Shown: positions 1 through 49,680 of the stretch, in pieces
Layout of the letters: the number at the start of each line of letters is the position of its first letter
Numbering within the stretch: position 1 is the first letter of the stretch
NCBI GenBank assembly: GCA_020073545.1
Contig: JAIQEZ010000019.1
Span: 1-49,680, forward strand
Reading direction: 5' to 3'
From: Terriglobia bacterium
GTDB lineage: Bacteria > Acidobacteriota > Terriglobia > UBA7540
DNA length: 49,680 nucleotides
Made by a program: the position numbers and the translations under genes
The notes under the pieces: generated by a model
Database searches by the model: none
Seen by the model: only the letters and a program-made list of their open reading frames with translations
Told to the model about the DNA's origin: nothing

Positions 1-141
1 GTAAGAACTGCGGTTCCCGCACCGCGGGCAGACGAAGCCGTCCGGCCAGCGGCACTCAGCCAGATACTTCTGGCAAGCCTCTTCGGTAGCGAACATCGAC
101 TGAAACTCGCGCAAGGTTTTCGGAAACGCTGGGCGCGGCAT
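1..141 (-). CDS. IS1595-family transposase, N-terminal fragment (cut by window edge)
   Basis: The minus strand reads MPRPAFPKTLREFQSMF and continues into the zinc-ribbon half-site CPRCGNRSS at the window edge. This is the usual start of IS1595-family transposases: a short 'FP..EF...F.TEEAC..YL' segment followed by a CxxC zinc ribbon that precedes the DDE catalytic domain. Only the first 47 codons are visible, so it cannot be said whether the gene is intact. The ATG at 141 was chosen because the family signature begins immediately after it. The family assignment is by motif; the catalytic core lies outside the window. Confidence 0.75.
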   Translation of the reverse strand, partial: MPRPAFPKTLREFQSMFATEEACQKYLAECRWPDGFVCPRCGNRSSY

Positions 142-178
142 GCCCATATACTACTAATTGGGGCTTGCTGAAACAACC
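1..178 (-). mobile_element. IS1595-family insertion sequence, 5' end
   Basis: The segment holds the start of the transposase and about 37 bp of leader. On the minus strand the leader contains GGTTGTTTCAGCAAGCCCC (160-178), a plausible left terminal inverted repeat because IS1595 ends usually begin with GG. The other end of the element lies outside the window, so the inverted repeat and any 8-bp target duplication cannot be confirmed. Confidence 0.5.
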
Positions 179-187
179 GGATAAGCA

Positions 188-336
188 TGAGTCGGCTAAC
201 CGGAAAAGTGATCGAAGCCCCTAAGAGCGGCAGAGCAGTCAAATCCCAGATTGCCCGCCGAAAGTAACCTAGTGTTTATCGACAAATCCGCAGGGGCCGG
301 CTGGCGTTGACGCTGTCCTTGGGGGTCTGCAATTCC
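188..336. repeat. Direct repeat copy 1 (pairs with 1041-1184)
   Basis: This roughly 149-bp block recurs at 1041-1184 with scattered substitutions and a gap of a few bases. Both copies contain AACCGGAAAAGTGATCGAAG and end in a GGCCGGCTGGCG segment followed by a G/C-rich tract. The two copies flank the fused BrnT-antitoxin locus. Each could encode a 26-residue basic peptide starting SRLTGKVIEAPKSG, but nothing shows it is translated. Confidence 0.8.
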
Positions 337-341
337 CCCCC

Positions 342-393
342 AGCGGGTAGCGCGGAGTTGTGCGCACAGCGCACTACTCCGCGGTTCTGCAGG
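342..393. repeat. Partial copy of the double-hairpin repeat found at 44-48 kb
   Basis: The block opens with GCGGGTAGCGCGGAGTT and closes with ACTCCGCGGTTCTGC. It matches the left hairpin of the 138-bp repeats at 44031, 45305 and 46723, with compensating changes in the stem (CGCGGAGT pairs with ACTCCGCG here; CGCAGAGT pairs with ACTCTGCG there). Only the left half is present. Confidence 0.55.
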
Positions 394-425
394 CGAAAAT
401 TGTCACCATAGCTTAACGCGGGCGG

Positions 426-686
426 TCAGCGGCGGGGGCTGTCCTCGTGCCCACTCGAGGGCCTTGTCAGGCGGCGGGTGGTCTCGGATATTCGCGACAG
501 AGATCGCAGGGCTTCGTTCACTGCCGCCGAGCCGCGGAACACCTTGGCGACGTCCGGCTCCAAGACCGCAACGTTCGCGCCTTCCCTGATGAGGCGACGG
601 TAGTACTTGCCGCGGACGGCGGTCGAGTAATCGAAGTTGTACTCCGAACGCAGGTCATCCGCCTGCGCCGGGCGCTTCGTCTTCAT
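426..686 (-). CDS. Antitoxin of a BrnT-type toxin-antitoxin module
   Basis: An 86-residue protein beginning MKTKRPAQADDLRSEYNFDY, with the segment VRGKYYRRLIREGANVAVLE followed by PDVAKVFRGSAAVNEALRSL. This 'YDY....RGKYY.......V.L.PDVA..F....VNEALR' pattern is the small antitoxin commonly found next to BrnT-type RNase toxins. It would act by binding the toxin and autoregulating the operon. The ATG at 686 has an AAAGGAACC ribosome-binding sequence just upstream. It is also in frame with the upstream toxin fragment, so it could be made alone or as the tail of a fusion. The last residues after SLSR are unlike the family and may be read-through of a lost stop. Confidence 0.65.
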   Translation of the reverse strand: MKTKRPAQADDLRSEYNFDYSTAVRGKYYRRLIREGANVAVLEPDVAKVFRGSAAVNEALRSLSRISETTRRLTRPSSGHEDSPRR

Positions 687-887
687 GACGGTTCCTTTCG
701 CGAAGGGTCGCGCGCCGCGCGCTGAATAGCCCACGGTGATCAGCCGGCTCTCCTCTTGCGAATGGTCTGGGTCTCCAAAGGTGGCGGCCAGGGGGTCATA
801 GAACACGGTTACGGCTTCGTCGAAGGACACACGGTGCTTCTTGAGGTTCGATGCGGCCTTGCTCCCATCCCACTCAAAACGCATCAT
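426..887 (-). pseudogene. BrnT-type toxin fragment fused in frame to its antitoxin
   Basis: From the ATG at 887 (AGGAGA seven bases upstream) the protein begins MMRFEWDGSKAASNLKKHRV and continues SFDEAVTVFYDPLAATFGDP. This is the diagnostic N-terminal half of BrnT ribonuclease toxins. After RLITVGYSARG the normal BrnT C-terminal half, with the strand bearing 'RIISAR', is missing. The frame runs straight into the antitoxin at residue 68 without a stop. Intact BrnT is about 90 residues, so roughly 30 have been deleted. The product should be non-toxic, and loss of the toxin by internal deletion is the simplest reading. A functional fusion cannot be excluded. Confidence 0.6.
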
Positions 888-1040
888 ACCATTGTCTCCT
901 GTGCCGCCCGGACCGTAACACCCAACAAATATCCTCGCAATAGCCCCGATTTTCAAGTCGGCAGATGGAAAGTGCGGAAAGAGCGCCACCCAGGTTTGCT
1001 CGGAAACTGTCCTCCGCAACCTGCAGTCACTTGGCTGGTC

Positions 1041-1184
1041 AGTCGCCTAACCGGAAAAGTGATCGAAGCCCCTAAAAGTGGCAGCGCAGTCAAATCCCAG
1101 ATTACCCGCCGAAAGTAACCTAGCGACAAAGCCGCAGGGGCCGGCTGGCGCAGACGCTGTCCTGGGGGGTCTGTGATTTCCCCC
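1041..1184. repeat. Direct repeat copy 2 (pairs with 188-336)
   Basis: Second copy of the block at 188-336. It differs by isolated substitutions and lacks a short TGTTTATC-like insertion. Its right end runs into CCCCATTTTCTACCGAGG, which is absent from copy 1 but recurs near 2185, so the right boundary marks an independent junction. Confidence 0.8.
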
Positions 1185-1208
1185 ATTTTCTACCGAGGCA
1201 TTTCATCC
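1181..1208. repeat. 28-bp repeat shared with 2185-2212
   Basis: The two 28-bp segments beginning CCCCATTTTCTACC differ at one position. In both places they follow a GGCTGGCG-containing palindromic stretch, so they belong to a dispersed intergenic repeat. Confidence 0.65.
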
Positions 1209-1369
1209 TGCATGGGAAAAAGCATGGGGACGTCTATCGCTGGCTGGCGCAGACCTGATTTTCAGGGTCTGTGGCTTTTCTCACCGGCCGCGCTCAAGGG
1301 CCGCCCCGATGGATCGGGGCGCTCCACTTGCTGGATTCAAACGCCAACCCCCCATCCGCCCGGTTGAAG

Positions 1370-1408
1370 TTTACGCTTGCTAACGGCAGGGTGATACTTT
1401 AGTATCAC
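1370..1408 (+). promoter_or_regulatory. Predicted promoter with overlapping 18-bp palindromic operator of the Phd/ParE module
   Basis: A perfect inverted repeat GTGATACT-TT-AGTATCAC occupies 1391-1408, ending four bases before the antitoxin start codon. A plausible -35 TTTACG (1370-1375) and -10 GATACT (1393-1398) are 17 bp apart, so the operator covers the -10 box. Phd-type antitoxins normally repress their own operon through such palindromes. The expected transcription start is within about ten bases of the GTG, and no Shine-Dalgarno sequence is visible, so the transcript may be leaderless. Confidence 0.6.
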
Positions 1409-1412
1409 TCTT

Positions 1413-1670
1413 GTGAAAACCCATCTAGTGACAACCCTGAAGAGGAGAGCCACCGGGATTCTCACCGAGTTGGTAAAGGATCAGACCCCAGTTCTCATTA
1501 CCCAGCACGGAATCCCAACTGCCTACCTGGTGGATGTCTCCACCTTTGAGGCATTGCAGAATCGGATGCGAGTTCTGGAAGGAATCGCACGCGGCGAAAG
1601 AGCCATTCAGGACGGGCGGATCTCCACGCACGCCCGGGCAAAGCGGCGATTGGAGCGATGGCTAGAATAA
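1413..1670 (+). CDS. Phd/YefM-family antitoxin
   Basis: An 85-residue protein with the Phd/YefM fold signature. An N-terminal DNA-binding segment (KRRATGILTELVKDQTPVLI) is followed by TQHGIPTAYLVDVSTFEAL, which matches the family's 'I.K.G.P.AVL.S..Y..L' core. The C-terminal third, rich in Arg and Glu, would wrap the toxin. The gene overlaps the toxin gene by 13 bp, which implies translational coupling. It starts with GTG directly after an 18-bp operator. It is expected to neutralise the ParE-type toxin and repress the operon. Confidence 0.85.
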   Translation: MKTHLVTTLKRRATGILTELVKDQTPVLITQHGIPTAYLVDVSTFEALQNRMRVLEGIARGERAIQDGRISTHARAKRRLERWLE

Positions 1671-1987
1671 TCTGGGCTGATCCGGCGGTTCACGATTTGG
1701 ATGCGATTGCAGATTATATTGCCTTGGAGAACGCTGCGGCGGCTCGCGAACTCGTCCAACAGGTATTGGCTGCCGTCGAACGCCTTCAGAAATTCCCGCG
1801 TATGGGCTCCCTGCCAAACGAACTGATTGGTTTACCTTACCGCCAGTTGATTTTCTCTCCTTGCCGTATTTTCTATCGTGTGGAGAAGAAGGTGATCTAC
1901 GTCGTTCATGTTCTGCGAGGGGAGCAGCTCGTTCGCAGAGAGCTATTCCCCACTCCACCACGCGCATCGAAATCTTCCGGCAAGTAG
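1658..1987 (+). CDS. ParE/RelE-family toxin
   Basis: A 109-residue protein starting MARIIWADPAVHDLDAIADY, followed by the helix LENAAAARELVQQVLAAVER and then PRMGSLPNE. The segment YRQLIFSPCRIFYRVEKKVI and then VVHVLRGEQL is the RelE/ParE 'YR.L....YRI.Y.......I..V.H..R' core. ParE-type members poison DNA gyrase and RelE-type members cleave mRNA; the sequence alone does not decide between them, although the N-terminal 'A..DL..I..YI' is more ParE-like. It overlaps the antitoxin start-to-stop by 13 bp, and both genes appear intact. Confidence 0.85.
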   Translation: MARIIWADPAVHDLDAIADYIALENAAAARELVQQVLAAVERLQKFPRMGSLPNELIGLPYRQLIFSPCRIFYRVEKKVIYVVHVLRGEQLVRRELFPTPPRASKSSGK

Positions 1988-2300
1988 CGGCCTGCCAGCC
2001 ACGGTGTCGCCCACCATTAAGATCGGCGGACTTTCAGCCGCGGCGACCTCTCGGGATCGTGGGCTTTTCCCTCGATGACGAACCCAGAGTCAATTCCAAA
2101 CACGAATTGACTGTTGCTGCCTCCGGGTCACACAACCTCAGGCGCCGTTCGCCGGCTGGCGCCCCGACGCGTCGGGGCGATTTTCCCCATTTTCTACCCA
2201 GGCATTTCATCCCCTTCGCGGGGGTGACAACGGAGGGCGCGGCCGCGCAGCCACCGCGCGCGCTTTCCTCACCCGTGGGCGCTGCCCGCATCCCCGTGGT

Positions 2301-2365
2301 GTCATTCCCGCGAAAGCGGGAATCCAGGACAGCCGCATGGACCCCCGCCTGCGCGGGGGTGACAA
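2301..2365. repeat. Palindromic intergenic repeat (paired hairpins)
   Basis: Two adjacent hairpins, TTCCCGCGAAAGCGGGAA and CCCCCGCCTGCGCGGGGG, are separated by about 25 bp and bounded by TCATT and TGACAATG. This 'CGTCATTCCCGCGAAAGCGGGAATCC'-like unit is a well-known dispersed bacterial repeat. A fragment of the same unit (TTCGCGGGGGTGACAA) lies at 2214-2229. Confidence 0.65.
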
Positions 2366-2392
2366 TGAAAGGCGCGGCCGTGTAGCAGTAGC

Positions 2393-2450
2393 GCTGACCT
2401 TTAGGTCAGCACGAGGGAAAGGCAGAAAGGTGCCGACCTGAAGGTCGGCG
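2393..2450. repeat. Pair of TAGCGC-flanked hairpins
   Basis: GTAGCGCTGACCTTTAGGTC and its mirror at 2433-2453 form two hairpins in opposite orientation, with GTAGCGC at the left edge and GCGCTAC at the right. The same palindrome type occurs at 4499-4518 (GTCGGACCTTCAGGTCCGAC). Confidence 0.6.
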
Positions 2451-2479
2451 CTACCTGAGCCAAACCCGCGTCGCGGTGG

Positions 2480-2614
2480 AAGGGCCGAGACCTTTTCCGC
2501 CACCGCCGGGGCCACGAACTGGTTAATGCTCGTTCGCTCCTCCCGGCTCAACCGCTCTACGGTTTCCTTGAGCGACCGGGGTAGTCGCAGCGGATAGGTT
2601 TTGATTGCGCTCAT
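2480..2614 (-). pseudogene. Truncated ribbon-helix-helix antitoxin
   Basis: From the ATG at 2614 the first 45 residues begin MSAIKTYPLRLPRSLKETVE and include EERTSINQFVAPAVAEKVSA. They match small antitoxins with a ribbon-helix-helix DNA-binding N terminus ('YPLRLP.SL...VE.L....G.S.NQF...A.AEK'). Full-length members are about 80 residues. Here the family match ends at codon 45, and the open frame then runs into the palindromic repeats at 2300-2460, which is not real coding sequence. No toxin partner is next to it, so this is a relic. Confidence 0.55.
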
Positions 2615-2648
2615 GACTTAACGGGCTGCGGAAAAACCGCCATAACTG

Positions 2649-2800
2649 TCATCCTGAGGAGCCGCAGGCAACGAAGGATCTCGGCATTTGCCTGATTCTA
2701 CAAATGCAGAGATTCTTCGCGCAGTTTACCCTGAGCGAAATGACAAAGATCCTTCGGCTTCGCCTCAGGATGACAGCGAATGGGCTCAGAATGACAACGC
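2649..2800. repeat. Inverted pair of CATCCTGAGG-type repeats
   Basis: TCATCCTGAGGAGCCGCAGG at the left and the mirrored CTTCGGCTTCGCCTCAGGAT at the right bracket AAGGATCT/AGATTCTTCG motifs. This composite 'tCATCCTGAG..GAAGGATCT' repeat is common in acidobacterial intergenic DNA. It lies just downstream of cimA and carries no gene. Confidence 0.55.
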
Positions 2801-2823
2801 CGGCGGGTTCTTCCGCGGCCTGT

Positions 2824-4389
2824 CTAGCCGTATTCTTTTTTGAGCTTGTAGGTGATGCTGTCCACGAGGGCTTGCCAGCTCGCCTCGATGAGGTTTTCGG
2901 AGACGCCCACGGTTCCCCAGGTGTCGTGGCCGTCGCTGGTTTCGATCAGCACCCGAACCTTGGCGTCGGTGGCTCCTTTGGGGTTTAGCACGCGGACTTT
3001 GTAATCGGTCAAGCGAATGTCCCGGATGCACGGAAAGAAAGTGGTAAGCGATTTCCGCAGGGCCCGGTCCAGGGCGCTCACCGGGCCAACCCCTTCGGCG
3101 GCGGTGTGTTCTTCCTTGCCGTCCACACGCAACTTGATGACGGCCTCCGAGTACGGTTCGTTGACCCCTTTCTTTTCGGTGATGACGCGAAAGCCGTCCA
3201 GCTCAAAGAACTCTTTGGTGTGGTGCACCAGCTTATCGAAGAGGATTTCAAAGGACGCCTCCGCTCCCTCAAACTGGTAGCCGTCGTGTTCCATCTCCTT
3301 GAGCTTCTCCACCACAACCTTGGCGTCGGGAGAGGACTTGTCGATTTTCAGACCTCGCTCTTCGGCCTTGTAGATCACGTTGCTCTTTCCAGATAGCTCC
3401 GAAACCAGGACCCGGCGTTCGTTGCCGACCACGGCGGGGTCCACGTGCTCGTAAGCGGAGGTCTCTTTCATCACCGCGCTCACGTGAATGCCGCCTTTGT
3501 GGGCAAACGCGCTCTTGCCGACGTAGGGCAGATCCTGGCGAGGCAGCAGGTTGGCCAGCTCGCTGACGTAGTGGGAAACTTCCGTGAGGCGTTTGAGGTT
3601 TTCCTTGCCGATCGAGTGCATTCCCAACTTCAACTCGAGATTGGGGATCACGGAGCAAAGGTTGGCGTTCCCGCAGCGTTCTCCATAACCGTTGATCGTC
3701 CCTTGCACGTGGACGGCCCCCTGCTGCACAGCGGCAATGGAGTTGGCCACCGCCATTTCGCAATCATTGTGAGTGTGAATCCCCAAGGGCGTCTTGAGGT
3801 GTTTGGAAGCGGCCTGAAAACGCTCCCGAATGTCGGCGGTCACCGTGCCGCCGTTGGTGTCGCACAACACGATGGTGTCAGCTCCCGCCTCCTCGGCGGC
3901 CTTGAGCGTAGCCAGCGCATAAGCCGAGTCGGCTTTGAAGCCATCAAAGAAATGCTCGGCGTCGTAGATCACTTCCTTTCCCTGGGATTTCAGGAAGGCC
4001 ACGGACTCGCCAATCAGATCGAGGTTTTCCTTGAGGGAAATCCCCAAGGCCACTTTCACATGCAAATCCCAGGTCTTCCCGAAAATGGTCACCACCGGAG
4101 TGTTGGCTTCGATCAGCGCTTGCAGATTCCGATCGTGGGACGCCGTGTGGCGCGGGTGGCGGGTGCTGCCAAACGCCGCGAGCTTGGCATGCTTCAGCTT
4201 GAGTTCCTGGGCACGGGAGTAGAAGGCCACGTCTTTGCTGTTCGAGCCGGGCCAGCCGCCCTCGATGTAGTCCAGTCCCAGATCGTCAAGCTTCTTGACG
4301 ATGTGGAGCTTGTCTTCCAGGGAGAACGAGATGTTTTCGCCTTGCGAGCCGTCGCGGAGGGTAGTGTCGTAGACAAGGATCTTTTTCAT
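2824..4389 (-). CDS. cimA: (R)-citramalate synthase
   Basis: A 521-residue cytosolic enzyme that condenses pyruvate and acetyl-CoA to (R)-citramalate, giving a threonine-independent route to 2-oxobutyrate and isoleucine. The N-terminal TIM barrel shows the metal and substrate motif TTLRDGSQ (9-16), HTHND (205-209) and GYGERCGN (234-241), all typical of the 2-isopropylmalate synthase/homocitrate synthase superfamily. Length and the segment [10 protein letters not shown] point to the CimA branch rather than LeuA. Residues from about 390 to the end form the regulatory LeuA dimerisation domain, which carries isoleucine feedback in relatives. It is a single-gene transcription unit; the upstream region begins at a transposon-like element only 69 bp from the start codon. 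Confidence 0.92.
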
Positions 4390-4458
4390 AGTTTTGCCTG
4401 AACCGAGAGAACCAGGATAGGGTGAGAATGACCAATCCGCCGAAGGAAGTCAATCTTC

Positions 4459-4771
4459 GGTAGTGTCCTAATTTCGCGGAGTGAATTCGAGACAGGGGGT
4501 CGGACCTTCAGGTCCGACGATAGCTAAGACTTCAAACGGGGCCTTTAGGCCCTGAAGCTTCAGGGGCTAAAGAGTCTGTGTGAAAACCTCAGATTTCGCG
4601 CCTTCGCGAGCGGAGATTCAATGACTTGCATTGTGGGAAAGGCCGAAAAACCGAGTTTTCACACAGACTCTAAAACCCCCGACTGGGCGCCGGCCGATCA
4701 TGTCGGAGCTAAAGCTCCGCCCCCCCCTTGCCAACTGCACCGGGCGAAGTTTCTCAAATTAGGACACTACC
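4459..4771. mobile_element. 313-bp non-autonomous transposon (MITE) with 8-bp target duplication
   Basis: Perfect 16-bp terminal inverted repeats GGTAGTGTCCTAATTT (4459-4474) and its complement (4756-4771) bound a segment with no transposase gene. It is flanked on both sides by the direct repeat CAATCTTC (4451-4458 and 4772-4779), a textbook 8-bp target-site duplication. Ends beginning GG and an 8-bp duplication are the habits of the IS1595 family, so mobilisation by such a transposase is the best guess. The ends do not match those of the IS1595 copy at position 1. The interior contains the palindrome GTCGGACCTTCAGGTCCGAC and a nested 101-bp inverted-repeat unit. Confidence 0.75.
4571..4671. 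repeat. Nested 101-bp inverted-repeat element
   Basis: Within the MITE, AGAGTCTGTGTGAAAAC (4571-4587) and its exact complement (4655-4671) bound a 101-bp unit. It may be a second small element inserted into the first, or internal structure of the MITE. No clear target duplication is visible at its edges. Confidence 0.6.
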
Positions 4772-4956
4772 CAATCTTCACGTCGGAATTCAGCCACCCG
4801 CGGATGGTTGCCCATCCGGTCGATTATATCGTGAAGCCTCTTGCCCGCCGGTGAGTCGCCAAAAACCCGTGCCGCCTTCGCGCCGGAACGGGAGAATCGG
4901 CCGCGCACGTGGAGGGGCGCACCTTGTGGCCGCGCCAGATTGCAGATCGGGGAAAT

Positions 4957-5481
4957 TCAGTTTTCGTCTCGCTCGGATTTGCCGAAGGATCTTAGAACGA
5001 CACGCAGGCGCTGGACAGCCTCCTGGCCGCTATCACCGTTGATGGTGACGACTTCCAGGCTCCCCACCAAGCGCAGATAATCCGGATCGCCAATTTCATG
5101 GCCCCCGCCGCGTTCCACGTTTCCCGAAAAGCGGTAGAACTTGCCGTGAATCTTGTTGGTGCGGAATTCGACGTGAGCCTTCTTGCGCGTCCCTTCGATG
5201 AGGGTGTAGCTCAGGACCGCGTCGGACTCCTCTTCGTTCTGATAGATATCGATGTACCCCTTGAGCCTCCCCTCTTCGTCGAGAACAGCCAGGGTATCGT
5301 CCGCAGAAATGAAATGGTACTTGGCCGTGATGTCATCGATAAGTTCGGTCTGATCCTGGGCCCTGAGGACGCTGCCTGTAACCAAGACGGCAGCAAAGAT
5401 GACCAGCCACATGATGGGTTTCGCAATTCTGTATCGTCGGAAGAAACCCGACGGCGCTGCCTCTCGAACCCCCTGATCCAT
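4957..5481 (-). CDS. Hypothetical secreted protein
   Basis: A 174-residue protein. A basic N terminus leads into the hydrophobic stretch IMWLVIFAAVLVTGSVL followed by RAQDQ, consistent with a signal peptide of about 40 residues. The mature part (YHFISADDTLAVLDEEGRLK, then GYIDIYQNEEESDAVLSYTL) is acidic and looks like a small beta-rich domain; I do not recognise the family. The ATG at 5481 was preferred to further upstream starts because a purine-rich GGAAAGGACG precedes it. The open frame continues upstream to 5700 without family support. It is a single gene on the minus strand, diverging from the DeoR gene. Confidence 0.6.
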   Translation of the reverse strand: MDQGVREAAPSGFFRRYRIAKPIMWLVIFAAVLVTGSVLRAQDQTELIDDITAKYHFISADDTLAVLDEEGRLKGYIDIYQNEEESDAVLSYTLIEGTRKKAHVEFRTNKIHGKFYRFSGNVERGGGHEIGDPDYLRLVGSLEVVTINGDSGQEAVQRLRVVLRSFGKSERDEN

Positions 5482-5793
5482 ACGCGTAACGCGTCCTTTC
5501 CTGCCGGCGGCCTTGGAGCCTCTGCACACTTCCCAGCCGCGATCCTGTGGCTCGGACCAGTCTATTCCCACTTTGCGGAGACGGCAAGTAACGGCGCCGG
5601 ACCTTGCCATCCCCCCGTTTTCCCGCGGAATCTGCCGGTCGCTGTCCCCAAACTGGGGGAGGGCAAGCATGGATCCCCCTCGGGGATTAAGCCTGAACAC
5701 GATCGAGACCCGATTGCGTCAAAGTGAGTCACTACCTGTAGGATAGGGCTTGCGGGAAAACGAGGGAAACAAACTTGTGCTGTTTCGTTTTTT

Positions 5794-6663
5794 GTGCCAA
5801 ATTGGACTCCGCAAGTCGAAAGGAAACATATTAAAAAGCAAGGCAAAGCAACCCTTTGGAGGCGAAGCCCCGCATCATCCCAAAGCGCTTCGATTACTCA
5901 AGTGCTCAACGAAGAGAGACGTCGCTCGATCTTGGATCTGCTGGCCCAGGAGGGCCGGGTGCTTGTGAAAAACCTGGCGGCGCGTTACGACACATCCCAA
6001 GTCACCATCCGCAAGGATTTGGAAGTCCTGCACAGCCAAGGACTGGTGTACCGGACTCACGGGGGAGCACTGCCCATTCCCACGGGAGCTCTGCGCGATC
6101 CCAGCCTGCGGGAGAAGGAAAAACTTCATCGCAGGGAGAAACAACTGATCGGCGCCGCGGCCGCTCGCTTGGTGCAGGAAGGCGAGTCGATCATCCTCGA
6201 TTCTGGGACGACCACCACGGCCATGGCGCGGGCGCTGCGCGAATTCCGGAATCTCACGGTGATCACCAACGCCGTGAACATCGCCGCGGAGCTGGCGGGC
6301 ACGGCCATCGAGGTGATCTTGACGGGCGGGATCCTGCGCGAGAAGTCTTTCTCGCTGGTGGGTCCGCTGGCGGAAGAGACTCTGCGCCGCTTGCGTGCCG
6401 ACCTTGTCTTTCTGGGCGTGGATGGATTTGACGTGCACTTTGGCTTAACCACTCCGAACCTGCTGGAGGCGAGCGTGAACCGAGTCATGGTGGAGATCGC
6501 CAAGCGCGTGGTGGTGGTCTGCGACTCCAGCAAGTTCGGCCGCCGCAGTCTCAGCCTGATCGCACCAATCTCTTCCGTGCACCAGACCGTCACGGATAGC
6601 CGCATTTCCAAATCCGATCTCAAGACCCTTGGAGACGCCGGAATCGAAGTTACGCTCGCATAG
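5794..6663 (+). CDS. DeoR-family transcriptional regulator (AgaR/GlpR type)
   Basis: Up to 289 residues. A winged helix-turn-helix (NEERRRSILDLLAQEGRV, then LAARYDTSQVTIRKDLEVLH) is followed by YRTHGGAL, the standard DeoR linker. The C-terminal sugar-phosphate sensor domain contains SIILDSGTTTTAMARAL, VITNAVNIAAEL, LTGGILR and FLGVDGFD. This family represses sugar or amino-sugar catabolic operons and is released by a phosphorylated intermediate. It lies 48 bp upstream of a SIS-domain isomerase gene, the aga-type arrangement. The start is uncertain: the GTG at 5794 has no clear ribosome-binding site and the first 35 residues are not family-like; GTG 5902 is an alternative. Confidence 0.85.
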   Translation: MPNWTPQVERKHIKKQGKATLWRRSPASSQSASITQVLNEERRRSILDLLAQEGRVLVKNLAARYDTSQVTIRKDLEVLHSQGLVYRTHGGALPIPTGALRDPSLREKEKLHRREKQLIGAAAARLVQEGESIILDSGTTTTAMARALREFRNLTVITNAVNIAAELAGTAIEVILTGGILREKSFSLVGPLAEETLRRLRADLVFLGVDGFDVHFGLTTPNLLEASVNRVMVEIAKRVVVVCDSSKFGRRSLSLIAPISSVHQTVTDSRISKSDLKTLGDAGIEVTLA

Positions 6664-6711
6664 TTCGCCCGGCGCCGGGCTGCGAAAGACTCTCAATCGA
6701 AGGAGACCCAG

Positions 6712-7786
6712 GTGGAGTTACCCACAGGCGGAGCCCACACACGCCGTGAGATCCTGTCACAACCGCGCTGCTGGGCGGATTGCTTTCAGGCACTCGATTC
6801 CCAAGGACAACTGCGGCAGGTTGGCAAGCGCTGGACTCCGCCTCCCGAATGGGCATTCATCGGCTGTGGTTCAAGCTACTACGTGGCGCTGGGGGCGGCG
6901 GCCACCTGGACCGCCTTGACCGGGCAGCCCGCGCAGGCGCTCCCGGCGTCGGAGCTGCTGCTTTTTCCGCAGCTCGTACTGAACGAGAAGCGGCCTTGCC
7001 AGCCGGTCCTGATTTCACGCTCCGGACACACCTCGGAAGTGCTCAAGGTTGCAGAAATACTGGAAGCGCAGCACAACATCCGGACACTGGCCATCAGTTG
7101 CGCGACGCATCAGCCGCTGGAAGAGATTTCGACCCTGACCCCGTACGTGTTGCCGGCCGATGAAGAGAGTAACGTGATGACACGCTCGTTCACGTCCATG
7201 CTGCTGGGACTCCAGGCTCTTGGCGCGGAGCAAGGAAAGCGAGAGGAATTCACGGAAGGCCTTCGGCGCCTGCCGGGCCAGGTGGAACCGTTGATGGAAG
7301 AGTTGTCGAGGCGCGTGCAGCAATTCGTGGAAACCCACGCCTTTGCGGACTACGTCTATCTGGGCCAGGGACCGTTCTTCGGCATAGCCAACGAGGGCAT
7401 GCTGAAAGTGAAGGAGATGTCCTGCTCCTACGGCCAGTGCTTCCACACACTGGAATTTCGCCATGGCCCCAAGGGCATCGTGGGACCGGAAACCCTGGTC
7501 ACCTTTTTCCTCTCCGAGAGCGGTTATGAGGAGGAGCGCGAAGTGCTGGAGGAAGTGAAGGGCCTGGGCGCGACGACTATGGTGGTGGCTAACCACGCCG
7601 ACAGCGCGGCACGCCGCGGATTTCCTCGTCGAACTCAAGCTGGACCTTCCGGAATTCGCACGCCTGGCGGCGTACATCATCCCCGGGCAGCTCCTGGGTC
7701 TGTATACAGGTCTGAAAAAGGGCTGCAACCCCGACCGGCCGAGCAACCTCTCGCGCGCCGTCATCTTGGACGATCGCGCCGCGTAG
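6712..7786 (+). pseudogene. SIS-domain sugar isomerase/aminotransferase (AgaS/GlmS C-terminal type), frameshifted
   Basis: From the GTG at 6712 (AAGGAG six bases upstream) the frame encodes two sugar-isomerase (SIS) domains. The first has FIGCGSSYYVALGAAATW and SRSGHTSEVLKVAEIL; the second has VYLGQGPFFGIANEGMLKVK and then TLEFRHGPKGIV. About residue 300 the family match stops. It resumes in the next frame as ADFLVELKLDLPEFARLAAY, with YTGLKKGCNPDRPSNLSRAV before a TAG at 7784-7786. That is the expected family C terminus, so one base appears inserted between about 7590 and 7625. The gene is inactivated, or the sequence carries an error. An intact protein would isomerise or deaminate an amino-sugar phosphate under the adjacent DeoR regulator. 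Confidence 0.75.
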
Positions 7787-8082
7787 GGCGGGATGGAGAA
7801 TCCAGGCTGACGTAGCCCGAATTTCTCACCACAAACGAAGGAGGGCGGGGCTTTAAGCCGCTGAAGCCAGTTCTGCGTTTATCGTAGGCGATGAATCCAA
7901 AGAGCCGCCCCGATCTGTCCCGATTGTTTAGGTCGGGATAAATCGGGACGGTAGGCTGGCTTGTCACGGGTGGCAGGTTCTCGTGCTGGCCCTGCTCAAT
8001 GCGTGGCCTGTTCGCGGGGGGTGGCTGGCTTGGCCGCGGAGCGCTGTCGGCTCCAATCGCTTGTTAGACCGCGTTTCCCAGC
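7787..8082. other. Intergenic region with HigA-tail remnant and an attC-like half site
   Basis: The region holds palindromes around 7900-7945 (TCCCGATTGTTTAGGTCGGGA). It also holds the 79-bp repeat shared with the 3' end of the higA gene at 14.5 kb, and GTTAGAC (8063-8069), which fits the integron core-site consensus GTTRRRY. No complete gene is supported. Confidence 0.5.
7956..8034 (-). repeat. 79-bp repeat: remnant of the 3' end of a higA-type antitoxin
   Basis: This block matches 14501-14580, which contains the last codons of the intact HigA gene and its downstream DNA. On the minus strand the copy here still reads AKPATPREQATH followed by TGA, against AKPAPAHEQATL at the intact locus. 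A second, related HigBA module therefore once stood here and has been lost except for its tail. Confidence 0.6.
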
Positions 8083-8571
8083 TCACTTGGCCTTTGAGGC
8101 TGAAAACAACTCAAGCAGGACCTTCGCCGTGATCCGCGAAGCGTTCCTCATCGGCACCTTCGCGTCCTTGGCGAGCGGTGGTGTGACTACGAGATACGCC
8201 TGGACCTCGCTTTTTTCGAGACTTCCCGCGAATCGCTTGATGAACGTCGCCCGGTCCTGAGGGTCACCAAAAACGCTGGCTACTTTCAATGGGGCCTGCG
8301 CATCTTCGATTGACTTGAACACGCCTGGTAGCTGGAAACCGCCAAGGCTACTGTCGTACTGCACCTTGGGTCCCGTCAGTACGAGTATGGTCCACTGCGT
8401 CTGCTTGTCCGCCTGCTCATCTGGAACCAAGCGACTGCTCCACGCACCACCGTTCCTGAAGAACTGAAGCGCCTGATCCAGATCGGGCTTTTCTTGCGCC
8501 CTGACGACCGGTCCCGCAGTCGTGAGGAAAACCGAAATCGCGAGTGTCAATGCATACATTCTGAATCGCAT
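8083..8571 (-). CDS. Hypothetical secreted protein
   Basis: A 162-residue protein. MRFRMYALTLAISVFLTTAG followed by PVVRAQEK is a good Sec signal peptide with cleavage near RAQ. The mature part includes LDQALQFFRNGGAWSSRLVP, TILVLTGPKVQYDSS and TFIKRFAGSLEKSEVQAYLV. I do not recognise a family. It is isolated on the minus strand. An attC-like GTTAGAC half site lies 14 bp past its stop codon, as would be expected for an integron cassette gene, but the other half of that site is not evident. Confidence 0.6.
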   Translation of the reverse strand: MRFRMYALTLAISVFLTTAGPVVRAQEKPDLDQALQFFRNGGAWSSRLVPDEQADKQTQWTILVLTGPKVQYDSSLGGFQLPGVFKSIEDAQAPLKVASVFGDPQDRATFIKRFAGSLEKSEVQAYLVVTPPLAKDAKVPMRNASRITAKVLLELFSASKAK

Positions 8572-9041
8572 GATGGATGGCCTCCCTCTTGGCGGCAGCG
8601 ACGAACGAACCGGTCGCTGAAGCGGCCTGACTCTTGTTTATGCTGACCCGGATGAAACCGGTCCTGGTCGGGCTGTGACGTACCCCCGGCGGTGTCGTGG
8701 GCGACCCGGGCCCCGATAGCGCGTTTTTTCCAAATCGATTATCGGGGCCGGGGCAGCAACCGCTTTGATTATAACGACTTCTTTCATGGCAATGTAGGAT
8801 ATTGCAATTAGACGCCCGCCCAACCTGTGAGTAAAGGGCGCAGGACCTCGCCGAACTGTTCCTCCTCCTTGGGTGCTGACGAATACCGCCTGTCGCCGGA
8901 AATGCCGGATAGCAAAAGTCCGCGGTTGGAAAGGCTCCAAGCGTCGCTGCCGGCTGCCCGGGCCTGGCCGCCGCACGACAAGGGAATGTACTCCTTGACC
9001 ACGATCACGCCGGAAACGTCCAGCCGGATGGCCTTGTGAAA
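8572..9041. other. Intergenic region, no gene supported
   Basis: Open frames exist on both strands, but none shows a recognisable domain, signal peptide or good ribosome-binding site. Nothing else stands out. Confidence 0.5.
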
Positions 9042-9361
9042 CTAGATGCCCCCGTCACAGATTTCTACCGGGTGTTCAACCGCGCGGCGGATCTGGAAAA
9101 CAAGGGGCAGCATGCTGCGGCCATGGCCGAGTGGGAAAAGGCCTGGGACTCGATCCCGCGGAGGCCAAGGCCAACCTCAATCTCGGGCTGGCTCTAACGC
9201 GCAACGGCAGGCTTGACGAGGCCATCCCGCATTTCCAGAAAGCCCTGGCACTCGATCCTAGGCGGGCTCAGACTCATTACAACCTCGGTGGCGCCCTTTA
9301 CATGCTAGCGCAGAGCTGCGACGCACCAAGCATCAACAGTGTCACCTCTTCGAAAACCTGA
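9042..9361 (+). pseudogene. TPR-protein remnant, frameshifted
   Basis: In one frame from 9042 the DNA reads VTDFYRVFNRAADLENKGQH and AAAMAEWEKAWDSIP. One frame over, from about 9153, it reads LDPAEAKANLNLGLALTRNG and RLDEAIPHFQKALALDPRRA, then THYNLGGALY. These are consecutive tetratricopeptide helices, so the gene has suffered a frameshift near 9145-9155. After about 9310 the TPR pattern stops. Neither end of the original gene can be found. Confidence 0.55.
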
Positions 9362-9965
9362 TCGCGCATAATACGCACTCGGATTGAATTCCCGTCGGTT
9401 TCTTGCGGGCGCGGGCTGCGAAGGAGCACCAGCGAGGTCTCGCTTCAGACCAACGATCCCGCAGGGCGGGGTAGAAAGGTGCGGTGGAACGTGTGCCGAC
9501 GGTCTCCATCAGGAACCCACGGTTAAGGCCCTCACCAACTCTGGAGTTCAAACCCCAGGCTAGGCACAGTGAGTCCATAAAGCCACCAGGAACCGCGCCT
9601 CCGCACGCGGCAATGACCAGCGCGGCGACCAACTCTCTCCGCGGCTTCAGGGTGACCCTGGGAATGGCATAGCGCCACCGGCGGCGTTCCTCCGGAGAAT
9701 CCAGGGAATCAACTAAGTTGTCCAGGAATACCTTGACGTTGTTTTCCCAGGTCTTGAGCGTCGATTCGACGGCCAGCTTTGGAGATTCGCTCCAGTAAGA
9801 GAGGAGAACCTCCTCAAGGCTCGGCCAGAATTCATCGCTTTCCTGCGACATCCGGATGACCTCCTGCCTGGCACCCTTGGGAACTCCCGTGAGCATGAGT
9901 GGGCCAAGAAACTGTAACGTCTGATAGAACGCGGACCAATTAGGCTCGGAAGGCCATGACGCCAT
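9342..9965 (-). CDS. Hypothetical protein
   Basis: A 207-residue open frame. The ATG at 9965 has a strong GGAGGAG ribosome-binding sequence five bases upstream, which is the best evidence that it is real. The first about 150 residues look protein-like (YQTLQFLGPLMLTGVPKGAR, LKTWENNVKVFLDNLVDSLD, SPEERRRWRYAIPRVTLKPR, ELVAALVIAACGGAVPGGFM). The last 50 are less convincing and the C terminus may be displaced. No family is recognised and no signal peptide is evident. Confidence 0.45.
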   Translation of the reverse strand: MASWPSEPNWSAFYQTLQFLGPLMLTGVPKGARQEVIRMSQESDEFWPSLEEVLLSYWSESPKLAVESTLKTWENNVKVFLDNLVDSLDSPEERRRWRYAIPRVTLKPRRELVAALVIAACGGAVPGGFMDSLCLAWGLNSRVGEGLNRGFLMETVGTRSTAPFYPALRDRWSEARPRWCSFAARARKKPTGIQSECVLCAIRFSKR

Positions 9966-10118
9966 CTCATCTCCTCCATGTGGTGTGGGCGTTTCTAACG
10001 TTCCGGTTCAGCGACGGCGCCCTGCTCGTCACTCGCCACTTGCCACTGCTCTTAACCGTTGCACCGCCGCCGAGGGTTGTCGGGAACAGCCGCTTTTGGC
10101 GGTGATCCTCCAGGAGGG

Positions 10119-10173
10119 TAACGCTCCGGTTCAGCGGGGGCGGAACGCCGACCGCTCCAACCGGTTGTTAGGC
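10119..10173. other. Integron attC-like recombination site
   Basis: An imperfect palindrome opens with TAACGCTCCGGTTCAGCGG and ends CTCCAACCGGTTGTTAGGC. The right core GTTAGGC (10167-10173) fits the consensus GTTRRRY, and the left arm carries the complementary AAC. The arms pair through CCGGTT and AGCGG with unpaired bases near the core, as attC sites do. A second left arm, TAACGTTCCGGTTCAGC, lies at 9996-10012, so this may be the survivor of two sites. It stands 64 bp past the stop codon of the minus-strand quinone reductase gene. Confidence 0.45.
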
Positions 10174-10236
10174 GGACAAACGGCAGATTTGATCGCCCCC
10201 GGCTTCCCGGCCAAGAGCGACTCCTGCCCGCGCCCT

Positions 10237-10983
10237 TTATGACTGGGCAAACCCTTTACCCAGTTTGTGGGCTCGCTCCAGATAACTCCGTCTGGTTTCA
10301 TCGTCCGCTACAGGCACACCATAGAAATAAACATGTTCGACCTTTTTGACCCCTGGATACCGTAATCCCCAGTCATCGATAACTCGCGTCATTGGTGCTT
10401 CCCAATCGGCCTTGTAGTCCTCTTCTTTGAAGAGCGTCGTGCTGATGACCAGGGCTTTTTCATGGTGAAGCAGTGGCACCCGACCTTTCGCTTCACCGCG
10501 CCAGCCCTCAGACGTTAAGGCATAAGCATCACCGTAGGCAAAGACCCGTTCGAACCACCCCTTCAGGATCGCGGGAAAGTGTAGCCAGAACACGGGTGCA
10601 ATAAACGCAAGGCCCTGGGCATTTTCCAGTTTCTCCCACTGGGCAACAACGTCTTTGGGTCTGTGGTCGTGGATGAATTTCGCCACTGCCAAAGAATCCT
10701 TGTTGCGGAGCCAGCGTGAGGCGATGAACCTCTGAATGGGACCTCCTGCAAAGTCCAGCACGCGTTGCTTTAGGTTCATTTGTTCGAGTATCTCCAACGG
10801 CATGCTTTCATGCACATAACTGGCAAAGTCCTGCATGCGAAAAACTGGATCAAATCGAATGGCATACAGGTCGACCACTTCGCTGACGTGACCGGCGTCC
10901 TCCAGCCCTTTGGTGAACTCCTGGAGAACGGCGTGGCAAAATGACTTGGGATTCGGATGGGCGTACACGGTCAAGACTCTCAC
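10237..10983 (-). CDS. NAD(P)H:quinone oxidoreductase, flavodoxin-like fold
   Basis: A 248-residue protein of the NQO1/MdaB/KefF-type flavin reductases. MRVLTVYAHPNPKSFCHAVL is the family start, with the FMN/FAD phosphate-binding loop at 'AHPNPKSF'. Then come VVDLYAIRFDPVF, AQGLAFIAPVFWLHFPAILK, GWFERVFAYGDAYAL and a C-terminal VEHVYFYGV. It would transfer two electrons from NAD(P)H to quinones in the cytosol and limit redox cycling. It follows an isoprenylcysteine methyltransferase-like gene by 37 bp on the same strand, so the two are probably cotranscribed. An attC-like site lies just past its stop codon. Confidence 0.85.
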   Translation of the reverse strand: MRVLTVYAHPNPKSFCHAVLQEFTKGLEDAGHVSEVVDLYAIRFDPVFRMQDFASYVHESMPLEILEQMNLKQRVLDFAGGPIQRFIASRWLRNKDSLAVAKFIHDHRPKDVVAQWEKLENAQGLAFIAPVFWLHFPAILKGWFERVFAYGDAYALTSEGWRGEAKGRVPLLHHEKALVISTTLFKEEDYKADWEAPMTRVIDDWGLRYPGVKKVEHVYFYGVPVADDETRRSYLERAHKLGKGFAQS

Positions 10984-11020
10984 TAGATAGCCCTCCTAGT
11001 GTGACTATTGACTGCATGGA

Positions 11021-11635
11021 TCAATAAACGAAGGGAACGAATCTTTTCGCTTTTTGCTGGTAAGCGACATACTGCTCGCCATATGCTTTCCGCAACCCAT
11101 CTTCCTCAACGGGAATCAGCAGGAAAATCAACACAAGATAGATGCAAAACACGCAAAAGAAAGCCCATGACTGGATCAGGCAGGCCAGCCCCAAGGAGAT
11201 ACTCAACGCCGCTGTGTACATGGGGTGCCTGACCAGTTTGTAAGGTCCACCCATAACCATCTTATCTTCAGATCGAGGAGCGCTTCCCCCCAGCTGGTAA
11301 TTCCGCCCTAGCGTGATCAACGCCCATGCCATGAGGAGATACCCGATCACATACATCACCGACCCTACGAACTCCAAGATCATCACAATCCACGGTTCAT
11401 CAATGGTAATGTGGGTAGGATCGATCGTCGCCAGACGGGGAGTGATAAGCAATATTGCGGCTAGGGGATTCACAACTAACAAAAAAAAGAGGTTGAAGAT
11501 ATTGACGAGCTGAACCTTAAGGTCGCCTTTTGGTTTATCCAAAATGGAACCCGTAGCAACTTGCTTGACGATAACCAGCATCCCCAACAGGGATACAATT
11601 GCGATTCCGATTATCCCTTGATCGAGTAAATGCAT
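11021..11635 (-). CDS. Isoprenylcysteine carboxyl methyltransferase-like membrane protein
   Basis: A 204-residue integral membrane protein with four to five hydrophobic segments. The C-terminal signature GGPYKLVRHPMYTAALSISL, followed by EEDGLRKAYGEQYVAYQQK and RFVP, is that of the ICMT/PEMT family, which binds S-adenosylmethionine at the membrane face. Bacterial members methylate unknown, often lipid-like substrates, so no substrate can be named. ATG 11635 was chosen because AGGAAGAG lies just before it; an upstream GTG (11656) is in frame but has no ribosome-binding site. It is likely first in a two-gene unit with the quinone reductase. Confidence 0.8.
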   Translation of the reverse strand: MHLLDQGIIGIAIVSLLGMLVIVKQVATGSILDKPKGDLKVQLVNIFNLFFLLVVNPLAAILLITPRLATIDPTHITIDEPWIVMILEFVGSVMYVIGYLLMAWALITLGRNYQLGGSAPRSEDKMVMGGPYKLVRHPMYTAALSISLGLACLIQSWAFFCVFCIYLVLIFLLIPVEEDGLRKAYGEQYVAYQQKAKRFVPFVY

Positions 11636-11686
11636 CTCTTCCTGCTTAAGGCGCACGTCCAGATGTCGGAGGAAACAAAACTCTCC

Positions 11687-11746
11687 GCCTAACGACCGGC
11701 CGATGAGCTCCGAGTGAAGGGAGTCTGCTCGATCCGCTTGTTGGGC
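11687..11746. other. Integron attC-like recombination site
   Basis: GCCTAAC (11687-11693, matching RYYYAAC) and GTTGGGC (11740-11746, matching GTTRRRY) bound a 60-bp imperfect palindrome. The outer arms, CCTAACGACCGGCCGA and its counterpart TCGATCCGCTTGTTGGG, pair with bulges, the hallmark of folded attC sites. It lies between the 5' end of the ICMT-like gene and the 3' side of the next minus-strand gene, the position expected in a cassette array. No integrase gene is in the window. Confidence 0.5.
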
Positions 11747-11927
11747 GGGTTTTGCCTTTTGATCTTAACAGATTTTTCCCGGGGCACCGGGCACAGCGTC
11801 GCAATTGCGGGAAGCGGCCATAGGGCTGCGTCAGGGGACTGCATTGGCAGGCGAGTAGGCTTCTCCCGCACCCAAACCGGGCTGCGCCGCGTGCACGACC
11901 CGCCACTCCCGCAGACCCCAGGTGACT

Positions 11928-12404
11928 CTAATGAGCTTCCGTGTAAATGGCTTCGGTCACATTCGAGGGGTGGTCAGAATACGAACTGCCAGGCGAAAAG
12001 GCCACCTTCTCGTACTTGCTGCCGACCTTTCGAATGACATCGTGCCATCCGTCTTCCCAGCTTATGCGGGCTTCGCCCTCCACGACGGTCCATGTACCGT
12101 GGCTCGAACCTAGCGTTTTATGAGCCACTCCATCGGGCTTCAAGCTGATGTCAAATTTTCGCCCCATGCCGTCGTCCACTTTCCACTCACCAAGAAAGTG
12201 GCCTTGCCCCAGGGAAGTCTTAACGGCTGGGGAGTTGAATTCGATCCGGGCAATTTCCGCCAAGCGGAAGCTTTGCTTACGCCCATCCTTAAAGACGATC
12301 ACTATGGAGCCCCGCGCGTCTTCCGTGGCCGCTCTCAGCGCAGCCGGGGGAGCAACCAACGCTAGTATTCCTAGAACCCAGACTAGCCTGTTGAGAATGC
12401 GCAT
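11928..12404 (-). CDS. Hypothetical secreted protein
   Basis: A 158-residue protein. ATG 12404 has GAGGAG at good spacing and opens a signal peptide: MRILNRLVWVLGILALVAPP, then AALRAATED. The mature part (IVIVFKDGRKQSFRLAEIAR, then IEFNS) resembles a short beta motif seen in acidobacterial exported proteins. It ends with GHFLGEWKVDDGMGRKFDIS and GTWTVVEGEARISWEDGWHD, which suggests a small beta-barrel. No function is assigned. It sits upstream of the attC-like site at 11687-11746. Confidence 0.65.
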   Translation of the reverse strand: MRILNRLVWVLGILALVAPPAALRAATEDARGSIVIVFKDGRKQSFRLAEIARIEFNSPAVKTSLGQGHFLGEWKVDDGMGRKFDISLKPDGVAHKTLGSSHGTWTVVEGEARISWEDGWHDVIRKVGSKYEKVAFSPGSSYSDHPSNVTEAIYTEAH

Positions 12405-12836
12405 AACACTTCTCCTCGGAGGACACAAGAGACACAAATCCGCCGGCCCTCGCGCTCTGCATCATAATACGAATCCTGGCGGTGGATGGTTCAGATGCCT
12501 CTGTCGCAGCCGCCAGGAAACAGGTTCGCTCTACTGAATCTTGTATCTACCCTAGACCATGATCACCCTGTCCCCTTTCACCCGGAATTTCCGATTTGAC
12601 CCTCTGACTTGCGCATCCTATGCTTCTCCTGCCCTCGACACAACGAATTTGCCACCGGAGCAGGCCCCAGCGAGATCAGCGGGGTTCCGACAGCTCGTTT
12701 TTGCCCGTCTGACGAGCCCCGCTTGCCGCCGCTCAAATGATTTCTCAGACACCGCTCCGAACCTCCTGCCTCGGCCCCAGATTTTGCAGCCGCAATCGGT
12801 GTGCTACCCGCTCGGCACCGGCAGCAGTGAGCCCTT
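12405..12836. other. Intergenic region, no gene supported
   Basis: No open frame has recognisable features. The segment around 12560-12600 (TCACCCTGTCCCCTTTCACC) resembles the end of an insertion sequence, but no inverted partner is visible. Confidence 0.4.
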
Positions 12837-13238
12837 CTAATGTGGGGTCGACGTCCGAAGTCGCGCCCGCATCGAGATGATTGCGAGCGCCGCCATCGCC
12901 ACGACCAAGATGTTCCACGTGGCAAAAGCCACGAAGCCGCCGCGAGTCATGACCCAACCTGGACTTGCCGCAGTTGCGAAGCCGCCGAGCACGCTCACCG
13001 GGCCGTTGGCCACAAACAGCCACGCGGTTGTCCGCTCGAGCGCGCCGCGACGGAAGACCGGGGCCACAAGCCACGTCGCGATGACGAGCACCGCGTAGCC
13101 CCACATCTCGAGGGCCCAGCCGAGCGACCGCGGGTTTGCCATGGTGAGGCCGCTGATCAGCAGTGCGTCCTCCGGTGATGAGCCCGTCACCAGCGCCGGC
13201 ACAAAGGTTGTCTGGACCGCATAGATCACGATGATCAT
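12837..13238 (-). CDS. Small membrane protein, possibly N-terminally truncated
   Basis: A 133-residue protein with about four hydrophobic segments: EMWGYAVLVIATWLVAPVF, TTAWLFVANGPVSVLGGFAT, GFVAFATWNILVVAMAALAI, and the first, less hydrophobic one near residue 5. The start is abrupt: the frame reaches a TGA seven codons upstream, and that TGA is also the stop of the upstream gene. Either the two are translationally coupled or a longer membrane protein has lost its first helices. The family is not recognised. Confidence 0.5.
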   Translation of the reverse strand: MIIVIYAVQTTFVPALVTGSSPEDALLISGLTMANPRSLGWALEMWGYAVLVIATWLVAPVFRRGALERTTAWLFVANGPVSVLGGFATAASPGWVMTRGGFVAFATWNILVVAMAALAIISMRARLRTSTPH

Positions 13239-13256
13239 CGCCGCAAATGCCCCGGC

Positions 13257-13760
13257 TCAACGCGCGACCAACTCCTTTGTTAGCGCCCCGATATCGAACG
13301 TGTGGCCTGCAATGCGAACGTATCGGATCGCTGCTGGATCCGGGACGGAGAACGCAACCTCACGGGCATGCCAGCCCAGTGGTGCAGCGACTAAGTACAG
13401 CGACTCATGCGTGGTATCGAGCGGACTCGCGTACTTTGTGCCACCGCGGTCTTCGGCTTCGAAGTGCCAGACACTTAGGGAGGGATCATCCTTGTCGGAT
13501 CGGAGGTCTCTCGCCGCAAATGCCACGACGAGAGGGATCTCTCCCGCTTTGGGCTCAATGGTTGCGGACCGCGCTCCTCCGGGGGACATGATCCACGTCT
13601 TAGTCGTTCGTACACCCGTGATCCGGAGCTCATGGCAGTCGCCGTGCTTCTGACCGGGAGGGGCTCCAGCGGCGAGTTGCGCAGGTTGTTGAGCGTACGC
13701 GACAGCGGATGCCACGATCAGGCCTCCGCGTGCGAGCGCTGAACCAAGTCTCCATTCCAT
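13257..13760 (-). CDS. Hypothetical secreted protein
   Basis: A 167-residue protein. The N terminus SALARGGLIVASAVAYAQQP resembles a signal peptide ending AYA-QQ. The mature part includes GDCHELRITGVRTTKTWIMS, GEIPLVVAFAARDLRSDKDD, SLYLVAAPLGWHAREVAFSV and AIRYVRIAGHTFDIGALTKE. The Leu/Val-rich strands suggest a beta sandwich. I do not recognise the family. Its stop codon is 19 bp upstream of the start of the following membrane-protein gene on the same strand. Confidence 0.55.
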   Translation of the reverse strand: MEWRLGSALARGGLIVASAVAYAQQPAQLAAGAPPGQKHGDCHELRITGVRTTKTWIMSPGGARSATIEPKAGEIPLVVAFAARDLRSDKDDPSLSVWHFEAEDRGGTKYASPLDTTHESLYLVAAPLGWHAREVAFSVPDPAAIRYVRIAGHTFDIGALTKELVAR

Positions 13761-14318
13761 TCGGCCCTCTACTTCAACACGCCAGTTTCATTCTTCTGCA
13801 GGTCAGCGGCCTGCCCAACTCGTGTTTAGGCTGACCTGCGTAGAACCCTTCCCGGTCGGCATAGCGAGAAAGCGCCAATGCCGCGTCGCGACCGGAACCG
13901 CCTGCTGTGTAACGACTTCCAATGCGTGCGCCAATTCGCCTTCGGAATTTTATGGCGCCGTCTCGGTCCGGCGGCTGTAATGCCGAGTGCGCAGGGCTTC
14001 TACCACGCGGTGGTAGAGCCTCGCAGTCGGCTCGCCAGGGAGCAGCCCCAACGGTGACCGACGATCGGCCGGGGAGTTATTCGTGACGCCTAGCCTCCTG
14101 GGGTTTCTCGGGCTGGCGAAAGGGTGACGTAACTAGACAGCCCCTTAACCTGCGATGCAAGTCCAAAATCTCGCGCACCGGGGCCACTTATTTCCTCATC
14201 CTTGGACATTGCGAGGTCCCACTTTGTCACCAGTAATGCCACAATAGATCCTTCTAAAAGGGCTTTGGTTGACCTATCCACCTGGACGGCAGGTGGGCTG
14301 CCCGGACACTGGAATAGT
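13761..14318. other. Intergenic region, no intact gene
   Basis: A short hairpin TCTACCAC-GCG-GTGGTAGA sits at 13999-14017. GCCCAAC at 13813-13819 fits an attC core by itself, but no partner core lies within 150 bp. Open frames here lack family features. Confidence 0.5.
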
Positions 14319-14462
14319 TCAGAGAAGCTGGTCCAAAACCAGCGTCTCGAAGGCTTCCGCCCGCGTGAAGGCCGGATCATATGTAATCAAGCCGGTCGCC
14401 CGGGCGTGGGCGGCGGTCGCGGGCTTGATTTGTAGGTCCGCAGTTCGGTCAAGAATCCCCAC
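14319..14462 (-). pseudogene. PIN-domain (VapC-type) toxin, C-terminal remnant
   Basis: The minus strand reads ILDRTADLQIKPATAAHARA, then TGLITYDPAFTRAEAFETLV before a TGA. This matches the last third of PIN-domain RNases, where 'DL.IAA.A...G..L.T.D..F' places a conserved Asp on the active-site loop. No upstream PIN domain with its first acidic residues is present, so only the 3' end survives. It lies about 80 bp beyond the 3' end of the HigBA module. Confidence 0.45.
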
Positions 14463-14500
14463 CAAAGAGCCACAGACGTAAAGAACACGTCTGGGCTACG

Positions 14501-14580
14501 CTGGCTCGTGACGGGTCGCAGGTTCTCGTGCTGACCCTATTCAAAGCGTGGCCTGTTCGTGCGCGGGGGCTGGCTTTGCC
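14501..14580. repeat. 80-bp repeat overlapping the 3' end of higA (pairs with 7956-8034)
   Basis: The block contains the last 13 codons of the HigA gene and 40 bp of downstream DNA. It is repeated at 7956-8034 with a few mismatches, including the CAGGTTCTCGTGCTG core. Confidence 0.6.
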
Positions 14581-14861
14581 ACGTAGCGCTTAACCTTGAT
14601 GTTCGCCTCCCTGTCCCGGGCCTCGGCAATCTCGAAGGCGGTCTGCATCCGCAGAAGGGTGTCCATCTTCGGGCCGAAAGCCTTCTCGACCCGCAACGCC
14701 ATGTCGGGCGAGAGCGCGGCGCGGCCGTTGAGAAGGGCAGAGAGCGCGGGCCGGGTCACGCCCAGAACCTTGGCGGCCTTCGTAACCGAGAGACCCAGAG
14801 GCTCGATGACCTCCATCCTAATGAAGTGTCCCGGATGGGCCGGGCGTGCCATACGCATCAT
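14541..14861 (-). CDS. higA: HigA-family antitoxin
   Basis: A 106-residue protein with the HigA/VapI signature: AHPGHFIRMEVIEPLGLSVT, then KAAKVLGVTRPALSALLNGR (an XRE helix-turn-helix), then AALSPDMALRVEKAFG. It neutralises HigB and represses the operon. It lies 14 bp downstream of higB; toxin-first order is the norm for hig modules. The C-terminal tail after about residue 82 (EARDREANIKVKRYVAKPAP) is specific to this subgroup. The module appears complete. Confidence 0.88.
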   Translation of the reverse strand: MMRMARPAHPGHFIRMEVIEPLGLSVTKAAKVLGVTRPALSALLNGRAALSPDMALRVEKAFGPKMDTLLRMQTAFEIAEARDREANIKVKRYVAKPAPAHEQATL

Positions 14862-14875
14862 GGTTTTGTTTCCTT

Positions 14876-15166
14876 TCAGTGGTAATCCTCATAATCCAGG
14901 CCGAGAATTTCTCCCTCGGTCTGGTCGATTCTGAACGTGATCCGCCAGTTGCGGGTGACCGTGAGGCTCCAGGTTCCCTTCCGGTCGCCGGTGAGCTGGT
15001 GCGCTTTCCAGCTCGGGATGTCGTGCAGTTCCTGGGCGCCTTCCATTTCCTGCAAAAAGGTCAGAATGTTACGGACCTTCTCGACAACGGGCGGAGCCAA
15101 GCCGGAAGGATCATTGCGCTGAATGAAGCGCCGCAGTCCCCGATGGACCACGGTTCGGATCTTCAT
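14876..15166 (-). CDS. higB: HigB-family toxin (RelE superfamily)
   Basis: A 96-residue protein of the HigB-1 branch of the RelE superfamily, ribosome-dependent mRNA endonucleases. The segments GLRRFIQRNDPSGLAPPVVE, LHDIPSWKAHQLTGDRKGTW and SLTVTRNWRITFRIDQTEGE show the family's 'G...H.L.G...G.WS..V..NWR..F' core. It is followed by higA after 14 bp. An inverted repeat lies between the presumed -35 box and the start codon. No Shine-Dalgarno sequence precedes the ATG at 15166. Confidence 0.88.
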   Translation of the reverse strand: MKIRTVVHRGLRRFIQRNDPSGLAPPVVEKVRNILTFLQEMEGAQELHDIPSWKAHQLTGDRKGTWSLTVTRNWRITFRIDQTEGEILGLDYEDYH

Positions 15167-15172
15167 TGAGGA

Positions 15173-15201
15173 AGGCTACACTAAAGCCCGTAGTGTGTCA
15201 A
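15173..15201 (-). promoter_or_regulatory. Predicted higBA promoter and operator
   Basis: On the minus strand a perfect -35 TTGACA (15196-15201) is followed after 17 bp by a weak -10 TAGCCT (15173-15178). The inverted repeat ACACTA-7-TAGTGT (15178-15196) fills the spacer, where a bound HigA dimer would block RNA polymerase. The predicted transcription start falls at or next to the ATG of higB, which again suggests a leaderless message. Confidence 0.5.
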
Positions 15202-15514
15202 GTTACGCTTTACAGTCCCTGCCCTGAAACCAGCGCGCCGTCGCTTCATCCCAGTCTCTCCCGAAGACACCTCACGGTATTTTATTCACCTCGAGCAGCA
15301 GGCGTTGGCTGAACTGCACCTTCAGTTTGGGATTCTGACCCGCGACGGCTCCGGGCGTCTTTCCACTCTTGCCGTCCAAGACAGTGGACTTGCCTGAGGC
15401 AGGAGAGAACATTCCGCAGGCAACGTGACGGCGCGAAGAGTGGCTTGACAGGCGGGAGGTTTTCCGCGACGATTTCACTTCTTCATCAAGGGCAAGCTCC
15501 CTCGGAGGCTGACC

Positions 15515-17353
15515 ATGAATGTGCGCAGATGGATCTCGCAGACTGTTCTTGTCGCTCTGGCAACGGCACTCTTGCTTCCCGGGCTCCCGAGCCACGCCGC
15601 AACGCTCAAGCCACTGGTGGCCGGGCGGCGCGGTGTGGTGGCCGCGGGCCATCCGCTGGTGGCCGAGGCGGGGTTGCGCATCCTCGAAAAAGGCGGCAAC
15701 GCCGTGGATGCGGGCGTGGCCACGCTCTTCGCTGCCTCGGTGGTGGAAATGATGAGCTTCGGCGCGGGTGGTGAGTGCCCGATCTTGCTCAAGCTGAAGA
15801 ACGGCCCCGTGGTGGCGATCAACGGCGACGGCATCGCTCCGGAACTTGCCACGGTGGAATTCTACGAACACTTGCGGCGCGACGATCCCCGCATCGTGCA
15901 GTCGGCGACGATTTCCGGAGGCGAGAGCGGCTTCATTCCCTCCTTTGGCCCGCTGAGCGCGATTGTGCCCAGCGCCATGGACTCGATTCTGCTGGCGCTG
16001 GAGAAGTACGGAACGATGAGCCTGGCGGAGGTGATCCAGCCGGCCATCGAACTTGCGCAGGGTTTCCCCGTCTATGCCCGCCTGGAGCGCGCGCTGGCGG
16101 GAGCCAGGCCTGTCGCCGAGAAGTGGCCGAGCACGGCGAAGGTCTACTTTCCCGGCGGGCGCGTGCCGAAAGAGGGCGAAGTCTTTGTCCAGGCCGACCT
16201 GGCGCGCACGTTCCAAACCCTGGCCGAGGTGGAAAAGCAGAACGCCGGAGGGGGGCGCGCGGCAGCCATCGAAGCCGTACGCGATTATTTCTATCGCGGC
16301 CCCATCGCGAAACGCCTCAGCGATTTCTGCCGGGAGGCCGGCTGCCTGCTGCGCGAAGGGGATTTCGCCGCTTGCCACGCCAGGATCGAAGAGCCTCTCG
16401 CCGTGACGTATCGCGGCGTCGAGGTTTACAAGTGCGGCTTCTGGACGCAGAGCCCGGTTTTCCTCGAGAACTTGAACTTGCTCGAGGGCTTTGACCTGAA
16501 AGCCATGAAGCACAATTCCGCCGACTACGTACACACCGTGGTGGAAGCCATGAAGCTGGGGTATGCCGACCGCGACGCTTACTACGGCGACCCGGATTTC
16601 AGCCCGATGCCCGCCGCGCTCCTCTCGAAGGAGTATGCGAACCTCCGGCGGCCGTTGATTGATCCGCAAAAGGCTTCCGCCGCACATGTCCCCGGCGATC
16701 CCGTGCACATGGCGGCGCGGGCGCCGGAGGATTTTGTCCGGGCGCGATACCGGCGCCGCAACGGCGAGCACCAGGACACCACCTGCGTCAACGTGATCGA
16801 CGGGGAGGGAAACCTGTTCTCTGCCACGCCCAGCGGCGCCTGGACTCCCGCCGTCATCGCAGGCGACACGGGAATTCCCCTCACGCAGCGGGCGCAGTCA
16901 TTTGTGCTGACCCCCGGACATCCTAACCAGATTGCGCCGCACAAGCGGCCGCGCATCACCCTGACGCCCACACTCGCCCTGCGGGACGGCAAGCCCTGGC
17001 TGGTATTTTCCACCCCCGGCGGCGACAGCCAGGACCAGACCCTACTGCAGATTTTCCTGAACGTGGTCGAGTTCGGAATGAATCCCCAGGAGGCAGTGGA
17101 AGCGCCGCGCTTCAATTCCGAAGCGATGTACAGCTCCTTCGACAATCACGGCGACCAGCCGTTGACCCTTGACGTCGAAAAACGCTTTGAGGAAGCGGTG
17201 CTGGCCGCACTCCGCGCCCGCGGCCACAAATTGCAGGTGGGAGGGGATTGGAGCAATCCCACCTCGCCCACGATGATCGAATATGACCCCGCCACTGGCG
17301 TCATCGCAGGCGGCGCCGATGTGCGCGGTCACCGCTACGCGCTGGCGTGGTGA
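15515..17353 (+). CDS. ggt: Gamma-glutamyltransferase family protein
   Basis: A 612-residue exported enzyme of the N-terminal nucleophile hydrolase superfamily. The N terminus (ISQTVLVALATALLLPGLPS, then HAA) is a signal peptide. GVVAAGHPLVAEAGLRILEK and GGNAVDAGVAT are the usual GGT opening. The autocatalytic cleavage and nucleophile site is DTTC around residues 421-424, with Thr422 as the expected nucleophile; the usual TTH is TTC here. The C-terminal small subunit contains STPGGDSQDQTLLQIFLNVV. It would hydrolyse or transfer the gamma-glutamyl group of glutathione-like peptides in the periplasm. Members with changes around TTH may differ in substrate. A TTGACA lies at 15445-15450 with no good -10. 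Confidence 0.88.
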   Translation: MNVRRWISQTVLVALATALLLPGLPSHAATLKPLVAGRRGVVAAGHPLVAEAGLRILEKGGNAVDAGVATLFAASVVEMMSFGAGGECPILLKLKNGPVVAINGDGIAPELATVEFYEHLRRDDPRIVQSATISGGESGFIPSFGPLSAIVPSAMDSILLALEKYGTMSLAEVIQPAIELAQGFPVYARLERALAGARPVAEKWPSTAKVYFPGGRVPKEGEVFVQADLARTFQTLAEVEKQNAGGGRAAAIEAVRDYFYRGPIAKRLSDFCREAGCLLREGDFAACHARIEEPLAVTYRGVEVYKCGFWTQSPVFLENLNLLEGFDLKAMKHNSADYVHTVVEAMKLGYADRDAYYGDPDFSPMPAALLSKEYANLRRPLIDPQKASAAHVPGDPVHMAARAPEDFVRARYRRRNGEHQDTTCVNVIDGEGNLFSATPSGAWTPAVIAGDTGIPLTQRAQSFVLTPGHPNQIAPHKRPRITLTPTLALRDGKPWLVFSTPGGDSQDQTLLQIFLNVVEFGMNPQEAVEAPRFNSEAMYSSFDNHGDQPLTLDVEKRFEEAVLAALRARGHKLQVGGDWSNPTSPTMIEYDPATGVIAGGADVRGHRYALAW

Positions 17354-17359
17354 TAAGGG

Positions 17360-17440
17360 CAGGATTCAGGTGTCAGGATTCAGGATTAAGGATTGAGGAT
17401 TCAGGATCTAGGACCTAGGACCAAGGACTCAGGATCAAGG
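17360..17440. repeat. Degenerate AGGATTCAGG/AGGACC tandem repeat
   Basis: About eighty bases consist of imperfect 7-10 bp units such as AGGATTCAGGATTAAGGATT. A similar tract (GGGATTAGGGATTCGGGATC) lies just after rho at 43709-43745. These tracts occur only at gene 3' ends here. Confidence 0.6.
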
Positions 17441-17468
17441 CGCAAGATTGAGGCTGGGGGAGCTGACC

Positions 17469-17818
17469 TTATGCCTTGAGGCTCCTATGGAGGCCCGCCA
17501 GCATCCTTCCGACCTCGTCAGCCTGACCCAGGACTTCGGTGATCTCGGGGCCGAGGTAGCCTAAGCGGCCTGCGATCTCCAGTTGTGTCTGGAGCTCCGC
17601 CAGTGATCCGCTGGCGATAGCCAAATGTCGCACATAGGCCTGGGTCTGCTTCAGGGCGTGGCCTTCCGCAATGTTCGAGGGAACCGAAACCGCCGCCCGC
17701 TGATTTGGCTCCTCAACCCGTAGATCTCTTCCTTGGGAAATGCTCGCGTAAGCCGGTAAACAGCACCCACCAGATCCATGGCTTTCTGCCAGACAACGAG
17801 ATCCTTATGGCCTTGCAT
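17469..17818 (-). pseudogene. Four-helix-bundle protein (23S rRNA intervening-sequence type), frameshifted
   Basis: From the ATG at 17818 (AGGAGGG eight bases upstream) the frame reads HKDLVVWQKAMDLVGAVYRL and TRAFPKEEIYGLRSQI, the start of the S23/four-helix-bundle family. At about 17685-17705, in a GGGCGGCGG run, the match moves one frame. It then reads RAAVSVPSNIAEGHALKQTQ, AYVRHLAIASGSLAELQTQL, EIAGRLGYLG and so on to a TAA at 17469. The two frames together give about 116 residues, the normal family length. The function of stand-alone members is unknown. It is a recent mutation or a sequencing error. Confidence 0.7.
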
Positions 17819-17908
17819 GAACCTGTCCCTCCTACGTGGGCCTCCAAACACTCAGAGCTGAATCCTAAATCCTAAGATTGACTGACAACTGAAGACTGAT
17901 AACTTCTT

Positions 17909-18736
17909 TCAGCGCTTGGCGCGCTCGTAGCAGCCTAGCACGCGCAGAAGATTCGTCACCTCGCCCAGGTGGGTCAGGGCGTTCTGGCAACGCTTCTCTT
18001 TCACGTTCCCGATGAAATCAAGATAGAAGAAATATTCCCAAGGGCGGCCGCGCAGCGGTCGGGACTCCATTTTGGTGAGGTCGATGTCGCGCAGGGCGAA
18101 AACGCTGAGGCACTTGAAAAGGGCTCCGGGCACGTTGCGGGTGGAGAAGACGATCGAGACCTTGCTGGCCTTGGGCGAGACTCGCGGGGTCTTTGAAAGC
18201 AGCAGGAAGCGCGTGTAGTTCTCGTGATGATCCTCGAGGTGTGTCGCCAGGATACGCGCGTGGTAAACCTCCGCGGCAATGCGGCTGGCAATGGCCGCCG
18301 CCCCGCGCAGAGGGCGCTCCGTGAGCATCTTCACAGCACCCGCCGTGTCGTAAAAGGAGACGCGTTCCATGCGGGGGTTCTTGGCGAAGAAGTTGCTGCA
18401 CTGGGCCAGCGCCACCGGGTGCGAATAGACTTGGCGCACTTCCCGGCGCGCCATACCCGGCGGGGCGATGAGATTGTGGACAATGCGCAGGTTCACCTCA
18501 CCCACAATGTGCAAGTGGTTGGTAAGCAGCAGGTCGAAGTTCTCGTAGACGGATCCGGCCAGGGTGTTTTCAATCGGCACCAGGCAGAAATTGGCACGCC
18601 CTTGGGTGACACTCTCGAAGGTGGCTGCGAAAGTCTCGCAGGGCAGCACACGGATGCGGCGGCCCAGGAGTTTGTACGCAGCTTCTTCGCTGAACGAGCC
18701 TCTCTCCCCTTGGAAGGCAACCAGGGATGCAGCCAT
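17909..18736 (-). CDS. pheA: Prephenate dehydratase
   Basis: A 275-residue monofunctional prephenate dehydratase that converts prephenate to phenylpyruvate in phenylalanine biosynthesis. The catalytic domain has VAFQGERGSFSEEAA (6-20), VPIENT (53-58) and the TRF motif (175-177), whose Thr is essential in characterised enzymes. The C-terminal ACT domain, from about residue 190, carries GALF (204-207) and ESRP (224-227), the phenylalanine-binding motifs, so feedback inhibition by phenylalanine is expected. There is no chorismate mutase domain. The length is normal, and it appears to be a single-gene unit. Confidence 0.93.
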   Translation of the reverse strand: MAASLVAFQGERGSFSEEAAYKLLGRRIRVLPCETFAATFESVTQGRANFCLVPIENTLAGSVYENFDLLLTNHLHIVGEVNLRIVHNLIAPPGMARREVRQVYSHPVALAQCSNFFAKNPRMERVSFYDTAGAVKMLTERPLRGAAAIASRIAAEVYHARILATHLEDHHENYTRFLLLSKTPRVSPKASKVSIVFSTRNVPGALFKCLSVFALRDIDLTKMESRPLRGRPWEYFFYLDFIGNVKEKRCQNALTHLGEVTNLLRVLGCYERAKR

Positions 18737-18906
18737 GAGATCAGGTTTCTCCTGTCATGAGAATCAAGCGAGGATGCTATCACAAGAAAAGGCAGTAGGC
18801 AGCGGGCAGGTAGGCAGGTGGATAAGTCAAAGGGCAAAAGTGCGAGCAGCCTTGGTTTTGACTTTTGCCTTTTGCGCTTTGCCTTTTGATTTCTGCCCAC
18901 TGCCAT

Positions 18907-19503
18907 TCAGGTTGTTCCGAGGAGTCCGCGGAAGAAGAAATCGGTGTAGACCTGGGCGAGTTCTTCCTGCTTGATCGGACCCTGGGCCGAATACCACTGG
19001 TAGAGCCAGTTGATCATGCCCAGCAGCGCAAAGGCGGCAAGCTGCGGTTTGACCAAGGGCGGTCCGCCGCTCTGCTCCTGGACACGCGTGATCAGGTTTT
19101 CGAGGTAGTCGATGTAAGCGCGTTTGCGGGCGTTGAGCTTCTTGCGCAGGGGGCCGCTCAGCGAGCGGTTCTCGTGGAGGATCACGGTGATTTCCTGGTC
19201 GCGCGCGCGCACGATCAGGTCGATGTGGCCGATGATGATCTGGCGGAGCTTCTCGCGCGGGTCGGGGATATCCCTGAGGGGGGCGAGCACGGTCTCATCC
19301 AGGATATCCATGCCGTAGTTCGTAATTTCGAAGAGCAGGCGGTCCTTGCTCCCCACGTGATGATAGAGGCCGGCCTTGGTGAGGCCGACCGCCTCCGCGA
19401 TGTCCTGCATCGAGGCGCCGTCGTAGCTCTTCGCATAGAAGACGCGCGCCGCTATGCGGCAGATCTCACGCAGCTTCTGCTTGGCTTCGGGAGCTTGTGC
19501 CAT
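18907..19503 (-). CDS. TetR-family transcriptional regulator
   Basis: A 198-residue protein. The N-terminal helix-turn-helix reads AARVFYAKSYDGASMQDIAE, then AVGLTKAGLYHHVGSKDRLL, a canonical TetR DNA-binding domain. The C-terminal ligand domain includes LITRVQEQSGGPPLVK and MINWLYQWYSAQGPIKQEEL, then VYTDFFFRGL; 'W.Y.W' followed by 'F..GL' near the end resembles regulators of fatty-acid or acyl-CoA degradation genes (KstR2/FadR-like TetR members). That is only a suggestion. The ATG at 19503 is where homology begins; the frame is open further upstream without support. Confidence 0.85.
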   Translation of the reverse strand: MAQAPEAKQKLREICRIAARVFYAKSYDGASMQDIAEAVGLTKAGLYHHVGSKDRLLFEITNYGMDILDETVLAPLRDIPDPREKLRQIIIGHIDLIVRARDQEITVILHENRSLSGPLRKKLNARKRAYIDYLENLITRVQEQSGGPPLVKPQLAAFALLGMINWLYQWYSAQGPIKQEELAQVYTDFFFRGLLGTT

Positions 19504-19635
19504 AGGAGGTTGACCCCAACGATCGGGCGCAGTGTAACATAAAAGGCCCCGCTCAGCGTGCAGTTCCCAGGGTGGTGAGGCGCGGGGACTCTGGGGGTCG
19601 GCAGTCAACCCCGTAGACATAATCGAGGCGAGCCA

Positions 19636-19720
19636 TGGTGCGAAAGGGGGGACTCGAACCCCCACCCCTTGCGGGACCAGATCCTAAGTCTGGCGCGTCT
19701 GCCAATTCCGCCACTTTCGC
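19636..19720 (-). tRNA. tRNA-Leu (anticodon UAG)
   Basis: The minus strand folds into an 85-nt class II tRNA. The acceptor arm GCGAAAG pairs with CTTTCGC. The D arm is GGCGGAATTGGCAGACGC. The anticodon stem CCAGA/TCTGG encloses CTTAGGA (anticodon TAG, reading CUA). There is a long variable arm, CCCGCAAGGGG. The T arm GGGGGTTCGAGTCCCCC is intact, and CCA is encoded at the 3' end. The long variable arm and discriminator A are leucine identity features. Confidence 0.95.
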
Positions 19721-19847
19721 GCAGTTCCATTATAAGGCAAGTCTCCATGCGAGCGCTGACTCCGAACAGAAGTCACCCTCCGCTTGACCTTTCGACTTTC
19801 AACCTTTGACTTTTGACTCTTCTGACGCCTTTGGGCAACACGGTCGT

Positions 19848-19915
19848 TCACAGGGTTTCCCAGCGCGGGCGCGAGCGATTGGCAAGGCTGAATCGTGCGG
19901 AAATGCAAATGATTC
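19848..19915. repeat. Dispersed repeat (pairs with 26556-26630)
   Basis: TTTCCCAGCGCGGGCGCGAG and the following CTGAATCGT...AAAT segment recur at 26556-26630 as TTCCCAGCGCGGGCACGAG followed by CTGAACCGT...AAAT, with about three quarters identity by eye. Both copies are upstream of plus-strand genes. Confidence 0.45.
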
Positions 19916-19990
19916 GGACCAGCCAAAAGTCCTATTGCTTGTTAGGATAAGTACTGGCGGAAATCAATCTCTTCGTCTTGGAGAACCGAG

Positions 19991-20485
19991 ATGGCAAAAC
20001 CTGGAATCTCAATAGACATTCCCGGATTTGGACTCCGGCAAATAGACACGCTTCTGACGGACTACACCGGAACTCTATCCCGTGGAGGCCGGATGGTTTC
20101 GGGCGTCAGGGAACGCCTTGTAAGCCTTGCGGATTTTATGGAAATCCATGTAATTACAGCCGATACATTCGGATTCGCGCGAGAAGAACTAAAAGGTATC
20201 CCTCTCACCCACCACCGATTAGAAGGAAACGATCACGACATTCAAAAACGCGAATACGGCCAGAAACTAGGCCTTCGGCACTGCGCAGTCTTCGGCAACG
20301 GAAATAACGACCGGCTACTCCTCAAAGCCGCCAGGGAATTGGGCGGTGTGGCAATCGCTGTCGATAACGGCGAAGGATGTGCCATTGACGCCCTCTTGAA
20401 CTCTAACTTATTCATCACGGGAGCCGCCAACGCTCTTGATCTGCTGATTGAACCGAAAGGCTGCAAAGCCACACTGCGATTCTAA
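19991..20485 (+). CDS. HAD-superfamily protein, soluble P-type ATPase-like
   Basis: A 164-residue cytosolic protein. LLTDYTGTLSRGG contains the HAD motif I Asp in the 'D.TGT' context used by P-type ATPases. VITADTFGFAREEL gives the motif II region. HDIQKREYGQKLGLRHCAVF followed by GNGNNDRLLLKAA gives the motif III Lys and the motif IV 'GNG.ND' acidic loop. There are no membrane segments. It matches the small orphan family annotated as soluble P-type ATPase-like phosphatases (COG4087 type), whose physiological substrate is unknown. GGAGAACCGAG precedes the ATG at good spacing. It is followed after 12 bp by a PilZ gene. Confidence 0.8.
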   Translation: MAKPGISIDIPGFGLRQIDTLLTDYTGTLSRGGRMVSGVRERLVSLADFMEIHVITADTFGFAREELKGIPLTHHRLEGNDHDIQKREYGQKLGLRHCAVFGNGNNDRLLLKAARELGGVAIAVDNGEGCAIDALLNSNLFITGAANALDLLIEPKGCKATLRF

Positions 20486-20497
20486 AGGGAACCCTTT

Positions 20498-20863
20498 GTG
20501 GCGCGAGCGGATGGTGTTGCCTTGCATTGCCTTTTATTCTGCGGTAACTTAGGAGTTGTGGCTGACTCCGACTTTACGCCCCGCAGGTCCGAACGGCATC
20601 CCATCCGGCTGGCTCTGGTGCTCATGATGAACTCGGATGAAGGAGAGATACGGAACGAAGCGGTCACGGTAGATCTTTCCCAGCACGGCTGTAGGATTGA
20701 AGGCATTGGGACTCTTTCCGAAGGACAGGTTATTCGATTGGTTCCTTGGGAATCCGCCGGACCCGCGATCTCGGGGCGTGTTGTGTGGGTGGGTGAGCCA
20801 GCCTCGCAGTTGGCCGGCGAAGCAGGTATCGAATTCCTCCAGCCGCTCTCCTCTGAAGTCTAG
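20498..20863 (+). CDS. PilZ-domain protein
   Basis: Up to 121 residues. FTPRRSERHPIRLALVLMMN followed by AVTVDLSQHGCRIEG contains the two c-di-GMP-binding motifs, RxxxR (RSERH region) and D.S..G (DLSQHGC). Single-domain PilZ proteins act as c-di-GMP-dependent adaptors. The GTG at 20498 is weakly supported; a second GTG at 20558 (AGGAG nearby) would remove a leader that is not PilZ-like and may be the true start. It is probably cotranscribed with the HAD gene. Confidence 0.75.
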   Translation: MARADGVALHCLLFCGNLGVVADSDFTPRRSERHPIRLALVLMMNSDEGEIRNEAVTVDLSQHGCRIEGIGTLSEGQVIRLVPWESAGPAISGRVVWVGEPASQLAGEAGIEFLQPLSSEV

Positions 20864-21080
20864 TTTCATCTCCTCAACGCAGAACCGGAAGTGGTTATCG
20901 ACGGGCGCCGCAGAAGTGTTGTCGCGGCAAGCCATAGTCCTGGTCCGTCAAGTGGCGAAAGTGACGTGCGGGTAGGGAGCTAGCCCCGTGCCCGGCGGGT
21001 TGGGCGCCTGACACGGCCGCGGTCAACCAGGTCGCCGTGTGGGCAGAAGGGGCTCGGGACTTCCTCAGGCGGTCACGGGG

Positions 21081-23381
21081 CTAGCGGGCGCGTGCCACGA
21101 TCAGCGTCTGGTCATCCTTTTGCTCGCCACTGCTGAATCTCTGCACGGTCGTGGCGATCACTTTGAGCAGCGAAGAAACCGGGAGGTGGCGGTTAGCTCG
21201 TACGGTTTCGACCAGGCGGGTGGTCCCAAACTCCTCCCCTGCGTCGTTTAATGCTTCTGGGACTCCGTCGGTGAAAAACACCAGAATGTCACCGGGAGCC
21301 ATCTGCGCCTCAGCGACTGAGCACTCCCATTCCAGCAGCACTCCCAGGACTGGGCCCGTTCCTCCCAGGTGTTCCACCGTTCCATCCACGCGCACCAGCA
21401 GCGGTGGATTGTGCCCGCAGTTGGCATAGCGGAGCCGGCGGGCAGCATCTTCGTAGTCCCCGAAGAAGAGCGATACGAACACTCCGGGATCGGTGGACTC
21501 GTAGAACGAATGGTTGACTAATTTCAGCATGTGCGGCAGATCGCGCAGCGCTACCTGACAGTTGCTATGCAAGTCGGCGCGCAAGCCCGCCATGAGCAAC
21601 GCCCCGGATAGCCCTTTGCCGGAGACATCGGCGACGACCAAGGCCACTCGGCCGGGGGACAAATCGATGAAGTCGTAGTAATCACCGCCTACCGCGCGCG
21701 CCTGAGTGCAAGCGCTGGCATACTCGAGCGTTTCCAGGGCCGGGGCCGTCTGTGGGAACAAGCGTAAATGCACCTGCCTGGCAATCTCCGTCTCCTGGGC
21801 GGCGCGCGACTCTTGCCGCTTCATGTCCTCCAACACCAGGCGCTCGGTCAGGTTAAAGACCGTGCTGCGGCTCATCTTAAACTTGCCGGCGCTGTCCCGG
21901 ACGGCGGTAGCGCTCAACAGGACCGGCAGAGTCGTGCCGTCCTTGCGAACCATCCGGAATTCCAGATCGCGCACCCAGCCCTGTTCCTTAAGTGTGGCAA
22001 AACCCACCTCGAAGGCTCTTACGTCCTCTTCCCTGATGACATCGGTGAACTTTTTCTTCTCAAGAATCTCCTCTCGCGCGTACCCCAACCAACCAAGCTC
22101 CGTCTCGTTGATTCGGATGAATACACCCTCCGGGTCCAGGGAGTGATACCCGCAGGGGGCATGGTTATAGAGGTCGCTGATTTCGTCCGCAAACTCCTGT
22201 AGCTTCTTCTCCGCCTGCTTGCGCTCGGTGATGTCCCTTTCGACCGACACGAAATGAGCGATCTCACCCTGGGTCGAAAAAATGGGAGCTATGGATGCTT
22301 CGGAGAAATAGAGCTGCCCGTCCTTTCTTCGGTTAACGAACGTGCCCCACCAGGGTTGGCCGGCGAGGATCGTGTCCCAAAGGCGGCGATAAAAATCTTG
22401 GGGGTGTACGCCAGATTTCAAGATGCGGGGTGTCTGGCCGATCACCTCCTGGGCGCTGAATCCCGTGACCTTTTCGAACGCCGCGTTGACGTATTCAATG
22501 GTACCGTTGGCGCCGGCAATGAGGATCGGATCCGGGGTCCGTTCGACGGCGCTCGAAAGCTTGCGTAATTCCTCCTCGGACTGCTTCCTCTGCGAGCTGT
22601 CCTCCCACATACCCTCATAGTGCAGCACATGGCCGTCGTTATCCCGCACCGCTCGAGCGATGTCGCGCACCCAGACAATCTTTCCGTCCCGCCGGCGGAA
22701 TTGAACCTCATTAGTGTGCACCGCGCCCTCGTGCTCCATCGCGTCCTGCCACCGGTAGCGCTCTGCGGGATCCGCATAGAGGTCAGCGGCCGGCGTAGCC
22801 AAGAGGCTTTCCCGGTCGGGGTAGGCTAACATTTCGACTAGGGCACGGTTGGCCTCTAGGATCTCTCCCGTGGGGGTGCTTCGGTAGATCCCGACGGGAA
22901 CTCCCTCAAACAAGCTGCGGTATCTTTCGGTGCTCTCACGGAGCGCGGTCTCCGTCTGCTTGCGGTCCGTGATGTCCCGCGCCGCCGCATAGATCAGCCC
23001 CTGTCGGGCCACGGGCAGGGCGTTCCACAAGAGCCACCTATAGGAACCGTCCTGGCAGCGATAGCGATTCTCGAAGGTCCCGAGAGGTAAGCCGGCGGCG
23101 AGTTTCTGTGCTACGGCAACCGTGAGGGCACGGTCATCGGGGTGGACAAATTCCAGATAGGGTCTGGCGAGAAGTTCCTTGCGGGAGAAGCCCAGCGTCT
23201 TTTCCCAGACAGGGTTCAGGCGCTTGAAGTAGCCATCGACTCCCGCGACGCACAACAGGTCGAGTGACAGTGCGAAGAAGTGCCGCATGTCGGGCTGAGT
23301 CGACGTCGGCTTCGGCGGGGGCGCAGAATGATCGGACTTCCTCAGGTGCGGTTTTGGCCGCTTGCTCTTGCGATTCATCAC
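21081..23381 (-). CDS. Multi-PAS sensor with SpoIIE/RsbU-type PP2C phosphatase domain
   Basis: A 766-residue cytosolic protein. Four PAS/PAC modules are visible at about 35-140, 150-265, 275-390 and 400-515; the first three end in DITDRK, EDSSQRK and DITERK. They are followed by a short coiled linker (about 517-545) and a SpoIIE phosphatase domain (about 550-766) with AVGGDYYDF (563-571) and VADVSGKG (583-590). FFTDGVPEALN and KDDQTLIV supply the remaining metal-binding acids. Such proteins dephosphorylate anti-sigma-factor antagonists in partner-switching pathways. No membrane segment or kinase domain is present, and no partner-switch gene is adjacent. The PAS domains probably sense redox state or small ligands. 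Confidence 0.9.
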   Translation of the reverse strand: MMNRKSKRPKPHLRKSDHSAPPPKPTSTQPDMRHFFALSLDLLCVAGVDGYFKRLNPVWEKTLGFSRKELLARPYLEFVHPDDRALTVAVAQKLAAGLPLGTFENRYRCQDGSYRWLLWNALPVARQGLIYAAARDITDRKQTETALRESTERYRSLFEGVPVGIYRSTPTGEILEANRALVEMLAYPDRESLLATPAADLYADPAERYRWQDAMEHEGAVHTNEVQFRRRDGKIVWVRDIARAVRDNDGHVLHYEGMWEDSSQRKQSEEELRKLSSAVERTPDPILIAGANGTIEYVNAAFEKVTGFSAQEVIGQTPRILKSGVHPQDFYRRLWDTILAGQPWWGTFVNRRKDGQLYFSEASIAPIFSTQGEIAHFVSVERDITERKQAEKKLQEFADEISDLYNHAPCGYHSLDPEGVFIRINETELGWLGYAREEILEKKKFTDVIREEDVRAFEVGFATLKEQGWVRDLEFRMVRKDGTTLPVLLSATAVRDSAGKFKMSRSTVFNLTERLVLEDMKRQESRAAQETEIARQVHLRLFPQTAPALETLEYASACTQARAVGGDYYDFIDLSPGRVALVVADVSGKGLSGALLMAGLRADLHSNCQVALRDLPHMLKLVNHSFYESTDPGVFVSLFFGDYEDAARRLRYANCGHNPPLLVRVDGTVEHLGGTGPVLGVLLEWECSVAEAQMAPGDILVFFTDGVPEALNDAGEEFGTTRLVETVRANRHLPVSSLLKVIATTVQRFSSGEQKDDQTLIVARAR

Positions 23382-23663
23382 CCATTTCCCTTGTTCGAAA
23401 GACAGCTATCGAAGCTTCATTGGTGGGTCTGAGACCAAGCGTGCGTGGGCGCGGCATGATGCTGTCCTTCTGCGCCAGGGAGAATCTCGGGGGGTTCCAC
23501 GAATCATAAGCAAGTCCGAGGCCCCTTTGTTGATCATCCCGATTGTATGGAGATGCGAGGCTAGGGTCAAGGACTTCCGCCAAACGGTGAATTCAGCCGG
23601 TTGGAGGGCAGAAAACGTCAAGCCAACGCGATTGAGTGTCACTGATTTAGGGGGAGAGTACAA

Positions 23664-23692
23664 TTGACTAGCCCGTGGGCAATGGGTATAAT
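23664..23692 (+). promoter_or_regulatory. Sigma70-type promoter of the di-haem oxidoreductase gene
   Basis: TTGACT (23664-23669) and a consensus TATAAT (23687-23692) are separated by exactly 17 bp. The start codon follows 65 bp downstream with a GGGAGGAG ribosome-binding site. Confidence 0.75.
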
Positions 23693-23756
23693 GCGCGCAG
23701 ATCAGGGAAACCCTCAAGAACCCGGTGGAACGGCGGCAAGAAAGGGAGGAGAACCC

Positions 23757-25055
23757 ATGAAACGTCTGGCGGCTCTTGTGTTCTTCGCATTGAGTGTTGC
23801 AGTGCTCGCTCAGCAGTCCCCGGAAGCGCCCAGCGGTTTCGACAACAAGAGTAACGGCGTCGTTGATGACGCCACCCATCTAGCGGACCAGGGCGTATTT
23901 GAAGGAGTCGAGCAAGTAAAGGATGGGCTTGGACCCCTTTACAATGCGCAATCCTGCCGCGAGTGTCACCAGACTCCCACCTCCGGCGGGGGAAGTCAGG
24001 TTACGGAACTGCGCGTCGGCCATCCCGGCCCGCACGGCGGCTTCCAGAATCCCGAGATCCCGATCGCGCATGGGACCGAAATCATAACCGGGCGCTCCCT
24101 GGTGAATGACCGCGCCATTTGCCCAAATGCAGCTTTCCCGACCACGGAGATTCAGGAGCGTGTGCCCGACAGCGAGACGATCCAGGCGACTCGCCTGTCG
24201 TTCAGTCTTCTCGGTGATGGCTTCGTAGAAGCGGTTGCGGATCAGACTCTGATCGAGCTGGCGCGCGAGCAATGCCGGAAGAGCCACCAAGAGATTTGTG
24301 GGCAGGTGGTCCAGGTCCCCATCGTCGAAGCCCCCGGCCAGTTGGGTGTGGGGCGGTTTGGCTGGAAAGACCAGCACGCCAGCTTGCTGTCCTTCTCTGG
24401 CGACGCTTACCTGAACGAAATGGGCATCACCAGCAGGCTCTTTCCCACCGAGGTCACGCTACTCTGCAATACCGCGTCCGAGCCGAATGACACCCCCGGG
24501 CCCGACGGACTCGGGGACGTCGACCGCTTCGCGCGCTTCGTCCGGGCGACGAAGGCTCCCGCTCGCGACGCGGAGTTGGCCGCGACCCCGCAGGCCCTGC
24601 AAGGCGCCAAGCTGTTTGACAAGATTGGTTGCAACGTCTGCCACGTCAGCGCCCTCACCACCGCGCCCGCGGGCACAAAGATCAATGGCGGCACCTTTAC
24701 CATACCCGAGGCGCTGGGGGCAAAGACCTTCCATCCTTATTCAGATTTCCTGCTCCACGACGTGGGAACCGGCGATGGCACTGTACAGGCGATGCAGGAG
24801 CACTACGGCCGGAATATGTATCAGATTTGGAAGAACCTGAATGTCAACTCCTTCGCTAGTTCGCAGAACAGAATGCGAACTGCTCCCTTGTGGGGCGTCC
24901 GCCTTCGACCCCGGTTGATGCATGACGGTGCCTCCTACACGTTTCGGGACGCCATTATGCGTCACCGGGGAGAAGCCTACCGGGACGCCCATCGCTTTGA
25001 AAGGCTGTCAAACCGCGAACAGGAGGCCCTTGTCGAGTTTCTGAAATCTCTCTGA
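23757..25055 (+). CDS. Di-haem oxidoreductase (putative c-type peroxidase family)
   Basis: A 432-residue exported cytochrome. MKRLAALVFFALSVAVLAQQ is a signal peptide. The first haem site is CRECH (67-71), in DGLGPLYNAQSCRECHQTPT. The second is CNVCH (292-296), preceded by GAKLFDKIGCNVCHV. The segments LLHDVGTGDGTVQ and RTAPLWGVRLRPRLMHDGAS (start of the C-terminal part) are typical of the di-haem 'DHOR' family (COG3488), relatives of MauG and the bacterial cytochrome c peroxidases. The physiological substrate is unknown. The start at 23757 has a strong ribosome-binding site and promoter. It is a stand-alone gene. Confidence 0.88.
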   Translation: MKRLAALVFFALSVAVLAQQSPEAPSGFDNKSNGVVDDATHLADQGVFEGVEQVKDGLGPLYNAQSCRECHQTPTSGGGSQVTELRVGHPGPHGGFQNPEIPIAHGTEIITGRSLVNDRAICPNAAFPTTEIQERVPDSETIQATRLSFSLLGDGFVEAVADQTLIELAREQCRKSHQEICGQVVQVPIVEAPGQLGVGRFGWKDQHASLLSFSGDAYLNEMGITSRLFPTEVTLLCNTASEPNDTPGPDGLGDVDRFARFVRATKAPARDAELAATPQALQGAKLFDKIGCNVCHVSALTTAPAGTKINGGTFTIPEALGAKTFHPYSDFLLHDVGTGDGTVQAMQEHYGRNMYQIWKNLNVNSFASSQNRMRTAPLWGVRLRPRLMHDGASYTFRDAIMRHRGEAYRDAHRFERLSNREQEALVEFLKSL

Positions 25056-25069
25056 GTACAGATTTCCAT

Positions 25070-25175
25070 CGAGGACTTCCGCGCCTTGGGCCTGGAAGGG
25101 TTCGAGAGAACTGACACACGCTTCCAGGGCTTCAGATCGGCCGAGGGTGCAAACGATAATGCTGACCTCAGCCCA
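25070..25175 (-). pseudogene. Glycosyltransferase family 2, N-terminal fragment
   Basis: The minus strand reads AEVSIIVCTLGRSEALEACV, then SSLEPFQAQGAEVLD. This is the opening beta strand and helix of GT2 enzymes ('VSVIIPT.NR...L..C..SL'). The match ends within about 35 codons, just beside the di-haem gene. The rest of the gene is missing, so it is a relic, perhaps truncated by the adjacent insertion sequence. Confidence 0.4.
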
Positions 25176-25210
25176 TGAAATCGTCACGCTGCTGTGCCCG
25201 TTGGCAGGCT

Positions 25211-25396
25211 TCTGGATTCCTAACTGAGTATCGTGATTTGGCCGAGGCTCGCGCCAGCATCGGCGGGTTCCTCGAAAAGGTCTACAACCAAGAACGCCTG
25301 CACTCGGCGCTCGGCTACTTGCCCCCGGCGGAGTTCGAGCGCGGGCTGCTCGCTCAAACCCACAAGGAAGCCGCTGCGCGGCACCTCTCTCTATGA
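25211..25396 (+). pseudogene. IS3-family transposase (integrase core), C-terminal remnant
   Basis: The reading frame encodes FLTEYRDLAEARASIGGFLE and KVYNQERLHSALGYLPPAEF, then ERGLL. This is the unmistakable end of an IS3-type OrfB (rve) transposase, with the final 'YN..R.HSALGY..P.EFE'. The upstream DDE residues are absent, so this is a dead fragment. Confidence 0.75.
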
Positions 25397-25468
25397 GTGT
25401 GGACCGCTGAAGGTAGAGATCCGCTCCAGCGCTGACACCGTGGGTACGTCGCCGAGGCAGTGCGGTAT

Positions 25469-26299
25469 CTATTGCTTGACCAGTTCCACGCGGCGATTGC
25501 GGGCTCGGCCCTCCTCGGTCGCGTTGTCGGCGATCGGCTGGGAGTCCCCCAACCCAGCGGCGATCAGGCGCGCGGGCGCAACGCCATTCTTCACCAGCCA
25601 AGCGACAACCGCGGCGGCACGCTGCTGCGAGAGGGTTTGATTACCAGCTTTCGTGCCGGTCGAATCGGTATCGCCTTCGATCTTCATTTTCCAGTCGGGC
25701 TGGCCGTTCAGCAACGCAAGCACCTGGGCGAGGACTTTCTCCGACTCGGGTTTCAAGGTGGCTTTGCCGGTATCGAATTCAATTCCATAGACGGCGACGC
25801 GACCCGTCTTGTTGATCTCGGCGGTCCAGGCTTCAGCGCTGGCGGTCATCTCCTGGTTCATCTCCTGGGCCAGGACGGCGACGAAGTCATACGAGCACTC
25901 ACCGGTCATTTCATGAGCAGTCACGCCGATCCACTGCGCCCCCCGGTGTGCGGTGACGTAGTGATCCGGGACGTCGTAGCCGGTGAAATCGAGGGTGTAG
26001 CCGGCAGTCCGCAATGCCTGCTCGACATTCCGCCTCACCTGCAACGCCGACTTGCCGCTGCATTGGTATGTGACCTTTTCGATCTTGCCCTCGACATGCT
26101 TCGTACGATTATCCCCGGAGGTGCTCACCGTCAGTTCGGCGGCATCGTAGTCGGACTTGCTGCAATTCGAGATGTAACAACCCGCAAGCCGCGTCAACAG
26201 CGGAGAATCCTTGCAGCCTTCACGGTCCTCCTGTGCGAACAATCCTGCCGGCGTCATTAGACATAATACGAAGGCAAGCGCCAATGTTCGGAGTGGCAT
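25469..26299 (-). CDS. OmpA-family outer-membrane protein
   Basis: A 276-residue envelope protein. MPLRTLALAFVLCLMTPAGL, then FAQED, gives a signal peptide. The middle region has paired Cys (GCYISNCSKSDYDAAEL) and no recognised fold. The C-terminal peptidoglycan-binding OmpA domain, from about residue 165, has YGIEFDTGKATLKPESEKVL, then WKMKIEGDTDSTGTKAGNQT, LSQQRAAAVVAWLVKNGV and the terminal GRARNRRVEL. It would anchor the outer membrane to peptidoglycan. ATG 26299 was chosen as the beginning of the signal peptide. Confidence 0.88.
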   Translation of the reverse strand: MPLRTLALAFVLCLMTPAGLFAQEDREGCKDSPLLTRLAGCYISNCSKSDYDAAELTVSTSGDNRTKHVEGKIEKVTYQCSGKSALQVRRNVEQALRTAGYTLDFTGYDVPDHYVTAHRGAQWIGVTAHEMTGECSYDFVAVLAQEMNQEMTASAEAWTAEINKTGRVAVYGIEFDTGKATLKPESEKVLAQVLALLNGQPDWKMKIEGDTDSTGTKAGNQTLSQQRAAAVVAWLVKNGVAPARLIAAGLGDSQPIADNATEEGRARNRRVELVKQ

Positions 26300-26923
26300 G
26301 ACAAACCCCCCTACGGCTATTAACCAAGATTTCCGTTCTGCCATCCTGGCCGGCCTCCATTCTACGCCCAACCGCCTCCATTGCAGCCGCCTTTTTGGGC
26401 CTTTCCATCGCGAGCGACTCCGGCAGCCCAGGGAAGGGGGACCGCTAGTTCGAGTCGCCTAGGGAGCAACTCCGCGCTAGCGGCTGTTCCCCGGAGGACA
26501 GGCTCCTGGTCCGCCGAGATCAGTTGCGCAGGGGTACCGGCGGGATCTCCCAGGTGACAGGGTCCTTTTCCGGACTTCCCAGCGCGGGCACGAGCAGTTG
26601 AAATGGCTGAACCGTTCGGGAATCTAAATCCTTTCAGCACAACACAAAGGGCGCGGTGGGCGGACGAGAAGCCAGACTATGCCTACTTCCTGTCCTCTTT
26701 AGCTCTAGGGGCTAGCAGCGCTAGTGTGGTATATAAAGAGCGCCCTTGGCTAAATTCGTGTTGCTAAAGCGTCGTGCCACATCTTACCCGCTGTTGTGGG
26801 GGCGTCGCGACGTGGGCAGAGTGCACAACACAGCCTTTTCGCCGTGCTGACTCCCTCGGAGACGATCGACGCTGGGACGCAGAACAACCGCATTAGACTT
26901 GGACCCCTTGGAAGGATCGAGCG
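26300..26923. other. Intergenic region upstream of the giant TPR gene
   Basis: No gene is supported. It includes the dispersed repeat at 26556-26630 and an AT-rich TATATAAAG at about 26732 that could be a -10 region, but no matching -35 box is clear. Confidence 0.5.
26556..26630. repeat. Dispersed repeat (pairs with 19848-19915)
   Basis: Second copy of the segment with TTCCCAGCGCGGGCACGAG. The match to 19848-19915 extends over about 70 bp with scattered differences. Confidence 0.45.
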
Positions 26924-29900
26924 ATGCCAAACTACAACAAATTCGACGAGGCGAACGAAATCTTAAAGGCGATAGCGAGCGATCCCAACTCCGCTTCCTA
27001 CGAGCGATGGGTCAACACGCTTAACGAACTCCCGCAGGACGAGAGAGAGAAGGCCACGGGGGAATTCCAGAGGATGGCGGGGAGAGAGCCCAAGTACGCC
27101 GACGCCTACCACAACTGGGGCGCGGCCCTGGCGGGGCAGAAGAAGTACCAAGAGGCCATCGAACAGTACCAGAAAGCCACAGAGATTGATCCCAACTACG
27201 CTCGCGCCTACAACAATTGGGGCGCAGCCCTGGCAGGGCAAGAAAAGTACGAGGAGGCCGTCGAACAGTACCAGAAAGCCACAGAGATTGATCCCAACTA
27301 CGCTCGGGCTTACAACAACTGGGGCCTGGCCCTGGCGGAACTGGGGAGGTACGACGAGGCCACCGAGCAGTACGGAAAAGCCACGCACATCGATCCCAAC
27401 TACCTCCATGCCTGCTACAACTGGGGCCTGGCCCTGGCGGAGCAGAGGAAGTACGGCGAGGCCATCGAGCAGTACCGGAATGCCACGCAGATTGATCCCA
27501 ACTATGTCCATGCTTACAACAGTTGGGGTCTTGCCCTGGCAGAACAGGGGAAGTACGACGAGGCCATCGAGCAGTACCGGAAAGCCACCCAGATTGATCC
27601 CCGCTATACCCGCGCCTACCACAACTGGGGCACGGCCCTGGCGGCGCAGAAGAGGTACGACGAGGCCACCCAGCAGTACCGGAATGCCACGCAGATTGAT
27701 CCCAACTACGCTCGCGCCTACCACAACTGGGGCCTCGCCCTGGCAGAACAGGAGAGGTACAGCGAGGCCGCCGAGCAGTACTGGAGGGCCACGCAGATTA
27801 ATCCCAACTACGCCCTGGCTTACCACAACTGGGGCCTGGCCCTGGCGAAACAGGAGAAGTACGACGAGGCCATCGAGCAGTACCGGAATGCTACCCAGAT
27901 TGATCCCAACTACGCCCTGGCTTACCACAATTGGGGCCTGGCCCGGGCGGAACAGGAGAAGTACGACGAGGCCATCGAGCAGTACCGCAAAGCCATCCAG
28001 ATTGATCCCCACTACCCCCTGGCCTACCACAGTTGGGGCCTGGCCCTGGCGAAACAGGAGAAGTACGACGAGGCCATCGAGCAGTACCGGAAAGCCACGC
28101 AGATTAACCCCAGCTACGCCCTGGCCTACCACAACTGGGGTCTCGCCCTGGCGGAACAGAAGGAGTACGACGAAGCCATCGAGCAGTACCGCAAAGCCAC
28201 TCACCTTGATCCCGGCTACGCGCGGGCCTACAACAACTGGGGCGCGGCCCTGGCGGAACAGGAGAGGTACGACGAGGCCATCGAACAGTACGTGAAAGCC
28301 ACGCAGATAGATCCAAACTACGTCCATGCCTGCTACAACTGGGGTCTTGCCCTGGCGGAACAAAAGAAGTACGACGAGGCCACCGAGCAGTACCGAAAAG
28401 CTACGCAGATTGATCCCAACTACGTCCATGCCTACGATAACTGGGGTCTTGCGCTGGCGGAACTGAAGAAGTACGACGAAGCCATCGAGCAGTACCGGAA
28501 AGCCACCCAGATTGATCCCAACTGCGCTCAGGCCTACTACAACTGGGGCCTTGCCCTGGCGGGACAGAACAGGTACGACGAGGCCACCGAGCAGTACCGG
28601 TTTGCCACGCAGATTGATCCCAACTACGTCCATGCCTACCACGACTGGGGCCTGGCCCTGGCGGGACAGGGGAGGTACAACGAGGCCACCGAACTGTATC
28701 GGCAAGCCGCGCAGATTGATCCCAACTACGTCCATGCCTACCACCACTGCGGCCTCGCCTTGGCGGAACAGAAGAAGTATGACGAGGCCATCGAGCAGTA
28801 CCGGAAAGCCGCGCAGATTGATCCCAACTACGTCCATGCCTACTACCACTGCGGCCTCGCCCTAGCGAAACAGAAGAAGTACGAAGAGGCCATCGAGCAG
28901 TACCGCAAAGCCACGCAGATTGATCCCGACTACGCCCGGGCCTACTATCACTGGGGCCTTGCCCTGGCAAAACAGAAGAAGTACGAAGAGGCCATCGAGC
29001 AGTACTGCAAAGCCACGCAGATTGACCCCAACTACGCCCTGGCTTACTACAACTGGGGCCTGGCCCTGGCGAAACAGAAGAGGCACGAGGAGGCCATTCC
29101 CCAATACGAAAAGGCCACGAACGCGGATCCGAATGGGGTGGATGCATACCTCACTTGGGGCACAACCCTGCTGAGCTTGAACCGAGACCTGGAAGCCAGC
29201 GGAAAATTCGAGCAGGCCATCCTAATCGATCCCGCGAGGAAACCCGCGCTTGCGGACCGATACTACTCCTGGGGCAACGCGCTTGCCGACCAAAACCGCA
29301 TCGAGGAAGCCATCGAGAAGTATCGGGAAGCGATACGGCTGAACCGTGACCATGCCTGTTCCTGTCAAAACGTTGCCTACTATTTGGGAAGCCAGGGAAG
29401 GTTCCGGGAAGCATGGTCAGAGTGGGAACGGGCTGCCCAAGCTTACAGACGCGGCGTGCTGAAGGCCAAGGAGGACGGCGACGCTGACTATTTCCGCTAT
29501 TTCGGCAGCGTGCTGAAGAAACTGGGTGAGCCGAATACCGAGGAGGTTTATCAGGAAGGGCTGAGGTTGGATCCCCATCATGCTGGCATCCTCAGCGACC
29601 TCGTCGACCTTTATTTGGAGCAAGAGGACGAGCTCGTTCTCCCGGAGGGAAAACCGGATCGAGAGGGGAGGACTATCGCCCACGCTAGGGCTCGGGAGAC
29701 CTATAGGAAAGCTGAGCAGATGTTAAGGAAGGAAGAGAGCAAGACCGAGGATACCTCCACCTTGCTCCAATTGGGTCAGCTTTACCTCAGCATGGAAGAA
29801 TACGATGAAGCCGAGAAACGTTTGCTTAATGCCCTCGACAGGGACAAGGAATCGGTCGATGTCTACAAAAGCCTAGGGGTTCTGTACACACGGAAAGAAA

Positions 29901-30727
29901 ACTTTAGAAAGGCCATCGAATGCTTCCGTGAGGCGTTGCGTCGTGACCCCGACGACCTCGCGGCCAGGAGCAGTCTGGCAGAGGCTTATCTCAAGGCGCA
30001 AATCCCAGACAAGGCCGAAATCGAGTACAAAAAGGTACTCGGCATCACCGCGGTCCACGTCGAATCGGAAATAGGACTCGGGCAGGTTTACACGACTTTG
30101 GCCGAAAGCGGCACCCAAGATCTCTACGAAGAAGCGGTGCATCACTTCACTCGCGCCATCCAGATTGGTAAGGCGAGCCCGTCCTCAGCCTCGAAGAGAT
30201 TGAAGCGAAAGGAATGGGCGGCGGTGTACTATTCGACGGGGTACGCCAAGGTGAAACTCTATGACGCCTCCAAGCCGCCAAGGACGAAAAGGCTTCTTCG
30301 GCAGGCCCTCCAGGACTTCGATCGCTGTCTGGAGCATGATCGCGACTATCACCAGGTGGAACGGGCTAGGCAAAGAATACTGGAGAGACTGCGTCCGTCT
30401 CTCCCGGACCGACTTTTGGAAAAAGTGGGCACCATCGCCATCCTGGCATTGTCCGCCTTCGTGTTCGTACTGACTCAAGTCAGCTTCTTCTTGAAAGGGA
30501 GTTTCGGTGATCTGCGATACTATGTCCCGACGACCTTTGGCTCACTCATCCTGATGATCGCGGGATTCTATTTGTCCAGGCTCCTGAAGTTGAAGGGGAC
30601 GGGAATCGAGCTGGAAGAGAGTTCGGTCGATCAGACCCTCATCCCAGCTCCCGAAATCCTTGAATTCAGTGTCTCCATCGGGGCTGGTGGAAACCCCTCG
30701 CCTTGCAGGCGAAGAATGGGGTCGTGA
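26924..30727 (+). CDS. Giant tetratricopeptide-repeat protein with C-terminal membrane hairpin
   Basis: A 1267-residue protein. Residues 59-738 are twenty consecutive 34-residue TPR units with near-identical sequence, typically NWGLALAEQKKYDEAIEQYR followed by KATQIDPNY. From 739 to about 1120 more degenerate TPRs continue, including YYSWGNALADQNRIEEAIEK and SLGVLYTRKENFRKAIECFR. Two hydrophobic segments follow at about 1168-1190 (VGTIAILALSAFVFVLTQVS) and 1199-1221. The N-terminal 1160 residues would form a long right-handed superhelix for protein binding on one side of the inner membrane. There is no signal peptide, so a cytoplasmic superhelix is likely. The partner is unknown. The last codons may be shifted: another frame stays open from 30660 to 30899. 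GGAAGGA precedes the ATG. Confidence 0.88.
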   Translation: MPNYNKFDEANEILKAIASDPNSASYERWVNTLNELPQDEREKATGEFQRMAGREPKYADAYHNWGAALAGQKKYQEAIEQYQKATEIDPNYARAYNNWGAALAGQEKYEEAVEQYQKATEIDPNYARAYNNWGLALAELGRYDEATEQYGKATHIDPNYLHACYNWGLALAEQRKYGEAIEQYRNATQIDPNYVHAYNSWGLALAEQGKYDEAIEQYRKATQIDPRYTRAYHNWGTALAAQKRYDEATQQYRNATQIDPNYARAYHNWGLALAEQERYSEAAEQYWRATQINPNYALAYHNWGLALAKQEKYDEAIEQYRNATQIDPNYALAYHNWGLARAEQEKYDEAIEQYRKAIQIDPHYPLAYHSWGLALAKQEKYDEAIEQYRKATQINPSYALAYHNWGLALAEQKEYDEAIEQYRKATHLDPGYARAYNNWGAALAEQERYDEAIEQYVKATQIDPNYVHACYNWGLALAEQKKYDEATEQYRKATQIDPNYVHAYDNWGLALAELKKYDEAIEQYRKATQIDPNCAQAYYNWGLALAGQNRYDEATEQYRFATQIDPNYVHAYHDWGLALAGQGRYNEATELYRQAAQIDPNYVHAYHHCGLALAEQKKYDEAIEQYRKAAQIDPNYVHAYYHCGLALAKQKKYEEAIEQYRKATQIDPDYARAYYHWGLALAKQKKYEEAIEQYCKATQIDPNYALAYYNWGLALAKQKRHEEAIPQYEKATNADPNGVDAYLTWGTTLLSLNRDLEASGKFEQAILIDPARKPALADRYYSWGNALADQNRIEEAIEKYREAIRLNRDHACSCQNVAYYLGSQGRFREAWSEWERAAQAYRRGVLKAKEDGDADYFRYFGSVLKKLGEPNTEEVYQEGLRLDPHHAGILSDLVDLYLEQEDELVLPEGKPDREGRTIAHARARETYRKAEQMLRKEESKTEDTSTLLQLGQLYLSMEEYDEAEKRLLNALDRDKESVDVYKSLGVLYTRKENFRKAIECFREALRRDPDDLAARSSLAEAYLKAQIPDKAEIEYKKVLGITAVHVESEIGLGQVYTTLAESGTQDLYEEAVHHFTRAIQIGKASPSSASKRLKRKEWAAVYYSTGYAKVKLYDASKPPRTKRLLRQALQDFDRCLEHDRDYHQVERARQRILERLRPSLPDRLLEKVGTIAILALSAFVFVLTQVSFFLKGSFGDLRYYVPTTFGSLILMIAGFYLSRLLKLKGTGIELEESSVDQTLIPAPEILEFSVSIGAGGNPSPCRRRMGS
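27098..29137 (+). repeat. Twenty tandem 102-bp units inside the TPR gene
   Basis: The DNA repeats with an exact 102-bp period for 20 units with no indels; each starts at the codon before AYxNWG. The units share long stretches of nucleotide identity, for example AACTGGGGCCTGGCCCTGGC, and silent positions are conserved as well. Recent expansion or continuing gene conversion by recombination is therefore likely. This is a coding minisatellite, not a CRISPR: there are no unique spacers. Confidence 0.9.
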
Positions 30728-30728
30728 A

Positions 30729-30899
30729 ATGTCATGGCAGAAAACGCTACCCACCGAACGCACACCCGAGGTGCGATCTGAAGGTACATCCGATAGGGGT
30801 ACCGGCGCAACGCGACAGACACAAGACTGGAATTTATTCCGTGAGTTCCTGAGAGAAGGCAATGAACGCGGCGCCTGGCCCATTCACAGGATTGTTTAA
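30729..30899 (+). CDS. Small open frame directly after the TPR gene, or its shifted C terminus
   Basis: Beginning one base after the TPR stop codon, ATG 30729 opens 56 codons: MSWQKTLPTERTPEVRSEGT, then TQDWNLFREFLREGNERGAW. The same frame is open upstream to 30660 inside the TPR gene, where it reads SGLVETPRLAGEEWGREMSW. That reading looks at least as protein-like as the annotated TPR tail. It may be the genuine end of the TPR protein after a one-base error, or a small separate gene. There is no ribosome-binding site. Confidence 0.3.
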   Translation: MSWQKTLPTERTPEVRSEGTSDRGTGATRQTQDWNLFREFLREGNERGAWPIHRIV

Positions 30900-31119
30900 C
30901 CACAGGCCGATGCTGCAGGCCGGCGACCGCGAGGGGGGTTGAAATCTTGCGCAAGCCGCGAACCATTGGAGGTCGGTGATTTCGGAAAGCGCGGTCTGTG
31001 TCACCCCCCGCAGACCATTACCTTCCCACCTGTCCCTCGAGCCCCGGCGGAAGCGTTTCCCAGCGCCCTGATCTTGATTTCCCGCCATAGGCCCGTGAAT
31101 CCCTTCCGAATTTGGCGAC

Positions 31120-31539
31120 TCACCGCGGTCTCGACCTCACACATGGACGCTTCACCTTACGGGGCGTTCGGTGAGCGTGGGGAATCGTCTGGACCTCGTC
31201 GATCAACCGATGATGCAGCGCGAAAAACAACAACTGCAAGCGGTTCGAGACCCCCAGTTTGTCGAAGATACTCGCCATGTGATGCTTGATAGCCTGCGTG
31301 CTGACGTCCAGTTTCTGGGCGATATCCTTCTTCGTATATCCAGCGACGATATACGCGACGACTTGCTTCTCACGTGGGGTAAGACCAAAGTCCCTCCCGC
31401 TCGCTCCGGCAGCAGATTGTTTCTCAGGCGTCACAAGGCTCCTCCTCCCGCTCGCAGGACTCACTCCTGCCAGCAGCATGCCAAATGCCGTCGGGAAGGG
31501 CACCGACCGCTCGCGCGGCACCCCTGGAGGGTCTTCCAC
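31120..31539 (-). CDS. Single-domain LuxR-type (GerE) DNA-binding protein
   Basis: A 139-residue protein. FGLTPREKQVVAYIVAGYTK and KDIAQKLDVSTQAIKHHMAS, then IFDKLGVSNRLQL, form a complete LuxR C-terminal helix-turn-helix. The N-terminal 45 residues are not a receiver or other sensor domain, so it belongs to the small stand-alone regulators. The true start could be the ATG at 31479 rather than the GTG at 31539. It is followed by about 220 bp without a gene and then the TPR gene on the other strand, so it could act on its neighbours, but no binding site is identifiable. Confidence 0.75.
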   Translation of the reverse strand: MEDPPGVPRERSVPFPTAFGMLLAGVSPASGRRSLVTPEKQSAAGASGRDFGLTPREKQVVAYIVAGYTKKDIAQKLDVSTQAIKHHMASIFDKLGVSNRLQLLFFALHHRLIDEVQTIPHAHRTPRKVKRPCVRSRPR

Positions 31540-31601
31540 CGTTGGAACATTTCCGCGGGCTGGCCATAGTCTTCACACACGACTTTTCGCGAACAGGGAC
31601 C

Positions 31602-32060
31602 TCAGTTCACTCGCCGTCCCCGCGCGAACCGGTAACGTTGTATTTTCACAGCAAGGGCTGGCGGAGTGCCCCTAATGTTAGTCTGCTCCGTGCGAACCAC
31701 TACACCCTTACAAAGGATTTCGCAAGGAGCCTCATCCTTGATTGCCGCCGGAAGCATGAACCGCATCTCGACCGTGGTCTTTGGGCTCAAGACAGATTCC
31801 GTTCGAAACAGAACTCCGGAACGGCTAATGTTCTCCGTCTTCCCTTCGAACCATACCACGCTGCGAGGTTCGCGATAACGGACAGGAATGTGAATGGGGA
31901 AGCGCTCGGCGCGACTCGAAGCTCTCGGTGCCCCTTCCGCCATTGGGTCGAAGTCCACTCTATTTGCGAAACCGGAAATCTCTTCGACTACCCGCCTTGC
32001 TTCCTCCCGTGAATCGGCTGCCCGACCCAAAGGAGCCCCCTCCAACAAGAGGAAAGACAC
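31602..32060 (-). CDS. PilZ-domain protein
   Basis: A 152-residue protein. SRAERFPIHIPVRYREPRSV carries the RxxxR c-di-GMP motif, and ENISRSGVLFRTES the [DN].S..G motif. The remaining beta-barrel strands follow (VEMRFMLPAAIKDEAPCEIL, then CKGVVVRTEQ). The first 40 residues are not PilZ-like; a start at the Met of MAEGAPRASS (about 31943) is possible. A candidate promoter lies upstream on the minus strand: TTGACT at 32125-32130 and CACTAT 17 bp on. The neighbouring LuxR-type regulator is on the same strand. Confidence 0.78.
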   Translation of the reverse strand: MSFLLLEGAPLGRAADSREEARRVVEEISGFANRVDFDPMAEGAPRASSRAERFPIHIPVRYREPRSVVWFEGKTENISRSGVLFRTESVLSPKTTVEMRFMLPAAIKDEAPCEILCKGVVVRTEQTNIRGTPPALAVKIQRYRFARGRRVN

Positions 32061-32201
32061 AGCTTAGCAGCCCTGCCAAGCTGCCCAGCACTCTGCACGT
32101 AATAGTGCAAAAAGCGCGGCGCCAAGTCAAGAGAAATCGACCAGCAAGCCCAATATAATGTGGCTTTTCAAATTTTGCTGCCTATATGTTGGGGTAAATA
32201 A

Positions 32202-32408
32202 ATGGCGAAAATCTGGAACTTGAAGAGGCCCGGGTCTCAGGTGCTGTACGCTCCGTATGGTCGGACACGGCGGGCGAGCGAAAGAAGGAGACTTAGCGGC
32301 AGAAAAAGGCGAGCAAAGAAAAAAGCCGCCCTCGACTTTGCGCTAATGAATCCAACCCGCCCAGTCCCCTGGAAAACCATGATGGTGGGGGCTGCCCGCC
32401 CGGGCTGA
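32202..32408 (+). CDS. Small basic hypothetical protein
   Basis: A 68-residue Arg/Lys-rich open frame (RTRRASERRRLSGRKRRAKK). An ideal -10 box TATAAT (32154-32159) lies 43 bp upstream, and TTGGGGTAAATAA just before the ATG is a weak ribosome-binding sequence. No family is recognised. The last third overlaps GC-rich palindromic DNA and may not be coding. Confidence rests mainly on the TATAAT. Confidence 0.3.
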   Translation: MAKIWNLKRPGSQVLYAPYGRTRRASERRRLSGRKRRAKKKAALDFALMNPTRPVPWKTMMVGAARPG

Positions 32409-32635
32409 AAGTCCGCCACTCCTAATGGCGGACGGGCTGTTGTAGTGGCGGCGGAACTTGTCCCGATTCGATCGGGACCGCGCCACTCGCGGCGCGGCGA
32501 TGTAAAATCGCCGCTTGGTCGACTCGGTTCGTGCTACCTCCTCGGGCAACCGGCGGCCAATCCGCGTGACGCGTCCATCGGGGGACGAAAAATCCCGCTT
32601 CCGGATTGAGCATCTGCTGGTAAATTAGCTCCCTC

Positions 32636-34159
32636 ATGCGCTCCCGTCTCATCGCGCTTCTGGCTTTTCTGGCGACCTTCGCCGCGCTGCTTCTCCTGCA
32701 CGGACCGCTGCTCCGCCTACCCTATTTCTGGGACGAAGCGGGGTACTACATCCCTGCAGCGCTGGACTTCTATCGTTCGGGGCTGTTGATTCCGAAAAGC
32801 ACGCTGCCGACAGGCCACACCCCGTTGGTCATGGTGTATCTGGCGCTGGCCTGGCGGGTGTTTGGCTTTTCGCCGCCGGTCACACGCGCCGCGATGACGC
32901 TGATTGCGGCGGCGACGGTTGCGACTCTCTATGTGCTCGGCCGGCGCGTCGCCAGCCGCGAGATCGCCGCCTGGAGCGCTGTGCTCCTGGCCCTCTCGCC
33001 CCTCTTCTTCGCGCAAAGCACGCTCGCGCACCTGGACATCGCGGCCGCGCTCTTCACCACGCTGGCGGTCTTCTTTTTGCTCAGCGATCGGCTCGGGCTT
33101 TTCGTGCTGGCGGCTTCGCTGGCCGTTTTGAGCAAAGAAACCGCCGTGGTCCTGCTGCCCGTAGCGTGGCTCTACGTGTGGCGAAGGAGGCGCGGGCCCA
33201 CGGCAAGGCGGTCGCCTTCCCTCACGACCTGGGTTGCGCTGGCGGCGCCGCTCGTGCCGCTGGCGGCCTGGACGCTTTACTACCACCAGGTCACGGGCTA
33301 CTGGGTCGGCAACCGCGAATATCTGAGCTACAACTTGTACTCCACGCTTTCGCCCGTGCGCGTTTTCTGGTGCCTGCTGCGCCGGGCCTATGAGCTCTTT
33401 TTCGGCGGGTTCAATTGGCTGCTCAGCGTGGGCGTGCTCCTGGGGTCCTGGTGGGGGCGGAGGCACGCCAAGTTGGATCCTGCCCGCGAAGCGGAGGGGC
33501 CTCTTTGGTGGCCATTTATTCTTCTGACCGCGGGATTGGTGGCCATCTATCTGCTCCTGCTGAGCGTGGTGGGCGGAGCGATTCTTCCCCGCTACCTTCT
33601 CCCGGTTCTGCCCTTGTTCTACATCGTCGCGGTGGCCCTGGTGATGCGCTTGCCACGCTTCCCCGCCCGCCTCATCTGCGCAGCAGCCGCCGGCTGCCTT
33701 ATCTGGGCGTGGTTCATTAACCCACCTTACCCGTTTCCATTCGAGGACAACCTCGCGTACGCGGACTTTATCCGGCTGCACGAGCAGGCGGGGCACTACT
33801 TGGAAGCACAGCCAGGCCAGCCGCGGATTCTGACGGCGTGGCCGGCGACGGACGAACTTGCGCAGCCCTTCCTCGGCTACGTGCGAAGGCCACTGCGTGT
33901 CGTCCCGGTGCAGGGCCTGGCGCCGCAGGATTTTGCCGAGGTGCCGCCGGAGTCTTTCGACCTGCTCTATCTCTATTCCCGCAAGTGGGAGCCGCCCGGA
34001 AATTGGATCACACACTTTCCGGCGTGGCTGCGAGTGCAAGGGCGCTACTTCGATTATCGTCCGCAGATCGCCGCGGGGGATTTGGTCGCGCGCTACCACC
34101 TGAGACTGCTCGCGGAGTTCGAGCGCCGCGGCCAGTGGGTGCGCCTCTATTCCCGTTGA
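32636..34159 (+). CDS. GT39-type (dolichyl-phosphate-mannose/ArnT-like) membrane glycosyltransferase
   Basis: A 507-residue polytopic inner-membrane protein with about ten transmembrane segments in the first 370 residues and a soluble C-terminal domain. LRLPYFWDEAGYYIPAALDF shows the GT-C acidic motif (DE after the first helix), as in protein O-mannosyltransferases and ArnT. SPLFFAQSTLAHLDIAAALF and AVLSKETAVVLLPVAWLYVW are further family segments. It should transfer a sugar from a polyprenyl-phosphate carrier to an acceptor on the periplasmic side; donor and acceptor cannot be named. It is a stand-alone gene with hairpins upstream (32460-32520) and no adjacent glycan cluster. Confidence 0.82.
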   Translation: MRSRLIALLAFLATFAALLLLHGPLLRLPYFWDEAGYYIPAALDFYRSGLLIPKSTLPTGHTPLVMVYLALAWRVFGFSPPVTRAAMTLIAAATVATLYVLGRRVASREIAAWSAVLLALSPLFFAQSTLAHLDIAAALFTTLAVFFLLSDRLGLFVLAASLAVLSKETAVVLLPVAWLYVWRRRRGPTARRSPSLTTWVALAAPLVPLAAWTLYYHQVTGYWVGNREYLSYNLYSTLSPVRVFWCLLRRAYELFFGGFNWLLSVGVLLGSWWGRRHAKLDPAREAEGPLWWPFILLTAGLVAIYLLLLSVVGGAILPRYLLPVLPLFYIVAVALVMRLPRFPARLICAAAAGCLIWAWFINPPYPFPFEDNLAYADFIRLHEQAGHYLEAQPGQPRILTAWPATDELAQPFLGYVRRPLRVVPVQGLAPQDFAEVPPESFDLLYLYSRKWEPPGNWITHFPAWLRVQGRYFDYRPQIAAGDLVARYHLRLLAEFERRGQWVRLYSR

Positions 34160-34518
34160 GGGTAGTCTTTCCCTCGGCCGCCTAGTTTTCGATTTGCTTT
34201 GTTGGCTGGCGACCTGGGCAGGGGAGAAGGGAGTAGGCAGCCAGCGGCCGGTGGGATTCCCGGCGGAGTCGGGATGGGTACGAAGCAGTTCGGAGAAGAA
34301 CGCGTCCCCTCGCTCTCTCGCCGCAACCTCCGGACGGGATGAGGTTTGTGGTCGTTTCGCCAACGGATTCCTAGGTGTCCCTGATTTTGGTGGTTTCGCA
34401 CGCGCGGGTAGTTGTGCAATTTGAACTTAAGGCGGTTTAGCTTGGCAAGAGGATTGCACCAAGTCATTGTTCCCCAGTGTAAACTTGTGACGATCTTACG
34501 ACGGACGGAGCGAAGAAT
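34160..34518. other. Intergenic region, no gene supported
   Basis: No open frame has family features. Nothing else was seen except a mildly AT-rich stretch before 34519. Confidence 0.5.
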
Positions 34519-34734
34519 ATGGCCAACGAAAATCGAGCAAATATGATCGAAGGTCTGTTGCGCATGCCGGATGACGAATTAATCCGCTGGACTCTCTCGG
34601 GAGAACACCCTGAAGGCTACATAGCTGAGCTTGGCCGATTGGTGATTGACTTAAGGTGTTCGACACAGACCCTCAAGGTGACAGTGATATGGCCCGAGCT
34701 ACGAAGAACCTGGCCATCGCCACGTGGGCTGTAG
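34519..34734 (+). CDS. Small hypothetical protein (possibly frameshifted)
   Basis: A 71-residue open frame. The first 50 residues (MANENRANMIEGLLRMPDDE, LIRWTLSGEHPEGYIAELGR) look like a genuine soluble alpha-helical segment, preceded by GGAGCGAAGAAT as a weak ribosome-binding site. The C-terminal 20 residues are low quality. A 33-codon membrane ORF overlaps the end in another frame, so the two could be one protein split by a one-base shift near 34660, or two coupled genes. Confidence 0.45.
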   Translation: MANENRANMIEGLLRMPDDELIRWTLSGEHPEGYIAELGRLVIDLRCSTQTLKVTVIWPELRRTWPSPRGL

Positions 34735-34790
34735 CTCTGATAACTCTGGTCACACAGGCCGCGCTGATTGTGATGTTCCTGAGGCATTGA
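34689..34790 (+). CDS. 33-residue single-span membrane protein
   Basis: ATG 34689 is preceded by AAGGTGAC at good spacing and encodes ATKNLAIATWAVALITLVTQ, then AALIVMFLRH before TGA. One transmembrane helix occupies most of the chain. This 'ARATK.L...TW....' tail is common at the end of short bacterial membrane proteins. It may be a separate small gene coupled to 34519-34734 or the shifted end of that protein. A GC-rich hairpin follows the stop codon by six bases. Confidence 0.5.
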   Translation: MARATKNLAIATWAVALITLVTQAALIVMFLRH

Positions 34791-34796
34791 TGAGAA

Positions 34797-34818
34797 AGGC
34801 CCGCTGTCAGACGGGCCT
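34797..34818 (+). terminator. Hairpin downstream of the small membrane gene
   Basis: AGGCCCG (34797-34803) pairs with CGGGCCT (34812-34818) across an 8-base loop. No U-tract follows, so as an intrinsic terminator it would be weak. Confidence 0.4.
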
Positions 34819-34889
34819 ATGAAGACTATCGGGGTCAACCCAGAGCTGACTCAGGAGTGTGCCCGATGCTACGCCTCGATCACCAAGTT

Positions 34890-35016
34890 AGGGGTAGGGC
34901 TTGCCCTACCCTTCTTGGTTCGGCGGCAATGTGCACAAAGGGGACGGCAAGCCGTCCCCCTACTGCGAAAGGCCTTGCGGACATCGGGGTCCAGGAGAAC
35001 GAGATTTGTTCCCGCG
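34890..35016. repeat. 127-bp repeat copy A (pairs with 35898-36024)
   Basis: The two 127-bp blocks are collinear and differ at a handful of positions. Each starts AGGGGTAGGGCTTGCCCTAC, contains GGCGGCAAGCCGTCCCCCTA-type palindromes and ends GAGATTTGT.CCCGCG. The end encodes, on the minus strand, GTNLVLLDPDVRKAF, the C-terminal motif of the same antitoxin family as at 426-686. Confidence 0.75.
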
Positions 35017-35038
35017 GACAATGCCATCGTTGCGCGGA

Positions 35039-35299
35039 TTACCCGACTATTCCGTCGTATTCAGCGTGGGGTCCGATCCAGAACCAGTAAATTCCTTCTT
35101 TGACGTCAGTTCCCAGTGCTCGGTAATGTTCGCCGATGCGCACGGACCAAAGATCGCTTAGCCTCTTGAAGTGCAGGGAAGGGTGACGCGGATCAGACTA
35201 AAGGAGGGCAAAGTTCTTGTCAGCTAGGGCTCGAACCTCGCTCGGCAACGCTTCATATAAAGTCCAAAACCGTGGGGAGGCAAGGTGACGGTATCTCAT
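35039..35299 (-). pseudogene. RelE/ParE-type toxin inactivated by an in-frame amber codon
   Basis: From the ATG at 35299 the minus strand reads RYRHLASPRFWTLYEALPSE, then VRALADKNFALL, a TAG (35198-35200), then SDPRHPSLHFKRLSDLWSVR, IGEHYRALGTDVKEGIYWFW, and IGPHAEYDGIVG before TAA. The reading frame is otherwise perfect for the small toxin family that accompanies the 67-residue antitoxin upstream. The TAG is at codon 34, where relatives usually have Lys or another residue ('LLKADPRHPSL'). One base change (AAG to TAG) explains it. The toxin would be truncated and inactive unless the codon is read through. Confidence 0.7.
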
Positions 35300-35358
35300 C
35301 CCCAGTATCCTACACACTTAGGCTGGTTTGGCGAATCTTTTCGATAGCCGAGCGTAAG

Positions 35359-35559
35359 TCAAAGCACGCGAGCTTTCCCAGCTTTGTAGTCGGCAAGAGC
35401 TTCGGTGATGAGGCCATCCAGTTTACCCGCTTTGGCGTCCGCCTCGATTTGAGCGTCCCAGACGCGTGCGTCGAACTCCACAAACCAAGCCCGAAATTTC
35501 GCAAGATCCTGCGGGGACAGGTTCTCGATTCTTTGCTCCAGTTGCTCAATTTCGCTCAT
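35359..35559 (-). CDS. Small antitoxin-like protein paired with the broken toxin
   Basis: A 66-residue acidic alpha-helical protein: MSEIEQLEQRIENLSPQDLA, KFRAWFVEFDARVWDAQIEA, then DAKAGKLDGLITEALADYKA. It is a common companion of RelE/ParE-type toxins of about 87 residues. Its stop codon is 59 bp upstream of the toxin start on the same strand. The antitoxin frame is intact while the toxin is not, the order of decay expected if toxin loss comes first. It may also work on toxins encoded elsewhere. Confidence 0.7.
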   Translation of the reverse strand: MSEIEQLEQRIENLSPQDLAKFRAWFVEFDARVWDAQIEADAKAGKLDGLITEALADYKAGKARVL

Positions 35560-36152
35560 GAGGCGGCTCCTCCAAAGTTGTGACCCTATTAATTCTACCC
35601 CCGTTCCCCTTTTTCGCCCAAGCCCATTATATATATCCGGTAGCGACGGTCCGTCCCGTGCGTCGGCTGACTGGCGCAGACCTTGCCTCTCACGTCTTCG
35701 GTTTTTCGTTCTGGAGATTCTTCCTGGTATGAGCCGTGGACCTTACCAACCGGTCCGCGATGGTCGCTGAAGCAAGTTGAAAACGCGGACTTCAAACTGG
35801 GGCATCAGACCTCAGGTGCCATTCGAACTGTAATCTCTGCGCTCGTAGCTTCCCACTTTGCGCAACTCGATCACCAAGCGTAAGGCGTCGTAAGAGTAGG
35901 GGTAGGGCTTGCCCTACCCTTCTTGGTTCGGCGGCAATGTACACGGAGGGGGCGGCAAGCCGTCCCCCTACTGCGAAAGGCCTTGCGGACATCGGGGTCC
36001 AAGAGAACGAGATTTGTACCCGCGTGGTAGCGCAGCGCGGCCTTCGGCCGGAACCAAACACGACGTGGGGTCTTGTAGGGCCGGGGCTTGCCCCGGCCTA
36101 GGCCACCCCGAGGGGGAGCCCTACACACTTGCCGGCTTCACGCCCGGAGCCG
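35560..36152. other. Intergenic region with repeats
   Basis: The region contains repeat copy B (35898-36024) and a GGCCTTCGGCC hairpin (about 36041). Beyond 36070 it has the palindrome GCCGGGGCTTGCCCCGGC. No intact gene is supported. Around 35990-36025 the minus strand encodes the antitoxin-like fragment GTNLVLLDPDVRKAF. Confidence 0.55.
35898..36024. repeat. 127-bp repeat copy B (pairs with 34890-35016)
   Basis: Collinear with copy A, again including the antitoxin C-terminal codons on the minus strand. Flanking sequence differs, except that TCGATCACCAAG occurs upstream of both, 1-2 bp away in copy A and about 18 bp away in copy B. Confidence 0.75.
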
Positions 36153-36180
36153 TTGACAGGGCAAGGGCCTGTGCTATACT
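36153..36180 (+). promoter_or_regulatory. Strong sigma70-type promoter of the tig-clpP-clpX-lon cluster
   Basis: A perfect TTGACA (36153-36158) and TATACT (36175-36180) are separated by 16 bp. The expected start near 36187 leaves a leader of about 125 nt before tig. It is the best promoter in the window. Confidence 0.8.
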
Positions 36181-36310
36181 GGGATTGCTCGGGTCTGAGG
36201 AGGCTCGGGCACCTTCCAGGTGGGACTCGGGGTTTTCCATCGCGGGCTCGTTTTCGCAGCACCAACCCTGCCGTCCGCATTTCACCTTCCTCATCAGCCT
36301 TTGAGGCGCC

Positions 36311-37585
36311 GTGGAAGCCACTACCTGCAAAAAAGAACTGGTTATTGAGATTCCCGTGGACGTCGTCGAGCGCGAGGCGGATTCGGTGGCTGCGCAATTT
36401 GCCAAACGTGTGCGCATCCCCGGTTTTCGTCCCGGCCACGCCCCGGCCTCGCTGGTGCGCCAGCATTTTCGTGACGACATTCGCAGTGAGATCGTCCAGA
36501 CTCTGCTCCCACGCTTCTTTGAAACGGCGGTGAAGGAGCAGAAGTGGGAGATCGTGAGCCAGCCACGGTTCGAAGATTTGAAGTTTGTGGACGCCCAGCC
36601 GCTCACCTGCAAAGCCACTTTCGAGATATACCCGGAATTTGAGTTGCAGCCGTACAAGGAACTGGAAGTCGAAGAGGAACTGGCTACCGTCACCGACGCC
36701 GACGTGGAGGGGGCCGTCCAGGAGCTGCGCGACCGCGCTGCCACCTTTGAGCTGGTCTCGGACCGACCCGCCGCGGACGACGACCATGTCACGATTAACT
36801 ACCAAGGCCGGGACACAGAATCTCCTCCCCGTCAGCCCGTCGAAGTCCGGGAAGCGGTTGTGCACCTGGGGGGGAAGCACACCGTGGGCGCCTTCACGGA
36901 GAACCTGCGCGGGGTGAAAGCCGGGGACGTTCGGGAATTTGCCGCAACCTACCCGCAGGATTACCCCCAGAAATCCCTAGCGGGCAAAACCCTACGTTAC
37001 CAAGCGGAGGTCCAAAGCATCAAAAAGAAAGTGGTTCCCCCCGCGGACGACGAACTCGCCAAGTCGGTCAGCGAGTTTTCGACGCTGGAGGATTTACGCA
37101 CGAAGCTGCGTCAGGACCTGACGGAGCGGGCGGAGCGGCGGGTGGAGATGGCCGCCAAGCACAAGCTGGCGGAAAAGCTTTTGGAGGCGCACGAGTTCCC
37201 GGCGCCCGAAGTGCTGGTCGAAGCCCAGTTGGACCGCAAGATGGAGCGGACGCTGGCGCAACTCATCGCTCAGGGGATCGACCCGCGGGAAACACAAGTG
37301 GACTGGCGGAAAGTCCGCGAGGATGCCAGGCCCGAGGCCGAGAAAGAAGTGCGCGCGGCCCTGATCCTGAACCGGGTGGCCGACGCGGAGAAGCTCGAGT
37401 TGGCGGAAGAAGAAGTGGACGAGGTCATCCGGGAAATGGCACAGGAGCGCCACCTGACGCCGGCGGAGTTGAAGACGCGCTTGACACGCGACGGGAAGCT
37501 GGATATACTGAAGTCTACTCGCCGCAATCAAAAAGCGCTGGATTTCATATACCGCAACGCGAAAATCATTCGGAAAAACGTGTAA
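36311..37585 (+). CDS. tig: Trigger factor
   Basis: A 424-residue ribosome-associated chaperone and peptidyl-prolyl isomerase that receives nascent chains at the exit tunnel. The N-terminal domain contains the ribosome-binding signature GFRPGHAP (38-45). The FKBP-type domain is at about 150-240 ([56 protein letters not shown]). The C-terminal alpha-helical arms run from about 245 to the end. It starts with GTG and is first in the cluster ahead of clpP, an order conserved across bacteria. No truncation is seen. Confidence 0.95.
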
Positions 37586-37625
37586 TTTCCCGGTCCGGGT
37601 GCAAGGAGTCCGCAGACATAGGGAC

Positions 37626-38231
37626 ATGAGCAACCAGCCCAACCTGACCCTGATCCCCATGGTGGTCGAGCAGACCAACCGCGGCGAGCGCGCCTACGAC
37701 ATTTACTCCCGGCTCCTGCGCGACAATATCATTTTTATCGGCACGCCTATTGACGACAACGTCGCCAACCTGGTGACCGCGCAGTTGCTTTTCCTGGAAG
37801 CCGAGGATCCGGATAAGGACGTTTCCCTGTACATCAACTCCCCGGGAGGCGTGGTCACGGCAGGCATGGCAATTTACGACACCATGCAATTCATCCGCCC
37901 CGACGTGGCTACGATCTGCATCGGCCAGGCGGCCAGCATCGCCGCGTTGTTACTCGCGGCCGGCACGCCCGGCAAACGTTATGGTCTCCCCAACGCACGC
38001 GTCTTGATTCACCAACCCACCATCGGTGGACTCTCCGGACAGGCAACGGACATCGACATCCATGCCCGCGAAATTCTGCGCATTCGTGCCAGCCTGAACG
38101 AAATCATGGGCAAGCACACGAACCAGCCGATTGAAAAGATCGAGCACGACGTGGAACGTGATTTCTGGATGAGTGCCCAGCAGGCACGCGAGTATGGCAT
38201 CCTCGATGAAATCATTTACAAGCACAAGTAG
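37626..38231 (+). CDS. clpP: ATP-dependent Clp protease proteolytic subunit
   Basis: A 201-residue self-compartmentalising serine protease subunit. The Ser-His-Asp triad is visible as S104 (in [13 protein letters not shown]), H129 (RVLIHQP) and D179 (VERDFWMS). [20 protein letters not shown] and [20 protein letters not shown] are canonical. The usual 'MAASM' around the nucleophile is 'QAASI' here. It acts with ClpX, encoded next, to degrade tagged proteins. ATG 37626 was preferred over GTG 37599 because the family starts there. It follows tig by 40 bp. Confidence 0.95.
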
Positions 38232-38240
38232 AGCACGGAA

Positions 38241-39509
38241 ATGACTTTGAAACGCCCTGGTTCCGAGGAAGTGCTGCGCTGCTCCTTTTGCCAAAAGCCT
38301 CAGGATGCCGTGGCGAAATTGATTTCTTCGCCGGGTGAGCATCCGCGATCTTACATCTGCGACGAGTGCGTGGCAGTGTGCAACACCATCCTGGATGAAG
38401 ACCGCGGGGACCGCCTGCCGACGGCGCAAGCTAAGCTTCCACGGCCCGCGGAGATCAAGACCTTCCTCGACCAGTACGTGGTGGGTCAGGAGAACGCCAA
38501 GAAGAAGCTCGCCGTAGCGGTTTACAACCACTACAAGCGCAACCTGCTGACACGCATCCGCAGCGATGTGGAATTGACCAAGTCGAACATCCTGCTGATT
38601 GGGCCGACGGGCACGGGAAAGACGTTGCTGGCGCAGACGCTGGCGCGCGTGCTGGAAGTGCCGTTTGCCATCGCGGACGCCACCACGCTGACGGAAGCGG
38701 GATACGTCGGCGAGGATGTCGAGAATATCGTCTTGAAGCTCCTGCAGAATGCCGGCGGCGACGTGCAGCGCGCGCAGCAGGGCATCATCTACATCGACGA
38801 GATTGACAAGATTTCGAAGAAAGACGAAAACCCCTCCATCACCCGCGACGTTTCGGGCGAAGGTGTGCAGCAGGCGCTGCTCAAAATCCTGGAAGGCACC
38901 GTGGCGAGCGTTCCGCCGCAGGGTGGCCGCAAACACCCCCACCAGGAATGCACGCCTGTGGATACCACGAATATCCTGTTCATTTGCGGCGGGGCTTTCG
39001 TGGGACTGGAGAAGGTCATCGAACACCGCATGGGCAAGAGGACCATGGGTTTCCACGCCGAGACTCCCACCGCGCCGGCGATCCCCGGGCGCCGCGATAT
39101 CGAGGTTTTGGAGCAAGTGCAGCCGACCGACCTCATCCGCTACGGACTGATTCCGGAATTTGTGGGCCGCTTGCCGGTGGTGAGCGTGCTCAGTGACTTG
39201 GACCAGGGAGCGCTCGTGGAAATCCTGACGCAACCCAAGAATGCCCTGATCCGTCAATACCAAAGACTCTTCGAATTCGAAAACGTCAAATTGCGCTTCA
39301 CGGAGGAGAGCCTTCGCAAGATTGCCGCCCAGGCACTCGAAAGGAAGGTGGGCGCTCGCGGGCTGCGCATGATCCTGGAGGACCTGATGCTGGACTTGAT
39401 GTATCACCTCCCCAGCCAGCGCAAAACCCGGGAGTTCGTCGTGACCGAGGAGATGGTCAAGAACCACGAAATCAACTTCAGTTCCGCCTTCCTCGAGAAG
39501 GCAGGTTAA
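38241..39509 (+). CDS. clpX: ATP-dependent Clp protease ATP-binding subunit ClpX
   Basis: A 422-residue AAA+ unfoldase. The N-terminal zinc-binding domain uses C14, C17, C40 and C43. Walker A is GPTGTGKT (121-128), Walker B is IIYIDEIDK, and the pore loop is GYVG in [14 protein letters not shown]. The ClpP-docking loop, usually IGF, reads MGF here (RTMGF). EFVGRLPVV and [10 protein letters not shown] mark sensor 2. It recognises tagged substrates and feeds them to ClpP. It begins 9 bp after clpP and its stop codon overlaps the lon start. Confidence 0.96.
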
Positions 39510-41941
39510 TGGATTCCCTTATGTTTTCCGGTCGTGAGAAGAACGAAACCCGTACGTTGCCCATGATGCCCATTCGCGATGTGGTCATCTTCCCGTACAT
39601 GATGACCCCTTTCGTGGTGGGGCGCGAGAGCTCCATCCGAGCCCTGGAGGAGGCGCTGGCCGGCGACAAGAAGATCTTTCTCGCCACGCAGCACGACGCC
39701 GCCGTGGACGATCCCAAACCGAACGAGATCTATCAGGTGGGGACCCTCGCCAATATCGTGCAGAGCCTGAAACTGCCTGACGGCAACATCAAGGTCCTGG
39801 TGGAAGGCGTGGAGCGCGGGAAGGTTCAGAAGATTTCGAACGAGGAAGGTTATTTCCGCGTCAACGTACAAACCCGGCAGTTTCGCCCGGTCACCACACC
39901 CAGCCTGGAACAACTGGTGCAGCGCGCCACGGCGCTCTTCGAGCAGTACGTCAAGCTCTCCCAGAGCCTCAATTACGAGACCATGATCGCGGCAGTGAAA
40001 GTGGATGAAATCGGCAAGTTTACGGACACTATCGCCGCCAATCTGAACGTCAGCATCGAGGAAAAACAGGAGCTGCTCGAGATCTTCGACCCGGTGGACC
40101 GCCTGACGCGCCTGGCCGACATCCTGGAAATCGAGATCGAGAAACTGAACGTGGACCGCACCATCCAAGGGCGCGTCAAGCGCCAGATGGAGCGCGCCCA
40201 GCGCGAGTATTACCTCAACGAGAAGATCAAGGCCATCCAGAAGGAGTTGGGCCGGAACGAGAAGAACGAAATCGATGAGCTCAAGAAGAAGATTGAGTCC
40301 GCGGGCATGACCAAAGATGCGCTCGACCACGCCACGGCCGAGCTGAAGCGCCTGGAGATGATGCCTCCCATGTCGGCGGAATCCACCGTCTCGCGCAATT
40401 ACCTCGACTGGCTGCTGGCCGTGCCCTGGAAGAAGAAATCCAAGGAAATCCGCGATATCACCCGCGCCCAGAAGGTGCTGGAAGAAGACCACTACGGGCT
40501 GGAGAAGATCAAGGAGCGGATCCTGGAATTCCTGGCCGTGCGACAACTCGTCAAGAATCCCCGCGGGTCGATCCTCTGTTTCGTCGGGCCTCCGGGTGTC
40601 GGCAAAACCTCCCTTGGCAGGTCAATTGCACGAGCGACTGGCCGTAAGTTCGTCCGGCTCTCCTTGGGTGGCGTTCGGGACGAGGCAGAAATCCGCGGCC
40701 ACCGGCGTACCTACATCGGCGCCCTGCCCGGCCAGATCATCCAAATGATGAAGAAGTCGGGCACGGTAAACCCGGTTTTCCTGCTGGACGAAGTGGATAA
40801 GATGAGCATGGATTTCCGTGGCGATCCCTCCGCCGCACTGCTGGAGGTCCTTGATCCAGAGCAGAATAACACCTTCATGGACCATTACTTAGACGTAGAG
40901 TACGATCTCTCGAAGGTGTTCTTCATCACCACGGCCAATGTCGTCCACACCATCCCCCAGCCGCTCCAGGACCGCATGGAAATCCTCCGGCTGGAAGGCT
41001 ATACGGAGCCGGAGAAACTTGAAATCGCCAAGCGCTTCCTGGTGAAGAAGCAGCGTGATGCTGCCGGCTTGAAGGCGGAAAATCTCACCCTGACGGACGA
41101 CGGGATTATCCACATCATCCGCCATTACACCCGGGAGGCGGGAGTTCGCAACCTGGAACGCGAAATCGCCAACATCAGCCGCAAAGTGGCTCGCAAGGTC
41201 GTCAAGGAAGGTCGCAATTTTCAGGTCAAGGTCGGGCCAGATGACGTCAAAGAATACCTGGGAGTCATTAAGTTCCGGGACACAAAGGCCGAAGAGAAGA
41301 ATGAGGTGGGCTTGGCCACGGGCTTGGCCTGGACGGAAGTGGGCGGGCAGATCCTGAACATTGAAGCGACCCTCATGCAAGGGAAAGGCAAATTGCTGCT
41401 GACCGGTAAACTGGGCGACGTGATGCAGGAGTCAGCCCAAGCCGCCATGAGCTACGTGCGGTCCCGAGCTTCCCTGCTGGGATTGGACCCCGATTTCTAT
41501 CGTCACCTCGATGTTCACATTCACATCCCGGAAGGTGCGATCCCGAAAGACGGCCCTTCGGCGGGCATCACGCTGGGGACGGCGCTGGTCAGCGCGCTGA
41601 CCAAAATCGCCGTGCGGCGGGACGTGGCGATGACGGGCGAGATCACCCTGCGCGGCAAGGTTCTGCCCATCGGAGGGGTGAAGGAGAAGCTCCTGGCGGC
41701 GCACCGGGCGGGCAATCGGACAGTCATCCTGCCCCGCGACAACGAGAAGGATTTGACGGACATTCCCGTGAATATCCAGCAGGAGCTGACCATCCGCTTC
41801 GTGGAGAGTATGGACGAAGTGCTGGAGGTTGCGCTGGAAAACAAGCTCACACCTCGGCCCATTCTCGTGGGGGCCGCAGGAACGCCGTCCGGGATGGAAT
41901 CCCCGTCTCAAGACTTGGGCCGGGAACCCATGACCAACTAG
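39509..41941 (+). CDS. lon: ATP-dependent protease Lon
   Basis: An 810-residue LonA-type protease. It consists of an N-terminal substrate domain (about 10-205), an AAA+ domain with Walker A GPPGVGKT (360-367), and a C-terminal serine protease domain with the Ser684 nucleophile in DGPSAG and its Lys partner in [13 protein letters not shown]. It degrades misfolded and regulatory proteins. Its ATG overlaps the clpX stop (TAATG), so translation is coupled. The stop codon (TAG, 41939-41941) is the first bases of a 107-bp inverted-repeat element, so the last residues (REPMTN) may differ from the ancestral end. Confidence 0.96.
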
Positions 41942-42044
41942 TGCCGTTCCAACTTGTTGGGACGAAACGCCGATTGAAGGCGGGGACAAGCTTCCTGGGG
42001 GTCGTCCCTCTGGAATCGTCCTCCAGAAGTTGGAACGGCACTAG
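41938..42044. mobile_element. 107-bp inverted-repeat element (MITE-like) ending lon
   Basis: CTAGTGCCGTTCCAACTT (41938-41955) and its exact complement (42027-42044) are 18-bp terminal repeats around 71 bp of unrelated sequence without a gene. The outermost CTAG at both ends is compatible with a CTAG or TA target duplication. The lon stop codon TAG lies inside the left repeat. Another such element with similar TAGTG.CC ends is at 4459-4771, but the repeats differ beyond the first bases. Confidence 0.7.
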
Positions 42045-42354
42045 ACGTTCAAACGGATCATTGCTCGTTAACGGAGGATTTGAAACCAATCAGAGCAGAG
42101 GTGCATCCAAGCAATCGGATAACAGGCCCCCAGGTCTCGTCAAAGGGCGCAAGTTTTCAACCTCTGACCGCCAAGTTTGCAAAGCTTCGCAATTACGTAC
42201 GACGCTTCATACCGCACCTTGTACCGCCGCTTAGGTGACTCGAGTAATCCATCACGCCTGGCAGTCGATTCCGCGAGTGACTTGGCCATGGAACCCGAAC
42301 AACTAACGGCGCGGTCTAGCGACCGGAAACTTCAACCATTCTGAGAGAAAAGCT
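42045..42354. other. Intergenic region upstream of rho
   Basis: About 310 bp with no gene. Rho is often autoregulated through its leader, but no terminator or attenuator hairpin is obvious here. Confidence 0.45.
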
Positions 42355-43701
42355 ATGCCTGCAAAGAGACAAGAAGTTAAGACCGAAGAAATCCAGGAAG
42401 AAAAGAGCGAGGAACTGAAAGAAGGTGAAGTCCTCGATATCGGCAAGCTCAAGGAGATGAACATCACCACGCTGACCCAGGTTGCCAAAGACCTGGCCGT
42501 GGTGGGAGCCACCGGCCTGCGCAAACAGGAGCTGATCTTCAAGATTCTCCAGGCGCAGACCGAGAAGAACGGCCTGATCTTCTCGGAGGGTGTGCTCGAG
42601 TGCCTGCCCGACGGTTTCGGATTCCTCCGCGCTCCGGACTACAACTACCTGCCGGGCCCGGACGACATCTACGTCTCGCCTTCGCAGATCCGCAAGTTCG
42701 ACCTGCGCACCGGCGACACGATCTCGGGGCAGATCCGTCCGCCCAAGGAGGGCGAACGCTACTTCGCGCTCATCAAGGTCGAGGCCATCAACTTTGAGCC
42801 GCCCGACGAGGCGCGCAACAAGATCTTCTTTGACAACCTCACGCCCCTCTATCCCCAGCAGCGCATCCACCTCGAGACGATCAAAGACAACATCTCGGCG
42901 CGCGTTCTCGATCTGCTCACGCCCGTCGGCAAAGGCCAGCGCGGCCTCATCGTCTCACCGCCGCGCACCGGCAAGACCATGCTGCTGCAATGCATCGCCA
43001 ACTCCGTGACCACCAACCACCCCGAGATCACCCTCATCGTGCTGCTCATCGACGAGCGGCCCGAGGAAGTCACCGACATGCAGCGCACCGTGAAGGGCGA
43101 GGTCATCAGCTCGACCTTTGACGAGCCTGCCGCCCGGCACGTCCAGGTGGCGGAAATGGTCCTCGAAAAGGCCAAACGGCTGGTCGAGCACAAGCGCGAC
43201 GTGGTGATCCTGCTCGACTCCATCACCCGGCTGGCGCGCGCCTATAACACCGTGGTCCCGCCTTCCGGCAAGGTGCTCTCGGGCGGCGTCGACTCCAACG
43301 CCTTGCAGCGCCCCAAGCGCTTCTTCGGCGCGGCGCGCAATATCGAGGAAGGTGGCAGCCTCACGATTATCGCCACCGCCCTCATCGACACCGGCAGCCG
43401 CATGGACGACGTGATCTTCGAAGAGTTCAAAGGCACCGGTAACATGGAAATCAACCTCGACCGCAAGCTCGTCGACAAGCGCGTTTTCCCGGCCATCGAC
43501 CTCAATAAGTCCGGCACCCGCAAGGAAGAACTGCTCGTGCCCCGCGATGAGTTGAACCGCATTTGGGTCCTGCGCAAAGTCCTGAACCCGCTCTCGCCGG
43601 TGGAATCGATGGAACTCATCATCGACAAACTCGCCAAGAGCAAGTCCAACTCCGAGTTCCTCTCCTCCATGAGCAACGGCGGGGGCACCGGCGGGCGGTA
43701 A
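42355..43701 (+). CDS. rho: Transcription termination factor Rho
   Basis: A 448-residue hexameric RNA helicase. The N-terminal domain has a short acidic Lys/Glu-rich extension (residues 1-30), then [20 protein letters not shown]. The RNA-binding cold-shock-like domain reads [20 protein letters not shown], then [19 protein letters not shown]. The RecA-like motor has Walker A PPRTGKT (202-208), [11 protein letters not shown], Walker [18 protein letters not shown] and the Q/R loops near GALNLQ-type [15 protein letters not shown]. It ends normally. It is a single gene, not part of the proteostasis operon. Confidence 0.96.
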
Positions 43702-44030
43702 GAAAATCCGGGATTAGGGATTCGGGATCAGGGATTCGGGGTTAGGGGCTCTGCCCCCACGAATTTGGAATCGACGCTCTGAAATCTGCAATCGGCCACT
43801 CGGGTCTGCAATCTGCGATCTCTGCCCCGGAATCGGTGCTCTCGAATCCAAAACCTGCGATCTGAAATTTGGAATCCGTGATCTGAGTTTATCCGGATTT
43901 CTCGCCACGGAGGGGAAGAGCGCCGCGGCGCCCCGTTCTTGCGGTCTGCGGTCCTTCTTTAGGAAGATCCGCCCCGATGCATCGGGGCGCTACACTTGCT
44001 AATCAGCACAGTGATATGAGGACCGAAGAA
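43702..44030. other. Low-complexity and palindromic intergenic region
   Basis: It begins with imperfect GGGATTAGGGATTCGGGATC units (43709-43745), like the tract after the gamma-glutamyltransferase gene. It continues with CTGAAATCTGCAATCGG-type repeats and a CCGCCCCGATGCATCGGGGC hairpin (about 43969-43989). No gene is supported. Confidence 0.55.
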
Positions 44031-44168
44031 GCGGGTAGCGGAGAGTTAGGCGCGCAGCGACTTACTCTGTGGTTCCGAACATGATAAACGCCGACCTGTT
44101 TAACAACACACGACGACCGAAGCCGCAGAGTAATCCCGCTCGGAGCGGGATTACTCTGCGCTACCTGC
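44031..44168. repeat. Double-hairpin repeat, copy 1
   Basis: A 138-bp unit bounded by near-perfect inverted ends GCGGGTAGCG and CGCTACCTGC. The left half forms a stem of a CGCAGAGT-type box with ACTCTGCG-type bases. A 50-bp spacer contains TTCCGAACATGATAAACG and GACCTGTTTAAC. The right half is a 17-bp perfect hairpin (CGCAGAGTAATCCCGCT with its complement). Two more full copies and a degenerate one follow. It lies 51 bp past the stop of the DUF4238 gene (minus strand). Confidence 0.8.
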
Positions 44169-44219
44169 GGCTAATTCCAGGGACGAATTGAGCGCGGCCA
44201 CTCGCGATCACTCGCTAAG

Positions 44220-45185
44220 TCAGTTCAATGGTTGCGGCTTGGACATAAATGCATTCTTCCCAGGTTGCACTTTGCAGCCGCGCTCATCGAAAAGACGTGC
44301 AATCCTTCTATGGCCTTCAGAAGAGTATAGGTATCTGGAGGCAGTCGCCATTATCAAATCGTTTATCTCTTTTACTCTCCCCTCTTCCGCAATGCGACCC
44401 CCGGCTTGAATCCCTCGTCTCATCCTGAGGCACGCTCTCTTGTTCAGCGGGAAGTACACCTCCACATCCGGCCACCCAAAACCCATACCGAGTGTAGCCT
44501 GCCCCTTCGCATCAGGCCGGATAGTGTAAACCGGAGAATCCGAAGTCAGGAAGAACCTTCCCTCCGGGGCGTGAAATACCTGCATCCCGTAGGTTTCCAA
44601 CTCTCTAATGGCACTGAGGGCGGTGACGAACATTGCTGTAAGATTGAATGCCATTGATTTCTGGACAAGCTCGTAGTCGCCTTTGAGAATAAATTGGCGC
44701 AACTCCTCGGCTTCGACCGTCAGAGATTTTCCTGTCGACCTTTCAACGTCTGCACACAATTGATGGAACTTCTGCTCGTCTTGGGCAAGCTGGAGCTGTG
44801 TTTCCCTGGTGAGCTGCGCTGCGATCCTGTCAAGATTCTCCCTCCAACTCGGTACTCGCGCAAACATGAAACCGACAAAGATGACCAAATGACCCGCATT
44901 CTCCGGTGTAAGCACATACTTTGGGTTTGCGAGCTTTCGAATAATAGGCGCAACTCGGGATTCGATTTCCTCTAATTTATTCTCGGCGGTTTCGTCTCGA
45001 TCTCCTTTTTCGGTGTGGGAGTAGTAGTCGGGCCGATGCGCCTCTAGCCTCGGTTTTGATGCTCTGATCGGCTTGAACCTTTCACATACCCAGAGAACGC
45101 CCTCCTTATCAGTGAAGCCCTTCAGATAGAACTTCGGAATGTAATGTTGGTCTTTAGCTTCGGGAAGTTGTTGGCTGGCCATCAT
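44220..45185 (-). CDS. DUF4238-family protein
   Basis: A 321-residue protein. KDQHYIPKFYLKGFTDKEGV is the family hallmark ('QHY.P..YL..F'). VCERFKPIRASKPRLEAH and PDYYSHTEKGDRDETAENKL, EEIESRVAPIIRKLANPK follow as in other members. A helical middle (residues 100-190) has MFARVPSWRENLDRI. A C-terminal 'SDSPV' segment (FFLTSDSPVYTIRP) and FPLNKRACLRM match the conserved last third. The biochemical function is unknown; members are often found in defence or mobile contexts. It is isolated between two copies of the double-hairpin repeat. Confidence 0.8.
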   Translation of the reverse strand: MMASQQLPEAKDQHYIPKFYLKGFTDKEGVLWVCERFKPIRASKPRLEAHRPDYYSHTEKGDRDETAENKLEEIESRVAPIIRKLANPKYVLTPENAGHLVIFVGFMFARVPSWRENLDRIAAQLTRETQLQLAQDEQKFHQLCADVERSTGKSLTVEAEELRQFILKGDYELVQKSMAFNLTAMFVTALSAIRELETYGMQVFHAPEGRFFLTSDSPVYTIRPDAKGQATLGMGFGWPDVEVYFPLNKRACLRMRRGIQAGGRIAEEGRVKEINDLIMATASRYLYSSEGHRRIARLFDERGCKVQPGKNAFMSKPQPLN

Positions 45186-45304
45186 GGTGCCTTAGCGAGT
45201 CAAGCCGAATTGATCAGGGCAGCGTGCTTTGAATAGTTGCTGTGATAGGATAACAAAGATTTCGCTGGCATTGGAGCAGGTAGATTTCCTCATGAAATTC
45301 AAGA

Positions 45305-45443
45305 GCGGGGTAGCGCAGAGTTAGGCGCGCAGCGACTTACTCTGCGGTTCCGAACATGATAAACGTCGACCTGTTTAACAACACACGACGACCAAAGCCA
45401 CAGAGTAATCCCGCTCGGAGCGGGATAACTCTGCGCTACCTGC
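45305..45443. repeat. Double-hairpin repeat, copy 2
   Basis: A 139-bp copy almost identical to 44031-44168, with one extra G in the left end and one mismatch in the right stem (GGGATAACTC against GGGATTACTC). Spacer bases GAACATGATAAACGTCGACC are conserved. It stands between the DUF4238 gene and a small plus-strand gene. Confidence 0.85.
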
Positions 45444-45544
45444 TGCTCCAAGGCGGTTGGATTATGCTCTTGACCCGACAGCGAGGCTAGACGGAAAATG
45501 AGTTAGTGGTTCCCCCACTACGAGTTCGGGAACAGAGGTGAGCG

Positions 45545-45805
45545 ATGAAAGGTCCCATATGCGAAGAATCCCCGGAGGTATTCCGAAAAGAGTGGGCACT
45601 CAGAGACTTGCGTGGGGCTGCCGCGAGTTGTGTTCGGAGAACGAAAAGTTGCTCTGTTAAGCAAGTGCTTGGAATGGAAAGACGCTCTAGGAGTTACGGA
45701 CTATCAAGAGAGCAGACTCACGCCGCGATTCATGAGGGCATGGCTGGGGTTCCAAACCCCAACCCTGGAAAAGTCAGAGCGTTAAGGAAGCAGCTCGCAG
45801 AATAG
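45545..45805 (+). CDS. Small hypothetical protein
   Basis: An 86-residue protein: MKGPICEESPEVFRKEWALR, LRGAAASCVRRTKSCSVKQV, then GLSREQTHAAIHEGMAGVPN. It is supported by an AGGTGAG ribosome-binding site three bases upstream and by an intrinsic terminator beginning one base past the stop codon. No family is recognised. The protein is basic and contains three Cys. It is the only gene here with a clean terminator. Confidence 0.6.
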   Translation: MKGPICEESPEVFRKEWALRDLRGAAASCVRRTKSCSVKQVLGMERRSRSYGLSREQTHAAIHEGMAGVPNPNPGKVRALRKQLAE

Positions 45806-45834
45806 AAAAGCCCCGATGCCAGTCGGGGCTTTTT
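45806..45834 (+). terminator. Rho-independent terminator
   Basis: AAAAGCCCCGA (45806-45816) pairs with TCGGGGCTTTT (45823-45833) over a 6-base loop and runs into a T tract. It starts one base after the 45805 stop codon, so it terminates the small upstream gene. Confidence 0.85.
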
Positions 45835-45904
45835 CAAACCGTTGGGCTCGACACCCAACCGGTAAGAGATATGCGTGTCGAGCGCAAGCTGAAACTGGCT
45901 CCCC

Positions 45905-46714
45905 ATGTCTTATTTCCGTCTGGTTACCACGAGAGCATTCGCAGAGACAAAGTCGTTCTGGAACGTCCATAGGATTTGGGCGCTTGTCTCGGTTCCTGCT
46001 AGCGGCTTTCTCTTGAGAGTGCTTGTTAGGGGCAGAAGCCAAATGGGAGGCTGGCAAGAGGTTATTCTCTTCGTCGTTTTCGGCTTCATTGTTTCCTGGG
46101 TGGGAAGTTATTGCATAAACCTGGTGCGGGTTCCAGGCATGGTCCACCGGGAACAGAACCGCAGCATACAAGCCAAGAATGCAGAAATTGAGCGAAGGAC
46201 CAAGGAGCTTCAGGGCTTGAAAGCTAAGGTATCGACGATTCCTTTTTCCTTCCAAGCCGAGATAGACAGAATCAATCCACCGATTTCCGTGTGGGCCAGC
46301 GACACGTTGATAGGCGGCGGTCCAGATCGTCAACCCATCGAGGTTCCTCGGGTCGTTTTGACGGTATGGAAGAAGCCGCAGTCGCAAGACTTGGAGGTTA
46401 CGATCACCAATTGTCGCCTTGGGAACCTGCGAATTCCTGCGTCCCAACCTGATTTTTCGGTCCGCCGGATCATTAAAGGCGAAGACGCGGTAGATGTCAC
46501 TGAGGAGCTGGTGAGGTTTGTTGCTGGTGACCCCATTAACCGACAGAGGCTCCTGAGATTCTCTCAGGACGTGAAAGTTGTGCTCGGCTATGAAGTCCTT
46601 TCCACGCCAAGCGAAGCCAGCACTTGTTTCCGAATGAACGGGAAGCTCAACGCAGGTAGATTGCAGCTGGAGATTGAGCAGCTACCAAATCCTTCGAGCT
46701 CCATTACCGGGTGA
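45905..46714 (+). CDS. Hypothetical membrane protein with coiled coil
   Basis: A 269-residue protein. Two hydrophobic segments near residues 24-40 (IWALVSVPASGFLLRVL) and 52-72 (EVILFVVFGFIVSWVGSY) are followed by a predicted coiled coil (NAEIERRTKELQGLKAKV). The C-terminal domain of about 150 residues has IEVPRVVLTVWKKPQSQDLE and VTITNCRLGNLRIPASQPDF and looks beta-rich. The coiled coil and C-terminal domain should be on one side of the membrane. No family is recognised. No convincing ribosome-binding site precedes ATG 45905. It lies between the terminator and repeat copy 3. Confidence 0.55.
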   Translation: MSYFRLVTTRAFAETKSFWNVHRIWALVSVPASGFLLRVLVRGRSQMGGWQEVILFVVFGFIVSWVGSYCINLVRVPGMVHREQNRSIQAKNAEIERRTKELQGLKAKVSTIPFSFQAEIDRINPPISVWASDTLIGGGPDRQPIEVPRVVLTVWKKPQSQDLEVTITNCRLGNLRIPASQPDFSVRRIIKGEDAVDVTEELVRFVAGDPINRQRLLRFSQDVKVVLGYEVLSTPSEASTCFRMNGKLNAGRLQLEIEQLPNPSSSITG

Positions 46715-46722
46715 GGTCGATA

Positions 46723-46860
46723 GCGGGTAGCGCAGAGTTGGGCGCGCAGCGATTTACTCTGCGGTTCCGAACATGATAAACGTCGACCTGTTTAACCACA
46801 CACGACGACCAAAGCCGCAGAGTATTCTCGCTCGAAGCGGGATTACTCTGCGCTACCTGC
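46723..46860. repeat. Double-hairpin repeat, copy 3
   Basis: A 138-bp copy. It starts GCGGGTAGCGCAGAGTTGGG and ends GGGATTACTCTGCGCTACC plus TGC. The spacer reads GAACATGATAAACGTCGACC as in copy 2; the right stem has two changes in its left arm. It starts 8 bp after the stop codon of the coiled-coil membrane gene. Confidence 0.85.
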
Positions 46861-46926
46861 TTTGAAACCTGAAGTGTTAATATTCTGATTTGGCGGCAGT
46901 TATGGCTGCTAACTAAGGAATGGCAT

Positions 46927-47835
46927 ATGGTCGATACTGGGGGAAGGTGGTGGAAGAATCCGCCACCTTGGTTGCCGTGGATTGTGGCTGCGCTGACGCT
47001 CGTAGCTGCAATATTTCAGGTGATTGGTCCCATTAAGCCAGAGCGACTGAGCAAATTCCCTGACTTTGTTGATTTGGTGTTTCGTTTTCTTCTCAAATAT
47101 AGTATTTACATCGCCCTTGGATTTGCGTTTCTGCTTGTTTATTGGATGCGCCGTTACGTTTTTCGAGCATTGGTTTGGGCAAAGGAATGGCTTTATCTTC
47201 GGCCGCTTGTTTTTCTTCTCAGGCCAGCCGTTCAAAGGATAGTAGAGAGATCGGGGCTCCCTGTTGTGTCGCAAGTCACATTCGCCGGTGGAGGGATGCC
47301 AATCGACAAAGCATCCGTCTCGGCAATGACCATTGAGGGGAGTGTCCCTGGCTGGAAAATTGTTGGCAACTGGGAGGTTCAGGAGAAGGAAATAGAGAAC
47401 TGGGAATTTGGACTTGACTGGATACGCGGCAAGAACTCTGGGACTGTGCTGTGGCAAGAACATCTTCCAAATACAGGGAGAATCAGATTTGAGGCGCGTC
47501 TGGTCGAGGACCTCGGCAGCGATGAAATTGATGTGCTGGTCGGCGATTCAATGGCGCTTTACTATTCAGCAGGCGTTCGCCTCGACCATATGACCGACGA
47601 CCTCACCAGGGACCGCAATAAGAACATGGTGGCGTGGCCGAAACCGCAACTAGGGCAATGGTATAGATACATCGTCGCGAAAACGAATGACAAATGCATA
47701 CTGATGATTGATGGACAGCGCGTCATGGACATCCCGTGGGATCGTGGAAAAACAAGTTTCAGAGGTAGGATAGGGTTTGCGCATTGGCATAATCGAATCG
47801 AATTCAGAAACGTGCATATTGAGAAGCTTCCCTGA
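46927..47835 (+). CDS. Hypothetical membrane protein with LamG/DUF1080-like domain
   Basis: A 302-residue protein. Two transmembrane segments are at about 16-33 (LPWIVAALTLVAAIFQVI) and 55-75 (LKYSIYIALGFAFLLVYWM). The C-terminal 190 residues carry GRIRFEARLVEDLGSDEIDV, LGQWYRYIVAKTNDKCILMI and DGQRVMDIPWDRGKTSFRGR, then IGFAHWHNRIEFRNVHIEKL. This is the pattern of concanavalin-like 'W..Y.......ING..V........G.IGF......IEFRNV.I..L' domains used for carbohydrate or ligand binding. The ATG has AAGGAATGG upstream. It lies between repeat copies 3 and 4. Confidence 0.65.
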   Translation: MVDTGGRWWKNPPPWLPWIVAALTLVAAIFQVIGPIKPERLSKFPDFVDLVFRFLLKYSIYIALGFAFLLVYWMRRYVFRALVWAKEWLYLRPLVFLLRPAVQRIVERSGLPVVSQVTFAGGGMPIDKASVSAMTIEGSVPGWKIVGNWEVQEKEIENWEFGLDWIRGKNSGTVLWQEHLPNTGRIRFEARLVEDLGSDEIDVLVGDSMALYYSAGVRLDHMTDDLTRDRNKNMVAWPKPQLGQWYRYIVAKTNDKCILMIDGQRVMDIPWDRGKTSFRGRIGFAHWHNRIEFRNVHIEKLP

Positions 47836-48284
47836 GTTCGAATATTGCCGCCCGCCCTCTCTCGTCAAAGCTGGTTCGAAGACGGAGAAGTAACAAAGGA
47901 AGAGACAGCTTGTAGCCACGGTCAGCGCCTCGCTGACCGTGGGTTCTTGTCCGTGGGAAGAGCGGGTAGCGCAGAGTTGGTCTTCAACTCTGCGGCTCTA
48001 ACCGTCGGGGATCGAAAAGCCGCAGACTTACACACCAAGCAGGTGGCGCAGAGTGAGGCGCGGCAGCGTGTTACTCTGCGGCCCTTGGTTGCGGTTCGTC
48101 GCCACGCCAGTGCCTCAAACCTCGTACAATAGTGAATATTGGACAACTACGAAACTCCCTAAAGCATATAAGCCGCAGAGTTTGAAATACCCAAACTCTG
48201 CGCTGCCCGCTCGCGCCAAATCAGTACCCTAGCTGTGGAGCAACCCCCGGGGGTACGGAATCACAGAAGTCGTTCGGGCGGGCC
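47836..48284. other. Intergenic region with a degenerate double-hairpin repeat
   Basis: The region contains a hairpin GGTCAGCGCCTCGCTGACC (47920-47938) and the degenerate copy 4 of the repeat. No gene is supported. Confidence 0.5.
47962..48210. repeat. Double-hairpin repeat, degenerate copy 4
   Basis: It starts GCGGGTAGCGCAGAGTTGG and contains AACTCTGCGG, CCGCAGACTT, GGTGGCGCAGAGTGAGGC and finally AACTCTGCGCTGCCCGC. At least two units appear nested or rearranged. The right end CGCTGCCCGC is a variant of CGCTACCTGC. Confidence 0.55.
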
Positions 48285-48320
48285 TTGACGCCTCCGACAC
48301 AGGGATATAGACTCCCGCCG

Positions 48321-49379
48321 GTGCACCTGCGAGCGATCCTGATTCTCGGGATGATAGGGCTAGCTGCCGGGGTATGGTGGGCAGCTTGGACTATTGTGCG
48401 CACCAACTGGAGGGCCAAGCGCGAGTGGCACCGCGTTATCGGCAAGGTCACCACCGTGGCCAATCCCCTGCGTCCGATTGTCAAGGTGGAACAGGGCATT
48501 GAGTTCACTCCTCCCATCGTTCAAACTGATGGGCCTTCCCCCTACGAGCCGGACGAACGCGTTCTGGACTTGGAGAGCGACGAGGGCTTGCGGTGGGGCC
48601 CCAAGCGCATCGTTTTCCTCATCAATCCTGTTACCAAGCAGGCTCGCGTTGCCCGCGCCGTGACCATCTCCCCATTCCTGCTGGCGCTGTGGGGGGCGGT
48701 GTATCTGGCCCTCGTCGGGGGCTTCTACTGGGTGACAAATCCCTCACCGCCGCCCGGAGAATGGACCGCGTCCGATGCCAGAAGAGTGCGCACGGACCTG
48801 CCTGAAGACCTCTTTACGCAGTCGTCCAGTGAGTGGAACTATTACCAGACTCCGCCCTGGACCGAGCCAGCCCTCCTCTCCGCGAAGATGGCCACCTGGA
48901 GCTGGTTCCAGTTTCTGCTGGAGGCCGCGATTGGATTGTTTTGTGTGGTCATGTTCTGGACTGGCCGGTCCAGCCTGGGGGCGCGCGCGGGATACGGCTC
49001 CATAGCTCTGTTCGTGGTGGGGGTGCTCAGCTTCTACGCTCTCGACAAGGCGACCTATCGGATTGAAGCCGATTCCACGGGCTTGCGCGAATGTTCCGCC
49101 GCAGGCTGGAAGCTCACTCCGTGGCGGGCACTGCGCGGCGCCGTGGACGAGACGGTCTACTACCTCGCTCGCCGGCAGCGGGGCGGGAGCACTCCGATGC
49201 TGGATCACGTCACCCACCGCGTGTACTTTACCGATGACCAGCAAAGCGAGGTAGTTAGTATCGGGGACGACCTGATACCCGACCAGGCCAATGCCTTGCT
49301 GGATCACGTGCTTAGCCGCACGCACCTGCAGCCGGAAAAGCGCGAGATTGAGCGGTTAATGCTTACCTACCGGCGGTGA
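48321..49379 (+). CDS. Hypothetical membrane protein
   Basis: A protein of about 352 residues. Hydrophobic segments: ILILGMIGLAAGVWWAAWTI near the start, LLALWGAVYLALVGGFYWVT in the middle, and FQFLLEAAIGLFCVVMFW plus GSIALFVVGVLSFYALDKAT towards the end. The first cytoplasmic or periplasmic loop contains IGKVTTVANPLRPIVKVEQG, and the C terminus has HVTHRVYFTDDQQSEVVSIG and DQANALLDHVLSRTHL. I recognise no family. The GTG at 48321 was preferred to the upstream TTG at 48285 because the first hydrophobic segment follows it closely. It is bounded by repeat copy 4 and an insertion sequence. Confidence 0.6.
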   Translation: MHLRAILILGMIGLAAGVWWAAWTIVRTNWRAKREWHRVIGKVTTVANPLRPIVKVEQGIEFTPPIVQTDGPSPYEPDERVLDLESDEGLRWGPKRIVFLINPVTKQARVARAVTISPFLLALWGAVYLALVGGFYWVTNPSPPPGEWTASDARRVRTDLPEDLFTQSSSEWNYYQTPPWTEPALLSAKMATWSWFQFLLEAAIGLFCVVMFWTGRSSLGARAGYGSIALFVVGVLSFYALDKATYRIEADSTGLRECSAAGWKLTPWRALRGAVDETVYYLARRQRGGSTPMLDHVTHRVYFTDDQQSEVVSIGDDLIPDQANALLDHVLSRTHLQPEKREIERLMLTYRR

Positions 49380-49460
49380 CCCAGTCGTCGCCCGCCGTGC
49401 CCCGCGTAGATGCCGAACTGCCTGAGATGATGGGTGTCGTCCGCAAAAAGAAAACTCGTC

Positions 49461-49680
49461 GTTTAACAGTTTGCTGAAAAAGTCTGATTTTTTGCTTTAC
49501 TAAGCATATTAATTCGGGTATAACTCGTATTGCTTATTCTAAATGGAATACGAGGAGAAATCCCATGCGTGGTGAAGACCTTCAGCAAAGTGCTTTGTTT
49601 AGTTACCTTTCTCCCGAGCAGCGGGTCCCTAAGGATCATCCTTTGCGGAAGCTGCTCCCCCGGGTCGATGCCGCTTTGGC
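49461..49680 (+). mobile_element. IS5/IS1182-type insertion sequence, 5' end (cut by window edge)
   Basis: The probable left end GTTTAACAGTTTGCTGAAAA begins the element, followed by an AT-rich stretch (TTGCTTATTCTAAAT) that may be its promoter. The transposase gene starts at 49565 and runs off the window. Confidence 0.55.
49565..49680 (+). CDS. IS5/IS1182-family transposase, N-terminal fragment
   Basis: A gene open to the window edge. It reads MRGEDLQQSALFSYLSPEQR and then VPKDHPLRKLLPRVDAAL. This is the standard opening of IS1182-type (DUF772/IS5-like) transposases, 'F.Y....RIP.DHPLR.I...VD.AL'. The AATACGAGGAG upstream gives a good ribosome-binding site. The DDE domain lies outside the window. 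Confidence 0.8.
   Translation, partial: MRGEDLQQSALFSYLSPEQRVPKDHPLRKLLPRVDAAL

Follow-up and report, generated by a model that had tools for sequence, protein, structure and literature searches.

A clustered 138-bp repeat between orphan genes of a Terriglobia bacterium, very probably a REPIN of the RAYT system

In the 49,680-nucleotide stretch of DNA from a soil Terriglobia bacterium analysed here (the window), several unrelated genes downstream of rho are separated from one another by copies of a 138-bp repeat that folds into two hairpins. This raises the question of whether the repeat delimits exchangeable gene cassettes, as attC sites do in integrons, or is a mobile repeat that happened to land between genes; the first-pass annotation had set out both possibilities. 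Our analysis indicates that the repeat is very probably a REPIN (also termed head-head REP heterodimer or BIME-like element), that is, an inverted pair of GTAG-REP sequences forming a miniature, non-autonomous transposon that belongs to the RAYT/TnpA_REP (HUH-Y1) system. This reading is based on the anatomy of the unit, the conservation of its stems, its distribution across the family, its linkage to RAYT genes and to deleted RAYT units in relatives, and the presence of solitary copies. It is a known kind of element in an unusual local arrangement.

Anatomy of the repeat

Three full copies were identified on the forward strand at positions 44031..44168, 45305..45443 and 46723..46860. They measure 138-139 bp, with the longer length of the second copy due to one additional G, and their pairwise identity is 93-94%. 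As first annotated, they lie between unrelated genes; the sequences flanking the three copies are unrelated, and no repetition extends outside the unit. The left half reads AGCGG-GTAG-CGCAGAGT-loop-ACTCTGCGG, and after the spacer the right half follows in inverse as CCGCAGAGT-loop-ACTCTGCG-CTAC-CTGC. The two hairpins are 37 and 41 nt long and correspond to REP A and inverted REP B at 44035-44071 and 44124-44164 in copy 1, 45310-45346 and 45399-45439 in copy 2, and 46727-46763 and 46816-46856 in copy 3. Both hairpins are built on the boxes originally described; in copy 1 the stem of the first is partly decayed (CGGAGAGT/ACTCTGTG). The spacer, earlier given as an invariant 50 bp, measures 52 nt and is nearly, but not completely, invariant. 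A GT[AG]G tetranucleotide is present 5' of the imperfect palindrome, and a C|T step, read from the flanks, occurs at five of the six ends of the three copies. The two ends of the unit can also pair with each other to give a single long hairpin, and folding of the 138-mer as single-stranded DNA yielded a z-score of -6.0. An arrangement of GTAG plus an 8-bp stem at both outer edges, in inverted pairs, was seen in every genome looked at. An Rfam scan of the window matched only a tRNA, so the repeat is not a known RNA family.

Two other origins for the copies were tried and rejected. Tandem duplication of a gene together with its repeat was ruled out by the unrelated flanks, and terminal repeats of a larger element by the common orientation of the three copies, their irregular spacing and their unrelated cargo.

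Further REP sequences were identified in the window, where the core GTAGCGCAGAGT occurs 19 times with up to two mismatches compared with 3.3 expected (none of 100 shuffles reached 19). The region 47962-48210, annotated as one degenerate copy, does hold degenerate repeat sequence, but as at least two decayed tandem REPINs: a short one at 47966..48038 (+), in which the GTAG hairpin (47966-47994) is followed by an inverted partner that is truncated and whose right end, read from the sequence, is approximate, and another at 48043..48206 (+), with a GTGG hairpin (48043-48080) and an inverted hairpin (48174-48206). A solitary REP at 343..387 (+; GTAGCGCGGAGT...ACTCCGCG, hairpin 347-383), found by the REP search and the covariance model, is a REPIN remnant in which A-to-G and T-to-C changes preserve the stem, in agreement with the half copy and compensatory changes noted earlier near position 342. 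At 47912..47942 (+) lies a REP from a different family (GTAG-CCACGGTCAG...CTGACCGTGG), of the type that flanks a host RAYT on contig C240; with its ends GTAGCCACGGTCAG...CTGACCGTGG, it is cognate to the TnpA_REP-like gene on that contig.

To describe the family we took 12 units to construct a covariance model, which returned 18 matches in the host genome and matches in 32 of the 39 genomes of the same family, with a maximum of 62 per genome. In a sequence-based MAFFT alignment, 90.8% of cells were paired, compared with 36-52% in slid controls; five pairs carried double changes, and 12 cells were doubly changed compared with 3.5 in shuffled alignments (0/500). As the set comprises 12 partly related sequences, this covariation is indicative rather than conclusive that both stems are supported by compensatory changes. 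These results bear out the earlier suggestion that the repeat belongs to a family spread through the genome whose stems are under structural constraint. Among the 80 matches listed for the exact REP hairpin pattern, 79 were labelled Acidobacteria/Terriglobia and one Chloroflexi. The latter (JAMCWQ010000047.1, L317), the only Chloroflexi-labelled contig with the REP among the matches listed, is possibly mis-binned or a case of horizontal transfer.

A low-GC island at the rho-cmk junction

The order rho-cmk-mutL is conserved in relatives and interrupted in the window, where rho (42355..43701, +) is directly followed on its 3' side by the repeat-bearing block instead of cmk-mutL. The host cmk gene lies on a separate contig and is preceded by another copy of the IS found at the end of the window. 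The IS end at 49464-49680 corresponds to positions 1829-2045 of L187 (G000:C83); the window contig stops inside the IS, and the C83 copy adjoins cmk. Between rho and the contig end there is no integrase-like ORF, only the IS at the contig end.

The cargo begins with a gene for a 321-aa DUF4238 protein (44220..45185, -; 50.9% GC), for which the initial family call was upheld (Pfam E=7e-38) and which also has a weak PADLOC match to DUF4238-Pers (E=2e-8). It is followed by an 86-aa ORF (45545..45805, +) and a gene for a 269-aa orphan protein (45905..46714, +), and then by a gene for a 302-aa protein (46927..47835, +) whose C-terminal part matches PF06439 (E=2e-7), as expected from its initial LamG-like assignment. 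A Pfam search gave no match for the 86-, 269- and 364-aa proteins. When the orphan genes were sought elsewhere as mobile cassettes, relatives of the 302-aa protein were found in 0/395 other Acidobacteriota genomes searched, and the DUF4238 gene was found once, in a distant genome among ~400 phylum genomes searched, with no REP nearby. The cargo between the REPINs is 50-52% GC compared with 59-61% for lon and rho, and does not occur in the rho regions of relatives; in the ~400 phylum genomes it is nearly absent. Taken together, the low GC content, the absence from relatives' rho regions and the near-absence in the phylum identify the block as an acquired island, specific to this lineage, that interrupts the otherwise conserved rho-cmk junction.

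Linkage to RAYT transposases and origin of the unit

REPINs were defined by Bertels and Rainey in 2011 (PMC3116915), and GTAG repeats, including head-head dimers with GTAG on the outside, were described by Di Nocera in 2013 (PMC3733652). The unit shares with these elements a GTAG foot beside a stem-loop, an inverted pair and a conserved 20-100-nt spacer, together with intergenic location, multiple copies and RAYT association. It differs in its REP sequence, in its long and unequal hairpins and in the clustering of copies one per gene. Its host phylum is also outside the GTAG-bearing phyla listed in 2013, a survey in which Acidobacteria are mentioned for TIR-flanked transposases (PMC3733652). 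The REPIN/RAYT system is widespread in uncultured Terriglobia-like Acidobacteriota, beyond the GTAG-REP hosts of 2013. Dispersed, mainly extragenic copies were found at the level of the family, with the near-identical subtype confined to one host locus. All REPIN features that can be read from sequence were found, and relatives G036, G037 and G027 carry cognate RAYT genes with the same REP on their flanks.

In G036:C16, a Y1 transposase gene is flanked on both sides by GTAG-CGCAGAGT-type REP in a perfect 42-bp inverted GAGCGGGTAGCGCAGAGTTGTTCTGTAACTCTGCGGCTTTTTG. Window-type REP also lies on both sides of Y1 genes in G037:C59 and G027:C22, and on one side in G027:C25, G037:C80 and G002:C621, C97 and C635. 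Overall, 8 of the 31 Y1 genes examined had window-type REP within ~1 kb, compared with ~2% expected (P ~1e-7), a background roughly estimated from the density of REPs. In these RAYTs the Y1_Tnp domain carries HUH, W and Y..N motifs, and their nearest solved relative is TnpA_REP. The G037:C59 protein matched the solved E. coli TnpA_REP structure (PDB 4er8, E=4.9e-15) and carries HUH (DHWH), WQ and YIHLNP motifs. Both the HUH, WQ and Y..NP core and the flanking of the gene by its own REP type are as in the E. coli enzyme. The DHWH/WQ/YIHLNP set matches exactly none of the listed RAYT subclasses (classes in PMC6006769). TIRYT or class 3 Y1 elements of the same phylum, for example in Solibacter and Koribacter, likewise combine Y1 relatives with hairpin repeats, but they carry either CnGA feet or terminal inverted repeats that are unrelated, where a GTAG foot is present here, and show Y....Q where this RAYT has Y..N (PMC3733652, PMC6006769).

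Different REP types, namely GTAG-CGCGGACC, GCTGG-CGCAGA, GTAG-CGGCGAT and GTAG-CCACGGTCAG, flank further RAYTs of these genomes, as would be expected if each RAYT has its own type. The Y1 genes that score highest against Pfam (e.g. C178) are IS200-like, and no REP lies close to them. The host genome, a fragmented 5.28-Mb MAG that is 95.5% complete, has nine Y1 genes, and no RAYT with CGCAGAGT-type REP on its flanks was found among them. Dense repeats of another REP type (GTAGCGGCGATTTTACATCGCC) surround a host RAYT at ~5000-6000 of L134 (G000:C216). A REPIN sits in a conserved gene pair in two gp13 Acidobacteria MAGs (L281, L313), where the host has a Y1 transposase gene (L128, G000:C1); the pair is a possible insertion hot spot.

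Examination of G033 revealed an analogous unit of 340 bp, the interior of which is a RAYT reading frame lacking its middle, with residues 1-66, which extend slightly beyond the HUH motif, fused to the final 11. Such REPINs are present in L403 (G033:C66) at 1524-1861, 2307-2650 and 3532-3869, and a 611-bp REP-RAYT-REP unit was found in L416 (G033:C157) at 515-1125; the 611-bp unit shares 94-97% identity with the 340-bp units across the aligned 5' portion of the gene and the REP next to it. As the 340-bp units are deleted RAYTs, REPIN-like elements in this family are internal deletion derivatives of RAYT units, direct evidence that repeats of this sort can be miniature transposons. The REP, deleted RAYT, REP unit is a clear intermediate for the origin of REPINs from RAYT transposons. 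The RAYT unit of G033 is present in several copies, whereas according to PMC6006769 REPtrons do not transpose as a unit. Multiple RAYT copies also occur on one G033 contig, compared with the usual single-copy RAYT.

In the proposed mechanism, the RAYT would bind the GTAG foot and hairpin in single-stranded DNA and, guided by GTAG, would probably cut at the CT marking the element ends (AGCGGGTAG...CTACCCGCT), as suggested by the C|T steps at five of the six ends and by data on TnpA_REP of E. coli and others (PMC8266576). The excised unit would be pasted elsewhere, mostly into intergenic DNA, so that copies would come to lie between genes without carrying genes. In this lineage such mobilisation would presumably act in trans. 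The cluster in the window may reflect repeated local insertion into, or import with, the low-GC island between rho and cmk.

Alternative explanations and one-repeat-per-gene arrays

What speaks against the REPIN reading is the presence of three near-identical copies at a single locus, as trans-mobilised REPINs usually scatter; the failure to find a RAYT with window-type REP on its flanks among the nine Y1 genes of the MAG, or an exact empty site for the window copies, also counts against it. Copies of 93-94% identity were found in the host at this locus only, the next copy in the genome being ~60% identical over its full length, and under uniform placement three near-identical copies at one locus have a chance of ~1e-6. 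Import along with the island, or local spread, would best account for the tight cluster. That the island brought the cluster with it from a donor with many copies of this subtype, the copies being immobile in this genome, is a serious possibility that we hold to be slightly short of probable: the subtype is restricted to the locus, the island is low in GC and lineage-specific, and a cognate RAYT was not found in the MAG, but related subtypes occur elsewhere in the host genome and in genus mates, and a RAYT could be missed in a MAG that is incomplete and fragmented. It is highly improbable that the repeats are selected, non-mobile bidirectional transcription terminators or mRNA-stabilising hairpins. 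The strong hairpins with compensatory changes and the intergenic placement are consistent with such a role; however, no T-tract follows the hairpins in the window sequence, and termination would leave the conserved non-pairing GTAG foot, the spacer and the RAYT linkage unexplained. A secondary function of REPINs as terminators or stabilisers is possible.

The remaining alternative is a cassette array in which REPINs serve as sites of homologous or RAYT-assisted recombination, and single genes are gained or lost with one REPIN each; we regard this as unlikely. The one-repeat-per-gene pattern itself is genuine. It also appears in other genera, in at least three further genomes, with non-repeated flanks and roughly one REPIN for each small gene in G036:C3 (L103, three REPINs), G033:C66 (L403, four units) and G019:C259 (L299, four REPINs); a cluster in G001:C18 is similar. 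The sporadic occurrence of the window cargo in the phylum also favours cassettes, as does the synteny between G036 and G038, which ends exactly at a REPIN edge (L103 10169 versus L210). At L103/L210, L122/L214 and L165/L220, homology stops at or near a REPIN and the far side differs, a pattern compatible with insertion into rapidly changing sites as well as with recombination at REPINs. Against cassettes, many REPINs are solitary between conserved genes, the array shows no integrase or dedicated recombinase, no pair of strains was found with a gene exchanged between REPINs, and islands are expected to gather insertions and breakpoints regardless. In comparisons of conserved-gene gaps, the intervals in L269 and L161 measured 273 and 143 bp, a difference of about one REPIN with no gene gained, and the gap with a REPIN in L167 likewise showed no gene gain compared with the gap in another species that has none (L216). 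The exact junctions at these two sites are not visible because the intergenic DNA is too diverged; for the window copies, no exact empty site at nucleotide resolution was found in relatives, as the island has no counterpart there.

The likeness to integron attC arrays, one imperfect palindrome per gene, is in look only: the array has no integrase and mixed gene orientation, and REPINs also occur alone, both elsewhere in the host genome and in relatives, including between conserved genes and beside RAYTs. With these solitary copies, the two gaps without gene gain and the REP/RAYT membership of the repeat, the attC-like cassette reading of the first-pass annotation is not supported, and its other option, a transposable repeat landing between genes, is supported.

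Beyond the very probable REPIN identity of the repeat, a broader proposal is that REPINs in this Acidobacteriota family have been co-opted as uniform boundaries of gene-by-gene immunity, toxin and defence arrays, with recombination between near-identical REPINs swapping single genes on a RAYT-derived, integrase-free cassette platform. We consider this quite unlikely, and no relevant paper emerged when the literature was searched for REPINs in connection with defence islands or with toxin/immunity arrays. The recurrent one-REPIN-per-gene arrays in accessory islands allow a test of whether repeats of this kind influence the turnover of defence islands. As to the neighbours of these arrays of near-identical REPINs, the one in G019:C259 (L404/L299) adjoins an Imm-NTF2-2 (NTF2-fold) immunity gene, the cluster in G001:C18 (L402) lies among a ParE toxin gene and a HEC-01-like AAA/DUF4276 candidate defence pair, and the array in G036:C3 (L103) has a small TPR-like gene and an IS110-like ORF as neighbours.
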